Source: Celeribacter ethanolicus (GTDB lineage Bacteria; Pseudomonadota; Alphaproteobacteria; Rhodobacterales; Rhodobacteraceae). Taken from it: a DNA stretch of 64,000 nucleotides. Made by a program: the position numbers and the translations under genes. Each line of letters opens with the position of its first letter. The stretch's first letter is position 1. This document shows, piece by piece, positions 1-64,000 of the stretch. Location: positions 1 through 64,000 of the forward strand of contig NZ_LRUC01000013.1 of the NCBI RefSeq assembly GCF_001550095.1. The letters run 5' to 3'. The notes beneath the pieces were generated by a model. The model saw nothing but the letters and a program-made list of their open reading frames with translations. It made no database searches and was not told the DNA's origin.

Positions 1-11
1 GGAGTTTACGC

Positions 12-764
12 ATGAAGGTATTGGTACCTGTTAAACGCGTGATCGACTACAACGTGAAGGTCAAGGTTAAGACCGACGGCACGGGTGTCGATCTTGCGAA
101 CGTGAAGATGTCGATGAACCCGTTCGACGAGATCGCGGTCGAAGAGGCCATTCGTCTCAAGGAGGCCGGCGTGGCTTCCGAGGTGGTCGTGGTGTCGATC
201 GGCGAGAAGAAATCCGTGGATACGATCCGCAACGCGCTCGCCATGGGCGCGGATCGCGGCATTCTGGTCGAAGAGGATCAGGGCGTCGAGATCGAGCCGC
301 TGGCGGTGGCAAAGATCCTCGCCAAGATCGTCGCGGAGGAGGCGCCCGAACTGGTGATCCTCGGCAAGCAGGCGATCGACAACGACATGAACGCCACCGG
401 TCAGATGCTCGCGGCGCTTCTCGGCTGGGGGCAGGCGACCTTTGCCTCCGAGGTGCTGATCTCCGAGGGCAAGGCGGTGGTGACCCGCGAGGTGGACGGC
501 GGGTTGCAGACGATTTCCGTCACTCTTCCGGCCATCGTGACGACCGACCTGCGTCTCAACGAGCCGCGCTATGCCTCTTTGCCAAACATCATGAAGGCGA
601 AGAAGAAGCCGCTCGACGAGAAGACCGCCGCCGATTACGGCGTCGACACCACGCCGCGCCTGACGGTCGTGAAAACCGAAGAACCCGCGGCGCGCGAAGC
701 CGGGATCAAGGTCGGCTCGGTCGATGAACTCATTGCGAAACTCAAAGAGGGAGGTCTCGTCTGA
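12..764 (+). CDS. etfB: Electron transfer flavoprotein subunit beta
   Basis: Beta subunit of the soluble electron carrier that accepts electrons from acyl-CoA dehydrogenases and hands them to ETF:ubiquinone oxidoreductase. The 250-residue length and the N-terminal [17 protein letters not shown] stretch are typical of the family, as is a middle segment [16 protein letters not shown] that matches the ETF beta signature. A GGAG ribosome-binding site lies at the very first bases of the window, so the gene is complete. Its stop shares one base with the etfA start, which indicates translational coupling. The following acyl-CoA dehydrogenase gene is an obvious electron donor. Confidence 0.97.
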
Positions 765-1678
765 TGGCTGTTCTCTGTCTTGCGGATGTGGCGGGCGGCG
801 CGGTCGCGCTCGACGCCACCGCGAAAGCCGTCTCGGCTTCGGCGAAACTGGGCGATGTGACGCTTCTCGTGTGCGGTGCGCCGGGCTACGAGGCCGCGAA
901 GATCGACGGCGTGGCCAAGGTTCTGGTCGCCGATGACGCGGCCTATGCCCACGGGCTGGCGGAAAACCTTGCCGATCTGATCGTGTCTCTGGCGGGTGGC
1001 TACAGCCACATCACCGCCGCCGCGACGACGACGGGCAAGAACGTCCTGCCGCGGGTTGCGGCGCTTCTGGATGTGATGGTTCTGACCGATGTGACCTCCG
1101 TGGTGGATGCGGATACGTTCCAGCGCCCGGTCTATGCCGGCAACGCGATTCAGACGGTACGCTCGAAAGATGAAAAGAAGGTTATCACCTTCCGCACTTC
1201 GACCTTCGAGGCGGCGGGCAGCGGCGGTTCCGCGGCGGTCGAGGCGGCCTCGGGCGCGGGGGACACCGGCCTGTCGGCCTTTGTCGAGGACAAGGTGGCG
1301 GAAAGCGACCGCCCGGAACTGACCAGCGCGAAGATCGTCGTCTCGGGCGGGCGCGGTGTCGGTTCGGAAGAGAGCTTTGCGATCATCGAGGCGCTCGCCG
1401 ACAAGCTCGGCGCGGCCGTGGGCGCGTCGCGTGCGGCGGTCGACAGCGGGTTTGCGCCGAACGACTGGCAGGTCGGCCAGACCGGCAAGGTGGTGGCGCC
1501 TGAGCTTTACATCGCCTGCGGCATCTCGGGTGCGATCCAGCACCTCGCGGGGATGAAGGATTCGAAGGTGATCGTCGCGATCAACAAGGACGAAGAAGCC
1601 CCGATCTTCCAGGTCGCAGACTTCGGCCTCGTCGCTGATCTCTTCGACGCCGTGCCAGAAATGACCGAGAAATTGTGA
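764..1678 (+). CDS. etfA: Electron transfer flavoprotein subunit alpha
   Basis: Alpha subunit of the ETF heterodimer; its C-terminal domain binds the redox FAD. The 304 residues are close to the usual length. [12 protein letters not shown] lies near residue 192, and [20 protein letters not shown], at about 238-257, is the FAD-binding signature. The start overlaps the etfB stop by one base (TGATG). The gene is followed after 19 bases by an acyl-CoA dehydrogenase. ETF genes heading a beta-oxidation operon implies that this pair serves the dehydrogenase encoded next, although it may also be the general ETF of the cell. Confidence 0.97.
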
Positions 1679-1697
1679 GAAACAGGAAATACATCAG

Positions 1698-3485
1698 ATG
1701 ACTTATGTTGCACCGACAGAGGACATGATGTTCGTCCTCGAAGAGCTTTGCGGGCTGGACGAGATCGCGCAGCTCCCGGGGCTTGAGGACGCGACCGCCG
1801 ACATGGTGGGCGCGATCCTCGAAGAGGCGGGGAAATTCGCGGGCGATGTGCTCGGGCCGCTCAATGCCGTGGGCGATCAGTCCGGTCTCGGGTTTTCCGA
1901 GGGGCAGGTGACCACGCCCGAGGGCTGGAGTGCCGCCTATCACACGCTGGTCGAGATGGGGTGGAACGCCCCCACGGCCTCCCCGGATCACGGCGGCATG
2001 GGCTTGCCCGAGGTGGTGAATGCCGCCATTCTCGAAATGTTCAACGGCGCGAACACGGCGTTTCAGCTCTGTCCGCTTTTGACACAGGGCGCGATCGAGG
2101 CGATCAATGGCTACGCCTCCGATGATCTCAAGACGCTCTACCTGCCGAAACTCGTGACCGGGGAATGGACCGGGACGATGAACCTGACCGAACCGCAGGC
2201 GGGCTCCGATCTGGCGGCGATCCGCTCCAAGGCGGTGCCGGAGGGGGATCACTACCGGATCAGCGGCCAGAAGATTTTCATCACCTATGGCGAACATGAC
2301 ATGGCGGAAAACATCGTCCATCTCGTGCTGGCGCGCCTGCCGGATGCGCCGGCGGGGGTGAAAGGTATTTCGCTCTTCATCGTACCGAAATTTATCCCGG
2401 ATGCCGAGGGCGCACCGGGGACGCGCAACGATCTGCGCTGTGTGTCGATCGAGCACAAGCTGGGCATCCATGCCAGCCCGACCTGCACCATGTCCTATGG
2501 CGATGAGGGCGGGGCCATCGGCTATCTGGTGGGCGAGCCGAACAAGGGGCTCGCTTATATGTTCACCATGATGAACAACGCGCGTCTGGGCGTGGGCCTT
2601 CAGGGCGTCGGTATTTCCGAAGCGGCCACGCAACACGCGGTGCGCTATGCCATGGACCGGGTACAGGGAGGCACGCCAGAGGGCGCGGAAGCCACGATCA
2701 TGGGGCACCCGGACATTCGCCGGATGCTGGGCCTGATGAAGGCGCGGACCGAGGCGGCGCGGGCCTTGGCGTTCCGGGCGGCGCGGTCTCTGGATTTCGC
2801 GCATCGTTCGGAGGACGAGGAAACCCGCGCCCATCACCAACGTCGCGTGGATCTGTTGATCCCGGTGGCGAAAGCCTGGTCGACGGAGCTTTCCGTGCAG
2901 GCGGCATCGCTGGGTGTGCAGATCCATGGCGGCATGGGTTACATCGAGGAAACCGGTGCGGCGCAGCACCTGCGCGATGCGCGGATCACCACGATCTACG
3001 AGGGCACGACCGGCATTCAGGCGCTCGATCTCGTCGGACGCAAGATCAAGCGGGACAACGGCACCGCCGCGCGTGAGTTGATCGTCGAGATGAAAACGAC
3101 CGCCGCGGCGCTCAAGGTGCAAAGCGGCGGGGATGCCGATTGGGCGGGGCTCGCCTCGATGGTCGAAGAGGCCGCAGGCATCGTCAGCGACCTGACCGAT
3201 TGGCTGGTAGCGCAGAACGGCACGGAGCCTTTGTCGGCGGCGGTCAATATCCTTGAGACCTTCGGCATTTGCCTTGGGGCCTGGGTGATGGGCGATGCGG
3301 CGATGGCGGCGTCCAAGCGCCTCGCGGAAGGGCGCAACACGACCCATGCCAAGGCCAAGCTGAGCATGGTGCGGTTCTACGCCAGCAACGTCTTTCCGAT
3401 GGCGGCGGCCCTGCATGCGATTTCCAAGGCCGGTAATGCTGCGACGCTTGCGTTCACGGCGGCGGATTTCGATCTCGCGATCTGA
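1698..3485 (+). CDS. Acyl-CoA dehydrogenase, long 595-residue type (FadE/DmdC-like)
   Basis: FAD enzyme that introduces the 2,3-double bond into an acyl-CoA and reduces ETF. It belongs to the long subfamily of about 590 residues that carries an extra N-terminal segment and a C-terminal extension. [11 protein letters not shown] near residue 160 and [11 protein letters not shown] near 410 are family signatures, and YEGTTGIQA near 434 contains the catalytic glutamate position. The same subfamily includes DmdC, the methylmercaptopropionyl-CoA dehydrogenase of DMSP catabolism, so a thioether acyl-CoA is a possible substrate. No dmdA is present in the window. Position in the operon supports a general short- or medium-chain acyl-CoA role. 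Confidence 0.93.
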
Positions 3486-3492
3486 GGCCTTC

Positions 3493-3516
3493 GGCGCGGG
3501 CGACATCGCCCGCGCC
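3493..3516 (+). other. Intercistronic stem-loop
   Basis: Perfect 10-bp inverted repeat (GGCGCGGGCG / CGCCCGCGCC) with a 4-base loop directly after the acyl-CoA dehydrogenase stop. No run of U follows, so it is unlikely to be a strong terminator. More likely it shapes RNA stability or processing within the operon. Confidence 0.6.
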
Positions 3517-3542
3517 AGAACATATTGAATTCTGGACGTATT

Positions 3543-5798
3543 ATGAACACGATCAAGATGGCCTTCGGGGTCGGGGATTTGGACTGTCGGCGCGTTGCGG
3601 TGATCGGCGCGGGCAATATGGGCGGCGGGATCGCGGCACAGTTTGCGAATGCGGGGATTGCCGTCGATCTGCTGGACCGGGTGGGGCCGGATGAGGCGCG
3701 GAATGCGCCCGCCGAACAGGGCCTCGCGCAACAGATTGCGCGACAGGCCTTCATGGGAGAGGCGCCCGTCGGTTTCGTGCGGGTCGGCAACACGGAAGAT
3801 CACCTGGAGCGGGTGGCAGAAGCGGATTGGATCGTCGAGGTCATTCTTGAAGACCTCGATCTCAAACGCGCGCTTTACGAACGGATCGAACCTTTGCGCA
3901 AACCCGGCGCGATTGTCTCTTCGAACACCTCGACCATTCTGCGGGAGCGGTTGATCGAGGGGCGCAGCGCAGCGTTTCAGGATCATTTCCTGATCAGCCA
4001 TTTCTTCAACCCGCCGCGGCGCATGGCTCTTTTGGAACTGATCGGGGGTGACGACCGGGCGGCATTTGACCGCGCCGCCGAGATCGGGCGCAGGGCGCTT
4101 GGCAAGACCGTGATCGAATGCCGCGACACGCCGGGGTTCATCGCCAACCGACTGGGCTGCACCTGGCTCTCGGTGGCGGTGGTCGAGGCGCTCCGGCTTG
4201 GCCTCACGGTCGAGGAGGCGGATGCGGTGCATATGGCCTTTGGCGTGCCGCGCACCGGGGTGTTCGGCCTGCTCGATCTGATCGGGCTCGATGTGGTGAA
4301 GCCGATCTGGGGCTCTCTGATGGCGGCGCTGCCCGAGACGGATGCGATCAATGCGTTCGATTTGCCGGGGCAGGGGGTGATCACGGACCTCGTAGCCGCC
4401 GGACGGTTCGGACGCAAGAGCCGCGCCGGGTTCTATCGCAAATCCGAAAGCGGCGAGATGGAAGCGCTTGATCTCGTCACAGGAGACTACCGCGCCCATA
4501 GCGGGTTCACGCAAAAAGACCTGCCGGGAGAAGGCCGCGATCTCGATCTGCTCCTGAACGGGGATACGGCGCCGGGTGCCTATGCGCGGGCGGTTCTGGC
4601 ACAGGTGGTGGGCTATGCCCTGACCCATGCCGGGGAGATTGCGCCCTCTCTGAAGGAGACCGATCTGGGAATGGAGCTGGGCTATGCCTGGCGCGCGGGT
4701 CCGGTGGCGCTATGGTGGGGGCTGAGCCCCGAGACGCAGGCACGTCTGCGGGCCGAGATGCCCGAGGGCGTGCCGTTCGGGGCGCTGGCGGCCCCGGTCG
4801 TGCTGGGGGGCGAGACGGATCGGCTGAGCCGGGCGCAAGCCTCTGGCACACCATTGGCACAGAACGCTTCCGCCGCGCTTTGGGATCTGGGCGACGATGT
4901 GATCTGTCTCGATATTCAGAGCAAAATGCATGCGCTTGGCCCAGAGGTTTTCGACATTCTCGAGGAGGGTGTGACCCGGCTGAACGGCGCGGCGCGCGGG
5001 ATGGTCGTCGGTAATCACAATCCGCGGGTGTTCTCCGCAGGCGCCGATCTGTCGCAGATGGTGGCATGGATCGAGGGCGGAAAATGGGAGGCGATCGAGG
5101 GCTTTATCACGCGCGGGCAATCGGTTCTCGCGGCCCTGCGCGCGGCCGATGCCCCGAGTGTCGCCGCGATGCGCGGGCTGGCGCTTGGCGGTGGCTGCGA
5201 ACTGGCGATGCATTGCACCGGCACGGTGGCCCATGCCGAGACCCGGATCGGTCTGCCGGAACATCTCGTCGGGCTGGTGCCGGGCTGGGGGGGCTGTCGT
5301 CGTCTTCTGGACCGGGCACGCGCCGGTGTCGCAAGCGAGGCAGAGCTTGCGGATCGCATCGCGCTGGCCTTCCGGGCCGCCACGCTGGAGACCCCCGCCG
5401 CCTCGGCGCGCGAGGCGGGGGCGCTGGGGCTTCTGGACCCGTCCCAGCCGGTGGTCATGCATGAGGGCGACGTCTTTGCGGCTGCGCTCGCGCATCTCGA
5501 TGGGCTCTCGCCGGGCGGGAGCGTCCATCCGCCGGTGACGTTGCGTCTTGAGCCGCAGGCCGTTCTGGACCACCTGCTCGCAGACCGTAAAACTGCACGG
5601 GACGACGGGGCGCTGACGCAAAACGCATTCGAGATTCAGAGCCGCATTGCAGACATTTTCGCCAGAGGAGGTGGCGGGCTGTCGGACGCCGATCTCGCGT
5701 CCTTTGAATGCGACGCTTTCATGGCGCTCACCAAAACCCCGGAAACGCTTGCGCGGATCCGGCACATGCTGCGGAGCGGGAAACCGCTTCGGATATGA
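3543..5798 (+). CDS. 3-hydroxyacyl-CoA dehydrogenase / enoyl-CoA hydratase fusion (FadN order)
   Basis: Bifunctional beta-oxidation protein of 751 residues. The dehydrogenase comes first: a Rossmann NAD site GAGNMGGGIA near residue 21, SNTSTI near 126 and the catalytic HFFNPP near 152, followed by the 3HCDH C-terminal repeats. The crotonase domain is at the C-terminal end, with an NPRVFSAGADLSQM oxyanion-hole segment near 493 and GLALGGGCELAMH near 547. This is the reverse of FadB/FadJ and the same as Bacillus FadN and archaeal homologues. The ATG at 3543 was chosen; an upstream TTG at 3525 would add six residues. Together with its neighbours it gives hydration and oxidation in one polypeptide. 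Confidence 0.92.
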   Translation: MNTIKMAFGVGDLDCRRVAVIGAGNMGGGIAAQFANAGIAVDLLDRVGPDEARNAPAEQGLAQQIARQAFMGEAPVGFVRVGNTEDHLERVAEADWIVEVILEDLDLKRALYERIEPLRKPGAIVSSNTSTILRERLIEGRSAAFQDHFLISHFFNPPRRMALLELIGGDDRAAFDRAAEIGRRALGKTVIECRDTPGFIANRLGCTWLSVAVVEALRLGLTVEEADAVHMAFGVPRTGVFGLLDLIGLDVVKPIWGSLMAALPETDAINAFDLPGQGVITDLVAAGRFGRKSRAGFYRKSESGEMEALDLVTGDYRAHSGFTQKDLPGEGRDLDLLLNGDTAPGAYARAVLAQVVGYALTHAGEIAPSLKETDLGMELGYAWRAGPVALWWGLSPETQARLRAEMPEGVPFGALAAPVVLGGETDRLSRAQASGTPLAQNASAALWDLGDDVICLDIQSKMHALGPEVFDILEEGVTRLNGAARGMVVGNHNPRVFSAGADLSQMVAWIEGGKWEAIEGFITRGQSVLAALRAADAPSVAAMRGLALGGGCELAMHCTGTVAHAETRIGLPEHLVGLVPGWGGCRRLLDRARAGVASEAELADRIALAFRAATLETPAASAREAGALGLLDPSQPVVMHEGDVFAAALAHLDGLSPGGSVHPPVTLRLEPQAVLDHLLADRKTARDDGALTQNAFEIQSRIADIFARGGGGLSDADLASFECDAFMALTKTPETLARIRHMLRSGKPLRI

Positions 5799-5804
5799 GC
5801 ACGG

Positions 5805-5820
5805 GGGGCCGCACGGCCCC
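5805..5820 (+). other. Intercistronic stem-loop
   Basis: Short GC-only inverted repeat (GGGGCCG / CGGCCCC) between the fusion protein and the acyl-CoA synthetase. There is no U tract. It is one of four similar elements in this operon. Confidence 0.45.
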
Positions 5821-5854
5821 GCCCTACGAGAATTCCACGGAGGAGGACATCCGA

Positions 5855-7495
5855 ATGAAAGATACGATTTACGATCTGGGCCTGGACCAGACGCCCGCGA
5901 ATTACGTTCCGATGACGCCGGTGAGCTTCATGGCCCGCACGGCGCATATCTACCCTGAGCGCACGGCTGTCGTGTATGGCGATGTGCGCCGGAGTTGGGC
6001 GGAAACCTATGACCGCTGCCGCCGCTTTGCCAGTGCGCTGGTGAAACGCGGCTATGGGCGGGGCGATACGATTTCCATCTTCGCGACCAACATCCCGGAG
6101 ATGTACGAGGCGCATTTCTCCGTCCCGATGGCGGGCGCTGTGCTCAATGCGATCAATACGCGTCTCGATGCCGAGGCCGTGGCCTTCATCCTGAACCATG
6201 CCGAAACCAAGGTGTTCATCGTCGATCCGGAACTGTCGGAAGTGGCCGCGCAGGCGGTCAAGATGACGGGGCGCGACGACATTCTCGTGCTCGACATTCT
6301 GGACGACAGTTTTGAAGGCGGCGTGCGGGTCAGCGCGCTGAGCTATGACGATGTGCTGGCCGAGGGCGACGCGGATTTCATGTGGGCGCCGCCGAGGGAC
6401 GAATGGGACGCCATTTCGCTCAACTACACGTCCGGCACGACCGGCAACCCGAAGGGCGTCGTGTACCATTACCGCGGCGCGCATCTCAATGCGCTGTCGA
6501 ACATCGTGATGTGGGAAATGGGCAATGCGCCGGTCTATCTCTGGACCCTGCCGATGTTCCATTGCAACGGCTGGTGTTTCCCCTGGACCATCGCGGCGGC
6601 AGCGGGCACGGCGGTGTGTCTGCGCGCGGTGCGCGAAGAGCCGATTTTCGAGTTGATGAAGACAGAGAAGGTCACAAATTTCTGCGGCGCGAGTGTGGTT
6701 CTGGCAATGCTGGTTCATGCGCCGGAAGAACTGAAAAAGGGCCTTCAGGCCGGGATCAAGGTGCTGACCGGCGGGGCTCCGCCGCCCGCGATTATCATCG
6801 AGAAGATGGAAGCGCTCGGCTTCGACGTGACACATGGCTACGGTCTGACCGAAACCTATGGCGCTGCCGTGATCTGTGCCTGGCACGACGAATGGGATGC
6901 GCGGACGGCTTCTGAGCGCGCGGCTCTGAAAGCGCGTCAGGGCGTGCGCAATCTGGCGGCCGAAGGTCTCATGGTGGCCGATCCCGAGACGCTCGCGCCG
7001 GTGCCGTGGGACGGTGAGACCATGGGCGAGATCTTCATGCGCGGTAACAACGTGATGAAGGGGTATCTCAAGAACCCGTCGGCCACCGACAAGGCGTTCC
7101 GGGGTGGCTGGTTCGCCAGTGGCGACATCGGGGTGATGCACCCGGACGGCTATGTCCAGCTCAAGGACCGCTCCAAGGACATCATCATCTCGGGCGGCGA
7201 GAACATCAGCTCGGTCGAGGTCGAGGACGTGCTGTTCAAGCATCCCGAAATCATGGAAGCCGCGGTAGTTGCGCGCCCGCATGAGAAATGGGGCGAAACC
7301 CCCTGTGCTTTCGTCACGCTCAAGGCCGGGGCCACGGTGACCGAGGCCGAGGTGATCGCCTATTGCCGCCAGAACATGGCGCATTTCAAGGCGCCGAAAA
7401 CCGTGATCTTCGGCCCGCTGCCGAAAACCTCGACGGGCAAGGTGCAGAAATTCGTGCTGCGCGAACAGGCGCGGGCGCTGGAATTGCAAAGCTGA
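5855..7495 (+). CDS. Acyl-CoA synthetase (AMP-forming), medium-chain/DmdB-like
   Basis: ANL-superfamily ligase that activates a carboxylic acid to its CoA thioester through an acyl-adenylate. The protein has 546 residues. The P-loop-like YTSGTTGNPKG lies near residue 190, GYGLTETYG near 328, the hinge-side KDRSKDIIISGGENISS around 436-453, and the C-terminal catalytic lysine in TSTGKVQK near 527. The start is fixed by an AGGAGG ribosome-binding site at 5841-5846; longer readings upstream run into the intercistronic hairpin. In roseobacters close relatives are annotated as methylmercaptopropionyl-CoA ligase (DmdB) or fatty-acid ligase. The substrate cannot be settled from sequence alone. Confidence 0.92.
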   Translation: MKDTIYDLGLDQTPANYVPMTPVSFMARTAHIYPERTAVVYGDVRRSWAETYDRCRRFASALVKRGYGRGDTISIFATNIPEMYEAHFSVPMAGAVLNAINTRLDAEAVAFILNHAETKVFIVDPELSEVAAQAVKMTGRDDILVLDILDDSFEGGVRVSALSYDDVLAEGDADFMWAPPRDEWDAISLNYTSGTTGNPKGVVYHYRGAHLNALSNIVMWEMGNAPVYLWTLPMFHCNGWCFPWTIAAAAGTAVCLRAVREEPIFELMKTEKVTNFCGASVVLAMLVHAPEELKKGLQAGIKVLTGGAPPPAIIIEKMEALGFDVTHGYGLTETYGAAVICAWHDEWDARTASERAALKARQGVRNLAAEGLMVADPETLAPVPWDGETMGEIFMRGNNVMKGYLKNPSATDKAFRGGWFASGDIGVMHPDGYVQLKDRSKDIIISGGENISSVEVEDVLFKHPEIMEAAVVARPHEKWGETPCAFVTLKAGATVTEAEVIAYCRQNMAHFKAPKTVIFGPLPKTSTGKVQKFVLREQARALELQS

Positions 7496-7518
7496 CGGGG
7501 TGTCGGCGGATATGAGAC

Positions 7519-7542
7519 GGGCGGGCCGGACATGGCCCGCCC
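7519..7542 (+). other. Intercistronic stem-loop
   Basis: Perfect 9-bp inverted repeat (GGGCGGGCC / GGCCCGCCC) with a 6-base loop between the acyl-CoA synthetase and the thiolase. No poly-U follows, so transcription probably continues. Confidence 0.55.
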
Positions 7543-7579
7543 CTGACCTGCGCAACAGGCGCAATCAATGGAGAAGACA

Positions 7580-8755
7580 ATGACAGATATCGTGGTGCTG
7601 GACGGGGCGCGGACGGCGATCGGGACCTTTGGCGGATCGCTTGCGGGCACCTCGCCGATCGAGATGGGAACCATCGTGGCGAAAGAGGCGCTGGCGCGTT
7701 CCGGTGTCGAGGGCGGCCAGATCGAAACCGTGGTGCTCGGCCATGTGATCAACACCGAACCGCGCGACATGTATGTGAGCCGGGCGGCGTCTGTGGGCGC
7801 GGGCGTGCCGAACGAGGCGCCTGCGATGAACGTCAACCGGCTCTGCGGCTCGGGGCTTCAGGCCATCGTCTCGGCGGCGCAATCGCTGATGCTGGGGGAC
7901 GCTTCCTTCGCGCTTGCGGGGGGCAGCGAGAACATGAGCCGCGCGCCCTATATCCTGCCCGCCTTGCGCTGGGGGCAGAAAATGGGTGACACGGGCGCGA
8001 CCGACATGATGCTCGGGGCGCTGAGCTGCCCGTTCGGCACCGGGCACATGGGGATCACGGCGGAGAATGTCGCCTCCGAATACGGCATCACCCGCGAGGC
8101 CCAGGACGCCTTTGCGGTGCAAAGTCAGGAACGCGCGCTCAAAGCCATCGAGGCAGGCCATTTCAAGTCGCAGATCGTGCCGGTCGAAGTTCGGGTGAAA
8201 CGCGACATGGTGGCTTTCGACACCGATGAACACCCCAAGGCCAGCACGCTTGAGAGCCTCGCCAAACTGCGTCCGGCCTTTCAAAAGGACGGCTCTGTGA
8301 CGGCGGGCAATGCCTCCGGCCTCAACGACGGGGCGGCGGCGGTGGTGCTGGCGACGGCAGAGGCCGCGTCCGGGGCCGGGCTGAAACCGCGCGCGCGCAT
8401 CCTCGGATATCACGTCGCGGGCGTGCGCCCGGAGGTCATGGGCACTGGCCCGATCCCGGCGGTTCAGGGGCTTTTGACCCGCACCGGCCTGTCGCTTTCC
8501 GATTTCGACGTGATCGAGTCGAACGAGGCCTTCGCGGCACAGGCTTTGGCGGTCAGCAATACGCTCGGCATGGACAATGCCAAGGTGAATCCGAACGGCG
8601 GCGCGATTGCGCTGGGCCACCCGATCGGGGCTTCGGGGGCGATCCTGTTCATCAAGGCACTCTACGAATTGGAACGCACCGGCCAGAAACGCGCGCTGAT
8701 CACCATGTGTATCGGCGGCGGTCAGGGGATTGCCCTGGCGATCGAAGCTCTGTGA
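7580..8755 (+). CDS. Acetyl-CoA C-acyltransferase (thiolase)
   Basis: Thiolase that cleaves 3-ketoacyl-CoA with CoA, or condenses acetyl-CoA in the reverse direction. The protein has 391 residues. The nucleophilic cysteine is in NRLCGSGLQA near residue 89, the histidine in ALGHPIGASGA near 347, and the second catalytic cysteine in MCIGGGQG near 377. The ATG at 7580 is preferred over one at 7568 because GGAGA lies 5 bases before it. Overall appearance is AtoB/BktB-like rather than FadA. It completes the set needed for one turn of beta-oxidation encoded by the genes upstream. Confidence 0.94.
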   Translation: MTDIVVLDGARTAIGTFGGSLAGTSPIEMGTIVAKEALARSGVEGGQIETVVLGHVINTEPRDMYVSRAASVGAGVPNEAPAMNVNRLCGSGLQAIVSAAQSLMLGDASFALAGGSENMSRAPYILPALRWGQKMGDTGATDMMLGALSCPFGTGHMGITAENVASEYGITREAQDAFAVQSQERALKAIEAGHFKSQIVPVEVRVKRDMVAFDTDEHPKASTLESLAKLRPAFQKDGSVTAGNASGLNDGAAAVVLATAEAASGAGLKPRARILGYHVAGVRPEVMGTGPIPAVQGLLTRTGLSLSDFDVIESNEAFAAQALAVSNTLGMDNAKVNPNGGAIALGHPIGASGAILFIKALYELERTGQKRALITMCIGGGQGIALAIEAL

Positions 8756-8771
8756 CGGCGACGTGAGACAA

Positions 8772-8798
8772 AACGGGGCGCGCGTGGCGGGCCCCGTT
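8772..8798 (+). other. Intercistronic stem-loop
   Basis: 8-bp inverted repeat (AACGGGGC / GCCCCGTT) between the thiolase and thioesterase genes. It has an 11-base loop and no poly-U tract. Confidence 0.5.
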
Positions 8799-8839
8799 CG
8801 CCACATCTGCGGGTGTGGCCAAAATCAAAGGATAATTTC

Positions 8840-9316
8840 ATGCACACCATCGACACCAGCCGTCTGGCTCCGATCCCGATTGACGAACTGAGAACCCTGT
8901 CCGGGGTCGAGCTGTTCAAACGCGTCATTGCCGGAGACCTGCCCGCGCCGCAGGTTTGCGGTGTCGCCAATGAATGGATGCTCGAAATCGAAGAGGGCCG
9001 TGCGCTTTGGGAGGCCAGCCCACCTGCGAATTTCGTCAACCCGATGGGCGGCGTGCACGGCGGTTGGGCGATGACGGTGCTCGACACGGCGCTGGGCTGT
9101 GCAGTGCATTCGATGCTACCGGCGGGCATCGGCTACACGACCATGGAGGTCAAGACCAATCTGACGCGCGCGCCGAAAGTCGGTGAACGGTATCTCTGCG
9201 AAGGCAAGATCCTCACCGCCGGTCGCCGCACCGCGACGGCTGAGGCGAAGCTGCTCGACGGGCAGGACCGGGTTGTCGCCTTCGGCACCACGACCTGCCT
9301 GATCCTCGAGTTTTGA
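8840..9316 (+). CDS. PaaI-family hotdog thioesterase
   Basis: Small hotdog-fold protein of 158 residues predicted to hydrolyse acyl-CoA thioesters. The family signature NPMGGVHGGW lies at about residues 67-76, followed by the long hotdog helix and the strand TTMEVKTNLTRAP. The ATG at 8840 follows an AAAGGA ribosome-binding site. As last gene of the beta-oxidation operon it could release CoA from intermediates that cannot be degraded further, or balance the CoA pool; this role is inferred. It converges with the regulator gene on the other strand. Confidence 0.88.
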   Translation: MHTIDTSRLAPIPIDELRTLSGVELFKRVIAGDLPAPQVCGVANEWMLEIEEGRALWEASPPANFVNPMGGVHGGWAMTVLDTALGCAVHSMLPAGIGYTTMEVKTNLTRAPKVGERYLCEGKILTAGRRTATAEAKLLDGQDRVVAFGTTTCLILEF

Positions 9317-9427
9317 GGCGCTGCGGCGCATCGGTCGGGGCAAGATTCGGGGGCAGTGTCAGGTCGCGAACGGGTGCAGCCCCGCGCCTTCGCTGAGCGT
9401 CCTCGTCGCGGCGCACGGGATGCGCGG

Positions 9428-10432
9428 TCATGTGAATTGCAGGTAGGATGGGAAATCCGAGGGCGGTGGCAGGATCGCGGTGATCTTCAGTTGCGCAATC
9501 GTGCGGTCACGCGCTTTTTTCAGATGCATCGCCAGCATGCTTTGCGCCGCTTTGACGGAGCCGGAGAGAGCCAGTTCGATCACTTGGCCAAGCTCCAGGA
9601 TGGATTGCGTGTCTGGTGGCAGTCCGAGCGAAAAGAACGCGGCCTGGCAGGCCTCCAGCGCCAGTCGGTTGTTCGACGCGTAATTGGCCAGGTCTTCGTT
9701 GGGGGTGCTCAGCACCACCATCTCAAAGAAACGCCGGTCGAGTGAAAACCATTGCGCCGGTGTCGGTGCGGTTTGGTCGCAAAGGGCACGAATTTCCTCC
9801 GCCAGGTCGCGCAATTGCCTGGTCGGAAGTTTCGCCGAAGACAGCGCCGCCACCTCCAGAATGCCACGCAACTCGTATTTGTCCTTGATCTTTTTCGAGG
9901 TCAGCGGTTCGACGATCCAGCGCGAGGTGCGGTTCTTGTGGACAAGGCCGCGCTCCTGGAGACGTCCGAGCACATCGCGGATGATCGTGCGCGAGACACC
10001 GTATTCCTCTGCCATCTGCGCCTCGACGATGCGGTAACAGCCGAACACCGGGCAACGTGTGACGTAATAGGCGACATCGTCATAGACCCGCAGCCAGCTC
10101 GGTTTTCCGGCACTGCCGTCGAGCATTCTGAGGTCAAGTTCGATCTGACGCAGGTCTTCGCGTTTGGGATCATGTGTCGTGCCCGAGACCACGAAGCCCC
10201 GCCCTGAAAACCGCTGAACACCGCCTTCGTCCTCGAGGATTTCCAGGGCGCGTTTGACCGTCGCGCGCGACATGTCAAGCCGTTCGGACAGGGCGCTCTC
10301 TTGCAGGACGAGGCCGGGATACAGGTAGCCCTGGGCGATGTTGCTGCGAAGGAACTCCGCCGCCAGCTCGAAAAGAGGCGCGCGCTTGTCGCTGTCGTCG
10401 CCGCTGCGGTGGGTGGCTTCTGAAACGATCAT
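9428..10432 (-). CDS. GntR-like transcriptional regulator with two predicted winged-helix domains
   Basis: 334-residue regulator. Residues about 17-82 form a typical GntR winged helix (SERLDMSRATVKRALEILED). A second, similar helix-turn-helix lies at about 117-178 (AEEYGVSRTIIRDVLGRLQE). The remaining helical part, about 195-334, resembles an FCD-type effector domain. Ordinary GntR/FadR proteins have one DNA-binding domain and about 220-250 residues, so the duplicated head is unusual. The ATG at 10432 has GAGG 5 bases upstream. The gene is divergent from the ABC importer operon across an AT-rich region with a large inverted repeat, its likely operator. Control of the convergent beta-oxidation operon is less likely. 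Confidence 0.85.
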   Translation of the reverse strand: MIVSEATHRSGDDSDKRAPLFELAAEFLRSNIAQGYLYPGLVLQESALSERLDMSRATVKRALEILEDEGGVQRFSGRGFVVSGTTHDPKREDLRQIELDLRMLDGSAGKPSWLRVYDDVAYYVTRCPVFGCYRIVEAQMAEEYGVSRTIIRDVLGRLQERGLVHKNRTSRWIVEPLTSKKIKDKYELRGILEVAALSSAKLPTRQLRDLAEEIRALCDQTAPTPAQWFSLDRRFFEMVVLSTPNEDLANYASNNRLALEACQAAFFSLGLPPDTQSILELGQVIELALSGSVKAAQSMLAMHLKKARDRTIAQLKITAILPPPSDFPSYLQFT

Positions 10433-10738
10433 CGTGGCCTCATTCGGGATTCTTCATCTGACAATAGGGGGCTGCCGAAACGGTTGGAAGCAATTTGTTT
10501 TTGAATGCAGAAAATCAAAAAATGAGTCAATTAAAGGATTGGCGTTTTAATTCTGCGTAGAAAACAGGCTCGAAACTCCAATTAAAGAGCGGTTTTCAGG
10601 GTTTATGAGCACAGGAGGAAAAGCGCGCTCTAGATAAAAATGATTTTTATAATTCAAAAATCATTTTTATCTTTACTGATCGGCAAGAAATGATGTTTGT
10701 ATCTAAAAAATCGAAAAACTCGACGCGGGGAATACTCA
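10433..10738. other. AT-rich divergent promoter region
   Basis: About 306 bases without a gene between the GntR-like regulator and the ABC ATPase. It is strikingly AT-rich against the GC-rich surroundings. Besides the inverted repeat at 10632-10672 it holds a repeated CAATTAAAG (10528-10536 and 10579-10587), which may be part of promoter or regulator sites. I see no convincing small gene in it. Confidence 0.6.
10632..10672. promoter_or_regulatory. 17-bp perfect inverted repeat, candidate GntR operator
   Basis: Arms AGATAAAAATGATTTTT (10632-10648) and AAAAATCATTTTTATCT (10656-10672) match perfectly around a 7-base spacer. Each arm contains AAAAATSATTTTT, itself nearly palindromic, so four half-sites are stacked. 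The element lies about 67 bases before the ABC ATPase start. It suits a dimeric or tetrameric regulator such as the adjacent protein with two winged helices. Binding is inferred. Confidence 0.65.
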
Positions 10739-11761
10739 GTGCTGACTCTCAATCAGGTAAGTCGCCGATATGGCGGTGCGACGGCCTTGGATGGCGTGGA
10801 CTTCGTCGTTCCGGAAAACACCTACATGGCCCTGTTGGGGGCGTCCGGGGCGGGCAAGACGACGTTGTTGCGTCTCATCGCGGGGTTCGAAGAGCCGGAT
10901 CAGGGCACGATCTCTCTGAACGGCGCGCGCATCGACGGACAGCCTTCGCATCTGCGTGACATCGGTTTCGTGTTTCAGAACTTCGCGCTGTTTCCGCATC
11001 TGACCGTGGCGGAGAACGTCGCCTTTGGGCTGCGTCACCGCGCCCATGCGCCCCTGACCAATGAGGCCGAGATCAAGGACCGCACCGATGCCGCTCTGCA
11101 GTTGGTCAGTCTGACCGGATTTGGGCATCGGGGCGTCAGCGCGATTTCCGGCGGTCAAAGACAGCGCGTCGCGCTGGCCCGCACCTTGGTGTGTGAGCCG
11201 CGGATCGTTCTGCTTGATGAACCGCTCGGCGCGCTCGACGCCAACCTGCGGTCGCGGATGTGCGACGAGCTGAAGGCGATCCGTGAACGGCTTGGCGTCA
11301 GCTTCCTGCATGTCACCGGCTCCGAGACCGAAGCGCTTACCATGGGGGATCAGGTCGCCGTGCTCGCCAACGGGCGGATCATGCAATCGGATGCGCCGGA
11401 CACCTTGTTCAGCCATCCCGGCAATGCCGAGGCCGCGCGCCACCTCAATGCCTGGAATATTTTCGACGCCGGTCTTTGTCGTGGTGACTTGGGGCAGGGT
11501 CCGATTGCCGTGCGTTTCGACCAAATCGACGTGAGCGCCAAAGGCACCGCCCCGTCCGCGCGCCCGTCGTTGCAGGCCACCTATCTCACCGGCGAATTCA
11601 ACGGGCCGACCGCCTTGTCGTTCTTCCGCGCCGCAGACGGCACCCTGTTGCAGGTCGTCGATCACCTCAGCCAGCCGCGCCTTCCCGATCTGGTCGAAGG
11701 CCAAGGCTATGACCTTCATTTCGCAGCCGATGCCCTGCGCCAATTCCACGGAGCCGCCTGA
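10739..11761 (+). CDS. ABC importer ATPase, spermidine/putrescine (PotA) family
   Basis: ATP-hydrolysing subunit of a small-molecule importer, 340 residues from the GTG at 10739, which has a CGGGGA ribosome-binding site; a TTG at 10697 would extend it. The Walker A GASGAGKTT is near residue 37, the signature ISGGQRQRV near 137 and the Walker [12 protein letters not shown] near 158. A C-terminal TOBE-like domain follows. The H-loop segment reads LHVTGSETEAL where most family members have VTHDQxEA, so the switch histidine appears replaced by glycine. The gene overlaps the next permease by one base. A second ATPase of the same family lies at 16400-17467, so this may be one half of an ATPase heterodimer. 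Confidence 0.9.
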   Translation: MLTLNQVSRRYGGATALDGVDFVVPENTYMALLGASGAGKTTLLRLIAGFEEPDQGTISLNGARIDGQPSHLRDIGFVFQNFALFPHLTVAENVAFGLRHRAHAPLTNEAEIKDRTDAALQLVSLTGFGHRGVSAISGGQRQRVALARTLVCEPRIVLLDEPLGALDANLRSRMCDELKAIRERLGVSFLHVTGSETEALTMGDQVAVLANGRIMQSDAPDTLFSHPGNAEAARHLNAWNIFDAGLCRGDLGQGPIAVRFDQIDVSAKGTAPSARPSLQATYLTGEFNGPTALSFFRAADGTLLQVVDHLSQPRLPDLVEGQGYDLHFAADALRQFHGAA

Positions 11762-12669
11762 TGACCGCCCTCACGACGGACACCCCGTCCAACACCCATT
11801 CCCCCGCTGAACTTCGCGAGAAAAAGGACCGTCGTCGCGCCATCGCGCTTTTGACGCCGGGGCTTTTGTGGATGACCCTCTTCATGGTCCTGCCGATGGC
11901 CATGGTGATCTATGTTTCCTTCTGGACCCAGACCACCTTCTCCGTAAACTCGACCCTGACCACGGCAAGCTGGGAACGCTTCCTGAGTTCCGCGACCTAT
12001 CTGGGCGCGATCTGGACCACCTTGCGGATCTGGGTCATCGTGCTGATCGCGACCATCGTGGTGGGCTATCCGGTGGCTTTGTTCATCGGGCTTTTCGTGC
12101 GCAACAAGACGCTTCAGACCGCGCTCCTGGTGGCCTGTGTGATCCCGTTCTGGACCTCGTTCCTGATTCGCGTCATCGCTTGGCGTCCGATGCTCGGCAC
12201 CGAAGGCGCGATCAACGTGATCCTGATGAAACTCGGGATCATCCATGAGCCGCTGACCTTTTTGCTGTTCTCCGAATTCTCCGTCCTCGTCGGCATGACC
12301 CAGATTTACTGCGTGTTCATGGTCGGGCCGATCACCTTCATGCTGGGCCGGATCGACATCTCCGTGATCGAAGCCGCGCGTGATCTCGGCGCCTCTTTCG
12401 GGACGATTTTCCGCCGCATTATCCTGCCGCTGTCGCTGCCGGGGGTCATGGTCGGGTCGATCTTTGTCTCCGTCATGGTGCTGGGCGAGTTTGCCACCGC
12501 CGCCTCGCTGTCGGGCCGCAAGACCAACCTCTTGGGCAACATCATCGTGAGCCAGGTGGGCTCTCTCAAATGGGCCTTCGCCGCCGTCGCCGGTGTGGTT
12601 CTCACCATCATCATCACCGCCGTGATCGCGCTCGCGCTGCGTCTCGTCGATCTGCGAAAGGAAATGTGA
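11761..12669 (+). CDS. ABC importer permease, PotB family
   Basis: Inner-membrane permease of 302 residues with about six predicted helices. A hydrophilic N-terminal tail of about 35 residues precedes the first helix (LLTPGLLWMTLFMVLPMAMV). The cytoplasmic EAA loop that docks on the ATPase is EAARDLGASFGTIFRRIILP at about residues 203-222. It is translationally coupled to the ATPase upstream and is separated from the second permease by 3 bases. Family membership points to polyamines, opines, amino-acid-like or other small charged substrates; the actual substrate is unknown. Confidence 0.92.
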   Translation: MTALTTDTPSNTHSPAELREKKDRRRAIALLTPGLLWMTLFMVLPMAMVIYVSFWTQTTFSVNSTLTTASWERFLSSATYLGAIWTTLRIWVIVLIATIVVGYPVALFIGLFVRNKTLQTALLVACVIPFWTSFLIRVIAWRPMLGTEGAINVILMKLGIIHEPLTFLLFSEFSVLVGMTQIYCVFMVGPITFMLGRIDISVIEAARDLGASFGTIFRRIILPLSLPGVMVGSIFVSVMVLGEFATAASLSGRKTNLLGNIIVSQVGSLKWAFAAVAGVVLTIIITAVIALALRLVDLRKEM

Positions 12670-12672
12670 GCC

Positions 12673-13515
12673 ATGGAATCCCGTATCCTGCGCCCGACGC
12701 TCGCCCTTTATACCGTCCTCTTTCTGCTGTTTCTTTATGGGCCGATGATTGTTCTCACGATCCTGTCGTTCCAAAGCGCCGATGGCGGTCCGCAATTCCC
12801 GATCCGCGAGTGGTCCGTCTACTGGTACGAGCACCTTTTGGGCTTTGCCGAAACCTCTCGCGTCTCGCAGCTTCCGGTGGGCGATAGCCTGCTGCGCTCG
12901 ATCGTGCTGGCTTTCATGACCACCGTGGTCTCGACCGTTCTGGGCGTCATGAGCGCCGAAGCCTTCCGCACCCGGTTCAAGGGCTCGGGTCCGGCGTTTT
13001 ACCTGATCATCCTCGGCATGATGGTGCCCGGCGTGCTGGTGGGGCTTGGCATGGCGCTTTTGTCCAACACTCTGGGCATCGCCCGGGCGTGGTGGGGCAC
13101 CTCTTTCGTGCTGCATGTGGTCTACACCTATCCCTTCGCCTTCCTCGTGATGCTGGCCATCTTCAACCGGTTCGACCGCACCGTCGAAGAAGCCTCGCTC
13201 TCCTTGGGTGTAAGCCCGGCGCAGACCTTCCGCCGCGTGACCTTCCCGATCATCTTCCCCGGTGTTCTCTCCGCCATGCTGTTCTCCTTTACGCTCAGCT
13301 ATGACGAATTTGCCCGCACACTCTTTACGGCCGGTCGCGATCTGACGCTGCCGCTGGCGATCTACGGGACGTTCTCGGTGGAGATCTATCCCAACATCTT
13401 CGCCTTCGGGGTGCTGACCACGCTGTTCAGCTTCACGCTTCTGGTGATCTACGGCCTCTTGATGAAACGCTTCACCTCAAAGGCCTCCCGTTATTCCGGT
13501 CAGGAGGATGCATGA
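12673..13515 (+). CDS. ABC importer permease, PotC family
   Basis: Second inner-membrane permease, 280 residues and about six helices, pairing with the preceding PotB-like protein. The EAA loop is EEASLSLGVSPAQTFRRVTF at about residues 172-191. The start lies 3 bases after the previous stop and the stop overlaps the start of the first dehydrogenase gene. The pairing PotB plus PotC with a Tat-exported binding protein downstream makes a complete importer. Confidence 0.92.
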   Translation: MESRILRPTLALYTVLFLLFLYGPMIVLTILSFQSADGGPQFPIREWSVYWYEHLLGFAETSRVSQLPVGDSLLRSIVLAFMTTVVSTVLGVMSAEAFRTRFKGSGPAFYLIILGMMVPGVLVGLGMALLSNTLGIARAWWGTSFVLHVVYTYPFAFLVMLAIFNRFDRTVEEASLSLGVSPAQTFRRVTFPIIFPGVLSAMLFSFTLSYDEFARTLFTAGRDLTLPLAIYGTFSVEIYPNIFAFGVLTTLFSFTLLVIYGLLMKRFTSKASRYSGQEDA

Positions 13516-14243
13516 TGATTGCTCTCGTCACGGGCGCAGGCTCCGGCATCGGTGCGGCCATCGCACTCCGCCTTGCCGCCGATGGTCACAGGGTTGCCGT
13601 CAACGATCTCTCGCTTGAGGCCGCCAAGGCGACCGTCGAGAAAATCCACGCAGCCGGCGGTGTCGCAGGCGCCTATGCCGCCGATGTCAGCGATGAGGTC
13701 GCCGTCACCGAGATGGTCGATCTGATCACCGAAGATTTCGGCGCGCCGGAGATTTTGGTCAACAACGCGGGCTTTGGCCATCAGGCGCGGTTCACCGAGA
13801 TCGAGCCCGCCATGTTCGACAAAATCTTCGCCGTGCATGTGCGGGGCAACTACCTCTGTACCCGTGCTTGCCTGCCCGCGATGCTCGAAAAAGGGCAGGG
13901 GCATATCGTCAATATCGCCTCGCAGCTCGGCCAAATCGGTGGGGTGGAACTGGTCCATTACGCCGGTGCCAAGGCCGCCGTGATCGGCATGACGAAATCG
14001 CTGGCCCGCGAGGTCTCCGCCCAAGGCATCCGGGTCAATGCCGTGGCACCCGGGCCGATCAACACGCCGCTCGTCGAGGCGCTTTCCGAGGAGTGGAAGA
14101 CCGCAAAACGCGCGGAACTTCCGCTCGGGCGCTTTGGCTCTCCGGCGGAGATTGGCGGTGTCGTCTCCTTCCTCGTCTCTGACGATGCCGCTCTGTTCGT
14201 CGGGCAAACGCTCGGGCCGAACTCCGGCGACGTCATGTTGTGA
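13512..14243 (+). CDS. Short-chain dehydrogenase/reductase (SDR), first of two
   Basis: Classical SDR oxidoreductase of 243 residues using NAD(P). It shows the cofactor motif TGAGSGIG at about residues 7-14, NNAG near 85, the catalytic serine in NIASQLG and the YxxxK pair in YAGAK near 155. An AGGAGG lies at 13502-13507. Two adjacent ATGs (13512, 13515) are both possible; the first overlaps the permease stop by 4 bases. FabG-like proteins in importer operons usually oxidise a hydroxyl on the imported compound. The substrate is not evident. Confidence 0.92.
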   Translation: MMIALVTGAGSGIGAAIALRLAADGHRVAVNDLSLEAAKATVEKIHAAGGVAGAYAADVSDEVAVTEMVDLITEDFGAPEILVNNAGFGHQARFTEIEPAMFDKIFAVHVRGNYLCTRACLPAMLEKGQGHIVNIASQLGQIGGVELVHYAGAKAAVIGMTKSLAREVSAQGIRVNAVAPGPINTPLVEALSEEWKTAKRAELPLGRFGSPAEIGGVVSFLVSDDAALFVGQTLGPNSGDVML

Positions 14244-14267
14244 TCCCAGAAAATGGAAAGCTCTCAA

Positions 14268-15020
14268 ATGGATAAGCGTATTGTTCTCGTCACCGGTGCG
14301 GGCATTGGCATCGGTCGCGCAGCCGCTCTCGCGTTCGCGGCCAAGGGCGATCATGTGATTGTCACCGATGTGCTCGAAGACAAAGGCCAAGCGGTCGTCA
14401 GCGAGATCGAAGCCGCGGGCGGCAGTGCCGAGTTTCACGCGCTGAACGTGCGCTCGACCGAGGCGGCGGATGCGCTGGTCGGCGATCTTAACGCGCGCTT
14501 CGGCGGCATCGACGTGATTGTCGCCAACGCCGGGATCGCGCTGCGTGTGCCGATGGCGGAGATGACCGACGAGACCTGGCATGAAACGCTCGACGTCGAT
14601 CTCTACGGCATGATGCGGGTGATCCGCCCGGCGCTTCCGGCGATGAAAGAGGGCGCTTCGATCATCTGCCTCTCCTCGATCATGGGCACCAACTACGGTT
14701 GGGACGAGCATGTGCATTACTCCACCGCCAAATCCGGTGTGATCGGTCTCATACGCGGCCTCGCCGTCGAATTCGCCGCCAAAGGCATTCGCGTCAACGG
14801 TGTCGCCCCTGGCTATATCCGCACCGCGCAATTGCTCAATCCCGGCCACAGCCTTGGCCCGGACGCGGCAGAGATCGCCTCGCCCTACATTCCGATGAAG
14901 CGTCTGGGCGAGCCTGCCGAGATCGCCAATGTCATCACCTTTCTTGCCTCCTCCGATGCCTCCTACCTCACCGGTCAGGTCATCACCGTGGACGGCGGGC
15001 TGACCCCCGGCCGCTACTGA
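14268..15020 (+). CDS. Short-chain dehydrogenase/reductase (SDR), second of two
   Basis: Classical SDR of 250 residues. The cofactor motif is TGAGIGIG near residue 9 and the catalytic pair is in YSTAKSG near 155. In place of the usual NNAG it has VANAGIA. The C-terminus contains the family GQVITVDGG. The ATG at 14268 is preferred because GGAAAG lies 7 bases before it; another ATG at 14253 is possible. It is clearly a paralogue type distinct from the first SDR, so the two may act on successive steps or on different stereoisomers (inference). Confidence 0.92.
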   Translation: MDKRIVLVTGAGIGIGRAAALAFAAKGDHVIVTDVLEDKGQAVVSEIEAAGGSAEFHALNVRSTEAADALVGDLNARFGGIDVIVANAGIALRVPMAEMTDETWHETLDVDLYGMMRVIRPALPAMKEGASIICLSSIMGTNYGWDEHVHYSTAKSGVIGLIRGLAVEFAAKGIRVNGVAPGYIRTAQLLNPGHSLGPDAAEIASPYIPMKRLGEPAEIANVITFLASSDASYLTGQVITVDGGLTPGRY

Positions 15021-15021
15021 G

Positions 15022-15049
15022 GTCGCCAACGAGGGGCGACGAACGCCCC
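15022..15049 (+). other. Two mutually exclusive stem-loops before the binding-protein gene
   Basis: GTCGCC (15022-15027) can pair with GGCGAC (15035-15040), or GGGGCG (15033-15038) can pair with CGCCCC (15044-15049). The two structures overlap. They sit in the 78-base leader between the second SDR and the binding-protein gene and could help set the higher expression that binding proteins need. No ligand-binding structure is recognised. Confidence 0.3.
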
Positions 15050-15098
15050 CGCACCAACACTCAATGTCACCACGTCATCATCAACAGGGAAAGACACC

Positions 15099-16319
15099 AT
15101 GACTTTGACACCCAATCGCCGTAGCTTTTTGAAATACGGGGCCGCCGCGGGCGCTGCTGCCCTCGGCTCGGGTCTGCACCCGTGGTCGCGTATGGCCTAT
15201 GCCGCCAATCTCTCGGAGCAGGAATTGCGCACCACCGGTCTCTCGACCACCGTGCAAGACCGTATTCTCGAGATGTTCAAGGCTGCGTCCGGCGTCGGCA
15301 CCACCTCCGGCACGCCGTCCACCTACCCGGATGCGCAGACCAAAATCCTCTCCGGCTCGTCTGATTACGACTGCTGGGAAATCATCGGCGAACGTCTTCC
15401 GGCGCTGATCGCGACTGACAACGTCGAACCCATCCCCGCGGCTGATCTGCCGAACTGGGCCTCGATCCGCGACACCTTCACCACCACCAATCCGAAATGG
15501 GATGCGCGCGCGCAAATCTCCGGTCAGATCTGGGCGGATGACGCCAAAACCCAGCTCTACATGGTGCCGGCGGTCTACAACTTTGACTCCATCGGCTATA
15601 ATCCTGAGGTCCTCACCGACGAGGAAGCCAACACCTGGACTGCGCTGTTCGACGAGAAGTGGAAGGGCAAATCCGGTCTGAACGTCGACCCGCTCATCGC
15701 CATCGGTCAGGCCATCCTCGCCATGAACTCGCTCGGTCTGCTGGAAGCCAAGAACCCCGGCAACCCGACGATGGACGAGATCGACGAAGCCGCGAAGTTC
15801 CTGATCTCCAAAAAGAAAGACGGTCAGTTCCGTGCGCTTTGGGGCGACTTCGGCGAGCTCGTCAACCTGATGGCCTCCGGCGAAATGGTCGTCTGCGACG
15901 CATGGCAGCCCGCCGTCATGGCCGTCAAAGCCCAAGGTAAGCCCGCCAAATACGCGACGCCGAAAGAAGGCACGCGCGGCTGGGCGATCGGGCCGTCGAT
16001 GCTCAAAGGCACGCCGAACCGCGAAGCCGTCATCGCCTATGCCAACTTCTGGCTGTCGGGCGAGCCGGGCATCGCGGTCACCGAACAGGGTTACTACTCG
16101 CCCTCGACCAACATCAAAGAGGCGATGGACCCCGACGCCTATGCCTTCTGGTACGAAGGTGCGCCGTGGAAAGGCGAAGCCGAGCGTGGCATCAACCCGG
16201 GCGATCTTCGCGATGGCGGCTCGCTCGAAGAGCGCGCGTCCAACGTCGCTTACTGGCACCAGTGGCCGGATGAATACGACCATCTGATCATGCGTTGGGA
16301 CGAATTCCTGAACGCCTGA
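15099..16319 (+). CDS. Tat-exported periplasmic binding protein, PotD family
   Basis: Solute-binding protein of 406 residues for the importer encoded upstream. The N-terminus RRSFLKYGAAAGAAALGSG is a twin-arginine signal peptide, with likely cleavage after AYA near residue 35. The mature part is type-II binding-protein-like with aromatic-rich motifs such as AVYNFDSIGYN and EQGYYSPS that line ligand sites in PotD-like proteins. The C-terminal segment with WHQWPDEYDHLIMRWDEF recurs in a paralogue at 19822-21015, which lacks the signal. Tat export implies folding in the cytoplasm before export. Confidence 0.9.
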   Translation: MTLTPNRRSFLKYGAAAGAAALGSGLHPWSRMAYAANLSEQELRTTGLSTTVQDRILEMFKAASGVGTTSGTPSTYPDAQTKILSGSSDYDCWEIIGERLPALIATDNVEPIPAADLPNWASIRDTFTTTNPKWDARAQISGQIWADDAKTQLYMVPAVYNFDSIGYNPEVLTDEEANTWTALFDEKWKGKSGLNVDPLIAIGQAILAMNSLGLLEAKNPGNPTMDEIDEAAKFLISKKKDGQFRALWGDFGELVNLMASGEMVVCDAWQPAVMAVKAQGKPAKYATPKEGTRGWAIGPSMLKGTPNREAVIAYANFWLSGEPGIAVTEQGYYSPSTNIKEAMDPDAYAFWYEGAPWKGEAERGINPGDLRDGGSLEERASNVAYWHQWPDEYDHLIMRWDEFLNA

Positions 16320-16327
16320 TCCGAGTT

Positions 16328-16364
16328 GGCGGGCGGTCCATTCACCTCTTCCGGGCTGCCCGCC
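16328..16364 (+). other. Stem-loop between binding protein and second ATPase
   Basis: GGCGGGC (16328-16334) pairs with GCCCGCC (16358-16364) around a 23-base loop in the 80-base gap. No U tract follows. Such elements after binding-protein genes commonly stabilise the upstream message. Confidence 0.4.
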
Positions 16365-16399
16365 CATTTCCTGAACATATAACACGAAAGCTGATCGCC

Positions 16400-17467
16400 A
16401 TGCTCTACGATCTCGAGCTGATTTCCGTCGGCAAAACCTATTCCGATGGCACCGTTGCTGTTTCCGACTTCGATCTGAAGGTGGAAAAGGGCGAATTCGT
16501 GGCCTTTCTCGGCCCGTCGGGCTGCGGCAAATCCACCACGCTGCGGATGATCGCCGGGTTCGAGGACATCACCAATGGCGAGGTCATGATGATGGGGCGC
16601 AACGTGACCCATGTGCCGCCGGAAAAGCGTCCGACCTCGATGATCTTTCAGAACTACGCGCTCTTCCCGCATATGACGGTGCGCGAGAATGTGGCCTTTG
16701 GCCTCGACGTCAAAGGCACGCCCAAGGCCGAGCGCAACCGCAAGGTGGACCGCATCCTCGACATGTTCGATCTGGAGCAATTTGCGGATCGCAAGGCCGA
16801 CAAACTGTCGGGCGGTCAGCGTCAGCGGATCGCTCTGGCGCGGGGGCTCGTGGTTGAACCCGAGATCCTGTTGCTCGACGAGCCTCTGGGCGCGCTCGAC
16901 GCCAACCTGCGCCGGATCATCCAGAACGAATTGAAACTTCTGCAACGCGAGCTGGGCATCACCTTCATCTTCGTGACCCACGCGCAATCCGAGGCTTTGG
17001 GCCTGTCGGACCGTGTCGTCGTCATGTCGAACGGTGTGGTCGAACAAATCTCCGCCCCGCGCGAGCTGTATCGCCGCCCCCAAACGCCCTTTGTCGCGGA
17101 TTTTATCGGCTCGAACACGGTGTTCGAAGGCACGGCAAAAGGTGCGGCAGGCACCGGTTTCGGTATGATCGAGACCCCCTACGGCATGATGAAAGGCGTG
17201 GGCCAGGGCGATGAGACCCTCGCGGTCGTTCCCGCCGAAGCCTTCCGCATCGCGCCGCTGCACACGCCGGACGAGATTCGCATCGACGGCGTTCTGGCCG
17301 AACGGCATCTCGTCGGTGCGGTCGGCCATCTTAAGGTTCGCCTGCCAGGCGAGCGCGACGTCGCCGTCGAAGTCAGCGCCGATCGCCCCGAAGTGCGCGC
17401 CCTGACGCTTGGGGCACCGGTCACCCTCGGGATCGACCCGGCCTCCATCACCCTCATTCACGCTTAA
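16400..17467 (+). CDS. ABC importer ATPase, PotA family, second copy
   Basis: ATPase of 355 residues with a complete set of motifs: Walker [10 protein letters not shown] near residue 38, signature LSGGQRQRI near 135, Walker [13 protein letters not shown] near 157 and the switch histidine in FVTHAQSEA near 193. A TOBE-type regulatory domain fills the last 110 residues. The start is the ATG at 16400. Unlike the first ATPase of this operon its H-loop is intact, so it may be the catalytically leading partner of a heterodimer, or it may serve another permease pair outside the window. Confidence 0.92.
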
Positions 17468-17490
17468 TCATCCAACAGGAGACTTATCCA

Positions 17491-18369
17491 ATGGCAAAAG
17501 AAATTCTCGTCGGTTTCGGGATTGATGTGGACGCCGTGGCCGGCTGGCTCGGTTCCTACGGCGGCGAAGACAGCCCGGACGACATTTCCCGCGGCATGTT
17601 CGCGGGCGAGGTCGGCTCGATCCGTCTGCTCGACCTGTTCGACAAGCTCGGCATCAAGACGACGTGGTTCATCCCCGGCCATTCCGTCGAAACCTTCCCG
17701 GAGCAGATGAAAGAGGTCGCCAAACGCGGCCACGAGATCGGCATTCACGGCTACAGCCACGAAAACCCGATCGCCATGACCCCGGAGCAGGAAGAGGCGG
17801 TTCTCGACAAATGCATCGGCCTGATCACCGAGCTGTCCGGCAAACGTCCGACCGGCTATGTCGCGCCGTGGTGGGAATTCTCTCCGGTGTCCAACGAGTT
17901 GCTTTTGAAAAAAGGCATCAAATACGACCACTCGCTGATGCATAAGGATTTCGAACCCTACCGCGTGCGCGTGGGCGATACCTGGACCAAGATCGACTAC
18001 GCGGGCAAGCCGGAAGACTGGATGAAGCCCTTGGAGCGTGGCGAGGAAACCGATCTGATCGAGATCCCGGCGAACTGGTATCTCGACGACCTGCCGCCGA
18101 TGATGTTCATCAAGAAATCGCCGAACTCGCATGGTTTCGTGAACCCGCGCGACATCGAGCAGATGTGGCAGGACCAGTTCGACTGGGTCTACGAGAACAT
18201 GGATTACGCGGTCTTCCCGATCACCATCCACCCCGACGTTTCCGGTCGGCCGCAAGTGCTTTTGATGCTCGAACGCCTGTTCAAGCACATGGCCTCGCAT
18301 GAGGGTGTGAAATTCGTCACCATGAACGAGATGGCGGACGATTACGACGCGAAATTCCCGCGCGGCTGA
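17491..18369 (+). CDS. Cytosolic polysaccharide-deacetylase-family hydrolase (HP0310/PgdA, PuuE and cyclic-imidase-like)
   Basis: 292-residue NodB-fold hydrolase without signal peptide or membrane segment. [16 protein letters not shown] at the N-terminus and the metal-site [12 protein letters not shown] near residue 88 make it strikingly like Helicobacter pylori HP0310 (PgdA, about 293 residues) as I remember that sequence. The same branch contains the ureidoglycolate-forming allantoinase PuuE and cytosolic cyclic imidases. A cytoplasmic place and operon linkage to an importer argue for hydrolysis of an imported small amide or imide rather than peptidoglycan deacetylation. AGGAG lies 9 bases before the start. 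It is the last gene before a strong terminator. Confidence 0.85.
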
Positions 18370-18387
18370 CTCCTCGTGGGTTCACTG

Positions 18388-18422
18388 GGCGGACGGCCTT
18401 CCCCTGTGCCGTCCGTCTTTTT
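18388..18422 (+). terminator. Rho-independent terminator after the deacetylase gene
   Basis: 10-bp stem (18388-18397 with 18408-18417, one G-U pair, core GGACGGC / GCCGTCC), a 10-base loop, then TTTTT. It closes the ABC-SDR-deacetylase operon and separates it from the CxxC-CobW genes. Confidence 0.8.
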
Positions 18423-18446
18423 CGACGGTTTTGAGAGGAGCGGACC

Positions 18447-18779
18447 ATGTGTTCCCTGTGCGGTATTCTCGGGTGTGACGATCACTGGACCAACGCGATT
18501 GCGCGGCCGGGCGTCTACACACGCAACCACGATATGCCCGCCCGTCGGGCCGAGGCCGCGCGCCGCATGAAAGCCGCGAATGACATTCTCTCTTACCGTC
18601 GTGTCAAACTCGATGTCTGGCAGGGGCGGTCCTATGTCGTGAGATCTCCGACCGGGGCGTCGAGCGTGTTTGAGGCGCTGTCACATCTCTGGCCCGAGGC
18701 CGAAGCCCTCGCGGGCCGCGACTTTGATCCGCTCGACGATGCGTTGATTTCCTGGATGGAAGCGCGAGGTGACGCATGA
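18447..18779 (+). CDS. Small CxxC protein of unknown function, coupled to CobW
   Basis: 110-residue protein I cannot place in a family. It opens with MCSLCGILGCDDHW, giving a CxxC pair plus a third cysteine and a histidine that could bind zinc or another metal. The remainder is helical and charged with many Arg and Trp. A GAGAGGAG ribosome-binding site precedes the ATG. Its stop overlaps the CobW start by 4 bases (ATGA), so the two proteins are made together and may interact. The gene is not a nitrile hydratase alpha subunit despite the CSLC string; it is too short and lacks the CxLCSC site. Confidence 0.8.
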   Translation: MCSLCGILGCDDHWTNAIARPGVYTRNHDMPARRAEAARRMKAANDILSYRRVKLDVWQGRSYVVRSPTGASSVFEALSHLWPEAEALAGRDFDPLDDALISWMEARGDA

Positions 18780-19822
18780 CGCCTGTTATTCTGCTCACCG
18801 GCTTTCTGGGTTCCGGCAAAACCACGCTGTTGCAACGTCTGCTGCAAGACCCGTCTATGGCGGGGGCGGCGGTGCTGATCAACGAATTCGGTGAGGTGGG
18901 GCTGGATCACCATCTTCTGGATCGGATCGACGACAATGTGATCCTGCTGAAATCCGGCTGTATCTGTTGCACCGTGCGCGGCGAGGTGGCCGAAGCGCTC
19001 GGCAATCTCGACAGCCTGCGGGCGCGGGGCGAGATCGCTTTTGACCGCGTGGTGATCGAGACCACCGGGCTGGCCGATCCTTATCCGGTGTTGCAGACCC
19101 TGACCGCACATCCGGTGCTGCGCTCGCATTTCACCAATGGCGGCGTGCTGACCACGGTCGATGCCGTCAATGCGCGGCTTCAGGTCGAGCATCGCGCCGA
19201 AGCCGTCCGCCAGATCGCGGCGGCGGATCGCATTGTGTTGACCAAGACCGACCTGGCGGAACCGGGGCAGGATCAGGCGCTGCGCGACCGTCTGGCCCGG
19301 ATCAACCCGGCGGCGCGGATCGTGAACAGCGAGGCGCCGGTGGCGGAGATCCTTGGCGGCTTTGGTCCGGCGGCCTTTGCCGAGGGGCTGGTCGGCAGGG
19401 AAGCACATGGTCACATCTGCGGGCCGGACTGTGGTCATGAGAGCCACAATCACGCCCATCACCACCATGCGTCTCACGCGGCGCATCATCATGACGATGT
19501 CCTTGGCGTGACAAGCTTTTCTCTCGTCATCGAAGATGAGATCAATTGGACTATGTTCGGAACCTGGCTTACACTGTTGCTGCATAAGCATGGCGATAGG
19601 ATTTTCAGGGTGAAGGGTATTTTGGCGCTCGAAGGCGAAGACAGACCGATTGCGATTCACGGCGTGCAGCATCTTGTGCATGCGCCCACGCATATGACGC
19701 ACTGGCCGGACGGGCCGCGCCAGTCGCGCATCGTCTTTATTCTCGAAGGGCTGTCGCCCGAACAGATCCGTCGCAGCTTTGCCGCGTTCATGGGGCTCTC
19801 CGGCGTCCGGGCCGCCGCGTGA
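18776..19822 (+). CDS. CobW/COG0523 P-loop GTPase with a His-rich metal loop
   Basis: 348-residue G3E GTPase that probably delivers zinc or another metal to a client enzyme. The Walker A is GFLGSGKTT near residue 9, the metal-site CxCC is GCICCTVRG near 62, and ETTGLADP and TKTDL are the further nucleotide motifs. Between the two domains, at about residues 210-240, is a loop crowded with histidine plus two cysteines (HICGPDCGH and a following run of His). Clients are unknown. The adjacent CxxC protein, or the metal-dependent hydrolase encoded at 17491-18369, are the nearest candidates. Start overlaps the upstream stop and stop overlaps the next start. Confidence 0.93.
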   Translation: MTPVILLTGFLGSGKTTLLQRLLQDPSMAGAAVLINEFGEVGLDHHLLDRIDDNVILLKSGCICCTVRGEVAEALGNLDSLRARGEIAFDRVVIETTGLADPYPVLQTLTAHPVLRSHFTNGGVLTTVDAVNARLQVEHRAEAVRQIAAADRIVLTKTDLAEPGQDQALRDRLARINPAARIVNSEAPVAEILGGFGPAAFAEGLVGREAHGHICGPDCGHESHNHAHHHHASHAAHHHDDVLGVTSFSLVIEDEINWTMFGTWLTLLLHKHGDRIFRVKGILALEGEDRPIAIHGVQHLVHAPTHMTHWPDGPRQSRIVFILEGLSPEQIRRSFAAFMGLSGVRAAA

Positions 19823-21015
19823 TGACGGAACCGCTTCGCATTCTCACCACGGAAATTCAGCCCTGGCGCTTTCTCAAGGACCGCGCCGAGGCGGATCTGG
19901 GCTTTCCGCTCGAATTCATCGAGATGGATTTCAACAGTGCGCAACGCACGGCCGCGCTCGATCCGTCACGCTATGACGTCTACGATCAGTGTTTCCACAA
20001 CCTCGACATCGTCTGGTATTGGCGCGCTGTGCAGGCCATCGACACCCGCCGGATCACCCATTGGGACGATCTCGACGAGCTGTCGCGGATCATGGGGACA
20101 AGCGGGCGTCAGGCGCTGGGCGATGTGCCCGCTTCGCGCCTCTTCGTGCAGCACGACATGACGCTCTCGGACAGCCCGAGTGGGCGGATTTCCATGCTGC
20201 CGACCTTTTACAACTTCGACAGTTTCGGGGTGGAGACCGAAGGGCTGGACGTCGACCGCGACATCCGAAGCTGGGCAGCGCTTCTGGACCCGCAATGGGC
20301 GGGGCGGGTTTCTTTGGTCGATGAGCCGGCGATCGGTCTCTTCGATCTGGCGCTGGCTCTGTCGGCCTCGGGGCAGATGGAATTCGAGAACATGGGCAAT
20401 ATGTCCGTGGCGGAAATCGACGCCCTCGTTGAGCATGGCAAGAGCCTCATTCATGCCGGACATTTGAGCCCCTTCTGGCTGCGCGCCGATGAACCGGTCG
20501 AGCGGTTTATGAGCGGCGAGTTGAAACTCGCCTCGATCTGGTCGCCGACGATTGTCGAAATGAAACGCCGCGGCATTCATGTGCGCCAGGCCCGCCCGCT
20601 CGAAGGCTACCGCGCCTGGCATGGCGGCATGTGCCTGTCGCGTCTGTTGAAGGACGACAAACTCGACCGGGCCTATGACTGGCTGAACTGGTATCTCGAT
20701 GGCTATGCGGGGTCGGTCGTGGCGCGTCAGGGCTATTACATGTCCGTGCCGGACCGCGTGAAAGCCCATATGTCCGAGGCGGAATGGGATTATTGGTATG
20801 AGGGCCTTCCGGCATCGCAAGACCTTGTTGACGTGGCCGGGCGTCCGGCGATCCGCGCGGGTGAAACCCGCTCTGGCGGGTCACGCAGGGACCGCGCGCA
20901 TCACATCGCGATCTGGAATTCGACCATGGACGAACATAATTACGTCGTGCGCCGCTGGAACGAGCTGGTCGATCTGGCCGCCGCGAAAGGCCGTGCGCAA
21001 CGTCGCGCCAGTTAG
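19822..21015 (+). CDS. PotD-like binding protein paralogue without a signal peptide
   Basis: 397-residue protein related to the Tat-exported binding protein at 15099-16319. Shared features are YNFDSFG, RQGYYMSVP, DYWYEGLP and a C-terminal IWNSTMDEHNYVVRRWNEL. It starts with MTEPLRILTTEIQPWRFLKD, directly in the mature fold, with no Sec or Tat leader. The start shares one base with the CobW stop, leaving no room for one. The protein is therefore expected in the cytoplasm, where it might act as a ligand sensor, a carrier or an enzyme of the same fold. An export by partnership with another Tat substrate cannot be excluded. Confidence 0.85.
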   Translation: MTEPLRILTTEIQPWRFLKDRAEADLGFPLEFIEMDFNSAQRTAALDPSRYDVYDQCFHNLDIVWYWRAVQAIDTRRITHWDDLDELSRIMGTSGRQALGDVPASRLFVQHDMTLSDSPSGRISMLPTFYNFDSFGVETEGLDVDRDIRSWAALLDPQWAGRVSLVDEPAIGLFDLALALSASGQMEFENMGNMSVAEIDALVEHGKSLIHAGHLSPFWLRADEPVERFMSGELKLASIWSPTIVEMKRRGIHVRQARPLEGYRAWHGGMCLSRLLKDDKLDRAYDWLNWYLDGYAGSVVARQGYYMSVPDRVKAHMSEAEWDYWYEGLPASQDLVDVAGRPAIRAGETRSGGSRRDRAHHIAIWNSTMDEHNYVVRRWNELVDLAAAKGRAQRRAS

Positions 21016-21054
21016 CGAATCTCTCTTGGAATTTCTGAACACGGAAAGACACCG

Positions 21055-22044
21055 ATGAAACATGTCGTCCTGATCGCCACGGGCGGAACCATTGCCTCCG
21101 CCGCCGATAAAACCGCCGGTGCCGTCAATGCCGGGCTGAGCGGTGAAACCTTGCTGGCAAGCCTGCACCAGCCGCTTGAAGGCATCTCCGTCACGGTCGA
21201 GAATTTCGAGGCGGCGGGCAGCTATGCGCTCGATCTGGTGACCATTCACCGGCTTTGTGGCCGGATCGACGAGGTGCTCGCCGGGGACGATGTGGACGGC
21301 GTTGTCGTCACCCATGGCACCGACACGATGGAGGAAAGCGCGTTTCTCGCCTGGCTTCTGGTCAAAAGCGACAAGCCCGTGGTCTTCACCGGCGCACAGC
21401 GCCATGCCGGTCAGCCAGACACAGACGGCCCGCGCAACATCCATGACGCGATCTGTGCCGCCGGCTGCGCCGATCTGACGGGTGTCGGCGCCGTGATCCT
21501 CTTCGAGGGTGACATCCATGGCGCGCGCTATGTGACCAAGGCGCATACCTCGCGGGTCGACACCTTCCGCTCCGTGGGCTTGGGCAAATTCGGCGAGGTC
21601 GATCACGGGATCGTCCATCTCTACACCCGTCCGGCCAAGGCCCGCGTGGTGCTGGAGACCCCTGCGCTCGACCGGGATGTCGAGTTGATCGGGTTGGGCC
21701 TCGGGACTTCGCCCCGGCTGATGGAATTGGCGGGGCAGGCGGGCGCGACGGGGGTCGTGTTGTCCGCCTTCGGGCGCGGCAATGCCCCCAGAGGCTTTGG
21801 CGATGCCACGGCGCGTCTCGTCACCTCGGGATGCCCGGTCGTGGTGGCGTCCCGCTGTCACGAGGGGCGCACGCAGGCGATCTATGGCAAGGACAGCGGT
21901 GGCGTGACGCTGGTGGCCCAAGGCGCGCTTCTGGCGGGGGATCTTTCCGCAGTAAAGGCGCGCCTGCTGCTCTCGACTCTTCTGGGCAAGGGGCTGTCGG
22001 GCCCCGATCTTGCCGGGGCCTTTGCCGCAATTGCCGAGGCCTGA
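21055..22044 (+). CDS. L-asparaginase family amidohydrolase
   Basis: 329-residue enzyme hydrolysing asparagine, or a related half-amide, to the acid and ammonia. Both threonine signatures are present: ATGGTIAS near residue 8 and VVTHGTDTMEES near 84. There is no signal peptide, so it acts in the cytosol. The gene follows the leaderless binding protein after 39 bases and is probably cotranscribed with the CobW genes. Next to a possible cyclic amidohydrolase, a half-amidase role (for example on succinamate-like products) is worth considering, but this is inference. Gene end is 16 bases from the convergent small gene. Confidence 0.92.
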   Translation: MKHVVLIATGGTIASAADKTAGAVNAGLSGETLLASLHQPLEGISVTVENFEAAGSYALDLVTIHRLCGRIDEVLAGDDVDGVVVTHGTDTMEESAFLAWLLVKSDKPVVFTGAQRHAGQPDTDGPRNIHDAICAAGCADLTGVGAVILFEGDIHGARYVTKAHTSRVDTFRSVGLGKFGEVDHGIVHLYTRPAKARVVLETPALDRDVELIGLGLGTSPRLMELAGQAGATGVVLSAFGRGNAPRGFGDATARLVTSGCPVVVASRCHEGRTQAIYGKDSGGVTLVAQGALLAGDLSAVKARLLLSTLLGKGLSGPDLAGAFAAIAEA

Positions 22045-22060
22045 GCGCCGCTGACGCCCC

Positions 22061-22378
22061 TCAGAGGTTGCGGGCGATGCGGGCCGTCACGACGGTGTTG
22101 AGGGTTTCGAGCTGCTTGGCCTTGTCGGCCTGCGCCACCGCGTCCAGAGCACGAATGTCGTCCTGAAAGGCGGTGAAATTCCGGTCGAGTTCTTCGCCCG
22201 ACAGGGGTTGACGCTCGTGCAGCTCGACGAAGTTTTCTGCCGTCGTGGCAAGGAAATAGAAGGCTGTGGCATGATCCGGTTCCTCGAGCGCGCGCGCGAA
22301 GGCGGCTTTCGAAGCGGCGGCATAGGCGTGGATGCCACGGCCTTTTTCGGTGATCAGATCGAGGAGGAAAGTGTACAT
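22061..22378 (-). CDS. Small helical protein of unknown function, last gene of the TRAP-pyr operon
   Basis: 105 residues, mostly amphipathic helix (MYTFLLDLITEKGRGIHAYA at the start), soluble, with no recognised motif. AAGGAG precedes the ATG at 22378. It lies 29 bases downstream of pyrE and closes the operon. Its conservation next to the pyrimidine genes in other genomes would show whether it is a pathway subunit. No function is proposed. Confidence 0.75.
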   Translation of the reverse strand: MYTFLLDLITEKGRGIHAYAAASKAAFARALEEPDHATAFYFLATTAENFVELHERQPLSGEELDRNFTAFQDDIRALDAVAQADKAKQLETLNTVVTARIARNL

Positions 22379-22407
22379 TCGGTGTCTCCTTAAAACATCG
22401 CAGAGGG

Positions 22408-23130
22408 TTAGAACGTCAGGCTGCGTGCGCCACCATGGGCGGCAGACCAGTCGAGCGGGGTATCGAGAAACTCAGCGATAATATCGCGTTGTTCCGGGGT
22501 GAAACGGTCATGCGCGCGGGCCACGTCGAGAATGTCTTTCCAGGTGGCGAGCGCATGAAGGCGAATGTCGGCGCGTGCCATCGCATCGCGGGTTTCGGGG
22601 AAGATGTCGTACTGGAACAGCATGAACACGTCCTCGACGACTAGGCCCGCCGCCCGCAGGGCTTGGCAGAACCGCAGTTTCGAGGCGCCGTCGGTGGTCA
22701 GATCTTCCACGAGAAGCACGCGCTGACCGGTCTCCCAAAGCCCTTCGATCTGCGCTTCGGGGCCAAACCCCTGTGCGCGTTTGCGAACGTATTGCATCGG
22801 CAGGCCGGTCTCGGCGGCGATCCAGGCGGCAAAGGGAATGCCGGCGGTTTCGGCACCTGCGATGGCGTCGATCCGGTCGCGCCCGATCTCCGCGTCGATC
22901 ACCTCGGTGGCAAATCCCATAAGCTTTTCGCGCACGGCAGGGACGGAGATGACTTTGCGCACATTGATATAGACCGGGCTTGCGATGCCCGATGACAGGA
23001 TAAAGGGCCGCTCCCCCGCGACTTCGACGGCGCGAATGTCGAGAAGGGCAAGTGCCGTGCGTCGGGCGAAATCGGCACGGGTTTCGGGGCTCAAGGGCAT
23101 ATGTGGCGGCATGGATTTCGGGTCCTTCAT
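22408..23130 (-). CDS. pyrE: Orotate phosphoribosyltransferase
   Basis: Transfers ribose 5-phosphate from PRPP to orotate giving orotidine monophosphate. The 240-residue protein has the PRPP loop VLLVEDLTTDGASK near residue 138 and a GAETAGIPFA segment near 93. The start at 23130 overlaps the upstream stop by 4 bases (ATGA). Being in the same operon as a dihydroorotate dehydrogenase pair and a transporter suggests that imported orotate or dihydroorotate can be diverted to UMP. It may also be simply the housekeeping pyrE. Confidence 0.93.
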   Translation of the reverse strand: MKDPKSMPPHMPLSPETRADFARRTALALLDIRAVEVAGERPFILSSGIASPVYINVRKVISVPAVREKLMGFATEVIDAEIGRDRIDAIAGAETAGIPFAAWIAAETGLPMQYVRKRAQGFGPEAQIEGLWETGQRVLLVEDLTTDGASKLRFCQALRAAGLVVEDVFMLFQYDIFPETRDAMARADIRLHALATWKDILDVARAHDRFTPEQRDIIAEFLDTPLDWSAAHGGARSLTF

Positions 23131-24407
23131 GAGGTAGCCTCCAGACAGGTGGCGAGGATGTCCACGCCCACCATGAAATCGGCAATTTCCATCGCCTCGT
23201 CGGGGTTGTGTGAGCCGTTGCGGTTGCGCACGAAGACCATGCCGGAGGGCACGCCCGCCTGTGCGAAGACCGCCGCGTCATGGCCGCCGCCCGAGGCCAT
23301 GGAAAACGCCTCGCCGCTGACCCGCGCCATGGCCTTTTCCAGCGCCTTGACCAGTGTCGGGTCCATGAGCGCCGGGGCGACGGCGACCTCCGGGCCAAGC
23401 TCGAAGCGTACGCCGCGGGAGCGCGCGATGTCGGCCATTTCACCTTTGAGATAGGCGCGCATCCGGTCGAGCGTTTCGGTATCCTGCGAGCGGATGTCGA
23501 GGGAAAATCCGATCTCGTCGGGGATGCGGGCAATGGCATGGCGGGTCGGATCGGTGCCGACGACGCCGGATGTCAGCACAAGATCCTGACCGGTGTTGAG
23601 CAGGTGTTGCCAGGTGCCGTCAAGCCGGTGCATCAACTCGGCAAAGGCCAGCACCGGGTCGTGGCGATAGGCGCGCGGTACGGCGCCGGAATGCCCGGCC
23701 TGACCGATGCAGCGCGCATCGCGATAGCGGAAATTGCCGCGAATGCCGGTGACGACGGCGGCGGGGATGTTGCGTTCGACCAGAAGCGGGCCTTGTTCGA
23801 TATGCAGTTCGAGATAGGCTTCGATCCGGCTCAGATCGCAGATCGGTTCCTGCGCTTTGACCGGGGCGATGTCGATCCCGAGCGCATCGAGATGCGCACT
23901 CAAGGGCCGGCCATCGGCTTTATGGGCTGCGTTGAACTCCGCCTCGGGCAGGGTGCCGGTGAGCATTTTCGAGCCGAGATAACAGGCCCCGAACCACGCG
24001 CTTTCCTCGCCGCGCATCGCGAGAACCCGCAGCGGACGGGGCAGGGCGCGGCTGCCCCGGCGCGCCTCGATCAGAACCATAAGCCCGGCGATCACACCCG
24101 CAAGCCCGTCGTAATTTCCGCCCATCGGGACAGAATCCACATGGCTGCCAATCACCGTATAGCGCTTGGCGGCGGCATGTTGCGGCAGGTAAAACACCAG
24201 ATTGCGCCCGGCATCCTCTTCGAAGCAAAGCCCCTCGGCGCGGGCGCGTTTCGAAAGATAGTCGAGCGTTTCGGTCTCGATCTCCGAAAAGGCCGGCCGG
24301 CTCACCCCCGCTGTGTCGCGAGACAGCGCGCGGATGTCCTCGAACATCTCTGTGGCGAGCGCGGCGAGGTCCTTTGCCCCGATTTTCGCGGTGGGATGGT
24401 GTTTCAT
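23127..24407 (-). CDS. M20-family carbamoylase / ureidosuccinase-like Zn amidohydrolase
   Basis: 426-residue metal-dependent amidohydrolase of the N-carbamoyl-L-amino-acid hydrolase, beta-ureidopropionase and allantoate amidohydrolase group. Visible are the metal ligands in IGSHVDSVPMGGNYDG near residue 86, REESAWFG near 133, LELHIEQGP near 200 and the late histidine in NRNGSHNPDEAME near 402. Such enzymes remove a carbamoyl group as CO2 and ammonia. Lying between pyrD and pyrE it could act on N-carbamoyl-L-aspartate (ureidosuccinate) to give aspartate, which would make the operon degradative. Hydantoin or uracil breakdown is the alternative, but no hydantoinase is present here. Confidence 0.88.
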   Translation of the reverse strand: MKHHPTAKIGAKDLAALATEMFEDIRALSRDTAGVSRPAFSEIETETLDYLSKRARAEGLCFEEDAGRNLVFYLPQHAAAKRYTVIGSHVDSVPMGGNYDGLAGVIAGLMVLIEARRGSRALPRPLRVLAMRGEESAWFGACYLGSKMLTGTLPEAEFNAAHKADGRPLSAHLDALGIDIAPVKAQEPICDLSRIEAYLELHIEQGPLLVERNIPAAVVTGIRGNFRYRDARCIGQAGHSGAVPRAYRHDPVLAFAELMHRLDGTWQHLLNTGQDLVLTSGVVGTDPTRHAIARIPDEIGFSLDIRSQDTETLDRMRAYLKGEMADIARSRGVRFELGPEVAVAPALMDPTLVKALEKAMARVSGEAFSMASGGGHDAAVFAQAGVPSGMVFVRNRNGSHNPDEAMEIADFMVGVDILATCLEATS

Positions 24408-25342
24408 TCGAACACCCCGGCCTCGGGCGCTTCGAGCGTGCCGATGATCTCATCTAGCGTGGCAATGTCCTGCGCGATCATCCATTCGTTCAGTTCTGCG
24501 ATCAGTCGTGCCATGACGGTGGGGGACTGGAAGGTGGCGGTGCCGATCTGCACCGCACTGGCCCCCGCGATCAGGAATTCCAAAACGTCATTCAATGTCG
24601 ACATTCCGCCGCAGCCAATGACCGGAATGTCGCAAGCCCGGGCGCATTGATAGGTCATCCGAAGCGCGATGGGTTTGACCGCGGGGCCCGACATGCCGCC
24701 CATGACATTGCCAAGCCGCGGGCGGCGCGCAGTGATGTCGATGGACATGCCGAGCATGGTGTTGGCGGTGACGAGCGCGTCGGCACCTGCGTCCTCGGCG
24801 GCGCGGGCCACCTCGACCGGCTCGCCGGTGTTGGGCGTGAGCTTCGCCCACAGCGGCAGGTCGGTCTCTGCCCGCAGTCGTGTCACAACCGCATGGGTCG
24901 TGTCGGGGCGCATGGCAAAGGCGTTGCCGTCGGCCTCGATATTCGGGCAGGAGATATTCGCCTCGATCGCGGCGACGCCCGGCAGGCTGACCTCAGAACA
25001 GAGCCGGGCGAATTCATCCATGGAATGCGCCGAGATCGACACCACCAGCGGCGCTTTGAACCCGGCCCAATAGGGCAGCATCTCGTCGCGGAAATAGTCG
25101 ATGCCTTTCGACGGAATGCCGATGGCGTTGAGCATCCCCGAGGGCATATCGCAGACCCGCGGCGTCGGATTGCCCGAGCGGGTGCCGTGCATGATGGTCT
25201 TGAGCACATGCGCGCCCAGAACATCGAGATCGAAGACGTCGGCGAGGTCTTCGGAAAACGTGCCGGAGGCGGGCATGATCGGGTTTTGGAAGGTCAGCGC
25301 GCCGATCCGGGTGCTGAGATCAGGAGTATGCAGGTCTTTCAT
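24404..25342 (-). CDS. pyrD: Dihydroorotate dehydrogenase, class 1B catalytic subunit
   Basis: 312-residue FMN enzyme interconverting dihydroorotate and orotate. NISCPNIEADGNAF near residue 125 carries the cysteine base that marks class 1 enzymes; class 2 enzymes use serine and have a membrane helix, absent here. The neighbouring PyrK-like subunit makes this the NAD-linked class 1B. The start at 25342 (MKDLHTPDL) shares one base with the pyrK stop. Many proteobacteria use a class 2 enzyme for biosynthesis, so a class 1B pair in an operon with a transporter and a carbamoylase hints at a catabolic or salvage role. Confidence 0.92.
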   Translation of the reverse strand: MKDLHTPDLSTRIGALTFQNPIMPASGTFSEDLADVFDLDVLGAHVLKTIMHGTRSGNPTPRVCDMPSGMLNAIGIPSKGIDYFRDEMLPYWAGFKAPLVVSISAHSMDEFARLCSEVSLPGVAAIEANISCPNIEADGNAFAMRPDTTHAVVTRLRAETDLPLWAKLTPNTGEPVEVARAAEDAGADALVTANTMLGMSIDITARRPRLGNVMGGMSGPAVKPIALRMTYQCARACDIPVIGCGGMSTLNDVLEFLIAGASAVQIGTATFQSPTVMARLIAELNEWMIAQDIATLDEIIGTLEAPEAGVFE

Positions 25343-26181
25343 CAGATCGCCTCCGAAATGGGAAACACCGGGCCTTCGCGGCAGACGCGGCGTTGGATGA
25401 TGCGGTCGCCGACCCGGAAACTGCGCACACAGGCCTGACACATGCCGAGACCGCAGGCCATTTGCTGTTCCATGGCGATCTCGCCGGGGATGCCGTGCGC
25501 GTCGCCGAGGTCTTGCAGCATCCGCAACAGGCGCGACGAGCCGCAGGTGTAGAAGGCGTCCACGTCCCCGCGTGCGATGCGCGCCTCGATCAGCGGGCGG
25601 AGCGCCTCGGGCGTGGAGCTGCCGTCCTCGTCATGCACAACGATCACCTCGGCGCCGTAGCTTTCGAACAACTCGACGGACATGGCCAATTCAGGGCGGC
25701 GGGCGGAGCAAATCGCGGTCAGCTTGCGGCCCTTTTCCTGCGCCATACGGGCGAGAGGGGCGAGGGTCGCAAGGCCCACGCCGCGCGCCACCAGCATCAG
25801 GTTTTGCCAGTCATCCGGCATCGAAAATCCTTGGCCCAGCGGCCCCAGCACGTTGAACCGATCACCGGGGCGCAGTGTCGCGAGGCCACGCGTGCCGGCG
25901 CCTGCAATCTTGTAGAGAAACTCCAGTCGGCCCGCGGCTTTGTCATAGCCGTAGATGCTCATCGGGCGGCGCAGGAAGGGCGTTTCCCCCTCGGGCGCGG
26001 GGCACAGGAGTTGGAAAAACTGCCCCGGTTGGCACGCGAGAATGGCCTCGGGCGCGTCCAGAGTGAGCAGGCGATATTCGCCGTTCACGGGCGTATTGGA
26101 GCGCACGATACAGGTCGCTTCGGCACAGCGGGGCCGGAGCCCCTGCGGAACAGGGACGGACACGGTTGTTGGATAAGTCAT
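25342..26181 (-). CDS. pyrK: Dihydroorotate dehydrogenase electron transfer subunit (FAD, 2Fe-2S)
   Basis: 279-residue partner that connects the PyrD FMN to NAD. The FAD motif RRPMSIYGY is near residue 71, an NAD-binding lobe follows, and the C-terminal 2Fe-2S cluster ligands are in ACGLGMCQACV near 242 plus a later cysteine in RRVCREG. The order PyrK then PyrD in one operon is usual for class 1B. The gene lies 14 bases after the TRAP permease gene, so transport and electron transfer genes are cotranscribed. Confidence 0.93.
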   Translation of the reverse strand: MTYPTTVSVPVPQGLRPRCAEATCIVRSNTPVNGEYRLLTLDAPEAILACQPGQFFQLLCPAPEGETPFLRRPMSIYGYDKAAGRLEFLYKIAGAGTRGLATLRPGDRFNVLGPLGQGFSMPDDWQNLMLVARGVGLATLAPLARMAQEKGRKLTAICSARRPELAMSVELFESYGAEVIVVHDEDGSSTPEALRPLIEARIARGDVDAFYTCGSSRLLRMLQDLGDAHGIPGEIAMEQQMACGLGMCQACVRSFRVGDRIIQRRVCREGPVFPISEAI

Positions 26182-26195
26182 TTGTCTGCCTCGGG

Positions 26196-27479
26196 TTAGC
26201 CGTAGATCAGCTTGGGAATGAAGAGGGAGATTTGCGGGATATAGGTGATCAGCAAGAGCACGATCAGGTTCACCAGCACGAAGGGCCAGACGCCTCGGAT
26301 GATGTCCGCCACGGGTTTGTTCAGCGTCGAGGAGGCGACGAAGATGTCGAGGCCAAAGGGTGGCGTGATCATCCCGAGGCTGACGTTGAGCGTCACCAGC
26401 ATACCGAAATGCACCGGATCGATGCCGAAACTCATGGCGACCGGGTAGAGCGGCGGCACCAGCACCAAAAGCGTCGAGTTCGGGTCGATGAACATGCCCG
26501 CCACGAAGAACAGCACGTTGACGGCGATCAGGAAGGAGATCTTGCCCGCGCCTGTCGCCTCAAGGAAGGCGATGATCTCGTTCGGGACCTGCGCCAGCGT
26601 GACGAAGAAGGAAATCAGCCCGCCCATGGCCAGAAGCACGAAGATGATCGAGGTGTTCACCGCGCTGTCTTCGGTGATCTTGGCGAGGCCTTTGAGATCA
26701 AGGGCGCGGAACACGAACATCTCGACGAGGATCGCATAGACCACGCTGACGGCGGCGGCCTCTGTGGGGGTGATAAAGCCGGAATAGATGCCGCCCAGGA
26801 TGATCACCGGCATGCCGAGCGCCCATTTCGCCTCCCAGATCGCTTTGAACCGCGCGGGCCAGGGCAGGCGCGCATCGTGCGTGACGCCATCGCGCGCGGC
26901 CTGGATGCGGACATAGACGGAGAAGGCGAGGCCCAGCAGAACGCCGACGGCAAGACCGCCTGCGAAGAGTTTCGAGATCGAAGTGCCGGTGATCCAGCCA
27001 TAGACAATGAGCGTGATCGAGGGCGGGATCAAAAGCGCGGTTTCGGCGGAGGAGACCAAAAGCCCGAGGCTGAATTTGTCGGAATAGCCTGCGCGACGCA
27101 GTTCCGGGTAGACCATGCGGCCCATGGCGGCCACCGTGGCAGGGGCGGAGCCGGAGACCGCGCCAAAGGCCATGGACCCGCCGACGACGACATGGCCCAT
27201 GCCGCCTTTGGTGTGGCCGACGAGCGCCTTGACGACAGAGATGAGTTGCCGTGCGATCTGGCCGGAACCCATGAGGTTGGCCGCGAAGATGAAGAACGGG
27301 ATCGCCAGAAGCGTCGAATGGTCGATCCCGCCGACGATCTTCTGCACCACGGCCGCGTCGGGCAGACGGGCGTAGAAGGCTTCCTTATAGGCCAGCGCGG
27401 GGATGCTCAGCACGAGGAGCATTTCGAAGCCCGCGACCAGGAGGATCACGGCGAGGAGGATGATGAGGGCGAAGATCAT
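26196..27479 (-). CDS. dctM: TRAP transporter large permease (DctM family)
   Basis: Large membrane subunit, 427 residues with about twelve hydrophobic segments, that carries the substrate with a sodium or proton gradient. Family signatures include FGAVSGSAPATVAAMG near residue 105 and GMITPPFGLDIFV near 370. The ATG at 27479 was chosen; it overlaps the stop of the small permease by 4 bases. The reading frame stays open much further upstream but that part is the small permease in another frame. Ligand choice belongs to the DctP protein upstream. Confidence 0.94.
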   Translation of the reverse strand: MIFALIILLAVILLVAGFEMLLVLSIPALAYKEAFYARLPDAAVVQKIVGGIDHSTLLAIPFFIFAANLMGSGQIARQLISVVKALVGHTKGGMGHVVVGGSMAFGAVSGSAPATVAAMGRMVYPELRRAGYSDKFSLGLLVSSAETALLIPPSITLIVYGWITGTSISKLFAGGLAVGVLLGLAFSVYVRIQAARDGVTHDARLPWPARFKAIWEAKWALGMPVIILGGIYSGFITPTEAAAVSVVYAILVEMFVFRALDLKGLAKITEDSAVNTSIIFVLLAMGGLISFFVTLAQVPNEIIAFLEATGAGKISFLIAVNVLFFVAGMFIDPNSTLLVLVPPLYPVAMSFGIDPVHFGMLVTLNVSLGMITPPFGLDIFVASSTLNKPVADIIRGVWPFVLVNLIVLLLITYIPQISLFIPKLIYG

Positions 27480-27967
27480 TCGGCGGCCTCCTGATAGCGG
27501 TCGATGAGTCCCAGAAGGCTGAGTCCATAACGCAGGCCCAAAAGCAGGAAGCCCGCGACGGGAGCGAGGTAGATCACGCCCATCGGCACACCGAGTGTGG
27601 GGGATTTCTGGCCGGATTTGAGCACGAATTGCACAAGATCGAGCGCCAGCCACGCCACATAAAGGCTCACGCAAAGCCCAACGAGATCAATGAGTTTCAA
27701 CACCGTTTTGCGCACCGGCTCGGGCAGGCGATCGCGCATATTGGTGATGCCCACATGTTTGCCCCGCTCCAAAGCCAGCCCGAGGGCCAGAAACACCAGA
27801 AACAGGTTCATGATCCGCACCGCTTCTTCGATCCAGGCGAAGCGGCTGGCGAATGTGCCGCCGATTTCTCGGGTCACGACCGAGCCGGTGTAGAGAAACA
27901 CCATGATCAGGAAAAGGGCGATGAGAACGGTTCTTTCGACCGTTCGGAGCAGAGTGAGGGCGTGCAT
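27476..27967 (-). CDS. dctQ: TRAP transporter small permease (DctQ family)
   Basis: Small membrane subunit of 163 residues with four predicted helices and the family pattern RFAWIEEAVRIMNLFLVFLA in the second helix region. The ATG at 27967 (MHALTLLR) is preferred because GAAAG precedes it; a GTG at 27985 would add six residues. It forms the membrane unit with DctM. Two stem-loops separate it from the binding-protein gene. Confidence 0.9.
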   Translation of the reverse strand: MHALTLLRTVERTVLIALFLIMVFLYTGSVVTREIGGTFASRFAWIEEAVRIMNLFLVFLALGLALERGKHVGITNMRDRLPEPVRKTVLKLIDLVGLCVSLYVAWLALDLVQFVLKSGQKSPTLGVPMGVIYLAPVAGFLLLGLRYGLSLLGLIDRYQEAAE

Positions 27968-28000
27968 GAGGGGGCTTTCGATCACCGTGGAAGAAGTGGC

Positions 28001-28059
28001 TCCGCATCCGGTTTGAGGCGAATGCGGAGCGGAAGGACCCGGAAGGGGACGCCGGGTCC
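28001..28059 (-). other. Tandem stem-loops between dctP and dctQ
   Basis: TCCGCAT / ATGCGGA (28001-28007 with 28022-28028) and GGACCCGG / CCGGGTCC (28035-28042 with 28052-28059). Neither is followed by a U tract on the minus strand. They probably stabilise the 3' end of the dctP message, giving more binding protein than permease. Confidence 0.5.
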
Positions 28060-28067
28060 GTCAGGTC

Positions 28068-29075
28068 TCAGAGATTGCCGTAGGCTTCGGTGTAGATGTC
28101 CAGAAGCGTCTGACCCGCGTCGCCGGTCTTGGCGACATAGGCGGCGGAGGCCGGGCCGAACATCACATCGCGGAATTCCGCACGCTCGGCCTCGTCGGCG
28201 ACACGCACATTGGTGCCTGCTTCCTTGATGGTCTCAAGCGCGCCCTCGACAGCGGCGGCTTTATGCGCGGTCAGCTCCGGGATCACCTCGGCAAACGCGT
28301 CTTTGATGATCGTCTGATAGTTTTCCGGCAGGCTGTCCCAGAACATCGGGTTGAAGAGGATCACATCCTCCATCGCGCCGTGGTCGGACACCACGAGGTT
28401 CTTCTGCACCTCGTAGAATTTCATCGCTTTAATGGTGTCGAGCGGGTTTTCCTCGCCGTCGACAACGCCGGTTTGCAGCGAGGTGTAGAGCTCACCGAAC
28501 GGCAGCGCGATGGCGGAGGCGCCAAGTGCGTTGAATTGTTCGATCAGGATCGAGCTGTCCATGACGCGGAATTTCTGACCGGCGAAATCGCCAAGCGTGT
28601 CGAGCGGTTCGTTGGAGGTGAACTGTTTCTTGCCGTTGGGCCAGAGATCAATCGCCACCATGCCCTTGTCGGAGAAGCTGTCGAGCAGTGCCTGACCGAA
28701 GGGACCGTCGCGCAGGGCGGCGGCTTTGTCGGGGTCTTCGGGGATGAGGTAGGGGATGTCGAGGATCGACACCAGCGGGTTGAAGCCGCCGAGGAAAGCG
28801 GCGGGCGCGACGGTCGCCTCAAGCGTGCCAAGCTGAACACCCTCGTTCATCTGGCGCTGGTTGCCGAGCTGGCCTTGCGGGAAAATCTGGAATTCCACAT
28901 CGCCGTCGGTGCGCTCGGAGACGAGTTCCGCAACCTTCTCGAGGTGGATGTGGCGGCTTTGCTGTGTGCTTTCGAGATGGCCGATGCGGGCCACGTAATC
29001 CTGCGCGAGCGCGGGGCTGGCCATGGCGAGCCCGGCCAGCAGCAGGGCGGACAGAAAGGGGGTGGATTGAGACAT
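28068..29075 (-). CDS. dctP: TRAP transporter periplasmic binding protein (DctP family)
   Basis: 335-residue solute receptor with a Sec signal peptide (FLSALLLAGLAMASPALAQ, cleavage after ALA near residue 24). The fold shows the family segments KFRVMDSSILIEQFNALGA near residue 166, with the arginine that usually clamps a ligand carboxylate, and LQTGVVDGEENP near 205. The expected ligand is therefore a carboxylate. With PyrK, PyrD, a carbamoylase and PyrE downstream, orotate, dihydroorotate or N-carbamoylaspartate are reasonable candidates; this is not shown by sequence alone. Confidence 0.92.
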   Translation of the reverse strand: MSQSTPFLSALLLAGLAMASPALAQDYVARIGHLESTQQSRHIHLEKVAELVSERTDGDVEFQIFPQGQLGNQRQMNEGVQLGTLEATVAPAAFLGGFNPLVSILDIPYLIPEDPDKAAALRDGPFGQALLDSFSDKGMVAIDLWPNGKKQFTSNEPLDTLGDFAGQKFRVMDSSILIEQFNALGASAIALPFGELYTSLQTGVVDGEENPLDTIKAMKFYEVQKNLVVSDHGAMEDVILFNPMFWDSLPENYQTIIKDAFAEVIPELTAHKAAAVEGALETIKEAGTNVRVADEAERAEFRDVMFGPASAAYVAKTGDAGQTLLDIYTEAYGNL

Positions 29076-29145
29076 GTAGCGCTCCCGGTTGGTTTGGTTC
29101 TCGAGATCATAGACTCCCGAAAGCGGAGGTCAGGTCAATAAAAAA

Positions 29146-29161
29146 GTCTAAAAAATGAGAC
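29146..29161. promoter_or_regulatory. GTCT-N8-AGAC element before the TRAP-pyr operon
   Basis: GTCT at 29146-29149 and AGAC at 29158-29161, spaced exactly as in the palindrome at the regulator gene (30163-30178). It lies about 70-85 bases upstream of the dctP start in an AT-rich promoter region (29076-29221). It is a candidate operator for the adjacent XRE-type regulator. Confidence 0.5.
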
Positions 29162-29221
29162 GAAATTCGATTTTGACCAGATGATTTATTTTTTGGATGA
29201 AATTTTAGGCTGAAATCCGGG

Positions 29222-30184
29222 TCAGATCCCCTCGCGTGCGATCAGGTCTTCGACATGTTCCGCCGCCTCGCGCCCCTTGAGCGCGCTGGCCCACAGCCGC
29301 TCCGCGATGCCCTCGTGCAGTTCGAGCGCTTCCGGGGCGGAAGTGATCAGGCCGACGCCGATACGAATGTTCGGATTGTGGCCGAGGCGAAACGGGCTGA
29401 TCGTGAGGATCGAGCGCCCGGCCTGGCGCATGATCTGAAAGGAGGTGGAGGGGATCGGTTCGCGGGCGACGCCGATCTGGATGCCGATGTCGGGCGCGCG
29501 CAGCATCCCGACGATGTGCCGCACCTCGGCGAGCGCCATCCTGCGGCGCTGTGCGCGGATTTCCTGCGGCAATTCCGGGCGTCCCTCAAGGCCTTCACGC
29601 AGGAATTTGCGAATATCCGCATCCGAGATGATCGAGGCGAGCAAAGGCCGCCTTTGCGCAAAACGCTGTTTTCTTCTCTCAAGAATTTCAAGGATTCTGT
29701 CGATGTCCTGATGTTCCGAGACAGGCACGGATTCGCCCAGAACATCCTTGAGCACGGCGTCGTAGCGTCCGGTCGTCACCAGATAGGAGATCGGGCTGAA
29801 CAGGCCGATGATCTGCTCGCAATCTTCTTCGATCTGACGCATGCGCTCGAAGAAGCTCACGGCATTGTCGACATATTCGATGCCGACGCCCAGAAGGCTC
29901 GGCAGAGACATATGCAGCTCATGGGCGATGGCCGCGAGCATATCGATCTTGGCGATCTCACCTTTCTCGGCCCGGTAAAGCGCGGCGCGGGAAATGTTCA
30001 GCCGGGTCGCAAGCTCTTCCGGCGAGAGGTTGCGCCCGAGGCGATGGGCCTTGAGCCGTGCGCCGATGTCTTGGAAATTGATTTGGGTGTCTTCCACTCT
30101 GAACTCGCTTGAAATCTGCCTGACCGTCTCGTGCCGGATCGGAAAGACACGGCAAACGTGTTGTCTCAAACTTGAGACAAGCAT
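29222..30184 (-). CDS. XRE-type transcriptional regulator with C-terminal effector region
   Basis: 320-residue protein with a Cro/C1-type helix-turn-helix at about residues 40-95 (IGARLKAHRLGRNLSPEELA, then ISRAALYRAEKGEI) and a long C-terminal region. I do not recognise that region with certainty; it resembles the sensor part of regulators for small-molecule uptake genes. GGGGAAACC precedes the ATG at 30184. A perfect palindrome overlaps codons 2-8, so either the gene represses itself at its own start or translation begins further in, for instance at a GTG near residue 30. It lies upstream of, and in the same direction as, the TRAP-pyr operon. Confidence 0.85.
   Translation of the reverse strand: MLVSSLRQHVCRVFPIRHETVRQISSEFRVEDTQINFQDIGARLKAHRLGRNLSPEELATRLNISRAALYRAEKGEIAKIDMLAAIAHELHMSLPSLLGVGIEYVDNAVSFFERMRQIEEDCEQIIGLFSPISYLVTTGRYDAVLKDVLGESVPVSEHQDIDRILEILERRKQRFAQRRPLLASIISDADIRKFLREGLEGRPELPQEIRAQRRRMALAEVRHIVGMLRAPDIGIQIGVAREPIPSTSFQIMRQAGRSILTISPFRLGHNPNIRIGVGLITSAPEALELHEGIAERLWASALKGREAAEHVEDLIAREGI
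30161..30180. promoter_or_regulatory. Perfect palindrome at the regulator start (TTGTCTCAA-AC-TTGAGACAA)
   Basis: Nine-base arms around a 2-base centre, positioned across the first codons of the XRE regulator gene. Its GTCT-N8-AGAC core recurs before dctP. The two sites together suggest autoregulation plus control of the TRAP-pyr operon. Confidence 0.65.
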
Positions 30185-30341
30185 GGTTTCCCCGATCTCG
30201 CAAGAGTGATTTCAAAAGCGTCTCTGGTGAAAATTTTGTCGAAATTCCCGGAAAACATCCGTCGCTTCTGCCGATCGGGCAGCTTCGTCGTGTGTGTGGA
30301 ATGGGGAGGCGCCGGAGCGGAAGGCCCGGCGCCGTCTTTCG

Positions 30342-32096
30342 TCAGCGCGCGAGCACCGCGCTCAGAACCCGTTTCAGTTCGGCCTTCGGTTCCTTGGCAA
30401 GCTTGTGGCTGCGCCAGGCGACATGGTGGTCGGGGCGCACCAGCAGACAGCCCGTGTCGGTGATCTCACTGGCGCGGGCCCAGTCGCCGCTGTGGTCCAT
30501 GTAGGGACGGCGCGGGCCGATGACGTGGCAGGCGATCTCGAGGCCGAGTTCGGAGGAAAGCTCCTCTGCCGCCGCACACCAGGCCTCGCCGCCCAATCCC
30601 GTCAGCACGGTGAACCTGCCGTGGCCGCAAAGATCGAGCGAAGACACTTCCGCCCCGTCCGTGGCATAGAGCCAGGTATGCGGCAGGCGGGCGCCGGGCC
30701 AGGTCGTCGGCTGGTGATGCAGCTCGGCATCGAGTTCGAAATCCGGCTCCACCTGACCGTCTGTGAGCACGGCCCCGGAGCGGTAGCGCTGGTTCATCTC
30801 CACGCCATGGGCATCGAATTCGTATTTCTTGAAGGCGATGGCCTTGCGGATCGCCTCGCGCTGTCTTTCCGCCGCCGAGGTGCCGTCGCACCGGGCCTCC
30901 AGGTTCTTCTGCATCTGCACCGGGTCGACGCCTTCGCTCATGCCGAGCGCGTCGAAGATCGGGCCGGTCTCGCCGATCGACTTGTTGGCGCGGGTGACGA
31001 TCTGTTTCGCCACGGGCGCCCGTTCGGCGGTGTAGCTGTCGAGCAGCGCTTCACCGGCCTGATCCTTGAGCACCATGGCGAGTTTCCATGCGAGGTTGAA
31101 ACTGTCCTGAATCGACGTGTTCGACCCGAGCCCGTTCGAGGGCGGGTGCCGGTGCACGGCGTCGCCCATGCAGAACACGCGGCCTTTCGACAGTTCGGTG
31201 GCGTAATAGTTGTTCACCGTCCAGGTGTTGGCGCTGAGAAGTTCGATCTTCAGTTCCGGGTCGCCGATCAGTTGACGCGCCACGTCGGTGGCCATCTCCT
31301 CGGTCACTTTGGGTTCCGGGGCGTTGATGTCATAGCCCCAGACGATCAGCCATTCGTTCCATGGCCGCACCATGCGCACCAGACCCATGCCGATGCCGCC
31401 GACATCCGCGCCGGGCTGCATTACCCAATAGAGCACGGAGGGTCGGTGGGCGACGTATTTCGACAGATCCGCCTTGAACAGGATGTTCATCGAGCCGCCG
31501 ACGCCCATTTGCCCATCGAAGGGCAGGCCGAGATGGTCGGCGACCAGCGATTTCGCGCCGTCCGCGCCGATGAGATATTTCGAGCGGATGGTGATGTCCT
31601 TGCCCGACAGCCGGTCGCGGCAGGTGGTGGTCACACCGCCATCGTCCTGTTCGTGGCGCAGGTATTCGGTCGACATTTTCGCCTGCGTGCCGCGCGAACA
31701 GGCGGTTTTGAACAGGATCGGTTCCATGAAGGTCTGCGGCAGGTCGTTCATCGTCGAGGGCGAGGACATCTTGTGCTCCGCCGCCGAGAGCGGATGATTG
31801 CCCCAGGCCTTCATGCGGCCGATTTCTTCGCCCGCAAGGCTTTCGCAAAAGATGTTCTCGCCCATCAACTCCTTGTGGGTGGCGTGCAGATAGGCCTCGT
31901 CCTCGACCTCGCGCCCGAGATCGCGCAGCACCTCCATGGTGCGCTGGTTGGTGATATGGGCGCGCGGCGTGTTGGCGAGCCAGCGGTAGCGGTTCACCAC
32001 CATATTCTCGATGCCGTAGCTCGACAGCAACGCGGCCGTGGCCGAGCCGGCGGGTCCGGTGCCGATGATGAGGACATCCGTTTCGTAATCGGACAT
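30342..32096 (-). CDS. FAD-dependent aromatic hydroxylase, TfdB / phenol 2-monooxygenase type
   Basis: 584-residue class A flavoprotein monooxygenase that would add a hydroxyl ortho to a phenolic OH using NAD(P)H and O2. GTGPAGSATAALL near residue 12 binds FAD. RAHITNQRTMEVLRDLG near 45 is a strong match to chlorophenol hydroxylases such as TfdB. GRVFCMGDAVHRHPPSNGLG near 320 is the second FAD motif, and a thioredoxin-like C-terminal domain completes the PheA/TfdB architecture. AGGGAGGAG precedes the ATG at 32096. It is divergent from a LysR gene and near hydroxyquinol-pathway genes, so a resorcinol- or chlorophenol-type substrate is likely. Confidence 0.9.
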   Translation of the reverse strand: MSDYETDVLIIGTGPAGSATAALLSSYGIENMVVNRYRWLANTPRAHITNQRTMEVLRDLGREVEDEAYLHATHKELMGENIFCESLAGEEIGRMKAWGNHPLSAAEHKMSSPSTMNDLPQTFMEPILFKTACSRGTQAKMSTEYLRHEQDDGGVTTTCRDRLSGKDITIRSKYLIGADGAKSLVADHLGLPFDGQMGVGGSMNILFKADLSKYVAHRPSVLYWVMQPGADVGGIGMGLVRMVRPWNEWLIVWGYDINAPEPKVTEEMATDVARQLIGDPELKIELLSANTWTVNNYYATELSKGRVFCMGDAVHRHPPSNGLGSNTSIQDSFNLAWKLAMVLKDQAGEALLDSYTAERAPVAKQIVTRANKSIGETGPIFDALGMSEGVDPVQMQKNLEARCDGTSAAERQREAIRKAIAFKKYEFDAHGVEMNQRYRSGAVLTDGQVEPDFELDAELHHQPTTWPGARLPHTWLYATDGAEVSSLDLCGHGRFTVLTGLGGEAWCAAAEELSSELGLEIACHVIGPRRPYMDHSGDWARASEITDTGCLLVRPDHHVAWRSHKLAKEPKAELKRVLSAVLAR

Positions 32097-32270
32097 ATGC
32101 GTCTCCTCCCTAAGTGACGTCTGTGCGGTTCTGGTGTGCGACTGGTGTGGACCTTCGTGACGGTTGGGCTCCTCTTCCCGGATAGCGTCGATCCACCTCA
32201 TTGTGCCCACATTAGGGATGCAAAATTTCTGTGGCTTTTAATCTGCATCTGGATAATATCTCATTTTGTT

Positions 32271-33221
32271 ATGAAGATAGACAGTGAACATCTCGAAATC
32301 CTGGCCATGATCGTCGAAAAGGGCGGTCTGACCGAGGGGGCGGAGGCGATGGGCAAGTCCCAACCCTCCGTGTCGCGAACCATTTCCAATTTCGAGAAGC
32401 GGCTCGGTATGCCGTTGTTCGAACCGGGGCGGAGGCCCCTGACACCGACGGAATTCGGGCGCACCCTGGCCGAGATCGGGTTGCGGATTCACAATCTGAA
32501 CCGCGAGGCCAGCGTGCTGGTCGAAAATTTCCGTAAAGGCCACGCCGGGCATCTGCGCATCGGCGGCACGCCCTTGTTCATGGACGGGGTGATCACCACC
32601 ATGCTGGCCGAGTTTCAGGACCGGATCGGCGGCGCGCAGTTCGAACAGACCTATGGCTATTTCGAAAGCCTTGTGACCAAGCTGCGCAATAAGACGCTCG
32701 ATCTGGCAATCCTGCCGATGCAGGTCCGGCATGTGCCGCTCGATCTGGATTTCCAGCCGCTGCTCGAGGGCCGCAATGTCATCGCCTGTCGCAAGGGCCA
32801 TCCGCTGACGCGTCGCGGGCCGATCACCCTGTCGGAGATCGACGCCTATTCCTGGGTCGCGCCGCCCGCCGACAGCCCGCTGTTCCGCGACCTGAAGCGC
32901 GCCATCATTTCCATCGGCAGCGAGAACTTCCAGTTCACCTTTTCGGGCGGCACGCTGGCTTCGATCTCGTCCTTTCTGGCGCGCTCCAACTGTCTGACCG
33001 TGCTGCCTTATTCCGTGGTCTACCTGATGCAGGGGCAGGGCAATATCGTCTCTCTGCCGATCAAGGTCGAACACCCGGACCGGGCTCTTGGCGTGCTCAC
33101 GCGCAAGGGCGAAAACCTCGCGCCGGTGGGGAAGGCTTTGGTGAAATTCCTGGCCTCGGAATGCGACCATCTGGAACGGCGGATGGAGCGGGAAAACCAG
33201 CTTTCCAGGCGCCGTCCCTGA
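32271..33221 (+). CDS. LysR-family transcriptional regulator
   Basis: 316-residue regulator with the N-terminal winged helix (LTEGAEAMGKSQPSVSRTIS at about residues 20-39) and a periplasmic-binding-like effector domain. The ATG at 32271 is used; the open frame extends upstream but that part is intergenic. Divergence from the TfdB-like hydroxylase, with a 174-base shared promoter region, is the classical arrangement for a LysR activator sensing an aromatic inducer. It ends directly against the convergent TetR gene with no gap. Confidence 0.92.
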   Translation: MKIDSEHLEILAMIVEKGGLTEGAEAMGKSQPSVSRTISNFEKRLGMPLFEPGRRPLTPTEFGRTLAEIGLRIHNLNREASVLVENFRKGHAGHLRIGGTPLFMDGVITTMLAEFQDRIGGAQFEQTYGYFESLVTKLRNKTLDLAILPMQVRHVPLDLDFQPLLEGRNVIACRKGHPLTRRGPITLSEIDAYSWVAPPADSPLFRDLKRAIISIGSENFQFTFSGGTLASISSFLARSNCLTVLPYSVVYLMQGQGNIVSLPIKVEHPDRALGVLTRKGENLAPVGKALVKFLASECDHLERRMERENQLSRRRP

Positions 33222-33905
33222 TCAGGGTGCCGATCCGACGGGCAGGGCCTGAATGGACGGCAAATCGGGCAGGGGCCGGGCGGCCAGTTCCTCCGCCCCG
33301 TCGCCTTCGATCCCTGCCATGGCGAGCAGCCGGGCGATGATCGGAACCTTGCTGTCCGCGCTCTGTCGGCCTTCTGTGATGGCAAGACTGACGCCGATGA
33401 TGGCATGGCAACTCAGCCGCCAGACCAGCGCCGGATCGGTGGCGCGAAATCGCCCGGCGGCGACGGCATTGGTCAGATCGCGGATCGCAAATGGCCCCAT
33501 GCAACGAAACAACGCGTCCGCGATCACCTCGGAGCGCGGCAGCATCTGTTGCCAGCGCGGATCGGTCGTGGCGGTGTCGAGCACGGTGCGAATGCCGAAA
33601 GCGTAGACCTGTGCCGGATCCTCGAACGTGTCGGTGACCGTCTCGATCCGCATCGCCAGTTCCTGCATCAGGCTTTCGAGCACGGCGAGGGCAAGTTCAT
33701 CTTTGGATTTGAAATAGTTATATACCGTGCCTGCGCCCACATCGGCGCGCTCTGCGATTTCCAGCATGGTCGCCGCGTCGACGCCTTTTTCCGCCATGAT
33801 CGCGCGTGCCGCTGCGATCAGCGCGGCGCGGTTGCGCCTCTGCCGTCGGGCAACGCGGCCCTCTGCCTTCGGGGCCGTTGGGGATGCGGTGTCTGTCTCG
33901 GGCAT
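33222..33905 (-). CDS. TetR-family transcriptional regulator
   Basis: 227-residue repressor with a TetR helix-turn-helix at about residues 25-70 (LEIADRADVGAGTVYNYF-like pattern, here AERADVGAGTVYNYFKSK) and an all-helical ligand domain. It is divergent from the MhpA-like hydroxylase gene, whose promoter it most likely represses until an aromatic inducer is present. Repeated GAATAT-containing AT-rich stretches near 33920-33940 and 34078-34085 are possible sites. Confidence 0.9.
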   Translation of the reverse strand: MPETDTASPTAPKAEGRVARRQRRNRAALIAAARAIMAEKGVDAATMLEIAERADVGAGTVYNYFKSKDELALAVLESLMQELAMRIETVTDTFEDPAQVYAFGIRTVLDTATTDPRWQQMLPRSEVIADALFRCMGPFAIRDLTNAVAAGRFRATDPALVWRLSCHAIIGVSLAITEGRQSADSKVPIIARLLAMAGIEGDGAEELAARPLPDLPSIQALPVGSAP

Positions 33906-34203
33906 CGGCTCTCTCCGTTCATAATCGAATCATATTCACTTTTGCCTCCGGGCTCAACACGGCGCTCAACACGGGGCGCAGCCTCCGGTGCGCGTCTCGA
34001 CCACCTCGTGGCCGGTAAAATCTCAATGTGATCAAGCCTCTGGTTGTGAAAATAAATGACGAAAACTCAAAGTTGACGAATATTCATTTTCTTGCAACGC
34101 TAAAGGCATAGGTCGGCAAAGCCCACGGGAGGGCGGGGCGCCGGCGGAGGAAAATCGCATTTCGGCATAGGCCGCAGCGGGAGACCGCTTCAGGGAGGAA
34201 ATC
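33906..34203. other. Divergent promoter region of the TetR gene and the hydroxyquinol operon
   Basis: 298 bases without a gene. GAATATTC (34078-34085) is an 8-bp palindrome directly after a TTGACG box (34073-34078). A related GAATATGATTC, read on the minus strand, lies near the TetR start. These are candidates for promoter and operator, seen only as short matches. Confidence 0.4.
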
Positions 34204-35850
34204 ATGACCGCATCGACCCAAAAGGTCGGTCTTCGGACCGATGTCGCTATCGTGGGGGCGGGGCCTGTGGGCACGCTTCTGGCCATTCTGCTCGGCAAGG
34301 CCGGCAGGAGGGTCACGCTGATCGAACGCTGGTCGCAGCACTACCCGTTGCCGCGCGCGGTGACTTTCGACCACGAGATCGCCCGCATTCTCGCCACCCT
34401 CGGCATCGACGCCGAGAACGATCCGGCGATCAATTACCACGATGAGCTGTATTACTGGCGCAACCGCGCGGGGGAAAACATCCAGATCGTCGATTGGCAG
34501 AGCCAGTCGGCCTCCGGTTGGCGGGTGCGTTATTGGTTCAATCAGCCGGAGCTGGAGAAGCGGCTTCTGGCGATTGCGGCCGAATTGCCGGAGGTGACGA
34601 TCCGGCGTGGCTGGAGCGGGGTGGGGCTTGAGCAGGACGCGGAGGGCGTGACATTGACCCTGCGCCGTACCCCCGAGGAAGTCGGTCCCGAGGGGGAGAC
34701 CTGCGAGGTTCGGGCGCAATTCGTCGCAGGCACGGATGGCGCGAACAGTTTCGTGCGCGAGGCTCTGGGGCTGGAGAGCGAGGACAAGGGCTATTACTTC
34801 GACTGGCTGATCCTCGACATGATCCCGCAGTTCGATTACGTCGCCGCCCATCCGGAGCAACCGGCGCAATGGCAACTTTGCGATCCCGCGCGGCCGACCA
34901 CCGTGGTGCCGGGCGGCCCGGGGCCGGTGAGCGGCGGGCCGGACCGGCGACGCTGGGAATTCATGGTGCTGCCCGGCGAGGACGGGCAGGCGCTGCAACA
35001 GCCGGAGCAGGCGTGGAAGCTCATGGCGCCCTGGGGGCTGACGCCGGAGAATGCCGAACTGGAGCGCGCTGCCGTCTACCGGTTCCAGGCGCGCTGGGCT
35101 CGGGACTGGCGCAAGGGGCGCTGTCTGATCGGGGGCGATGCCGCCCATCTCATGCCGCCGTTCGCGGGCGAGGGCATGTGCGCGGGACTGCGCGACGCGG
35201 TGGCGATGGCCTGGCGTCTGAACGGCATTCTGGAGGGGCGCCTGCCGATGGATGTGCTCGCCAGCTACACCACGGAACGCATGGCGCATGTGCGGCATTA
35301 CATCGACTTCAGCCAGATGCTGGGCGAGATCATCTGTATCGACGACGCGGCGCAGGCCGCCGCCCGCGACGCCCGGATGATCACCGATCTGGAGGCGCGC
35401 GGTCACACACCGGTGCCGACCGACATCTGCCAGCTCGGGCAGGGGCTCTGGGACGAGGGCAGCGCCTATGCCGGAGAATTGTCGGTGCAGGGCATCGTCG
35501 AACATGCGGGGCGGCGCGATCGTTTCGATCAGGTCGTCGGACAGGGCTGGCTGCTCCTCGGTTATGAGGCCGACCCGGCGGCGGGGCTGAGCGCAGCGCA
35601 GCGGGCACAGTTCGACCGGCTCGGCGGCAGGTGCGTGACGCTGGTGGCCGATGGCGAGGCGGCGGATGTGGTCGATGCCGAAGGTCGCTTCGCAACATGG
35701 CTGAATGCGATCGGGGCACGTTACGTGCTGATCCGGCCGGATTTCTACGTCGCCCTGACCGCGCGGGATGTCGATGATTTGCAGGATAAATTCAGCAATA
35801 TCATGGGGTTGATGGGGCGCGTCGGAGCGCTGGATCTGGCGGCGCAATAG
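34204..35850 (+). CDS. FAD-dependent aromatic hydroxylase, MhpA-like
   Basis: 548-residue flavoprotein hydroxylase of the 3-(3-hydroxyphenyl)propionate hydroxylase type. DVAIVGAGPVGTLLA near residue 13 and CLIGGDAAHLMPPFAGEGMC near 314 are the FAD motifs; the protein ends with a weak thioredoxin-like domain. GGGAGGAAATC precedes the ATG. As first gene of an operon with maleylacetate reductase and hydroxyquinol dioxygenase, it may convert resorcinol or a related diphenol to hydroxyquinol. A propionate side-chain substrate is less likely because no C-C hydrolase is present. Confidence 0.9.
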   Translation: MTASTQKVGLRTDVAIVGAGPVGTLLAILLGKAGRRVTLIERWSQHYPLPRAVTFDHEIARILATLGIDAENDPAINYHDELYYWRNRAGENIQIVDWQSQSASGWRVRYWFNQPELEKRLLAIAAELPEVTIRRGWSGVGLEQDAEGVTLTLRRTPEEVGPEGETCEVRAQFVAGTDGANSFVREALGLESEDKGYYFDWLILDMIPQFDYVAAHPEQPAQWQLCDPARPTTVVPGGPGPVSGGPDRRRWEFMVLPGEDGQALQQPEQAWKLMAPWGLTPENAELERAAVYRFQARWARDWRKGRCLIGGDAAHLMPPFAGEGMCAGLRDAVAMAWRLNGILEGRLPMDVLASYTTERMAHVRHYIDFSQMLGEIICIDDAAQAAARDARMITDLEARGHTPVPTDICQLGQGLWDEGSAYAGELSVQGIVEHAGRRDRFDQVVGQGWLLLGYEADPAAGLSAAQRAQFDRLGGRCVTLVADGEAADVVDAEGRFATWLNAIGARYVLIRPDFYVALTARDVDDLQDKFSNIMGLMGRVGALDLAAQ

Positions 35851-35895
35851 CGGAAAACCGGGCTTTCGGAGGTCAGGAATATGTGTCTGAATACT

Positions 35896-35908
35896 TAACA
35901 TTATGTTA
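35896..35908. promoter_or_regulatory. Palindrome TAACAT-T-ATGTTA before the maleylacetate reductase gene
   Basis: A 13-base perfect palindrome in the 130-base gap after the MhpA-like gene, about 73 bases before the next start. The gap is long for this operon, so an internal promoter with an operator is possible. No matching site was noticed elsewhere in the window. Confidence 0.4.
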
Positions 35909-35980
35909 TGTAATTCTGAGCGCATGCGATCCATTGCCCGGATTTTCTCTCTATCGTCAGTGCGGGAAGAGGACCGAAAC

Positions 35981-37057
35981 ATGACAGATCACATGACGAC
36001 ATTCACCTGTGCGCTTAACCCGGCGCGCATCGTGTTCGGGGCTGGCAAACGCAGTGCGGTCGCCTCCGAACTCGACCGGCTCGGCGTGACCCGCGCGCTG
36101 GTGCTGTCGACCCCGTTTCAGAAGGCGGATGCGGAGGCTCTGGCCGCGGAACTGGGGGCTCTGGCCGCGGGGGTCTTCGCCCATGCGGCCATGCACACGC
36201 CGGTCGAGGTGACGCAAACCGCCATGGCAGCCTATGCGGCGGCGGGGGCCGACGGGGTGGTTGCGCTCGGCGGCGGCTCGACCATCGGACTGGGCAAGGC
36301 CATCGCCTATCGCAACGACTGCCCGCAGCTCGTGGTGGCGACGACCTATGCCGGATCCGAGGTGACGCCCATTCTGGGCCAGACCGAAAACGGCGTGAAA
36401 ACCACGGTGCGTGCAGGGTCGATCCTGCCGGAAACGGTGATCTACGATCCCGATCTGACGCTTGGCCTGCCGGTCGGCATGTCTGTGACATCGGGGCTCA
36501 ACGCCATGGCTCATGCGGTCGAAGGCGTCTATGCGCAGGACCGCAATCCGATCGCCGCGATGATGGCCGTCGAGGGCGTGCGGGCGCTGCGCGATGCGCT
36601 GCCGGCGATCGTCAGGACGCCTGCGGATGCGGCGGCACGGGGCGCTGCGCTTTATGGCGCCTGGCTTTGCGGTACGGTGCTGGGCTCCGTCGGTATGGCG
36701 CTGCATCACAAGCTTTGTCACACGCTGGGTGGGTCTTTCGATCTGCCCCATGCGGAGACCCATTCGGTCATGCTGCCTCACACGGCGGCTTATAATGCCG
36801 GGGCCGCGAAGACGGCCCTGCAACCGCTCGCCGATCTGTTCGGCGGCGATCTGGGAGCGGGGCTCTGGCAGTTTGCCAAAGACCTCGGCGCGCCCATGTC
36901 CCTGCGCGATCTCGGTCTGGAGGAGACCGATCTCGACCGTGCGGCGGATCTCGCGGTGCAGAACCCTTACTGGAATCCGCGCCCGGTGGAGCGGGACGCG
37001 ATCCGGGCTCTTCTGGGGCGGGCCTGGGAGGGGGCGCCGCCCGAGAGCGGGACATAA
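35981..37057 (+). CDS. Maleylacetate reductase (iron-containing alcohol dehydrogenase family)
   Basis: 358-residue NAD(P)H enzyme reducing maleylacetate to 3-oxoadipate. Family features are ALGGGSTIGLGKAIA near residue 86 for the cofactor, TYAGSEVTPILGQTENGVKT near 121, and metal-site histidines in AMAHAVEGVYA, HHKLCHTLGG and HAETHSVMLPH. The segment TYAGSE and the shorter length distinguish it from general Fe-alcohol dehydrogenases. GAAGAGGA precedes the ATG at 35981. It supplies the step after hydroxyquinol ring cleavage by the dioxygenase at 41795. Confidence 0.93.
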   Translation: MTDHMTTFTCALNPARIVFGAGKRSAVASELDRLGVTRALVLSTPFQKADAEALAAELGALAAGVFAHAAMHTPVEVTQTAMAAYAAAGADGVVALGGGSTIGLGKAIAYRNDCPQLVVATTYAGSEVTPILGQTENGVKTTVRAGSILPETVIYDPDLTLGLPVGMSVTSGLNAMAHAVEGVYAQDRNPIAAMMAVEGVRALRDALPAIVRTPADAAARGAALYGAWLCGTVLGSVGMALHHKLCHTLGGSFDLPHAETHSVMLPHTAAYNAGAAKTALQPLADLFGGDLGAGLWQFAKDLGAPMSLRDLGLEETDLDRAADLAVQNPYWNPRPVERDAIRALLGRAWEGAPPESGT

Positions 37058-37097
37058 CAAAAAGATAAGAAAAGCATAAACCTTAGGGAGGAGACAC

Positions 37098-38363
37098 ATG
37101 CTTTCACGACGCACATTCCTGAAAACCGGGGCGGCCACGGCGGCGGGCGCTCTGGCGATGCCGGCGCTGGCCAAAAGCGGCCCCATCAAGATCGGCTATG
37201 TCAGCCCGCAGACCGGACCCTTGAGCGGTTTCGCGGCGACCGATGTCTATGTCATCGAGACTTTCGTCAAGACCGCCCGGGCGCAAGGCGTCGAGGTCGA
37301 GGTGATCGTCAAGGACAGCCAGTCGAACCCGAACCGGGCCGCCGAGGTCGCCCGCGAGCTGATCGTGCGCGACGAGGTCAATCTGATCTGCGTCGCCTCG
37401 ACGCCGGAAACGACGAACCCGGTCTGTACCATCGCCGAGGCCGAAGAGGTGCCGGTGATCTCCACCGTCGCGCCCTGGCAGCCGTGGTTCATCGGCCAGC
37501 AGGGCAATCCCGCCGATCCGGCGAGCTGGCAGGATTTCGATTACGTCCATCATTTCTTCTGGGGGCTCGAGGACAACGTCCAGGTCTTCATGAACATGTG
37601 GGACATGATCGACAGCAACAAATCCGTCGGCGCGCTCTGGCCCAATGACGGCGACGGCAATGCCTGGGCCTCCGACGTGGGGATGCCGCCGGCGCTGGCA
37701 GGGGCGGGGTACACGCTCACCGACACCGGGCGCTATCAGAACCTGACGGACGATTTTTCCGCCCAGATCAACGCGTTCAAACAGAATGACGTGCAGATCC
37801 TGACCGGAATTCCGATCCCGCCGGATTTCACCACCTTCTGGACTCAGGCAAAACAGCAGGGCTTCCAGCCGAAGATGGTCTCGGTCGCCAAGGCGCTGTT
37901 GTTCCCGGAAAGCGTCGCCGCCCTCGGGCCGCTAGCGCATAATCTGACCTGCGAGGTCTGGTGGTCGCCGATGCACCCGTTCACCTCGTCCCTGACCGGT
38001 CAGAGCTGTGCCGATCTGGCGGGCGAGTTCGAAGACTATGCGGGCCGTCAGTGGACCCAGCCGCTGGGCTTCATCCACAGCCTGTTCGAAGTGGCGATGG
38101 ATGCGATCAGGCGCGCGGACGATCCGACCGACGGCGATGAGATGGCGGAACTGATCGGGACGACAAACATCGACAGCGCTGTGGGCAAAATCCAGTGGGG
38201 CCGGGACAACGTGCCGCCTTTCGCCCGGGCCAATGTGTCGAAAACCCCGCTCGTGGGCGGTCAGTGGCGCATGCAGGGCGATGGCGGGTTCGATCTTGTG
38301 ATCGTGGAGAACGGGCTTGCGCCTGAGATCGCGCTGACCGGCACGCTCGAGACCCTGAGCTGA
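37098..38363 (+). CDS. Tat-exported ABC substrate-binding protein, branched-chain amino-acid/aromatic type
   Basis: 421-residue type-I binding protein (LivK-like fold). The N-terminus SRRTFLKTGAATAAGALAMP is a twin-arginine signal with cleavage after ALA near residue 25. IKIGYVSPQTGPLSGFA opens the mature domain as in the family. The many Trp and aromatic residues (WGLEDNVQVFMNMWDMID, EVWWSPMHPF) would suit an aromatic ligand. It heads the set of four ABC genes that follow, inside a hydroxyquinol-pathway operon, so it probably imports the aromatic substrate. Confidence 0.9.
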   Translation: MLSRRTFLKTGAATAAGALAMPALAKSGPIKIGYVSPQTGPLSGFAATDVYVIETFVKTARAQGVEVEVIVKDSQSNPNRAAEVARELIVRDEVNLICVASTPETTNPVCTIAEAEEVPVISTVAPWQPWFIGQQGNPADPASWQDFDYVHHFFWGLEDNVQVFMNMWDMIDSNKSVGALWPNDGDGNAWASDVGMPPALAGAGYTLTDTGRYQNLTDDFSAQINAFKQNDVQILTGIPIPPDFTTFWTQAKQQGFQPKMVSVAKALLFPESVAALGPLAHNLTCEVWWSPMHPFTSSLTGQSCADLAGEFEDYAGRQWTQPLGFIHSLFEVAMDAIRRADDPTDGDEMAELIGTTNIDSAVGKIQWGRDNVPPFARANVSKTPLVGGQWRMQGDGGFDLVIVENGLAPEIALTGTLETLS

Positions 38364-38383
38364 GCCCGACCCGAGACGGAACC

Positions 38384-38407
38384 GGCTGGTGGTCTCGACC
38401 GCCAGCC
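38384..38407 (+). other. Intercistronic stem-loop after the binding-protein gene
   Basis: 10-bp stem with a CTCG tetraloop (GGCTGGTGGT / ACCGCCAGCC with one T-G pair), 20 bases after the stop. No U tract follows. It likely protects the binding-protein message. Confidence 0.5.
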
Positions 38408-38425
38408 CTCCCACAAGAGGCCCAC

Positions 38426-39153
38426 ATGAGGCAAGACATGTCCCTTCTTACACTCGACTGTGTGTCGAAATCCTTCGGTGCGCTCAAGGTCGCCGACGCG
38501 GTCTCCTTCGAGGTTGCGCCGGGCGAGGCCCTGGGCATCATCGGGCCGAACGGCGCGGGGAAATCCACGTTGTTCAACCTGATCACCGGCAATATCGCGC
38601 CCAATGCGGGGCGCATCCTGTTCGACGGTGCGGATGTCACGCGCAAGCCGCCGATGAGCCGGGTGGCGGCGGGCATCGGGCGGTCTTTCCAGATCCCGCA
38701 GCCGTTCAGCCATCTGAGCGTGTTCGAAAACCTTCTGGTTGCAGCCAATTTCGGCGGCGGCCATCACGGTCCCCATGCGGCGGCGCTCTGCATGGATATT
38801 CTCGAGCGCACCGGGCTTGGCGGTGTGGCGGATGCCACCTCCGGCGGGTTGTCGCTTCTGCAACGCAAGCGGCTCGAACTGGCGCGTGCCATGGCGACCT
38901 CGCCCAAGCTCATCCTGCTCGACGAGATCGCGGGCGGGCTGACCGAGGCGGAATGCGGCGCGCTGATCGAGACCATCACATCCATTCACGCAGAGGGCAC
39001 GGCGATCATCTGGATCGAACATGTGCTGCATGCGCTCACCTCCGTGGTCGAACGGCTCATGGTGCTGAATTTCGGCAAGATGCTGATGATCGGCGAACCG
39101 GATGCGGTGATGGCCTCGCCCGAGGTGAAGGAGATTTATCTGGGGATCGACGT

Positions 39154-39157
<4 letters not shown>
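38426..39157 (+). CDS. livG: ABC importer ATPase, LivG family
   Basis: 243-residue ATPase with Walker A GPNGAGKSTLFNLITG near residue 38, a signature region GGLSLLQRKRLELARAM near 140 and Walker B LILLDEIAGGL near 163. The signature LSLLQRKR deviates from the usual LSGGQ, a common trait of this subfamily. CAAGAGG precedes the ATG at 38426; an in-frame ATG at 38438 is also possible. The stop overlaps the livF start by 4 bases. Confidence 0.92.
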
Positions 39158-39863
<706 letters not shown>

Positions 39864-39867
<4 letters not shown>

Positions 39868-40727
39868 TCTGGGTCGATACCATTGTTCAGGGCATCCTTC
39901 TGGGCGGGCTTTACGCGCTGTTCGCGGCGGGGCTGAGCCTTGTGTTCGGGATCATGCGACTGGTGAACCTCGCACATGGCGATCTCATAGTGCTGGCGGC
40001 GTTTCTCATCCTGACGGTTGTCAATTTTCTGGGCCTGTCGCCGTTCGTGGCGGTGCTGATCGCGGCGCCGGTGATGTTCGCCATCGGCTGGGCGCTTCAG
40101 ACCTATGTGCTGAACCGTGTGCTGGGCGACGACATCCTGCCGCCGCTTCTTGTGACCTTCGGACTGTCCGTGGTGATCCAGAACGGCTTGTTGGAAGGCT
40201 TTTCCGCCGACAGCCAGAAGCTGTCCGCCGGTCCCATCGAGGCGGCTTCCCTGCCACTTGGCCCGATCACCGTGGGAGTCATGCCGCTTTTGACGCTGAT
40301 CTCCGCCGTGGTGGTGATCTTTGCTCTCAACCGGTTGTTCTACCGCACCAAACTGGGCCGCGCCTTTCGTGCCACCTCGGACGATGCGGTGACGGCGGGG
40401 CTGATGGGCATTCGTCCGCGCAACGTCTTCGCCATCGCTACGGGGATTGCCATGGTCGTCGCCACCATCGCGGCTCTGTACCTCGGCATCCGGGCGAATT
40501 TCGATCCCTCCATCGGTCCGGCACGGCTGATCTACGCCTTCGAAGCGGTGATCATCGGCGGTCTCGGCTCGCTCTGGGGCACACTCGCGGGGGGCATTCT
40601 GATCGGGGTGGCGCAGGCGCTGGGCGCCGCCGTCAATCCCGAATGGCAGATCCTCGCGGGCCATATCGCCTTCGTGCTCGTTCTTCTGATCCGTCCCCGC
40701 GGGTTGTTCCCGCGCGCCAATGACTGA
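39864..40727 (+). CDS. livH: ABC importer permease, LivH family
   Basis: 287-residue inner-membrane permease with about eight hydrophobic segments. GLYALFAAGLSLVFGIMRL near residue 15 and VNLAHGDLIVLAAF near 34 are the family signatures. The second half shows GLMGIRPRNVFAIATGIA and an EAVIIGGLGSLWGTLAGG loop. It forms the membrane pore with the LivM-like protein encoded 9 bases downstream. Confidence 0.94.
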
Positions 40728-40736
40728 GGGTTCACG

Positions 40737-41765
40737 ATGACCACTTCTTCCAAAATCACCCTGACACGCGCGTTCATGGCGCTGGTTTTCGTGGCGCTCG
40801 TCTGCGTGCCGGTGATCGGCTCGCGCGCCATGGTGCAGGACCTGTTCATGGTGCTCACCCTTCTGGTGCTGGCGCTCAACTGGAACATGCTGGCGGGCTT
40901 CGCGGGGCTCGTGTCCGTGGGGCAGCAGGCTTTCGTCGGCGTCGGTGCCTATGCCATGTTCGGTGGCGTGATCCTCTGGGGCTGGGACCCTTTGCCCGCG
41001 ATCCTTCTGGGCGGGCTGGCTGCGATGCTCCTGTCGCTTCCGATTGCGTTTTTCACCTTTCGCCTGAACGGGGCTTATTTCGCCATTGGCACATGGGTTT
41101 CGGCCGAAATCGTCCGACTCTCTCTGGCCCAGTGGAAAGCACTGGGCGGCGGCACCGGCACCTCTCTGCCCAAGGGCACCACCAAGGACATGCTCGGCGT
41201 GGCGCAGATCAAGGAGATTCTGGGGGTCTCGTCTTCGGCGGCGTCCGATGCGCTGACCTATTGGCTGGCGCTGGTACTGGCGACGGTGACGCTTCTGGCG
41301 GGGTACCTGTTTCTGCGCTCGCGCATGGGGTTGGGGCTTCAGGCGATCCGCGACAATGTCGAAGCGGCACGTTCGGTGGGGGTCGACCCCTTGCGGCTCA
41401 AGGCGCTGGTCTTCGTGCTCACCGCCTTCGGCACCGGGCTCTGCGGCGCGCTTCTGTTCATCCAGATCACGCGGGTCAGCCCGGATGCGGCGTTCTCGGT
41501 CGTGGACTGGACCGCCTTCGTCATCTTCATCACCGTCATCGGCGGCATCGGCACCTTGCCCGGCCCGGTCGTGGGGGTGCTCGTCTTCTACATCCTGCAA
41601 CGCGCGCTCGCGGATTACGGCACGGTCTATCTGATCGTGCTGGGCCTCATCGGCATCGTCATCATGCTGTTCGCGCGCAAGGGGCTTTGGGGGATGTTCA
41701 CCGAAAAGACGGGGATCGAGCTTCTGCCGCTGCGGCACAGAGCGCTGCCGCGTTCCGACACCTGA
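40737..41765 (+). CDS. livM: ABC importer permease, LivM family
   Basis: 342-residue inner-membrane permease with about ten hydrophobic segments. ALNWNMLAGFAGLVSVGQQA near residue 44 is the LivM signature, and GLQAIRDNVEAARSVGVDPL near 202 the conserved cytoplasmic loop. Last of the four importer genes; the dioxygenase gene follows after 29 bases, which keeps transport and ring cleavage in one transcription unit. Confidence 0.94.
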   Translation: MTTSSKITLTRAFMALVFVALVCVPVIGSRAMVQDLFMVLTLLVLALNWNMLAGFAGLVSVGQQAFVGVGAYAMFGGVILWGWDPLPAILLGGLAAMLLSLPIAFFTFRLNGAYFAIGTWVSAEIVRLSLAQWKALGGGTGTSLPKGTTKDMLGVAQIKEILGVSSSAASDALTYWLALVLATVTLLAGYLFLRSRMGLGLQAIRDNVEAARSVGVDPLRLKALVFVLTAFGTGLCGALLFIQITRVSPDAAFSVVDWTAFVIFITVIGGIGTLPGPVVGVLVFYILQRALADYGTVYLIVLGLIGIVIMLFARKGLWGMFTEKTGIELLPLRHRALPRSDT

Positions 41766-41794
41766 TAATCCTGTAACAGAAAAAGGGGAAACCC

Positions 41795-42631
41795 ATGACC
41801 GATTATTTCACCGAGGAAGGCTCCGTCGAGGCCGTCAATGCCCGTATGGGGGCTGACATCGACCCGCGTCTGAAAACCGTGATGGGGGCGCTGGTCAAGC
41901 ATCTGCACGCCTTCGCCAAGGAGGTCGACCTGACCCAGGAGGAATGGGACTTCGGCATCGACTTCCTGACCCAGACCGGCCAGATCTGCAGCCCGGAGCG
42001 GCAGGAGTTCATCCTCTTGTCCGACGTGCTGGGCTTTTCCATGCTGGTCGATGCGATCAACAACCGCCGCCCGGCGGGGGCGACCGAAAACACCGTGTTC
42101 GGTCCGTTCCACGTCGCCGATGCGCCGATCCGCAAGATGGGGGACAATATTTCTCTCGACGGCAAGGGGGAAAGCTGCCTCTTCCTCGGCAAGGTCATCG
42201 ACATTCATGGCGAGCCGATCGAAGGCGCCTGTGTCGATGTCTGGTCCGACAATGCCGATGGGTATTACGACGTGCAGCAGCCCGACATCCAGCCCGCGTT
42301 CAACAATCGGGGCCGGTTCATCACGGAAGCGGACGGGGCCTACAGCTTTGTCGGTATCAAACCGGTGAGCTATCCGATCCCGGATGACGGGCCGGTCGGC
42401 AAGATGCTGGGCCAGCTCGGGCGGCATCCCTACCGTCCGGCGCATATGCATTTCATGGTCACGGCCCCCGGCTTCAAGACCATCGTCACCCACACCTTCG
42501 TGGGCGATGACAGCTATCTGAACGACGACAGCGTCTTCGGCGTCAAGGAAACGCTGGTCGCGCCGTTCGAGCATGTCAAAGCCGAGACGGAGTGGCGGTC
42601 GCCCTTCGATTTCGTCATGGTTGCAGACTGA
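41795..42631 (+). CDS. Intradiol dioxygenase, probably hydroxyquinol 1,2-dioxygenase
   Basis: 278-residue non-heme Fe(III) dioxygenase that opens an aromatic 1,2-diol between the hydroxyls. The N-terminal helical dimer domain (residues 1-100) resembles the catechol/hydroxyquinol branch. Iron ligands appear as tyrosines in DGYYDVQQ near 152 and SYPIPDDGPVG near 191, and two histidines in RPAHMHF near 216. The presence of maleylacetate reductase and absence of a muconate cycloisomerase favour hydroxyquinol, giving maleylacetate, over catechol. AAGGGG precedes the ATG. Confidence 0.92.
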   Translation: MTDYFTEEGSVEAVNARMGADIDPRLKTVMGALVKHLHAFAKEVDLTQEEWDFGIDFLTQTGQICSPERQEFILLSDVLGFSMLVDAINNRRPAGATENTVFGPFHVADAPIRKMGDNISLDGKGESCLFLGKVIDIHGEPIEGACVDVWSDNADGYYDVQQPDIQPAFNNRGRFITEADGAYSFVGIKPVSYPIPDDGPVGKMLGQLGRHPYRPAHMHFMVTAPGFKTIVTHTFVGDDSYLNDDSVFGVKETLVAPFEHVKAETEWRSPFDFVMVAD

Positions 42632-42641
42632 GGAGGGTGCG

Positions 42642-42974
42642 ATGCCATTGCTGTCCATCGCCATTGACCACGCGCTCTGGCAGGCCCGGCAGGAGGCGCT
42701 GATGGCGGCCTTGCCCGATCTGCGCGCCATGCTCTGCGAACGGCTCACGGTCGCGCCGGATTTCGCGCATCTGACGGTTGTGCCGGTCTTCGGCCTGCCG
42801 GATCAGTCACAGGTCAATGCCGATCTGCGGGTGTTGGGCAAGGCGGGGCGCGGTCCCGAGGTGCTTGAGGATGTGGCTGAGCGCCTGCAGGTGCGGCTCA
42901 GTGCGATTTGCGACAGTCGTGCCAGTGTGCGGATCACGGTGATGGACCCCGGGGGCTATTTCGCCCGTCGTTGA
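42642..42974 (+). CDS. Small protein with N-terminal MP, possible tautomerase-superfamily member
   Basis: 110-residue soluble protein starting MPLLSIAIDHALW. In the tautomerase superfamily the initiator Met is removed and Pro becomes the catalytic amine; length, the early beta strand and LTVVPVFGLPDQSQVNADLR resemble the CHMI/MIF branches. AGGAGGG precedes the ATG and the gene is last in the aromatic operon, 10 bases after the dioxygenase. A role in isomerising a keto-enol ring-cleavage intermediate such as maleylacetate is plausible. Fold assignment is tentative. Confidence 0.65.
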   Translation: MPLLSIAIDHALWQARQEALMAALPDLRAMLCERLTVAPDFAHLTVVPVFGLPDQSQVNADLRVLGKAGRGPEVLEDVAERLQVRLSAICDSRASVRITVMDPGGYFARR

Positions 42975-43010
42975 CAATCCAGAGGCTGACAATCCGGACC
43001 CTGAACATCA

Positions 43011-43038
43011 AAAGAGCGCGGGGGGCCGCGCTCTTTTT
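43011..43038. terminator. Rho-independent terminator between the aromatic operon and putA
   Basis: 11-bp stem AAAGAGCGCGG / CCGCGCTCTTT with a GGGG loop and TTTTT on the plus strand. On the minus strand the stem is preceded by A-run pairing and followed by TTT, so it could serve both convergent units. Confidence 0.8.
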
Positions 43039-43060
43039 CCGTTTTCCAATCCTGAAAGCC

Positions 43061-46000
43061 TCAACCAGCCAGAAGGGCTGCGTTGCCGCCCGCCGCCGTG
43101 GTGTCCACACAAAGGTGGCGTTCATGGGCGACATGGGCCTTGTCGGGCCGCGCGGTGATCAGGGGCAGGATCGCCCCGTCGCGCGAGGCCAGCGCCTTGG
43201 CCAAGCCCCGTGCCGTCTCGGCATCGCCCCACCAGAGCGCGGCGGAGAAGCCATTGAGCGCGGCAAGGTCTTTCGCTGAAAGCGTCCCGCCAAAAGCGAT
43301 GGCGATCCCGCCCAGAGCCTTGACCGCCGCAGCCTGCGCCTTGGCCGCTTCCGCCCCCGGCCCGAGGCAGAGCACGGCCGGGCGGGTGTAAAAGGCGAGA
43401 CGGTTCATCTCGCCGGTCGGCCCGGGCATCAGACGCTCTTCGAGCTTGGTCTCGACCGGGTTGGCCAGCGCCTCGCGCAGCGCCCTGAGATCGGCCCCGC
43501 GTTCGAACCGACCGGCTTCGGCAAGACCCGGTTCCGGGGCGAAGAAGCGCGGCAGGTAGAGCGGACCACCGGCTTTCGGACCCGTGCCGGAGAGGCCTTC
43601 GCCACCGAAAGGCTGGGAGCCGACGACCGCGCCGATCTGGTTGCGGTTGACGTAGATGTTGCCGCTATGGATCGCCTCGGAGATGTTCTGCACGCGGTCG
43701 TCGATCCGCGTGTGCAGCCCGAAGGTCAGGCCAAAGCCACGGGCGTTGACCTCGGCGACGATCTTGTCGAGATCGCGGGCCTTGAAGGTCGCGATGTGCA
43801 GAACCGGGCCGAAAATCTCGCGTTCGAGATCGTTGATGCCCGAAACTTTAAGCATCGTCGGCGCCACAAACGTGCCCTCGGAGGGCGCGGCGATCTGGTG
43901 CATGATGCTGTTGGATTTCTGCGCCACATAGCCCGCGATCTCGTCGCGTGCTTCGCGGTCGATCACTGGGCCGACATCCGTGGTCAGGTCCCACGGGTTG
44001 CCAACTGTGAGCTGATCCATCGCACCCTTGATCATCTCGATCACATGCGGCGCGCTGTCTTCTTGCAGGTAGAGGCAGCGCAGCGCGGAACAGCGCTGAC
44101 CGGCGGATTGGAACGCGGAGGCGACGACATCGCGCACGGCCTGTTCGGACAAAGCGGTCGAGTCGACGATCATCGCATTGAGCCCGCCGGTTTCCGCGAT
44201 CAGCGGCGTGCCCGGTTCGAGATGCTCGGCCATGGTGCGGTTGATCCGCTGGGCCGTGTCGGTGGAGCCGGTGAAGACCACGCCCTTGACGCGCTTGTCC
44301 GAGGTCAGCGCCGCACCGACGGTCGCCCCGCGCCCGGTCAGCAGTTGCAGAACCTCACGCGGCACACCGGCCTGATGCATCAGGGCGATGGCTTTGGTGG
44401 CGATGATCGGAGTCTGTTCGGCGGGTTTGGCGAGCACGGCATTCCCGGCCATCAGCGCGGCAGCGATCTGACCGGTGAAAATCGCCAGGGGGAAGTTCCA
44501 CGGGCTGATCGCGGTGAAGATGCCGCGCGGGCTGCGGGGGCTGGTTTCGCCTTCCTGTGCGTAGTAGCGCAGGAAATCGACCGCCTCGCGCAGTTCGCCA
44601 ACGGCGTCGAGCAGGGATTTCCCGGCTTCTTTCGCGAGAATGGCGAAGAGCACGCCGTAATTGGCCTCATAGAGATCGGCGACACGACGCAGCACGGCGG
44701 CGCGCTCGGCGGCGGGGGCGGTCCAAGGGCGGGCGTTGTCCAAGGCGGCCTCGACGGTGGCTTTGTCGGCCTCGATCACCTCGCCGATGGTCTCGCCCGT
44801 GGCCGGGTTGGTCACCGGCTGGGCCGTGCCAGAGGGGTCGGCGACGGTGAGCGGGTGCGCATTGGGCAGGGCCACATCGCGGGCGGCGAAGATCTCTGCC
44901 AGAACGCCATCGTCGGTGAGATCCCAGCCTTTCGAATTGACGCGGTCGCCGCCGAAGATCTGCGCCGGATGCACAAGGCCCGAGGGGGCTTTGGCGGTCG
45001 CAATGGCGTCGAACGGGTCCTTGGCGATGTCTTCGGGGCGCACGTTTTCGTCGACGATCTGGTGCACGAAGGAGGAGTTCGCGCCGTTTTCCAACAGGCG
45101 ACGGACGAGATAGGCCAGAAGGTCGCGGTGCGCGCCACAGGGTGCATAGATGCGGCAATGCCCGCCGGTTTCCTTCAGCACGATGTCATGCAGACGCTCG
45201 CCCATGCCGTGCAGGCGCTGGAACTCAAAGGGACGGCCCTCGGCAAGCTCCATGATGGTCGCAACCGTATGGGCGTTGTGCGTGGCGAATTGCGGGAAGA
45301 TGTGATCGCCCATGCCGAAGAGTTTCCGGGCGAGGCAGGCATAGGACACATCGGTGGCGGTTTTCGAGGTGAACAGCGGGAAGCCCGGCTGGCCGGTGAC
45401 CTGCGCGAGTTTCATCTCCGTGTCCCAATAGGCGCCTTTGACCAGACGGATGTTGATCTTGCGATCATAGCGTTTCGCCATGTCGTAAAGCGCATCAATC
45501 GCCGGGGCGGCGCGTTTTCCATAGGCTTGAACCACCACGCCGAACCCTTCCCATCCGGCGAGATAATCGTCGGAGAGCACGGCTTCGATCACCTTAAAGG
45601 ACAGGACCAGACGGTCCTGTTCCTCGGCATCGACATGGAACCCGATACCCGCGTCTTTCGCCTGACGGGCCAGACGGGTCAGAACCGGCACCAGTTCGGA
45701 CATCACGCGCGCTTCCTGCGCCACTTCGTAGCGCGGGTGCAGGGCGGAGAATTTCACCGAAATGCCGGGGTTGTCGACGATCGTGTCATGAGCGGCATGT
45801 TGGCCGATGGCGGTAATGGCGTCGGCGTAATCCTTGGCGTAGCGATCCGCATCGGCCTTGGTCCGGGCCGCTTCGCCCAGCATGTCGAAGGAATAGGTGA
45901 ACCCCTGTTTTTCGCGGGTTTCGCCACGTTTCAGCGCGCTGTCGATGGTCTCGCCCAAGACGAACTGACGGCCCATTTCTTTCATCGCACGCCCGACGGC

Positions 46001-46468
46001 GGCGCGAATGACCGGCTCGCCCAGACGTTTGACCGCGCCGCGCAGCGTTCCCGCCACACCGGGTTGATTGTCGTCGAGCACCTTGCCGGTGAGCATCAAA
46101 GCCCAGGTGGAGGCGTTCACCAGCGAGGAGGCGGCGGTGCCGATATGTTTGTTCCACTCCGACGGCGCGATCTTGTCTTCGATCAGCGCGTCGATGGTAA
46201 AGCTGTCCGGCACGCGTAACATCGCCTCGGCCAGACACATGAGCGCCACGCCTTCGCGGGTCGAGAGCCCGTATTCGGCGAGGAAATGCTCCATCAGTGT
46301 CGGCTTGGCCTCGGTACGGATGCGTTTCACGAGGGTGACGGCACGGGCGGAAATCGCGGCACGGGTTTGTGGCGAAATTGCGGCCTCTTTGATCAGCTGA
46401 TCGAGCAACTGATTCTCTGGAGCGTATTTCGCGGCAAAGCCAAGGGCAGGGAAGGAGGGAAGAGCCAT
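43061..46468 (-). CDS. putA: Bifunctional proline dehydrogenase / L-glutamate gamma-semialdehyde dehydrogenase
   Basis: 1135-residue enzyme oxidising proline to glutamate: FAD-dependent proline dehydrogenase in the N-terminal half (RLVKGAYWDTEMKLAQ near residue 340, RLHGMGE near 418) and an NAD-dependent aldehyde dehydrogenase in the C-terminal half (catalytic Glu in AETGGLNAMIV, Cys in GQRCSALRC). There is no N-terminal ribbon-helix-helix DNA-binding domain, unlike Escherichia coli PutA. The C-terminal extension ending ERHLCVDTTAAGGNAALLAG is that of the long bifunctional (type B) enzymes known from Rhodobacter. AGAGG precedes the ATG at 46468. Divergent from an Lrp-type gene. Confidence 0.96.
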   Translation of the reverse strand: MALPSFPALGFAAKYAPENQLLDQLIKEAAISPQTRAAISARAVTLVKRIRTEAKPTLMEHFLAEYGLSTREGVALMCLAEAMLRVPDSFTIDALIEDKIAPSEWNKHIGTAASSLVNASTWALMLTGKVLDDNQPGVAGTLRGAVKRLGEPVIRAAVGRAMKEMGRQFVLGETIDSALKRGETREKQGFTYSFDMLGEAARTKADADRYAKDYADAITAIGQHAAHDTIVDNPGISVKFSALHPRYEVAQEARVMSELVPVLTRLARQAKDAGIGFHVDAEEQDRLVLSFKVIEAVLSDDYLAGWEGFGVVVQAYGKRAAPAIDALYDMAKRYDRKINIRLVKGAYWDTEMKLAQVTGQPGFPLFTSKTATDVSYACLARKLFGMGDHIFPQFATHNAHTVATIMELAEGRPFEFQRLHGMGERLHDIVLKETGGHCRIYAPCGAHRDLLAYLVRRLLENGANSSFVHQIVDENVRPEDIAKDPFDAIATAKAPSGLVHPAQIFGGDRVNSKGWDLTDDGVLAEIFAARDVALPNAHPLTVADPSGTAQPVTNPATGETIGEVIEADKATVEAALDNARPWTAPAAERAAVLRRVADLYEANYGVLFAILAKEAGKSLLDAVGELREAVDFLRYYAQEGETSPRSPRGIFTAISPWNFPLAIFTGQIAAALMAGNAVLAKPAEQTPIIATKAIALMHQAGVPREVLQLLTGRGATVGAALTSDKRVKGVVFTGSTDTAQRINRTMAEHLEPGTPLIAETGGLNAMIVDSTALSEQAVRDVVASAFQSAGQRCSALRCLYLQEDSAPHVIEMIKGAMDQLTVGNPWDLTTDVGPVIDREARDEIAGYVAQKSNSIMHQIAAPSEGTFVAPTMLKVSGINDLEREIFGPVLHIATFKARDLDKIVAEVNARGFGLTFGLHTRIDDRVQNISEAIHSGNIYVNRNQIGAVVGSQPFGGEGLSGTGPKAGGPLYLPRFFAPEPGLAEAGRFERGADLRALREALANPVETKLEERLMPGPTGEMNRLAFYTRPAVLCLGPGAEAAKAQAAAVKALGGIAIAFGGTLSAKDLAALNGFSAALWWGDAETARGLAKALASRDGAILPLITARPDKAHVAHERHLCVDTTAAGGNAALLAG

Positions 46469-46579
46469 GTTGACCTCTGGAACTGGAATTTCGCCACATA
46501 TACCGGGTAATCTGTAGACGAAGGCTCTAATTTTGAAATATGAATAGACGATATGACCTAAATTCAGGGGAGGTTTAGT

Positions 46580-47044
46580 ATGAATTTCGAGTTGGACGCC
46601 ACCAATCAGAAAATTCTCGAGGCACTCGTCGCCAATGCCCGGATCCCGATCACGGAACTGTCTAAAAAGGTAGGTCTGTCAAAGACCCCCGTCACCTATC
46701 GCATCAAGCAGATGGAGGATGTCGGGCTGATCACCGGCTATCGCGCGATCCTCTCTCCGCTCAAGCTCGGGCTCACCAATGTGACCTATATCGAGGTGCG
46801 GGTGTCGGATACGCGCCAAAAGGCTTTGGAAGACTTCAACGCGGCGGTGCGAAGCATTCCCGAGGTCGAGGAATGCTACATGATTGCCGGGGGGTTCGAC
46901 TACCAGATCAAGTTGCGCTCGCGGGATATGGCACATTATCGCGAGATCATGGCCGAGAAAATCTCCGCCCTGCCGCATATCAGTTCGACCACGAGCTACG
47001 TTGCCATGGAGGCTGTGGTGGAACAGAGTTGGCTCAATCTTTGA
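46580..47044 (+). CDS. putR: Lrp/AsnC-family regulator, likely proline-responsive activator of putA
   Basis: 154-residue regulator with an N-terminal helix-turn-helix (ITELSKKVGLSKTPVTYRIK at about residues 23-42) and a RAM effector domain. GGGGAGG precedes the ATG. It is divergent from putA across 111 bases that contain ATATGA twice, 13 bases apart (46538 and 46551). In Rhodobacter and Agrobacterium an Lrp-type PutR activates putA in response to proline, which fits this arrangement. PutA here cannot regulate itself because it lacks a DNA-binding domain. Confidence 0.92.
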   Translation: MNFELDATNQKILEALVANARIPITELSKKVGLSKTPVTYRIKQMEDVGLITGYRAILSPLKLGLTNVTYIEVRVSDTRQKALEDFNAAVRSIPEVEECYMIAGGFDYQIKLRSRDMAHYREIMAEKISALPHISSTTSYVAMEAVVEQSWLNL

Positions 47045-47315
47045 GGGGCGCTTTGGGTGGTCCGGGAACGATCCCGGACCTGCTGCGACCAAGGGGCCGG
47101 GACGGGGTTTCACGACGGAATTTCGACGCGGTGCAGCGCCATTTTGCGCGGCTTTGCAGCATGTTAACCAGAAAGGTGTATTTCAAATTATGGTTAGATT
47201 GAGACACATCAACGTCGATTTTTGGGCTATGATGTAAAATATAGACGTTTAGCACAAATGGCTCTGATCTCTCTGCTGCGGGGGCTTTATAGGGATCAGG
47301 GGTTAGGAGGGGGAG

Positions 47316-48386
47316 ATGGGCTCCAACGTGAAGCGGTTCGATCCGCAATTCAGTCTTGCATCCAATGAAAATCGTGCTGCGCAAAAGGTCGTTCTGGTCG
47401 CGGGGGGCGCTGGGTTCATCGGGTCCAACCTGTGTCGGCGGTTGCTGGCGCAAGGGGATCGGGTGATCTGCGTCGACAATCTCGAAACCGGGCGGCTGTC
47501 GAATATCGGCGCGCTCATGCCGGAGCCGGAGTTCCGGTTCTTCCTGCATGACATCGTCGAACCGTTCAGCATTAAGGGGCATGTGGACCGGATTTACAAT
47601 CTGGCCTGCCCGGCCTCGCCGCCGAAATACCAGAAAGACCCGATCCACACCTTCCAGACCTCGGTCATGGGGGCGCTCAACCTGCTTGAACTGGCGTCCA
47701 GAAAAGGTGCGCGCGTGCTGCAATCCTCGACGTCCGAGGTCTATGGCGACCCGGATGTCTCGCCGCAGAACGAGGAGTATCGCGGGCTGGTGAACACCAT
47801 GGGGCCGCGCTCCTGCTATGACGAGGGCAAACGCGCCGCCGAGACCCTGTTCCACGACATGCATGTGACGCGCGGCGTCGATGTGCGCGTGGCGCGGATT
47901 TTCAACACCTACGGGCCGCGGATGGACCCGGAGGACGGGCGGGTGATCTCCAACTTCATCGTGCAGGCGCTCAAGGGTGAGCCGATGACGATTTACGGTA
48001 CGGGCGAACAGACGCGTTCCTTCTGCTATGTCGACGACATGCTCGACGGGCTGATGACACTGATGGAATGCGAAACCTGCGGCGCGGTGCCGGTCAATCT
48101 CGGCAATCCGGGCGAATTCACCATGAACGAGCTGTCGCGTCTGGTGCAGAAGATGATCCCGGAACATGGCGGCGCGGTGTATTGTGATCTGCCGAAAGAC
48201 GACCCGCGGCAACGCCGTCCCGATATCACGCGGGCGAACACCTTGTTGAATTGGGAACCGAAAGTGTCGTTGCGCGTGGGGCTGGTGCCGACGGTCAGCT
48301 ATTTCAGCAAGGAACTGGAACTGTCCCAGGCGCATACCAATGCGGGCAATGTCGTCAATCTGATTGCGGGGGGAGGTGCGGCATGA
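47316..48386 (+). CDS. UDP-glucuronate decarboxylase (UDP-xylose synthase)-like epimerase
   Basis: 356-residue extended SDR that converts UDP-glucuronate to UDP-xylose. The NAD motif GGAGFIGSNL is near residue 32, LACPASPPKYQKDPIHT near 95 and STSEVYGDP near 135 are typical of UXS. The YxxxK pair lies in RSCYDEGKRAAETL near 162. GGAGGGGGAG precedes the ATG. First gene of a nucleotide-sugar and glycosyltransferase locus, so it would supply UDP-xylose or a related sugar for a polysaccharide. Confidence 0.92.
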   Translation: MGSNVKRFDPQFSLASNENRAAQKVVLVAGGAGFIGSNLCRRLLAQGDRVICVDNLETGRLSNIGALMPEPEFRFFLHDIVEPFSIKGHVDRIYNLACPASPPKYQKDPIHTFQTSVMGALNLLELASRKGARVLQSSTSEVYGDPDVSPQNEEYRGLVNTMGPRSCYDEGKRAAETLFHDMHVTRGVDVRVARIFNTYGPRMDPEDGRVISNFIVQALKGEPMTIYGTGEQTRSFCYVDDMLDGLMTLMECETCGAVPVNLGNPGEFTMNELSRLVQKMIPEHGGAVYCDLPKDDPRQRRPDITRANTLLNWEPKVSLRVGLVPTVSYFSKELELSQAHTNAGNVVNLIAGGGAA

Positions 48387-49399
48387 CACAGTTTCCGTCC
48401 AGACCCGCACGCGTGCTGGTCACCGGTGGCGCGGGCTATATCGGGTCGCATTGCTGCAAGGCGCTGAGCCGTGCAGGGATGGTGCCGGTGGTCTATGACA
48501 ACCTGTCGCGCGGCCATGCCGATGCGGTGCGCTGGGGGGCCTTCATGAAGGGCGATCTGCGGGATCGTGCGCGGCTCGTGCAGGTGCTCAGGGACGAGCG
48601 CATCGACGCGGTGATCCATTTCGCGGCCTTCGCCTATGTCGGCGAGAGCGTGCATGAGCCGCAGATGTATTACGACAACAACGTCGGCGGCATGATTGCA
48701 TTGCTGGGGGCGATGCAGGAGATGGGCGTGAAGACGCTGGTGTTCTCTTCCTCCTGTGCCACCTATGGTGTGCCGACGCATATGCCGATCGACGAGACCA
48801 TGGCGCAGGCGCCGATCAACCCCTATGGGCGTTCGAAGCTGATCTGCGAATGGATGATGGAGGACGCCGCCACGGCTTGGGGGCTGAGCTATGCGGCTCT
48901 GCGCTATTTCAACGCGGCGGGGTCGGACCCGGAGTTCGAGCTTTCCGAACGTCACGATCCGGAAACCCATCTCATCCCGCTGGCGCTGATGGCTGCCGAA
49001 GGCACGGGCGCGCCGCTTCAGGTCTTTGGGACGGATTACCCGACGCCCGACGGCACCTGTGTGCGTGATTACATTCATGTCGGCGATCTGGCGCGGGCCC
49101 ATGTGCTGGCGCTGGATGCACTGCGGGCAGGGGCGGGACCGCTCAAGCTCAATCTGGGCACCGGCAAGGGCACATCCGTGCAGGAGATCCTCGATGCGGT
49201 CGAACGGGTGACCGGACATGCGGTGCCGCATATCGACAGTCCGCGGCGCGCGGGCGATCCGCCGGAACTTGTGGCCAACCCGGCCCGGGCGCGTGAGGCG
49301 CTGGGCTTCGAGGCGCAATGGACCAATATCGACGAGATCGTCGGCCATGCTGCACCGTGGTTTGCCGAACGGCCCGTGGGGGCGCCGAAGGTCGCCTGA
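48383..49399 (+). CDS. galE: UDP-glucose 4-epimerase-like nucleotide-sugar epimerase
   Basis: 338-residue extended SDR of the GalE type interconverting UDP-glucose and UDP-galactose, or UDP-xylose and UDP-arabinose. The NAD site is GGAGYIGSHC near residue 14, the catalytic part FSSSCATYGVP near 120 and the YxxxK pair NPYGRSKLICE near 146. YIHVGDLARAH appears near 227. The start overlaps the UXS stop by 4 bases (ATGA). Directly after a UDP-xylose synthase, a UDP-xylose/UDP-arabinose 4-epimerase is a realistic alternative. Confidence 0.9.
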   Translation: MTQFPSRPARVLVTGGAGYIGSHCCKALSRAGMVPVVYDNLSRGHADAVRWGAFMKGDLRDRARLVQVLRDERIDAVIHFAAFAYVGESVHEPQMYYDNNVGGMIALLGAMQEMGVKTLVFSSSCATYGVPTHMPIDETMAQAPINPYGRSKLICEWMMEDAATAWGLSYAALRYFNAAGSDPEFELSERHDPETHLIPLALMAAEGTGAPLQVFGTDYPTPDGTCVRDYIHVGDLARAHVLALDALRAGAGPLKLNLGTGKGTSVQEILDAVERVTGHAVPHIDSPRRAGDPPELVANPARAREALGFEAQWTNIDEIVGHAAPWFAERPVGAPKVA

Positions 49400-49402
49400 G
49401 TG

Positions 49403-51289
49403 ATGACCAAGCCTGTGATGAAACAGCCCGTGAGGGAAAAGCCAGTCGCCCCGAAGGCGAAGTGCCGTGTGTGCCGTCATCCGGCGCTTGCGCCCCGGTC
49501 GATGCTGACCCCGCTGTTCTCGCGGCGGCGCAGGCTCTGGTACGGCTTTCTGGCGGGGCTGTGGTTTCTCGCCTCGCTGTGGTTCTGGACCTGGTGGTTC
49601 CAACCCGCGCATATCGGCGGGGTGGGGCAGTTTGCGCTGATCACCCTCGGGCTGGTCTGGGTCTGGAGCATGCAGGCCTATTTCATGGTGATTTTCCTTG
49701 CGGCGCATCGCTCCGCCGCGCCCGATCCCGAGCCGGGGCAGTACCGGGTGGCGATGATCGTGACGAAGACGCCCTCGGAACCCTTCGAGGTGATCCGGCC
49801 CACGCTTGAGGCGATGCTGGCGCAGGACTATCCCCATGACACATGGCTCGCCGACGAACACCCGACCGAGGAGGTCACCGGCTGGTGCGCCGCCCACGGG
49901 GTGCATATCTCGTCGCGCTATGGGCTTGAGGTTTATCACCAAAAGGAATGGCCGCGCCGGACCCGCTGCAAAGAAGGCAATCTGGCCTATTTCTACGACA
50001 CATGGGGCTATCGGCTTTACGACATCGTCTCCCAGCTCGACTCGGATCATGTCCCTGCGCCGGGATACCTGCGCGAGATGGTGCGTCCTTTTGCCGATCC
50101 GGAGGTCGGCTATGTCTCCGCCCCCTCGATCTGTGGCGCCAATGCCAAAGGCCACTGGGCGGCACGCACAAGGCTTTATGTCGAGGCGGCCTTCCATGGC
50201 ATCTTTCAGGCGGGCTATACCCGGCTTCTGACGCCGATGTGCATCGGCTCGCATTATGCGGTGCGCACCAGGGCGCTGAAAGAGGCGGGCGGTCTCGGGC
50301 CGGAGCTGGCGGAGGATCACTCCACCACCATGCTGATTTCGGCGGCGGGGTGGCGTGGGGTTCATGCCATCGACGCCTTCGCGCTGGGTGACGGGCCGGC
50401 GACGCTGCCCGATCTGGTGACGCAGGAGTTCCAGTGGTCGCGCTCGCTCGTCTCGCTGTTGCTGCGCTATACGCCCGATTACCTTCCGAAGCTGCCGCTC
50501 CGGCTCAAAGCGCTCTTCCTGCTGTGCCAGCTCTGGTACGTGTTCTTCGCGCTCGCCATGGCCATGGCCTATGTCGCGCCGGTTCTGGCGGTGCTGTTCG
50601 ATTTCACTTATGCCGATGTCACGTATCCGTCCTTTATCGCCCATGGTTTCCCGATGGCGCTGATCCCGCTTGTGATCGTGCGGGGGCTGAAACGCGACGG
50701 GTTGTTGCGACCGATGAATGCGAAGATTCTCGCCTGGGAGAAAATCCTCTTCGTCGCCCTACAATGGCCATGGGTGCTTTGGGGCGTTGCCATGGCGGTG
50801 CGAGATCGGATCTCCGGGCATTTCGTGGATTTCCGCATCACGCCCAAGGGGGCTGCGGCGCAGGCCACTATGCCAATGCGGATCATCATGGTGTACGCGG
50901 TTCTGGCGCTGGGCGCGATCCTTCCGGTCATGCTGCGCGCGCATCTCGTGGTGGCGCCGGGGTTCTATCTTTTGACGCTGTTGAACGCGGTGATCTACGT
51001 CATCCTGCTTGCGGTGGCGATCCTTCACCATGTGCGGGAAAACCATATCAGATTGCGGAATTTCACCCCGAAACTCGCAATGCAAAGTGCTGTTTTGATA
51101 ATGATCATGGCGTTTTTTGCCAATTCTGTTATCCTGAGGGGACAGATGGGTCTCCTTGCCCTGTCTTACGGACTCGAGCCTCTGCAAGTGATGAAAGTCG
51201 AGTACGTGGTCGCCGGTGCGGGTCAGGGCCAGCCGGGGGATGTGCATCTGGAATTCGCACCGGAATGGTTTGGGGACCTAGCGCCCTGA
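49403..51289 (+). CDS. Membrane glycosyltransferase, GT2 (cellulose-synthase-like)
   Basis: 628-residue inner-membrane polysaccharide synthase. A basic N-terminal tail with a CRVCRHP pair precedes two membrane helices (about 45-95). The GT2 catalytic domain has VTKTPSEPFEVIRPTLEAML, the DxD in SQLDSDHVP near 213, the acceptor-side ELAEDHSTT near 305 and QEFQWSRS near 345, a variant of QxxRW. About five C-terminal helices follow. There is no visible PilZ domain. Placed after two nucleotide-sugar genes and before a secreted hydrolase, it probably polymerises and extrudes an exopolysaccharide. Confidence 0.9.
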   Translation: MTKPVMKQPVREKPVAPKAKCRVCRHPALAPRSMLTPLFSRRRRLWYGFLAGLWFLASLWFWTWWFQPAHIGGVGQFALITLGLVWVWSMQAYFMVIFLAAHRSAAPDPEPGQYRVAMIVTKTPSEPFEVIRPTLEAMLAQDYPHDTWLADEHPTEEVTGWCAAHGVHISSRYGLEVYHQKEWPRRTRCKEGNLAYFYDTWGYRLYDIVSQLDSDHVPAPGYLREMVRPFADPEVGYVSAPSICGANAKGHWAARTRLYVEAAFHGIFQAGYTRLLTPMCIGSHYAVRTRALKEAGGLGPELAEDHSTTMLISAAGWRGVHAIDAFALGDGPATLPDLVTQEFQWSRSLVSLLLRYTPDYLPKLPLRLKALFLLCQLWYVFFALAMAMAYVAPVLAVLFDFTYADVTYPSFIAHGFPMALIPLVIVRGLKRDGLLRPMNAKILAWEKILFVALQWPWVLWGVAMAVRDRISGHFVDFRITPKGAAAQATMPMRIIMVYAVLALGAILPVMLRAHLVVAPGFYLLTLLNAVIYVILLAVAILHHVRENHIRLRNFTPKLAMQSAVLIMIMAFFANSVILRGQMGLLALSYGLEPLQVMKVEYVVAGAGQGQPGDVHLEFAPEWFGDLAP

Positions 51290-51302
51290 AAGGGAGGGAG
51301 CG

Positions 51303-52211
51303 ATGCTGACGATGTCGACAAAACGGATGATGAAGGCGCTGGGCGCCGGTCTTGGAATAGGGGTCCTGTCGGGGCTTCTGAGCATGGGCTTTGCGCAATC
51401 GCCGCCGGGGCAGGTGCCGTTCGGGGTCTATGACCCGGACGGGGATTTCTCCCGCGACGATGCGATCACGGTCGAACATCTGTTCCTGCCGTGGGAGGAC
51501 GTGTACCTTCCGTCGCTGAACGATGCCGACGCCTATGCGCTCGAACGTCAGCGCGCGCTGCTGGTGACGCTGGAGCCTTGGACCTGGTCGCGCAGCGAAC
51601 GCAACACCGCGCGCTACCTGCGCGAGGGGATTTTCAATGGCACTTATGACGGCAACATGCATGCGGTCTGTCAGGTTCTGGGCACGCTGAAAAGCCCGGT
51701 GACCCTGCGGTTCATGCATGAAATGGACGACGAGAGCGGTCAGTTCATCTGGGCAGGCTGGAACCCCGACGACTATATCGCCGCCTATCGCCGGATGACG
51801 GATCTCTGCAAGGAAGATGCGCCGAACATCAACCTGATGTGGTCGCCACTGGGCGATGAGAAAATGGCGCAATACTATCCGGGTGACGACTATGCCGATC
51901 TTGTTGGCCTGTCGGTCTTCGGTCTTCAGGCCTGGGATCAGGCGAAATACGGTCATGACCGGACCTATGACGAGATTTTCGCGCCGCGTTATGAACGGGC
52001 GCAGGCCTTCGGCAAACCGGTCGTGATCGCCGAACTCGGCTATGTCGGTCAGGCGGGTTACGTCGAAAACTGGAAGAACACGGTGCGGGCCGAAAATGCC
52101 GATTATCCGGCTTTGGTCGGTGTCGTCTACTTCAACTACCCGGAAGTCTACCCGTGGCCGGAAGGCTTCGGACAGCCGGACTGGCGCGTCAAGAACCAGG
52201 TTCTCAAATGA
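51303..52211 (+). CDS. Secreted GH26-like glycoside hydrolase
   Basis: 302-residue protein with a Sec signal (hydrophobic stretch to about residue 31, cleavage near GFAQS). The (beta/alpha)8 hydrolase is GH26-like: the acid/base glutamate is probably in LRFMHEMDDE near residue 139 and the nucleophile in VVIAELGYVG near 242. GH26 includes mannanases and relatives linked to bacterial exopolysaccharide loci. Here the enzyme most likely trims or releases the polymer made by the GT2 synthase, as BcsZ does for cellulose. GGGAGGGAG precedes the ATG. Confidence 0.85.
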   Translation: MLTMSTKRMMKALGAGLGIGVLSGLLSMGFAQSPPGQVPFGVYDPDGDFSRDDAITVEHLFLPWEDVYLPSLNDADAYALERQRALLVTLEPWTWSRSERNTARYLREGIFNGTYDGNMHAVCQVLGTLKSPVTLRFMHEMDDESGQFIWAGWNPDDYIAAYRRMTDLCKEDAPNINLMWSPLGDEKMAQYYPGDDYADLVGLSVFGLQAWDQAKYGHDRTYDEIFAPRYERAQAFGKPVVIAELGYVGQAGYVENWKNTVRAENADYPALVGVVYFNYPEVYPWPEGFGQPDWRVKNQVLK

Positions 52212-52251
52212 CCTGATCTTGGGCGTTATGCTCTAAATTGCGACAGAGACG

Positions 52252-52288
52252 AATGGGCGGCGAAAAACCGCCCATTTCTTTTGTTTTG
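52252..52288 (+). terminator. Rho-independent terminator after the polysaccharide locus
   Basis: 9-bp stem AATGGGCGG / CCGCCCATT with a 7-base loop, followed by TCTTTTGTTTTG. It ends the operon 47316-52211. Confidence 0.85.
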
Positions 52289-52390
52289 TGCAACGTATTG
52301 AAGATATTTTATTTTATCTGGATCACATTCGTCATCCGTGTCTGACACAATGCTGCCATGCTTGTGTCGAACTCATGACCTTCTTGACCT

Positions 52391-52405
52391 GTAACCTCGT
52401 TTTTA
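52391..52405 (+). promoter_or_regulatory. CtrA-like box before the small secreted protein gene
   Basis: GTAA-N7-TTTA, a near match to the CtrA consensus TTAA-N7-TTAA. Its 13 bases GTAACCTCGTTTT are identical to those before the chemotaxis operon (58430 to 58418 on the minus strand), in the same orientation and at a similar distance (94 versus 103 bases) from the downstream start. Confidence 0.5.
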
Positions 52406-52484
52406 CCAATCACGGGGTAACGAGAGAACGACGGACCTGTCTCTGCCCCTGTGCTGGACGAGGCCGCGCAAAGGAGGCAGAGCA

Positions 52485-52808
52485 ATGTTCGTGTTTACGA
52501 AATCCATTTCCCATGTGTACAGCAAAGATGTGTGCAGCAAAGGTGTTCTATCCAAGGCGGTTCTGACTGCCGCGTTCGCAATGGCTGTGATGGCTGCGGG
52601 GGATCCGGTATTGGCCTCGCAGACGGGGACGAGCGCGCAAAAGACCACGGTCGGTGGCAGCGGCGGCACCCGCTTCGACTGGCTCGCAGGTGGCAAGGAT
52701 GTCGCGGATGCCGGCATGACCACGACGGCCCCGACACCGCAAGGCTCCGGCTCCTGGATTTGTTCGCCTGCCGGCTTCGGCAACCATTCCCGCTGCTATC
52801 GCCGCTGA
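52485..52808 (+). CDS. Small secreted protein of unknown function
   Basis: 107 residues with a strong AAGGAGG ribosome-binding site. A basic N-terminus is followed by a hydrophobic stretch (AVLTAAFAMAVMAAG) and a likely signal-peptidase site after VLAS near residue 45. The mature part of about 60 residues is rich in Gly, Ser and Thr, and ends in WICSPAGFGNHSRCYRR with two cysteines that could form a disulphide. I do not recognise the family. It lies between the polysaccharide and chemotaxis operons and shares an upstream 13-base motif with the latter, suggesting co-regulation with motility. Confidence 0.7.
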   Translation: MFVFTKSISHVYSKDVCSKGVLSKAVLTAAFAMAVMAAGDPVLASQTGTSAQKTTVGGSGGTRFDWLAGGKDVADAGMTTTAPTPQGSGSWICSPAGFGNHSRCYRR

Positions 52809-53185
52809 TTTCGACAGTTTGGGGCGGCAGGGGGCTACGGTCCGAGCCGTGACCTGTGCCGTACCAATCGCGAGAGAAACTTCGGGTGAGTGCCTGAGCT
52901 CTTCTGCTGTGTCAGATCTGTTTGAAAAGAGCGCAGAACAGAGTGCTGTGGAAACAGGCGCTGTTTGTCATTGCGAGTTTTATTTCGAGCGCTGGTTTGA
53001 ACCCTGTGCGGGTTTGGGCTCCGTCGGGCCGGTTCTGTTTCGTCCTGGCTGTTCTCTTTGGCCTGTGTCAGAGGCAACCGCGACATCGCTGACAGAGTGT
53101 CGTCCGACAGGGAGGTTCCTGCTGTCGGACCGGGACGCGGAGGCTGCGAAGGTTCGCGCCGGAAGGATCGCCCGAGGGGCGCGGA
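52809..53185. other. Gene-free stretch between the small secreted protein and the chemotaxis operon
   Basis: 377 bases between convergent units. Open frames here lack ribosome-binding sites and family resemblance. I see no convincing terminator hairpin or RNA gene. Confidence 0.5.
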
Positions 53186-53587
53186 TCAGAACCAGGCGAT
53201 TTCCCCGGAGTCGTCTTCTGAGAGGGCGAAAGGCGCGTCGATATTGTCGAACAGTTTATGGGCGAGGTGGCGCAGCCGGATGACCTCGCTCAAAGGGTAG
53301 ATTTCCACCAGTTCCTGTTCGGCCTGGCCGGACAGATGCCCCATCACCCGTTGCAGATCGTCAAGCGTCTGATGCAGGCGGTCGATTGCCTGAAGGCTGC
53401 GTTGCACCGCCGGGGAGAGGCTCTTGGCTTCCGCAAGTGTCGGCCCCAGCGCAATCTGGACCTCCGCCGCCAGAATGACCAGAGTCACCATTTCATCCTG
53501 AATGCGCTTGTTCAGCGTTTTCAGGGGAATGGACGCAGGTTCGGTCGAACTGTCTTGCGGCAGGCTATGTGCTGGGATCGGAGACAT
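53186..53587 (-). CDS. Chemotaxis-operon-associated helical protein
   Basis: 133-residue soluble protein with no recognised family. It is predominantly helical (MVTLVILAAEVQIALGPTLA, then RSLQAIDRLHQTLDDLQRVM), reminiscent of four-helix signalling modules such as phosphotransfer or phosphatase helices, but no catalytic histidine or CheZ-type motif is visible. Its start shares one base with the cheY stop, so it is translated with the chemotaxis proteins. It is the last gene of the operon. Confidence 0.75.
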   Translation of the reverse strand: MSPIPAHSLPQDSSTEPASIPLKTLNKRIQDEMVTLVILAAEVQIALGPTLAEAKSLSPAVQRSLQAIDRLHQTLDDLQRVMGHLSGQAEQELVEIYPLSEVIRLRHLAHKLFDNIDAPFALSEDDSGEIAWF

Positions 53588-53973
53588 CAGAGTTTTCCCA
53601 CGATGGCTTCGATCGCTGCCCGCAGCCCGTTCGGATCAAATGGCTTCTTGAGGAAATTGTTCATGCCGAGACGCTTGCCCATGTCGATGATTTCCCGGTC
53701 GGCCCGTCCGGTGATCAGCAGGAAACCGATGCCGCGGGTGGGGCCATTCGTGCGCAGCGCATGCAGAAGCTGAAGCCCATCCATACCGGGCATGTTGTAA
53801 TCCGAGATCACAAGATGCACCGGGGTGGTTGCGAGTTTCTGCAAGGCGGAGGGCCCGTCTCCCGCGCTTGCCACATTGCGAATGCCGAAGGAATCCAAGG
53901 CGTTGGTGATAAGCCCGCGGCTCGTGGACATATCATCGACGACCATGACGCGAAGTTGATCTCGAAGTGCCAT
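53587..53973 (-). CDS. cheY: CheY-like single-domain response regulator
   Basis: 128-residue receiver domain. The acidic pair is in MVVDDMSTSRG near residue 13, the phospho-acceptor aspartate in ISDYNMPGMDG near 57, the threonine in LITGRAD near 87 and the lysine in FLKKPFDPNG near 109. It would be phosphorylated by the CheA encoded upstream and act on the flagellar motor or as a phosphate sink. It is coupled by one-base overlaps to cheR and to the helical protein. Confidence 0.94.
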   Translation of the reverse strand: MALRDQLRVMVVDDMSTSRGLITNALDSFGIRNVASAGDGPSALQKLATTPVHLVISDYNMPGMDGLQLLHALRTNGPTRGIGFLLITGRADREIIDMGKRLGMNNFLKKPFDPNGLRAAIEAIVGKL

Positions 53974-54890
53974 CAGACCGTTCCTTTTTTGGCCTGTGCC
54001 TCAGTCGTGGAGAGGAGCAGGGTGTTCGATTTCGTTTTGTAGGTGGTGACGCCGGCATTTTCGAAAAGCGGTGCCGCGCTTTCGCTCAACCGCTCTGAAT
54101 GTCCGAGCATCAGCCAGCCTCCGGGTTCGAGAATGCCGGCAAAACGCCGGAACAGCCGGGCTTGCGTCTCTTCGTCGAAATAGATCACGACATTGCGACA
54201 GAAAATGGCGTCGAATTTGCCCTTCATGGGCCATTCTGCATGCAGGTTGAGCTGTCGGAACGCGACCATGTTGCGAAGCTCCGGTTTGAGGGTCAACGCA
54301 ATCTCGCCGTCCTGTTCGGAACTCGTGCAGAAGGCTTTGATCATCTCGTCGCTGAGACCCGTGGTCAGGGAGCCGATATACTGCGCGCTTTTCGCCCGCA
54401 CGAGGACCTCAGGGTCGATATCCGTCGCCAGGATCTTGAGATCCTTCTTGGCGAGGTCGGGGGCTTCCTTCAGGATTGTCATGGCGATGGAATAGGGTTC
54501 CTGCCCGTTCGAGCAGCCCGCCGACCAGATCCGGGCCTTGCCGCCCGCCGCAAGTTTTTTACGGAGATGCGGGATGATGGTGGTACTCAGATAGTCAAAG
54601 TGATGGTTTTCCCTGAAGAAATGCGAGACGTTCGTGGTCAGCGCCGAGATGAAATTCTCCATCTCCTGCTTGTCGTTCGAGGTCTCCAGAAAATCCAGAT
54701 AGGCGTCGAAGCTCGGGATGTTCAGGGCGCGCAGACGACGGCCCAGACGGGATTTCACCATCGAAACCTTGGATTGGGCAAGCACGATGCCCGCCTCCCT
54801 GGACGCGATGGCGACGATTCGGGCAAAGGCCCGATCCGAAATGGCGCTCGCCATTCTGGGACGTCCGCTTATGGGGGACAACTCGCTCAA
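53973..54890 (-). CDS. cheR: Chemotaxis protein methyltransferase CheR
   Basis: 305-residue enzyme that methylates receptor glutamates with S-adenosylmethionine. The SAM motif SAGCSNGQEPYSIAM is near residue 124, TDIDPEVLVRAK near 156 and DAIFCRNVVIYFD near 228. A helical N-terminal domain precedes. No cheB methylesterase is in this operon, so adaptation must be completed by a gene elsewhere. The start overlaps the cheW stop by 4 bases. Confidence 0.95.
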   Translation of the reverse strand: MSELSPISGRPRMASAISDRAFARIVAIASREAGIVLAQSKVSMVKSRLGRRLRALNIPSFDAYLDFLETSNDKQEMENFISALTTNVSHFFRENHHFDYLSTTIIPHLRKKLAAGGKARIWSAGCSNGQEPYSIAMTILKEAPDLAKKDLKILATDIDPEVLVRAKSAQYIGSLTTGLSDEMIKAFCTSSEQDGEIALTLKPELRNMVAFRQLNLHAEWPMKGKFDAIFCRNVVIYFDEETQARLFRRFAGILEPGGWLMLGHSERLSESAAPLFENAGVTTYKTKSNTLLLSTTEAQAKKGTV

Positions 54891-55354
54891 GCGACCTCCT
54901 CGCCCTGCGGCGGCATGACAGCTTCCAGATCGAGAATACGGATCATCCGTCCGTCCACGATGGTGAGGGCAGATACGAAGGTACGGGCGTCATCTGCGGC
55001 GAGATCAGGCGGTGGCTGCATCTCCTCGGAGGGAATGGCGAGAATATCGGACACGGCATCGACCATAAGACCAACGGTGCGTTCTCCGAGATCGACCACG
55101 ATGATGACGTTGCGTTCGGAATCCTCACCGGTCTGCAATCCGAGGCGCGCCGACAGATCGATGATCGGCAATACGGTGCCGCGCAGGTTGATGACCCCTT
55201 TGACGAAGAAGGGGGCATGCGGCAGGGAGGTCGCCTTGGCGGAGCCGCGGATTTCGCGGACGGACATGATGTCCACCGAGTAGTCCTGACCGCCGACGCG
55301 GAAGGACAAGAGTTCGATAGACGATGAGGAAGTCAGTTTGTCGTTGTCGGTCAT
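54887..55354 (-). CDS. cheW: Chemotaxis coupling protein CheW
   Basis: 155-residue adaptor joining CheA to chemoreceptors. The SH3-like double barrel shows SVDIMSVREI near residue 26, KGVINLRGTVLPIIDL near 52 and VGLMVDAVSDIL near 93, all typical. It lies 4 bases after cheA and overlaps cheR by 4 bases. Confidence 0.95.
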   Translation of the reverse strand: MTDNDKLTSSSSIELLSFRVGGQDYSVDIMSVREIRGSAKATSLPHAPFFVKGVINLRGTVLPIIDLSARLGLQTGEDSERNVIIVVDLGERTVGLMVDAVSDILAIPSEEMQPPPDLAADDARTFVSALTIVDGRMIRILDLEAVMPPQGEEVA

Positions 55355-55358
55355 TGTC

Positions 55359-57674
55359 TTATCCTACAAGAGCATGCTGGGGTTTGCGGGGACGGGTGCG
55401 CCCGGAGGCTTGGCTGACCAGATCGGTCGGATCGAGGATGAGCGCGATCTGCCCGTCGCCGAGGATGGTGGCAGCGGCGATGCCCGGGACACGTCCGTAG
55501 CTGCCTTCGAGCCCCTTGATGACGACCTGACGCTGGTCTTCGATCGCATCCACTGCGAGGGCTGCGCGGTTGCCGTCTTCCTGCCCGATCAGGAGGGCGA
55601 TGCCGCCGACATAGCTTTCCTGCGGCGGGCGATAGCCAAGCTCCGCGCCGAGATCGAGCAGCGGGACGAAACCGCCGCGGATCTGTACCACATGGGTCTC
55701 CGGGCCGAGCGCCTTGACGTCGTCGTCGGTGAGGGTGAGCGTTTCGAGAATGGCATTGAGCGGCACGACCAGGGTTTCGTCGGCAACGCGCACGACCATG
55801 CCGTCGAGCACGGCCAATGTCAGCGGCAGGGAAATTGAGAAGGTCGTGCCCTTGCCTTCCTGCGAGGTGATCGCAATGCGCCCCCCCAGCGCCTGGATGG
55901 AGCTTTTGACCACATCCATGCCGACCCCGCGCCCGGAGAGGTTCGAGATTTCCTGCGCCGTGGAAAAGCCGGGCAGGAACAGAAGGTTGTCGATGTCGCC
56001 ATCGCTGAGTTGCGCTTCGGCGGGGATGAGACCCTTTTCGATGGCTTTCGCCTTGACGCGTTCGCGGTTGATCCCGGCGCCGTCGTCGCTCACTTCGATG
56101 ACGATGCGCCCGGAGCGGTGTTGTGCCGTCAGTGTGACGTGACCTTCGCGGGATTTATCCACTGCAAGGCGTTTCTCGGGGCTTTCCAAGCCATGGTCCA
56201 CGGCATTGCGGATCATATGGGTGAGGGGGTCGGCGAGGCGCTCGATGACGGTCTTGTCGACTTCGGTGTTCTCGCCGTCGGTGTGTAGGCGCACCTCCTT
56301 GCCGACCGAAGCCGAGGATTCGCGGACGATCCGGCCCATGCGCTGGAACAGGGACTTGATCGGCTGGGCGCGGATCATCATCACCGATTCCTGAATGTCA
56401 CGGGTCAGTTGCAGGAATTCCTCGAGCCCGGTGGACACCGGAGAGTTCGGCGGCAGGCCGGCTTCGGTGACAGATTGGCTGAGCATGGCCTGATTGATCA
56501 CCAATTCCCCCACAAGGTTCACCAGACGGTCGATGCGCTCAAGATCCACGCGCACGGTGGCGCGCGGCTGCGTCGGTGTGCCGGTCGTCTTGGTCGGGGT
56601 GGTGCCTTCGGACGTGGTTGTGGCCGAGCTCTTCACGGGCGCGGGGGAGGCTTCTTCCTGCGGTGCTTCGGGCTTGGGGGCGGCTGTGACAGGTGCATCG
56701 TTCGGCGTGGCAGTGGACGCGGGGTCGGGGGCCGGTCGGGCTGCGACGGGTTCCGGTTGTACGAGAGGCGGCAGGGGAGGGAGGGCAGGTACGACAGCGA
56801 CGGATGCAGGGGAGGGCGCCACGGGCGCTGCCGCCAGCGGTGTGATGTCGAGCTGGCACAGACCGTCAACGAACTCGAACACTTCGCGTACGGTCTGTTC
56901 GCTTTCCTCGGTATGCACCGTGAGTGTCCATGACAGATGTCCGATGTCGGGATCTATCGAGTCCAGAAGCGGCAGAGAGGCCGCATGGCAGGTTACGGCG
57001 AGATCGCCGAGGTCACGCAGGGCGCGGAACAGGTAGAGCGGTTCGTTGCCAGAGATGTAAAGGGCCGGTTCGGGCTTGAAGAAGACGGTGAACCCCTTGC
57101 TGGCCACCAGCGGTTCGGTGGCCTCCTCTGAGGAACTCAGATCCAAGGGGGATTCGTCGGCTCCGGCCATGGGCAGGTCGGACAGGTCCGGCAAATTCGG
57201 CAGGCCTGCATCGCCCCCGAAATCCAGAGACAAATCCAGTGACAGGGTGGCGGGGGTAAAATCGAGTTCCTCTTCGGATTCTTCTTCGACGCCGACGAGC
57301 TTTTCGAGCTTTTCCAGCACCGGATCGGTCACCTCGGAGGACACCGCGTCATCGTCGCGGGCGGCTCGCACGAGATCGCCCAGCACATCGGCGCAGGTGA
57401 AGAACAGGCGGATCGCCTCGCCATCCGGCTGGAAGCGCCCGGCGCGGACTTCATCCATCGCGGTTTCGAAGCGATGCGCGAAATGCACGAGGTCGTCGAG
57501 CCCGAAAGCTCCCGCGCCGCCCTTGATCGAATGCACGGCGCGGAACACGATATTGATCGTTTCCGGATCTGTGTCGCCGTCATCCATCAGTTGGAGACCA
57601 TCCTGGAGGCTTTCCAGGAGTTCCTCGCATTCGATAAAGAAGGAGGCGCGGATTTCTGCCATCGGGTCGGACAT
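55359..57674 (-). CDS. cheA: Chemotaxis sensor histidine kinase CheA
   Basis: 771-residue kinase. Domains in order: HPt with the phosphorylated histidine in RAVHSIKGGAGAFGLDD near residue 49; a second region about 200-290; a Pro/Ala/Thr-rich linker (about 300-375); dimerisation helices; the ATPase core with HMIRNAVDHGLES near 482 and a GRGVGMDVVKS box near 580; and a C-terminal CheW-like domain. AAGAGG precedes the start. It phosphorylates the two CheY proteins of the operon. Confidence 0.96.
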   Translation of the reverse strand: MSDPMAEIRASFFIECEELLESLQDGLQLMDDGDTDPETINIVFRAVHSIKGGAGAFGLDDLVHFAHRFETAMDEVRAGRFQPDGEAIRLFFTCADVLGDLVRAARDDDAVSSEVTDPVLEKLEKLVGVEEESEEELDFTPATLSLDLSLDFGGDAGLPNLPDLSDLPMAGADESPLDLSSSEEATEPLVASKGFTVFFKPEPALYISGNEPLYLFRALRDLGDLAVTCHAASLPLLDSIDPDIGHLSWTLTVHTEESEQTVREVFEFVDGLCQLDITPLAAAPVAPSPASVAVVPALPPLPPLVQPEPVAARPAPDPASTATPNDAPVTAAPKPEAPQEEASPAPVKSSATTTSEGTTPTKTTGTPTQPRATVRVDLERIDRLVNLVGELVINQAMLSQSVTEAGLPPNSPVSTGLEEFLQLTRDIQESVMMIRAQPIKSLFQRMGRIVRESSASVGKEVRLHTDGENTEVDKTVIERLADPLTHMIRNAVDHGLESPEKRLAVDKSREGHVTLTAQHRSGRIVIEVSDDGAGINRERVKAKAIEKGLIPAEAQLSDGDIDNLLFLPGFSTAQEISNLSGRGVGMDVVKSSIQALGGRIAITSQEGKGTTFSISLPLTLAVLDGMVVRVADETLVVPLNAILETLTLTDDDVKALGPETHVVQIRGGFVPLLDLGAELGYRPPQESYVGGIALLIGQEDGNRAALAVDAIEDQRQVVIKGLEGSYGRVPGIAAATILGDGQIALILDPTDLVSQASGRTRPRKPQHALVG

Positions 57675-57683
57675 GGGAACCTC

Positions 57684-58049
57684 TTAACCAGCCACCATTT
57701 GGAGGGCTTTGACGAGTTTGGCGGGGTCGAACGGTTTGACGATCCAGCCGGTGGCACCGGCGGCACGGGCCTTGGCCTTGAGCTCGTCGGCGCTTTCCGT
57801 GGTCAGCACGAGGATCGGGATGCGGCTCCATTTGTCCTCGGAGCGTACGGCGTCGATGAAACCGAACCCGTCCATGCGTGGCATGTTGATGTCGGTGATG
57901 ATCACGTCGGGCTCGATGTCCTCGAGCACTTCGAGACCGTGAATGCCGTCTTCGGCGAGATGGGCGGTAAAGCCCGCCGATGACAGTGCGAGATTGAGCA
58001 TATCGCGCATGGTGCGGCTGTCGTCGACAGCGAGAACTTCCAGACTCAT
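57684..58049 (-). CDS. cheY: CheY-like response regulator, second copy
   Basis: 121-residue receiver. LAVDDSRTMRDML near residue 7 has the acidic pair, IITDINMPRMDGFGF near 50 the phospho-acceptor, LTTESADE near 82 the threonine and WIVKPFDPAKL near 102 the lysine. It precedes cheA, and its start overlaps the STAS gene stop by 4 bases. It is a paralogue of the receiver at 53587-53973; one may drive the motor and the other act as phosphate sink. Confidence 0.94.
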   Translation of the reverse strand: MSLEVLAVDDSRTMRDMLNLALSSAGFTAHLAEDGIHGLEVLEDIEPDVIITDINMPRMDGFGFIDAVRSEDKWSRIPILVLTTESADELKAKARAAGATGWIVKPFDPAKLVKALQMVAG

Positions 58050-58327
58050 GTCCAGGCCTCCGGTTGGGTCAGGGTTTCGGGGGTAAAGCCAAAGAGGCCA
58101 AGCATGTCGATGCAGTTGTCGGAGGCATGGGCGAGACGCGTGATCTTGCCCTGCGCCGCCCGGGTCCTGACCGCGGAGAGGAGCACCTGAAGCGGCAGGG
58201 TGCCGAGATGCCGGACATTGCCGGCGTCGATCACCAGTATGTCGTCGGCAATGGCGGTGAGCTCTGCCATCAGGGGAGCCACGGATTGATAATCGAGCCG
58301 GTCGTGGAGTTGCACATGTGTGGTCAT
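58046..58327 (-). CDS. STAS-domain protein
   Basis: 93-residue STAS-like protein (MTTHVQLHDRLDYQSVAPLM at the start; ILVIDAGNVRHLGTLPLQVL near residue 30). Where anti-sigma-factor antagonists have a conserved phosphorylatable serine after the DxS turn, this protein reads AGNVRHLG, so that residue appears absent. It is the first gene of the chemotaxis operon, and a GAAGG lies before its ATG. STAS proteins at the head of che operons occur in several alphaproteobacteria; their role is not established here. Confidence 0.85.
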   Translation of the reverse strand: MTTHVQLHDRLDYQSVAPLMAELTAIADDILVIDAGNVRHLGTLPLQVLLSAVRTRAAQGKITRLAHASDNCIDMLGLFGFTPETLTQPEAWT

Positions 58328-58415
58328 GTGCGCACACCTTCATTACGGCAGGGGTGAGACATCTCAAATTTCCCTTACAACTGCGGTCACGAGATCTTGT
58401 GTAAGGGCAAGGGAG

Positions 58416-58430
58416 TTAAAACGAGGTTAC
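58416..58430 (-). promoter_or_regulatory. CtrA-like box before the chemotaxis operon
   Basis: TTAA-N7-TTAC on the plus strand, one base off the CtrA consensus. It lies about 90-103 bases upstream of the first chemotaxis gene. CtrA controls motility and chemotaxis genes in several Rhodobacteraceae, so the match is plausible but single. Confidence 0.5.
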
Positions 58431-58511
58431 GTGGCTCGATTTTTATGGACACCGAAAATTCCCCTGTCTCAGCCTAGAGGGGGCTTGATAAATATATTTT
58501 ATGTCAATGAA

Positions 58512-59486
58512 TTACGGGTAGATGTTGTGCATATGCGAGGCGCATCCGGTGAGCGCCGCATAGTCGTCTTCGATCACGGAGACGGAAAAATTCTTCATGA
58601 AACCGGCAAAACGTCCCTTGTCGCGAAACGCGTCGTCAAAGCCGAAGCGATCGAGGTAAGGCGCGATGTGACGGGCCACGCCGCCGACAAGGTAAATGCC
58701 GCCGAACGGCAGTTGGATGAGTGCGAGGTTTCCGGCCACTGTGCCGAGCATATGGACGAAAAGCCGGGCGGCTTCGGTGGCGATGGCATCCATGCCGCTC
58801 TCGACGGCGGCCATGATGTCGGCGGCGGATTTCTCGCGCGGGGTCCCGGCCTCGGTGCCGAGGAACAGGTAGGTGCGTTCGAGGCCACGGCCCGAAAGCA
58901 CGTCCTCAATGGCGGGAAAGCCATGTGCGGTTTCAACGAATTCACAGAGTTTGAGCTCATGCGGGGTGCGGATCGGCAGGTTGGCGTGACCGCTTTCGGA
59001 AGGGGCGACGAAACGACCGGTTTCGGTCTCGAACACCGGCGAGGCGTTGAATCCGGTGCCGATGCCGATCACCAGACGCACCGCCTGCGAGGGCGCGGCT
59101 GGGGCCTCGATCACCGGGCGGATGTTGTCCGGTGCGATCAGGCCCAAAGCATGGCCCTGCGCTTGCAAGTCGTTGAGAATGGAGACATGTTCGGCCCGTG
59201 TGGCGCGGTGCAGCGTGTCGCGGTCGATGGTCCAGTCGAGATTGGTCATCGTGCCGACCCCGTCGCGCACCGGGCCGGCGAGCGCCACGCAGGCGCCCTT
59301 GCAATCCACGCCGCCCTCATCCTCGACATATTGCCGCAAGACGCTTTCGAGTCCCGGAAACTTGCGGTTCGAATAGCGCCGGATCGTCTCCGGCAACAGG
59401 CTTGCGCCGTCGGCCAGCGCCACACGGGTATTGGTCCCGCCAATGTCGGCCACGAGGGTGAGAGTGTCGGCGGGGTGTTGCGGCAT
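58512..59486 (-). CDS. glk: Glucokinase
   Basis: 324-residue ROK-unrelated glucokinase (Glk family) phosphorylating glucose with ATP. ADIGGTNTRVAL near residue 14 is the phosphate loop, GIGTGFNAS near 140 the adenosine region and SESGHANLP near 164 the sugar site. It follows the GH1 glucosidase after 3 bases, so glucose released by that enzyme is phosphorylated next. Cytosolic. Confidence 0.93.
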   Translation of the reverse strand: MPQHPADTLTLVADIGGTNTRVALADGASLLPETIRRYSNRKFPGLESVLRQYVEDEGGVDCKGACVALAGPVRDGVGTMTNLDWTIDRDTLHRATRAEHVSILNDLQAQGHALGLIAPDNIRPVIEAPAAPSQAVRLVIGIGTGFNASPVFETETGRFVAPSESGHANLPIRTPHELKLCEFVETAHGFPAIEDVLSGRGLERTYLFLGTEAGTPREKSAADIMAAVESGMDAIATEAARLFVHMLGTVAGNLALIQLPFGGIYLVGGVARHIAPYLDRFGFDDAFRDKGRFAGFMKNFSVSVIEDDYAALTGCASHMHNIYP

Positions 59487-59489
59487 GGC

Positions 59490-60830
59490 TCAGGTCCGTT
59501 CCAGAAGGTCTTTCAACATGTGATACGAGGCTTTGGGGGTGCGTTTCAACGTGTCAAAATCCACATGCACGATCCCGAAGCGCCGCTCATAGCCGAAGGC
59601 CCATTCGTAATTGTCCAGAAGCGACCAGTAGAAGAAGCCCTTGAGGTTGACACCGGCCGCAATGGCACGCTGCATCGCCGCCATATGGTCACGGATAAAG
59701 CCGCAGCGCTCCGGGTCGTCCACGACGCCATTGCGCAGGTGATCGTCCCAGGCCATGCCGTTTTCCGTCACCATCATCGGCAAATCGCCGACATAGCTCT
59801 CCTTGAGCCGCAACAGCAGCGCCTCGAGCCCCTCCGGGCAGATCTCCCAGCCCATCTGGGTGGTGGCGAGATGACCCTGCGCCGGGGAGGTCGAGGGCCA
59901 GGGGCTTTCGGCGTCATGAGCCACCAGATTGCGGGTGTAATAATTGATGCCGAGCCAGTCGATGGGCCGCGAGATCGCCTTGAGATCCTCCTGCCAGTCG
60001 CGCGGCAGATACGGCTCGAGCCCTTCGAGCGCCTCTGTCGGGTAACGCCCCTTGGCGATGGCTTCGATGAACCAGCGATTGTGGGTGGCGTCTTGTGTGA
60101 CGGCGGCCCGAATGTCCCTGGGGTCATCCGTGGCAGGCTGGGTGTGTTCGAAATTGAGCACGATGCCGAGGTTGTTGCGGCCATGGCCACGTAGGCGGGC
60201 GACGGCTTCGGCATGAGCCTTGAGCACATAATGCATGGAACGCGCGGCGGCGCGGATGTTGCGCAGACCTGGCGCATGATGGCCCAGAAGATGCGACAGG
60301 TAGGAAACGCACCACGGTTCGTTGATCGTGGCGTAGCTGGCGACCCTGTCGCCGATCCGGTCGTCGATCACCTCGACGAAATCGCCGAACCAGCGGGCAA
60401 TCGACGGGTTGGTCCAGCCGCCGAGATCGGAAAGCGCCGATGGCAGTTCCCAGTGATAGAGCGTGACATGCGGCTCCATTCCGCGCTCGAGTATCGCGTC
60501 GGTGAGGCGGTCGTAATAGTCGAGTCCCTCACGGTTCACGGCACCCCGGCCCTCGGGGATCACCCGTGCCCAGCTCGTGGAGAACCGGTAGGCGTCGAAA
60601 TTGCCGGCCTTGAGAATGTCCAGATCTTCCTCGTAGCGATGATACTGGTCGCAGGCCAGCGCGCCATCCTCGGCCCGCAGCACGTTGCCCGGTGTGGCAG
60701 CGAATGTGTCCCAGTGGCAGGAGCCCGCCCCGCCGAATTTGTGGCCTTCGACTTGATAGGCGGCGGTGGCGGCGCCGAACAGGAAGCCGTCGGGGAAATC
60801 GTTCCGGGTGAGCGAGGCGATCGAGGTCAT
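59490..60830 (-). CDS. Beta-glucosidase, glycoside hydrolase family 1
   Basis: 446-residue GH1 enzyme hydrolysing beta-glucosides in the cytosol. The N-terminal signature FPDGFLFGAATAAYQVEG, the acid/base glutamate in TINEPWCVS near residue 168, the nucleophile in MVTENGMAW near 361 and WSLLDNYEWAFGYERRFG near 402 are complete. The ATG at 60830 is chosen for its GGAG; one at 60842 is possible. An alpha-glucosidase (GH13 or GH4) is usual in agl loci; here a GH1 enzyme takes that position. Confidence 0.94.
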   Translation of the reverse strand: MTSIASLTRNDFPDGFLFGAATAAYQVEGHKFGGAGSCHWDTFAATPGNVLRAEDGALACDQYHRYEEDLDILKAGNFDAYRFSTSWARVIPEGRGAVNREGLDYYDRLTDAILERGMEPHVTLYHWELPSALSDLGGWTNPSIARWFGDFVEVIDDRIGDRVASYATINEPWCVSYLSHLLGHHAPGLRNIRAAARSMHYVLKAHAEAVARLRGHGRNNLGIVLNFEHTQPATDDPRDIRAAVTQDATHNRWFIEAIAKGRYPTEALEGLEPYLPRDWQEDLKAISRPIDWLGINYYTRNLVAHDAESPWPSTSPAQGHLATTQMGWEICPEGLEALLLRLKESYVGDLPMMVTENGMAWDDHLRNGVVDDPERCGFIRDHMAAMQRAIAAGVNLKGFFYWSLLDNYEWAFGYERRFGIVHVDFDTLKRTPKASYHMLKDLLERT

Positions 60831-60892
60831 CGGGGGCTCCATCTGTGAAGGGCTGGATGCGCTTATAGCGAGAAGGTGCGGCTTCGGGCAAG

Positions 60893-60908
60893 CTCAAAGC
60901 GCTTTGAG
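60893..60908. promoter_or_regulatory. LacI-type operator CTCAAAGCGCTTTGAG
   Basis: Perfect 16-base palindrome with the central CG step typical of LacI/GalR sites, about 63 bases upstream of the glucosidase start. It shares TCAAAGCGCTTTGA with the element at 62333-62346, so the same regulator probably controls the glucosidase/glucokinase pair. Confidence 0.8.
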
Positions 60909-60966
60909 TTTTTGAGCTAACAGCGCCGCTGTCGGCACGCCATGATTTGGCGCAAGGATCCTGCGG

Positions 60967-61995
60967 TTATCGGGGGGCGGGGCCGGTGGTGTGGCCGATG
61001 ATCAGATCGGCATCGAGCAATTCGTGGCGCGGCGGGCGCTCGGGGTGGGCGATCTGTTCGAGCAGCATCTCCGCGCAAATCCGCCCGGCCAGCCGCACGG
61101 AAGACCGTGTCGCGGTGTAGATCGGTTCGGAGCTGCCGTTGCGCATATAGGACAGTTCGTCGTCATGCACGATCAGCGAGACGTCCTTGCCGATGGTGAG
61201 TTTGAGCGTGTCGAGCGCTCGGCGCACGCCATAGCCGATGATGATCGAGGAGGTCAGAAGTGCGGTCGCCGGATCGGGCCGGTTCAGCACGTTCATCGCG
61301 GCGACATAGCCGAATTCCTCGGTCATCTCTGCGCTGTGGCAGAGGCTCGGATCCTCCGCGATCCCGGCGGCGTCGAGGGCTGCGCGATAGCCTTCGCGGC
61401 GTTTGGCGGCGAAGTCCATCGTCTCCAGCCCGTTCAGGAGGCCGATCCGCCGGTGCCCCAGGTCAATGAGAAATTTCGTTGCCCGCTCGAAGGCGCGCTG
61501 GTTGTTCATATCGACCCAGGCATAGTCGTTTTCATCGGCGCTGCCGGACCGTCCATGCACGACAAACGGCATGCCGATGTCGCGTAACAGTTTGATTCTG
61601 GGATCGTCTGCCTTGGGGCCATGCACGATTACCCCATCGACCGAGCCCTTGGCCGCGATCTTCCGATAGGCGTCGGCCTCGCCGCTGTCGGGCACCACGG
61701 TCAACAACATGTCGATGTTCTCGCGCGAGTAGATCTCCGACGCGCCGGCGATGAAGTCGGCGAACACCGGGTTGACCATCTCATGGCCCTTGGAGAGCGG
61801 GATGATATGGCCGACGGCATGGTTGCGCCCGGTCGCGAGGCCCCGGGCACGGGGGTTCGGGGCGTAATTGTGCTTGCGCGCCGCTTTCATCACCTTTTGC
61901 CGCGTCACCTCGGAGACCTCGGGGTATCCGTTCAGGGCGCGGGAGACCGTCGTCTGGGACAGGCCGAGCAGGGTTGAAAGCTCTTTGAGGTTCAT
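60967..61995 (-). CDS. LacI-family regulator of glucoside utilisation (AglR-like)
   Basis: 342-residue repressor with the LacI helix-turn-helix at residues 1-50 (LKELSTLLGLSQTTVSRALN) and a periplasmic-binding-like effector domain (VHDDELSYMRNG near residue 277). The start at 61995 is chosen because the helix-turn-helix should begin at residue 3. It sits between the glucosidase genes and the importer, with a palindromic operator on either side. The sugar is expected to release it from DNA. Confidence 0.92.
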   Translation of the reverse strand: MNLKELSTLLGLSQTTVSRALNGYPEVSEVTRQKVMKAARKHNYAPNPRARGLATGRNHAVGHIIPLSKGHEMVNPVFADFIAGASEIYSRENIDMLLTVVPDSGEADAYRKIAAKGSVDGVIVHGPKADDPRIKLLRDIGMPFVVHGRSGSADENDYAWVDMNNQRAFERATKFLIDLGHRRIGLLNGLETMDFAAKRREGYRAALDAAGIAEDPSLCHSAEMTEEFGYVAAMNVLNRPDPATALLTSSIIIGYGVRRALDTLKLTIGKDVSLIVHDDELSYMRNGSSEPIYTATRSSVRLAGRICAEMLLEQIAHPERPPRHELLDADLIIGHTTGPAPR

Positions 61996-62430
61996 GTGAT
62001 CCCCGTTGGTGAAATGGCGTCGTGCGAGCCACGCAGGCGTCACATGGGCCCGGATGTGCGCGGATGACCCGTTGCGTGGTGTTTCGCCACGCTAGACCGA
62101 GCGCGGGGCGGAGGTAAAGACGCGAGTTTCGGACCATGTCACGCCGGGGCGTTTCTCGGGAGCGCCTCTGGGCCGCGTTTCTGTCGTCCGGGCCGGTGCG
62201 ATGCCGATGCGAGGCCTGTGCGATCCTTGCGGAATGACGTTGCGGAAGTCGTGCAGCCTCTCTCCCGCGCCGTGAAGCCTGCCTTGATCCGTGTCATTGA
62301 CACGGGGGCGGGCTTGCGACAGGGTGTGGGCGTCAAAGCGCTTTGATCCTGTGGGAAGTGATTGATTTTCGGACTGGTAGCGCTAAGATTTCCTCACCCG
62401 TGTCCGGGTCTGAAAACTGGGAGGTTTTAC
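61996..62430. other. Gene-free promoter region between the LacI gene and aglE
   Basis: 435 bases between divergent genes. Contents that I can support are the operator at 62333-62346 and a weaker related palindrome TAGCGCTA (62378-62385), 48 bases before the aglE start. The first 300 bases show no convincing gene or structure. Confidence 0.6.
62333..62346. promoter_or_regulatory. LacI-type operator TCAAAGCGCTTTGA
   Basis: Perfect 14-base palindrome identical to the centre of the operator at 60893-60908. It lies 85-98 bases upstream of the aglE start, so the regulator would control the importer too. Confidence 0.8.
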
Positions 62431-63711
62431 ATGAAAAAGACACTTATGACCGGCGCTGCGACGCTCGCCCTGACGACAGTCGGCTTGGCTGGAGGCGCGC
62501 AGGCACAGGATCTGACCATTGCCGGTCCGTGGATCGGCGCCGACCAGGAGATGGTCGAGAAGGTTCTGGAGCTTTTCGAAGAACAGAGCGGTCTCGATGT
62601 CGCCTATGTCGGCTCCGACAGTTTTGAACAGCAGATCGTGATCGACGCCGAAGCGGGCTCCGCGCCGAACATCGCCGTCTTTCCGCAGCCGGGTCTGGCC
62701 TCCGACATGGCGAAGCGCGGCTTCCTGACGCCGCTGGGCGCCGACGTGGAAAACTGGGTGCGCGACAATTACGCTGCCGGTCAGTCCTGGGTCGATCTCG
62801 GCACGTCTGTGGGGCCCGACGGAAACCCGGCGCTTTACGGCTTCTTCTACAAGGTCGATCTGAAATCCCTCGTCTGGTACGTGCCGGAAAACTTCGAGGA
62901 TGCGGGTTATGAGGTCCCGACCTCGATGGAAGAACTGAAAGCGCTCACCGAACAGATCGTTGCCGATGGCGAGACGCCCTGGTGTATCGGTCTGGGGTCC
63001 GGGGCCGCGACCGGCTGGCCGGCAACCGACTGGGTCGAGGACATGATGCTGCGCACGCAGCCGCCCGAAGTCTATGACGGCTGGGTCGACAACAGCGTGA
63101 AATTCGACGACCCGCGCGTGGTCGCTGCGATCGAGGAATTCGGCTGGTTCGCCCGCAACGACGCCTTCGTCTCCGGTGGGGCTTCCGCGGTGGCCTCGAC
63201 CGACTTCCGCGACAGCCCGAAAGGTCTCTTCACCTCGCCGCCGCAATGCTACCTGCACCGTATGGCGTCGTTCATCCCGGCCTATTTCCCGGAAGGCACC
63301 GTCGAGGGGGAAGATGTCGATTTCTTCTACTTCCCGTCCTATGCGGAAAAAGATCTCGGCAATCCGGTCTTGGGCGCGGGCACGCTCTGGGCGATCACCA
63401 ACGACAGCCCGGCGGCGCATCAGTTTATCGAATTCCTCGAAACGCCTGAGGCGCATGAGGTCTGGATGTCGCAAAAAGGCTTCCTGACCCCGCATAAAGG
63501 CGTCGATGCGTCGAAATTCGGCGATCCGGCGACGGCTGCGATGAACGAGATCCTGCTCGGCGCGACCACCTTCCGCTTCGACGGCTCCGACCTGATGCCG
63601 GGCGGCGTGGGTGCAGGCTCCTTCTGGACCGGAATGGTCGATTACGCCGGTGGTAAATCCGCCGAGGATGTTGCCAAGTCGATCCAGGCCTCCTGGGATG
63701 CGCTGAAATAA
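62431..63711 (+). CDS. aglE: Periplasmic binding protein of an alpha-glucoside-type ABC importer (AglE-like)
   Basis: 426-residue solute-binding protein with a Sec signal (TGAATLALTTVGLAGGAQA, cleavage after AQA near residue 24). The mature start QDLTIAGPWIGADQEMVEKV and LGADVENWVRDNYAAGQSW match the AglE group of sugar receptors. GGGAGG precedes the ATG at 62431. The permease gene begins 160 bases downstream. With a GH1 glucosidase and a glucokinase in the locus, the substrate may be a glucoside or glucose disaccharide. Confidence 0.9.
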   Translation: MKKTLMTGAATLALTTVGLAGGAQAQDLTIAGPWIGADQEMVEKVLELFEEQSGLDVAYVGSDSFEQQIVIDAEAGSAPNIAVFPQPGLASDMAKRGFLTPLGADVENWVRDNYAAGQSWVDLGTSVGPDGNPALYGFFYKVDLKSLVWYVPENFEDAGYEVPTSMEELKALTEQIVADGETPWCIGLGSGAATGWPATDWVEDMMLRTQPPEVYDGWVDNSVKFDDPRVVAAIEEFGWFARNDAFVSGGASAVASTDFRDSPKGLFTSPPQCYLHRMASFIPAYFPEGTVEGEDVDFFYFPSYAEKDLGNPVLGAGTLWAITNDSPAAHQFIEFLETPEAHEVWMSQKGFLTPHKGVDASKFGDPATAAMNEILLGATTFRFDGSDLMPGGVGAGSFWTGMVDYAGGKSAEDVAKSIQASWDALK

Positions 63712-63733
63712 TCGGTGTCTAAGCCCAACAGGC

Positions 63734-63758
63734 TCTCCGGCCCTTCGGGGGCCGGGGA
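63734..63758 (+). other. Stem-loop between aglE and the permease gene
   Basis: 10-bp stem (63734-63743 with 63749-63758, one G-T pair) and a TTCGG loop, 22 bases after the stop. No U tract follows. Probably an mRNA-stabilising structure that keeps binding protein in excess over permease. Confidence 0.6.
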
Positions 63759-63871
63759 CTTTCACGTCCGCGTCGCTTAAGATGGCCCCCGGTTCGGGGA
63801 GAAACGATCAGGCGGGGAGGGCGGGTCCGGTCAGGAGACCGCGGCGCGACAGATCGAAGGGGAGAGAGACA

Positions 63872-64000
63872 ATGCATCCGGCTTTTCAGGGTCTTCTGAC
63901 CATCGCCATCGGCGTCGGCGCCTGTATCGGCTATTTCTATTTTTCCAACATCATTCTCGACAAGGTGATCTTCCCGGCCCGTGGTCCGCATGCCGGGCGC
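63872..64000 (+). CDS. aglF: ABC sugar permease, start only (AglF-like)
   Basis: 43 residues before the window ends: MHPAFQGLLTIAIGVGACIG begins with a hydrophobic helix and continues into a basic loop. GGGGAGAGAGA precedes the ATG. Position after aglE and the N-terminal pattern suit AglF, the first permease of the importer. The gene is cut by the window edge, so nothing further can be judged. Confidence 0.7.
   Translation, partial: MHPAFQGLLTIAIGVGACIGYFYFSNIILDKVIFPARGPHAGR

Follow-up and report, generated by a model that had tools for sequence, protein, structure and literature searches.

A probable operon for orotate uptake and breakdown in Celeribacter ethanolicus and its proteobacterial relatives

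The window, the 64,000-nucleotide stretch of Celeribacter ethanolicus DNA that was analysed, contains nine minus-strand genes between positions 22061 and 30184, one more than the eight counted in the initial annotation. That annotation placed a TRAP importer, PyrK, a class 1B PyrD, an M20 carbamoylase and PyrE in one operon, and the profile matches in Pfam and NCBIfam bear out each of these families. Its word "fused" holds in that the genes share one operon, but there is no fusion at the protein level. It also described most genes as overlapping by 1–4 bases; by their coordinates, four of the eight junctions overlap (PyrE/M20 by 4, M20/PyrD by 4, PyrD/PyrK by 1 and DctM/DctQ by 4 bases), while the other four are gaps of 14–146 bases. 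The adjoining asparaginase gene (21055–22044) was left out of the operon because it lies on the opposite strand. The features are as follows.

22061–22378, minus strand: ORF105, small all-helical protein encoded by the final gene of the operon (nothing matched in Pfam or NCBIfam at E ≤ 0.01)
22408–23130, minus strand: PyrE, orotate phosphoribosyltransferase, second copy in the genome (NF001729, 292 bits, cut-off 245)
23127–24407, minus strand: M20 amidohydrolase of the hydantoinase/carbamoylase family (TIGR01879, 261, cut-off 204)
24404–25342, minus strand: PyrD, catalytic subunit of a class 1B dihydroorotate dehydrogenase (NF005574, 340, cut-off 269)
25342–26181, minus strand: PyrK, FAD/2Fe-2S electron-transfer subunit (DHODB_Fe-S_bind, 47 bits, cut-off 23.9)
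26196–27479, minus strand: DctM, TRAP large permease (TIGR00786, 392 bits, cut-off 268)
27476–27985, minus strand: DctQ, TRAP small permease (PF04290, 89.5 bits, cut-off 28.3)
28068–29075, minus strand: DctP, TRAP solute-binding protein (4nn3, 442 bits)
29147–29160, strand unspecified: candidate operator, palindrome TCTMA-N4-TKAGA upstream of dctP
29222–30184, minus strand: XRE-type regulator (HTH_3 and HTH_31 over cut-off)
30164–30177, strand unspecified: another palindrome of this type, lying at the 5' end of the regulator gene

The palindromic operator, the aspartase genes of related operons and ORF105 as a recurring component had gone unmentioned in the initial annotation.

We compared the locus with a set of 84 related PyrD loci, including 24 of TRAP type and 25 of MFS type, counting a gene as near PyrD when it lies within 6.5 kb. 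PyrK is near PyrD in all 84. The order PyrK-PyrD-M20 recurs in the 24 TRAP-type loci (PyrD identity at least 57%) and in most MFS-type loci (about 53% or more), in genera of the Alpha-, Beta- and Gammaproteobacteria; this recurrence across proteobacterial genera indicates a grouping beyond chance. An M20 gene is near PyrD in 73/84 loci and is of the window type in 65/84, among them 24/24 TRAP-type and 21/25 MFS-type loci. The 11 loci without an M20 gene within 6.5 kb include some on short contigs, and eight loci (L065, L067, L093, L094, L095, L097, L104 and L105) carry only M20 proteins that do not have the arginine signature described below. Further genes near PyrD encode a class II dihydroorotase (32/84 loci, one partial; over the curated cut-off in, for example, L033 and L138) and aspartase (11/84, one partial; over the curated cut-off in, for example, L056 and L075). 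We also considered whether all alphaproteobacterial class 1B PyrDs belong to this system and rejected the idea: in an even sample of 385 genomes of the class, an M20 gene lies within ~1.5 kb on either side at only 3 of the 12 PyrD places other than our own, and eight of the nine places without M20 belong to a separate, more distant clade.

The genome also carries a separate class 2 PyrD, PyrC and PyrE, each over its curated cut-off, indicating that the operon is accessory. The initial annotation had named the absence of any further pyrD or pyrE as a refuting condition, but the genome contains the class 2 PyrD, a PreA and, next to PyrC, another PyrE. The operon PyrE is 45% identical to this second PyrE on contig C2, and it exceeds the orotate phosphoribosyltransferase equivalog cut-off of NF001729 while falling narrowly below that of TIGR00336 (104.7 against 106.8). 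Among related operon genomes, 36 of the 38 tested contain a class 2 PyrD. The dihydroorotase is absent from the operon, as had been noted, and the PyrC of contig C2 is a candidate supplier, as had been supposed; the putative orotate reductase and ureidosuccinase are encoded in the operon, PyrC elsewhere in the genome. No aspartase over the cut-off was found in the genome, where the best candidate is a fumarase.

The importer bears on the identity of the substrate. Compared with PDB entries, DctP matches 4nn3 with 442 bits while the next relative reaches 167 bits. According to PMC11668362, this TRAP solute-binding protein comes from Maridesulfovibrio salexigens, an organism different from ours, its structure contains orotic acid, and an Asn and a Lys are named as its departures from other TRAP proteins. 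In our own mapping onto 4NN3, both departures are also present in the window's DctP, and Asn72, Lys150, Arg170 and Asn210 are the ligand-site candidates. Lys150, Arg170 and Asn210 occur in 24/24 operon-type DctPs, and Asn72 in 17/24 including that of the window. We therefore class the window's DctP, which is nearest to 4NN3 and carries the ligand-site residues, as a 4NN3-type protein on the published account of that structure. An AlphaFold2 model of DctP built from four sequences was unusable (mean pLDDT 38.7). The proposal that the operon serves orotate or dihydroorotate utilisation is supported by these results, and orotate is preferred over dihydroorotate or carbamoylaspartate as the imported compound because the far closest solved relative of DctP is described with bound orotic acid. 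This kinship with an orotate-bound protein supports import of orotate by DctPQM.

PyrD scores over the cut-offs of both NF005574 and TIGR01037, and its best PDB relatives are 5ue9, 5ksw and 1ep1. We examined seven positions that we take to be orotate-binding or active-site residues, with Cys132 presumably the catalytic base. Lys48, Asn129, Cys132, Lys167 and Asn194 are present in 84/84 loci, Asn72 in 78/84 and Asn134 in 80/84, and the window's PyrD keeps all seven. Although PyrK reached no PyrK equivalog cut-off in the NCBIfam search, the pair is of class 1B in that PyrD is over its cut-off, Cys132 is present and the adjacent PyrK has a 2Fe-2S domain. Class 1B dihydroorotate dehydrogenases work reversibly, and we propose that PyrD acts here as an orotate reductase; its sequence assigns the family, and the reducing direction is presumed.

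The M20 protein, with PDB relatives 3n5f and 1z2l/4pxd, belongs to the TIGR01879 family. His89, Asp100, Glu135, His202, His239 and His376, presumably the metal and catalytic residues, are conserved in 64/64 window-type M20 proteins. These proteins also share an arginine signature at positions 132, 223, 245, 294 and 394: R132, R223 and R394 occur in 64/64, R/K245 in 63/64 and R/K294 in 62/64. In ten other M20 proteins, position 132 agrees in 2/10 and positions 223, 245, 294 and 394 in 0/10 each. Arg394 also has an Arg counterpart in 3n5f, an L-carbamoylase, which counts against its uniqueness. The signature, nearly absent from the ten other proteins, fits a dicarboxylate substrate, and together with the gene context it leads us to propose that the enzyme is an N-carbamoyl-L-aspartate amidohydrolase (ureidosuccinase, EC 3.5.1.7). 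None of the best 25 of 30 NCBIfam models matching the protein bears the name N-carbamoyl-L-aspartate amidohydrolase. The genome also has a uracil-type cluster on contig C48, and its M20 protein is 26% identical to that of the operon. PreA and dihydropyrimidinase are over their cut-offs in that cluster, so that the genes of reductive uracil degradation (PreA/PreT and dihydropyrimidinase) lie there instead of in the operon.

Upstream of dctP, we observed a palindrome that we propose to mark the promoter as a predicted operator. The motif was derived from eight-mers shared among upstream regions and afterwards tested across the 84 loci: it is present upstream of 28 operons, compared with about 1.8–2.7 expected, always with a four-base spacer, and was not shown in the other 56. 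The strict 14-bp pattern TCTMAWWWWTKAGA has a single occurrence in the whole 4.2 Mb assembly, upstream of dctP, and the relaxed pattern TCTMANNNNTKAGA at two sites in the window versus 0.07 expected. No palindrome with exact seven-base arms was found upstream of the window's dctP. The copy at the 5' end of the regulator gene points to possible autoregulation; the true start of the regulator may be the GTG at 30097. The C-terminal domain of the regulator has no family assignment, and a homolog lies near PyrD in 53/84 loci (two partial). At the other end of the operon, ORF105 has no PHROGs match at E ≤ 0.1. Its AlphaFold2 model comprises five helices (mean pLDDT 96.6) and matched no PDB fold at E ≤ 0.001 (best E 2.7). 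Relatives of ORF105 are near PyrD in 20/84 loci, 16 of them among the 24 of TRAP type.

From these observations, we propose with a probability of roughly 0.85 that this is an inducible orotate-utilisation operon, in which orotate is imported and then broken down to aspartate, with a part going to UMP. DctPQM would bring orotate into the cell, and PyrD-PyrK would reduce it with NADH to dihydroorotate. A dihydroorotase, here probably PyrC of contig C2 and in many relatives one encoded in the operon, would open the ring to N-carbamoyl-L-aspartate, which the M20 enzyme would cleave to L-aspartate, CO2 and NH3. The aspartate would enter central metabolism, in some relatives probably via aspartase, while PyrE would convert part of the orotate via OMP to UMP. 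The XRE regulator would act at the palindrome upstream of dctP. Against this reading count the lack of a dihydroorotase in the window's operon and of an aspartase over the cut-off in its genome, the loci in which a window-type M20, PyrE or the palindrome was not seen, the scarcity of M20 genes in the 385-genome sample, the Arg counterpart of Arg394 in 3n5f and the variation at Asn72 of DctP.

It is improbable that the operon serves salvage only, with imported orotate or dihydroorotate feeding nothing but PyrE and UMP, PyrDK oxidising dihydroorotate and the M20 gene unrelated. The reversibility of class 1B enzymes would allow this, PyrE is near PyrD in 52/84 loci (21/24 of TRAP type), and two loci with identical PyrD, L110 and L123, have PyrE and PyrC with no M20 gene seen. 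However, M20 is commoner than PyrE (73/84 versus 52/84), 32/84 loci have no PyrE near PyrD, aspartase is part of some operons, and the M20 enzyme, if a ureidosuccinase, would consume the precursor. More doubtful still is an alternative, NAD-linked route of de novo pyrimidine synthesis that came to lie next to a transporter by accident, which we regard as the least likely explanation. PyrD, PyrE and the PyrC of relatives do belong to biosynthetic families, but separate biosynthetic copies are present, carbamoylaspartate would be drained by M20, and the nearest solved relative of the importer is described as binding orotate.

The same chemistry might also act on an orotate-like ring, such as a 5-substituted orotate or 5-carboxymethylhydantoin, with orotate a mere ligand of the importer. 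4NN3, far the closest solved relative of DctP and equal to it in the mapped ligand-site departures, stems from a different organism. In addition, position 72 of DctP varies in 7/24 proteins, and PyrD varies at position 72 in 6/84 loci and at position 134 in 4/84. The operon PyrE is nevertheless best explained by orotate itself, and the window's PyrD retains every presumed orotate-binding position, making such a substrate very improbable. Within the orotate-utilisation reading, we tentatively suggest, as a doubtful extension, that PyrDK and M20 stop de novo UMP synthesis when the operon is on, since PyrDK would consume orotate and M20 would destroy carbamoylaspartate, the product of aspartate transcarbamoylase. 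The operon PyrE would then supply UMP from the orotate taken up, and ORF105 would separate synthesis from degradation, for instance through an effect on a biosynthetic enzyme further upstream.

Orotate is a pyrimidine precursor present, for example, in milk. Its conversion via dihydroorotate and carbamoylaspartate to aspartate, with ureidosuccinase (EC 3.5.1.7), was described for Clostridium (Zymobacterium) oroticum in the biochemistry of the 1950s, while we propose a candidate gene for the M20 step. The proposed reaction sequence is equal in both, and the C. oroticum dihydroorotate dehydrogenase is likewise termed class 1B in a table entry and a reference title of PMC10395836. In contrast to that system, the operon described here is proteobacterial, with TRAP or MFS import, a dedicated regulator and a putative operator. 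Reductive uracil degradation (PreTA/PydA, dihydropyrimidinase and beta-ureidopropionase) resembles the proposed route in reduction, ring opening and carbamoyl removal by an M20 enzyme, while PyrDK and dihydroorotase here take the place of PreTA and dihydropyrimidinase. Among solved structures, 4NN3 of Maridesulfovibrio salexigens, an organism of another phylum, is the nearest counterpart of the importer's binding protein. Lactococcal OroP also takes up orotate, but this is a lone secondary transporter that serves salvage and is employed as a selection marker, and we know of no degradation genes associated with it. Among the matches listed in our searches of the open-access literature, which left aside the names of the regulator, operator and ORF105, no paper dealt with a gene cluster for orotate degradation. 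The chemistry has long been known; what is added here is a gene set that very probably serves orotate uptake and breakdown.

The operon type also occurs on plasmids, in one Klebsiella plasmid near lacY and lacZ, a neighbourhood that fits the occurrence of orotate in milk. The PyrD genes on the two plasmids examined are annotated under pyrimidine biosynthesis, an assignment that probably does not hold for this clade. In summary, the operon yields a gene candidate for the ureidosuccinase of 1950s biochemistry and ties it to an importer whose nearest solved relative holds orotate, to a regulator and to a putative operator that in its strict form occurs once in the genome. It would be an instance of a biosynthetic route turned round to serve nutrition, in genera of the Alpha-, Beta- and Gammaproteobacteria as well as on plasmids.

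The region 22061-30184 is filled by nine minus-strand genes, one more than the initial annotation had counted, and the gene families it named hold; by coordinates, four of the eight junctions overlap, by 1-4 bases each, where most had been said to do so. The operon's PyrD, PyrE, M20, DctM, DctQ and DctP pass curated cut-offs, and PyrK scores above the Fe-S domain cut-off and reaches none of the PyrK equivalog cut-offs. A run of genes converges on the operon from the other side.

Genes at 17491-22044, convergent with the operon
plus strand, polysaccharide-deacetylase-like, weakly PuuE-like
plus strand, 110-aa protein
plus strand, CobW-type GTPase
plus strand, gene without NCBIfam match
plus strand, asparaginase family

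The window's own assembly (4.2 Mb in 52 contigs; completeness 100, contamination 4.18) contains three DHO_dh-family genes, in the operon and on contigs C35 and C48. The C35 protein is the separate class 2 PyrD that was to be sought (TIGR01036, 387 bits; cut-off 200), and the C48 protein is PreA (722 bits; cut-off 335), clustered with its partner subunit, a dihydropyrimidinase (591; cut-off 393), an M20 and ABC transporter genes in a separate uracil-type degradation cluster (L029, G000:C48:3000-20000). On contig C2, a class II PyrC (414; cut-off 293) adjoins a second PyrE (381; cut-off 245). We also searched the genomes of 38 operon-type loci, picked from 80 genome loci, and found a class 2 PyrD above the cut-off in 36 of them but not in those of L094 and L104, both Bacillota. 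Because the own genome and these 36 related genomes have a class 2 PyrD, the operon's PyrD is an extra copy, distinct from the usual biosynthetic enzyme. It is rare in both family and class, with relatives in 3 of the family's 148 other genomes (E<=1e-60) and in 11 of the 384 others in the class (E<=1e-70), the latter count taking in a more distant clade.

The 84 loci compared by homology comprise the best 80 of 565 confirmed PyrD relatives from a named-genome scan, three family relatives and the window.

Genes within 6.5 kb of PyrD in the 84 listed loci (6.5 kb available on both sides in 60)
PyrK: 84
M20: 73 (window-type 65, other type only 8)
XRE regulator: 53 (two partial)
PyrE: 52
class II dihydroorotase: 32 (one partial)
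DctP: 28 (24 of close type)
MFS: 25
ORF105: 20
aspartase: 11 (one partial, one in two pieces)
NMT1-type binding protein: 6
hydantoinase-like: 4
class I dihydroorotase: 2

Among these loci, the window-type M20 accompanies 24/24 of the TRAP type and 21/25 of the MFS type. The two dihydroorotases checked (L033, L138) and the two aspartases checked (L056, L075) are above curated cut-offs; the L056 MFS protein resembles aromatic acid/H+ symporters, yet falls under the model cut-off (358 vs 419). Taken together, the related loci spell out a predicted route from orotate through dihydroorotate, carbamoylaspartate and aspartate to fumarate. In the Bacillota loci L093, L094, L095, L097, L104 and L105, PyrDK is paired with a different M20, joined in some by an allantoinase-like hydantoinase or OMP decarboxylase, and these are possibly a parallel pyrimidine-degrading system.

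The closest PDB chain to the window's DctP is 4nn3 (442 bits; second-best chain, 167), a Maridesulfovibrio salexigens protein described with orotic acid bound, in which an asparagine replaces the acid and a lysine the arginine of other such proteins (PMC11668362). By alignment to the positions given in that report, these are Asn72 and Lys150 in the window's DctP; the two further positions it names are occupied by Arg170 and Asn210. Lys150, Arg170 and Asn210 are invariant in the 24 operon-type DctPs of the listed loci, and position 72 is Asn in 17 of them. A review counts orotic acid among new TRAP ligands (PMC5812351).

We compared 64 window-type M20 proteins (identity 40% or more; the partial M20 of L047 left out) with ten others, nine from these loci and the one on C48. 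The conserved His/Asp/Glu positions are intact in all 64, and the Asn of the 'NVIP' motif, present in 10/10 others, is Ser, Thr or Ala in 64/64.

Positively charged positions in window-type (n=64) and other (n=10) M20 proteins
Arg132: 64 window-type, 2 others
Arg223: 64 window-type, 0 others
Position 245: Arg 61 and Lys 2 window-type, 0 others
Position 294: Arg 61 and Lys 1 window-type, 0 others
Arg394: 64 window-type, 0 others

The residues at 132, 223, 245 and 294 also differ in the solved relatives 3n5f and 1z2l, while Arg394 is shared with 3n5f. We infer that this extra positive charge beside the active-site motifs may fit the two carboxylates of N-carbamoyl-L-aspartate.

A putative operator, a TCTMA-N4-TKAGA-type palindrome, lies upstream of 28/84 listed operons (two matches slightly deviant), against about 1.8 expected from local density or 2.7 from base shuffles. 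The spacer is four in every match, though 2-8 was permitted, and a regulator lies within 6.5 kb in 27/28 loci with the palindrome vs 26/56 without. The only place in the window's assembly with TCTMAWWWWTKAGA is 29147-29160, ahead of dctP. A second, looser palindrome, at 30164-30177, coincides with the start of the regulator; chance would give 0.07 such sites in the window.

ORF105, the small helical protein encoded by the last operon gene, gives a confident structure model (pLDDT 96.6) with no PDB match at E<=0.001. Of 385 class genomes, four encode it (E<=1e-5), the own genome being one. In G201 it lies on the opposite strand, some 12 kb away from that genome's operon; in G483 it adjoins a hydantoinase-like gene with no PyrD at the locus; and in G545 no operon gene is close by. 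It was not found in G290 and G557, two other operon genomes of that sample. At L140:7636-10293, a relative stands next to a hydantoinase-like gene and one more gene, with no PyrD.

PyrD matches (E<=1e-60) occur in 78 plasmid records, 53 of them Klebsiella, and we examined two neighbourhoods from among the 40 records listed. A Klebsiella pneumoniae plasmid from milk (L138, NZ_CP050823.1, 57274-76176) carries an MFS-type orotate cluster of MFS, PyrK, PyrD, M20, PyrC, regulator and an ORF105-like gene (profile search, 60 bits), about 1.4 kb from lacY, then lacZ; a milk-nutrient island is plausible. The second plasmid, from Agrobacterium, encodes PyrK, PyrD, M20 and ORF105; upstream of these lie two operator-type palindromes and ABC transporter genes.

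In an even class sample, M20 was present at 3/12 non-own PyrD places, counted within a short flanking stretch only. When both M20 types are scored together on a 96-row PyrD tree, linkage to M20 requires 4 changes vs 18.5 with shuffled labels. Twelve M20-less rows form one well-supported group, which includes 8/9 M20-less places of the class sample. Some branches are long and unsure, among them L132, which has an M20, yet is placed beside this group. We therefore regard the system as particular class 1B PyrD clades, allowing for losses or absent neighbours. A separate class 1B PyrDK group (L101, L108, L109, L110, L123-L130) has no M20 seen nearby; PyrE and PyrC are twice present in it.

The orotate utilisation reading of the initial annotation is supported and can be sharpened: DctPQM would take in orotate, the cell would break it down to aspartate, and PyrE would provide a salvage branch. 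We hypothesize that the operon likely carries an extra PyrE because M20 and PyrDK would undo de novo synthesis.
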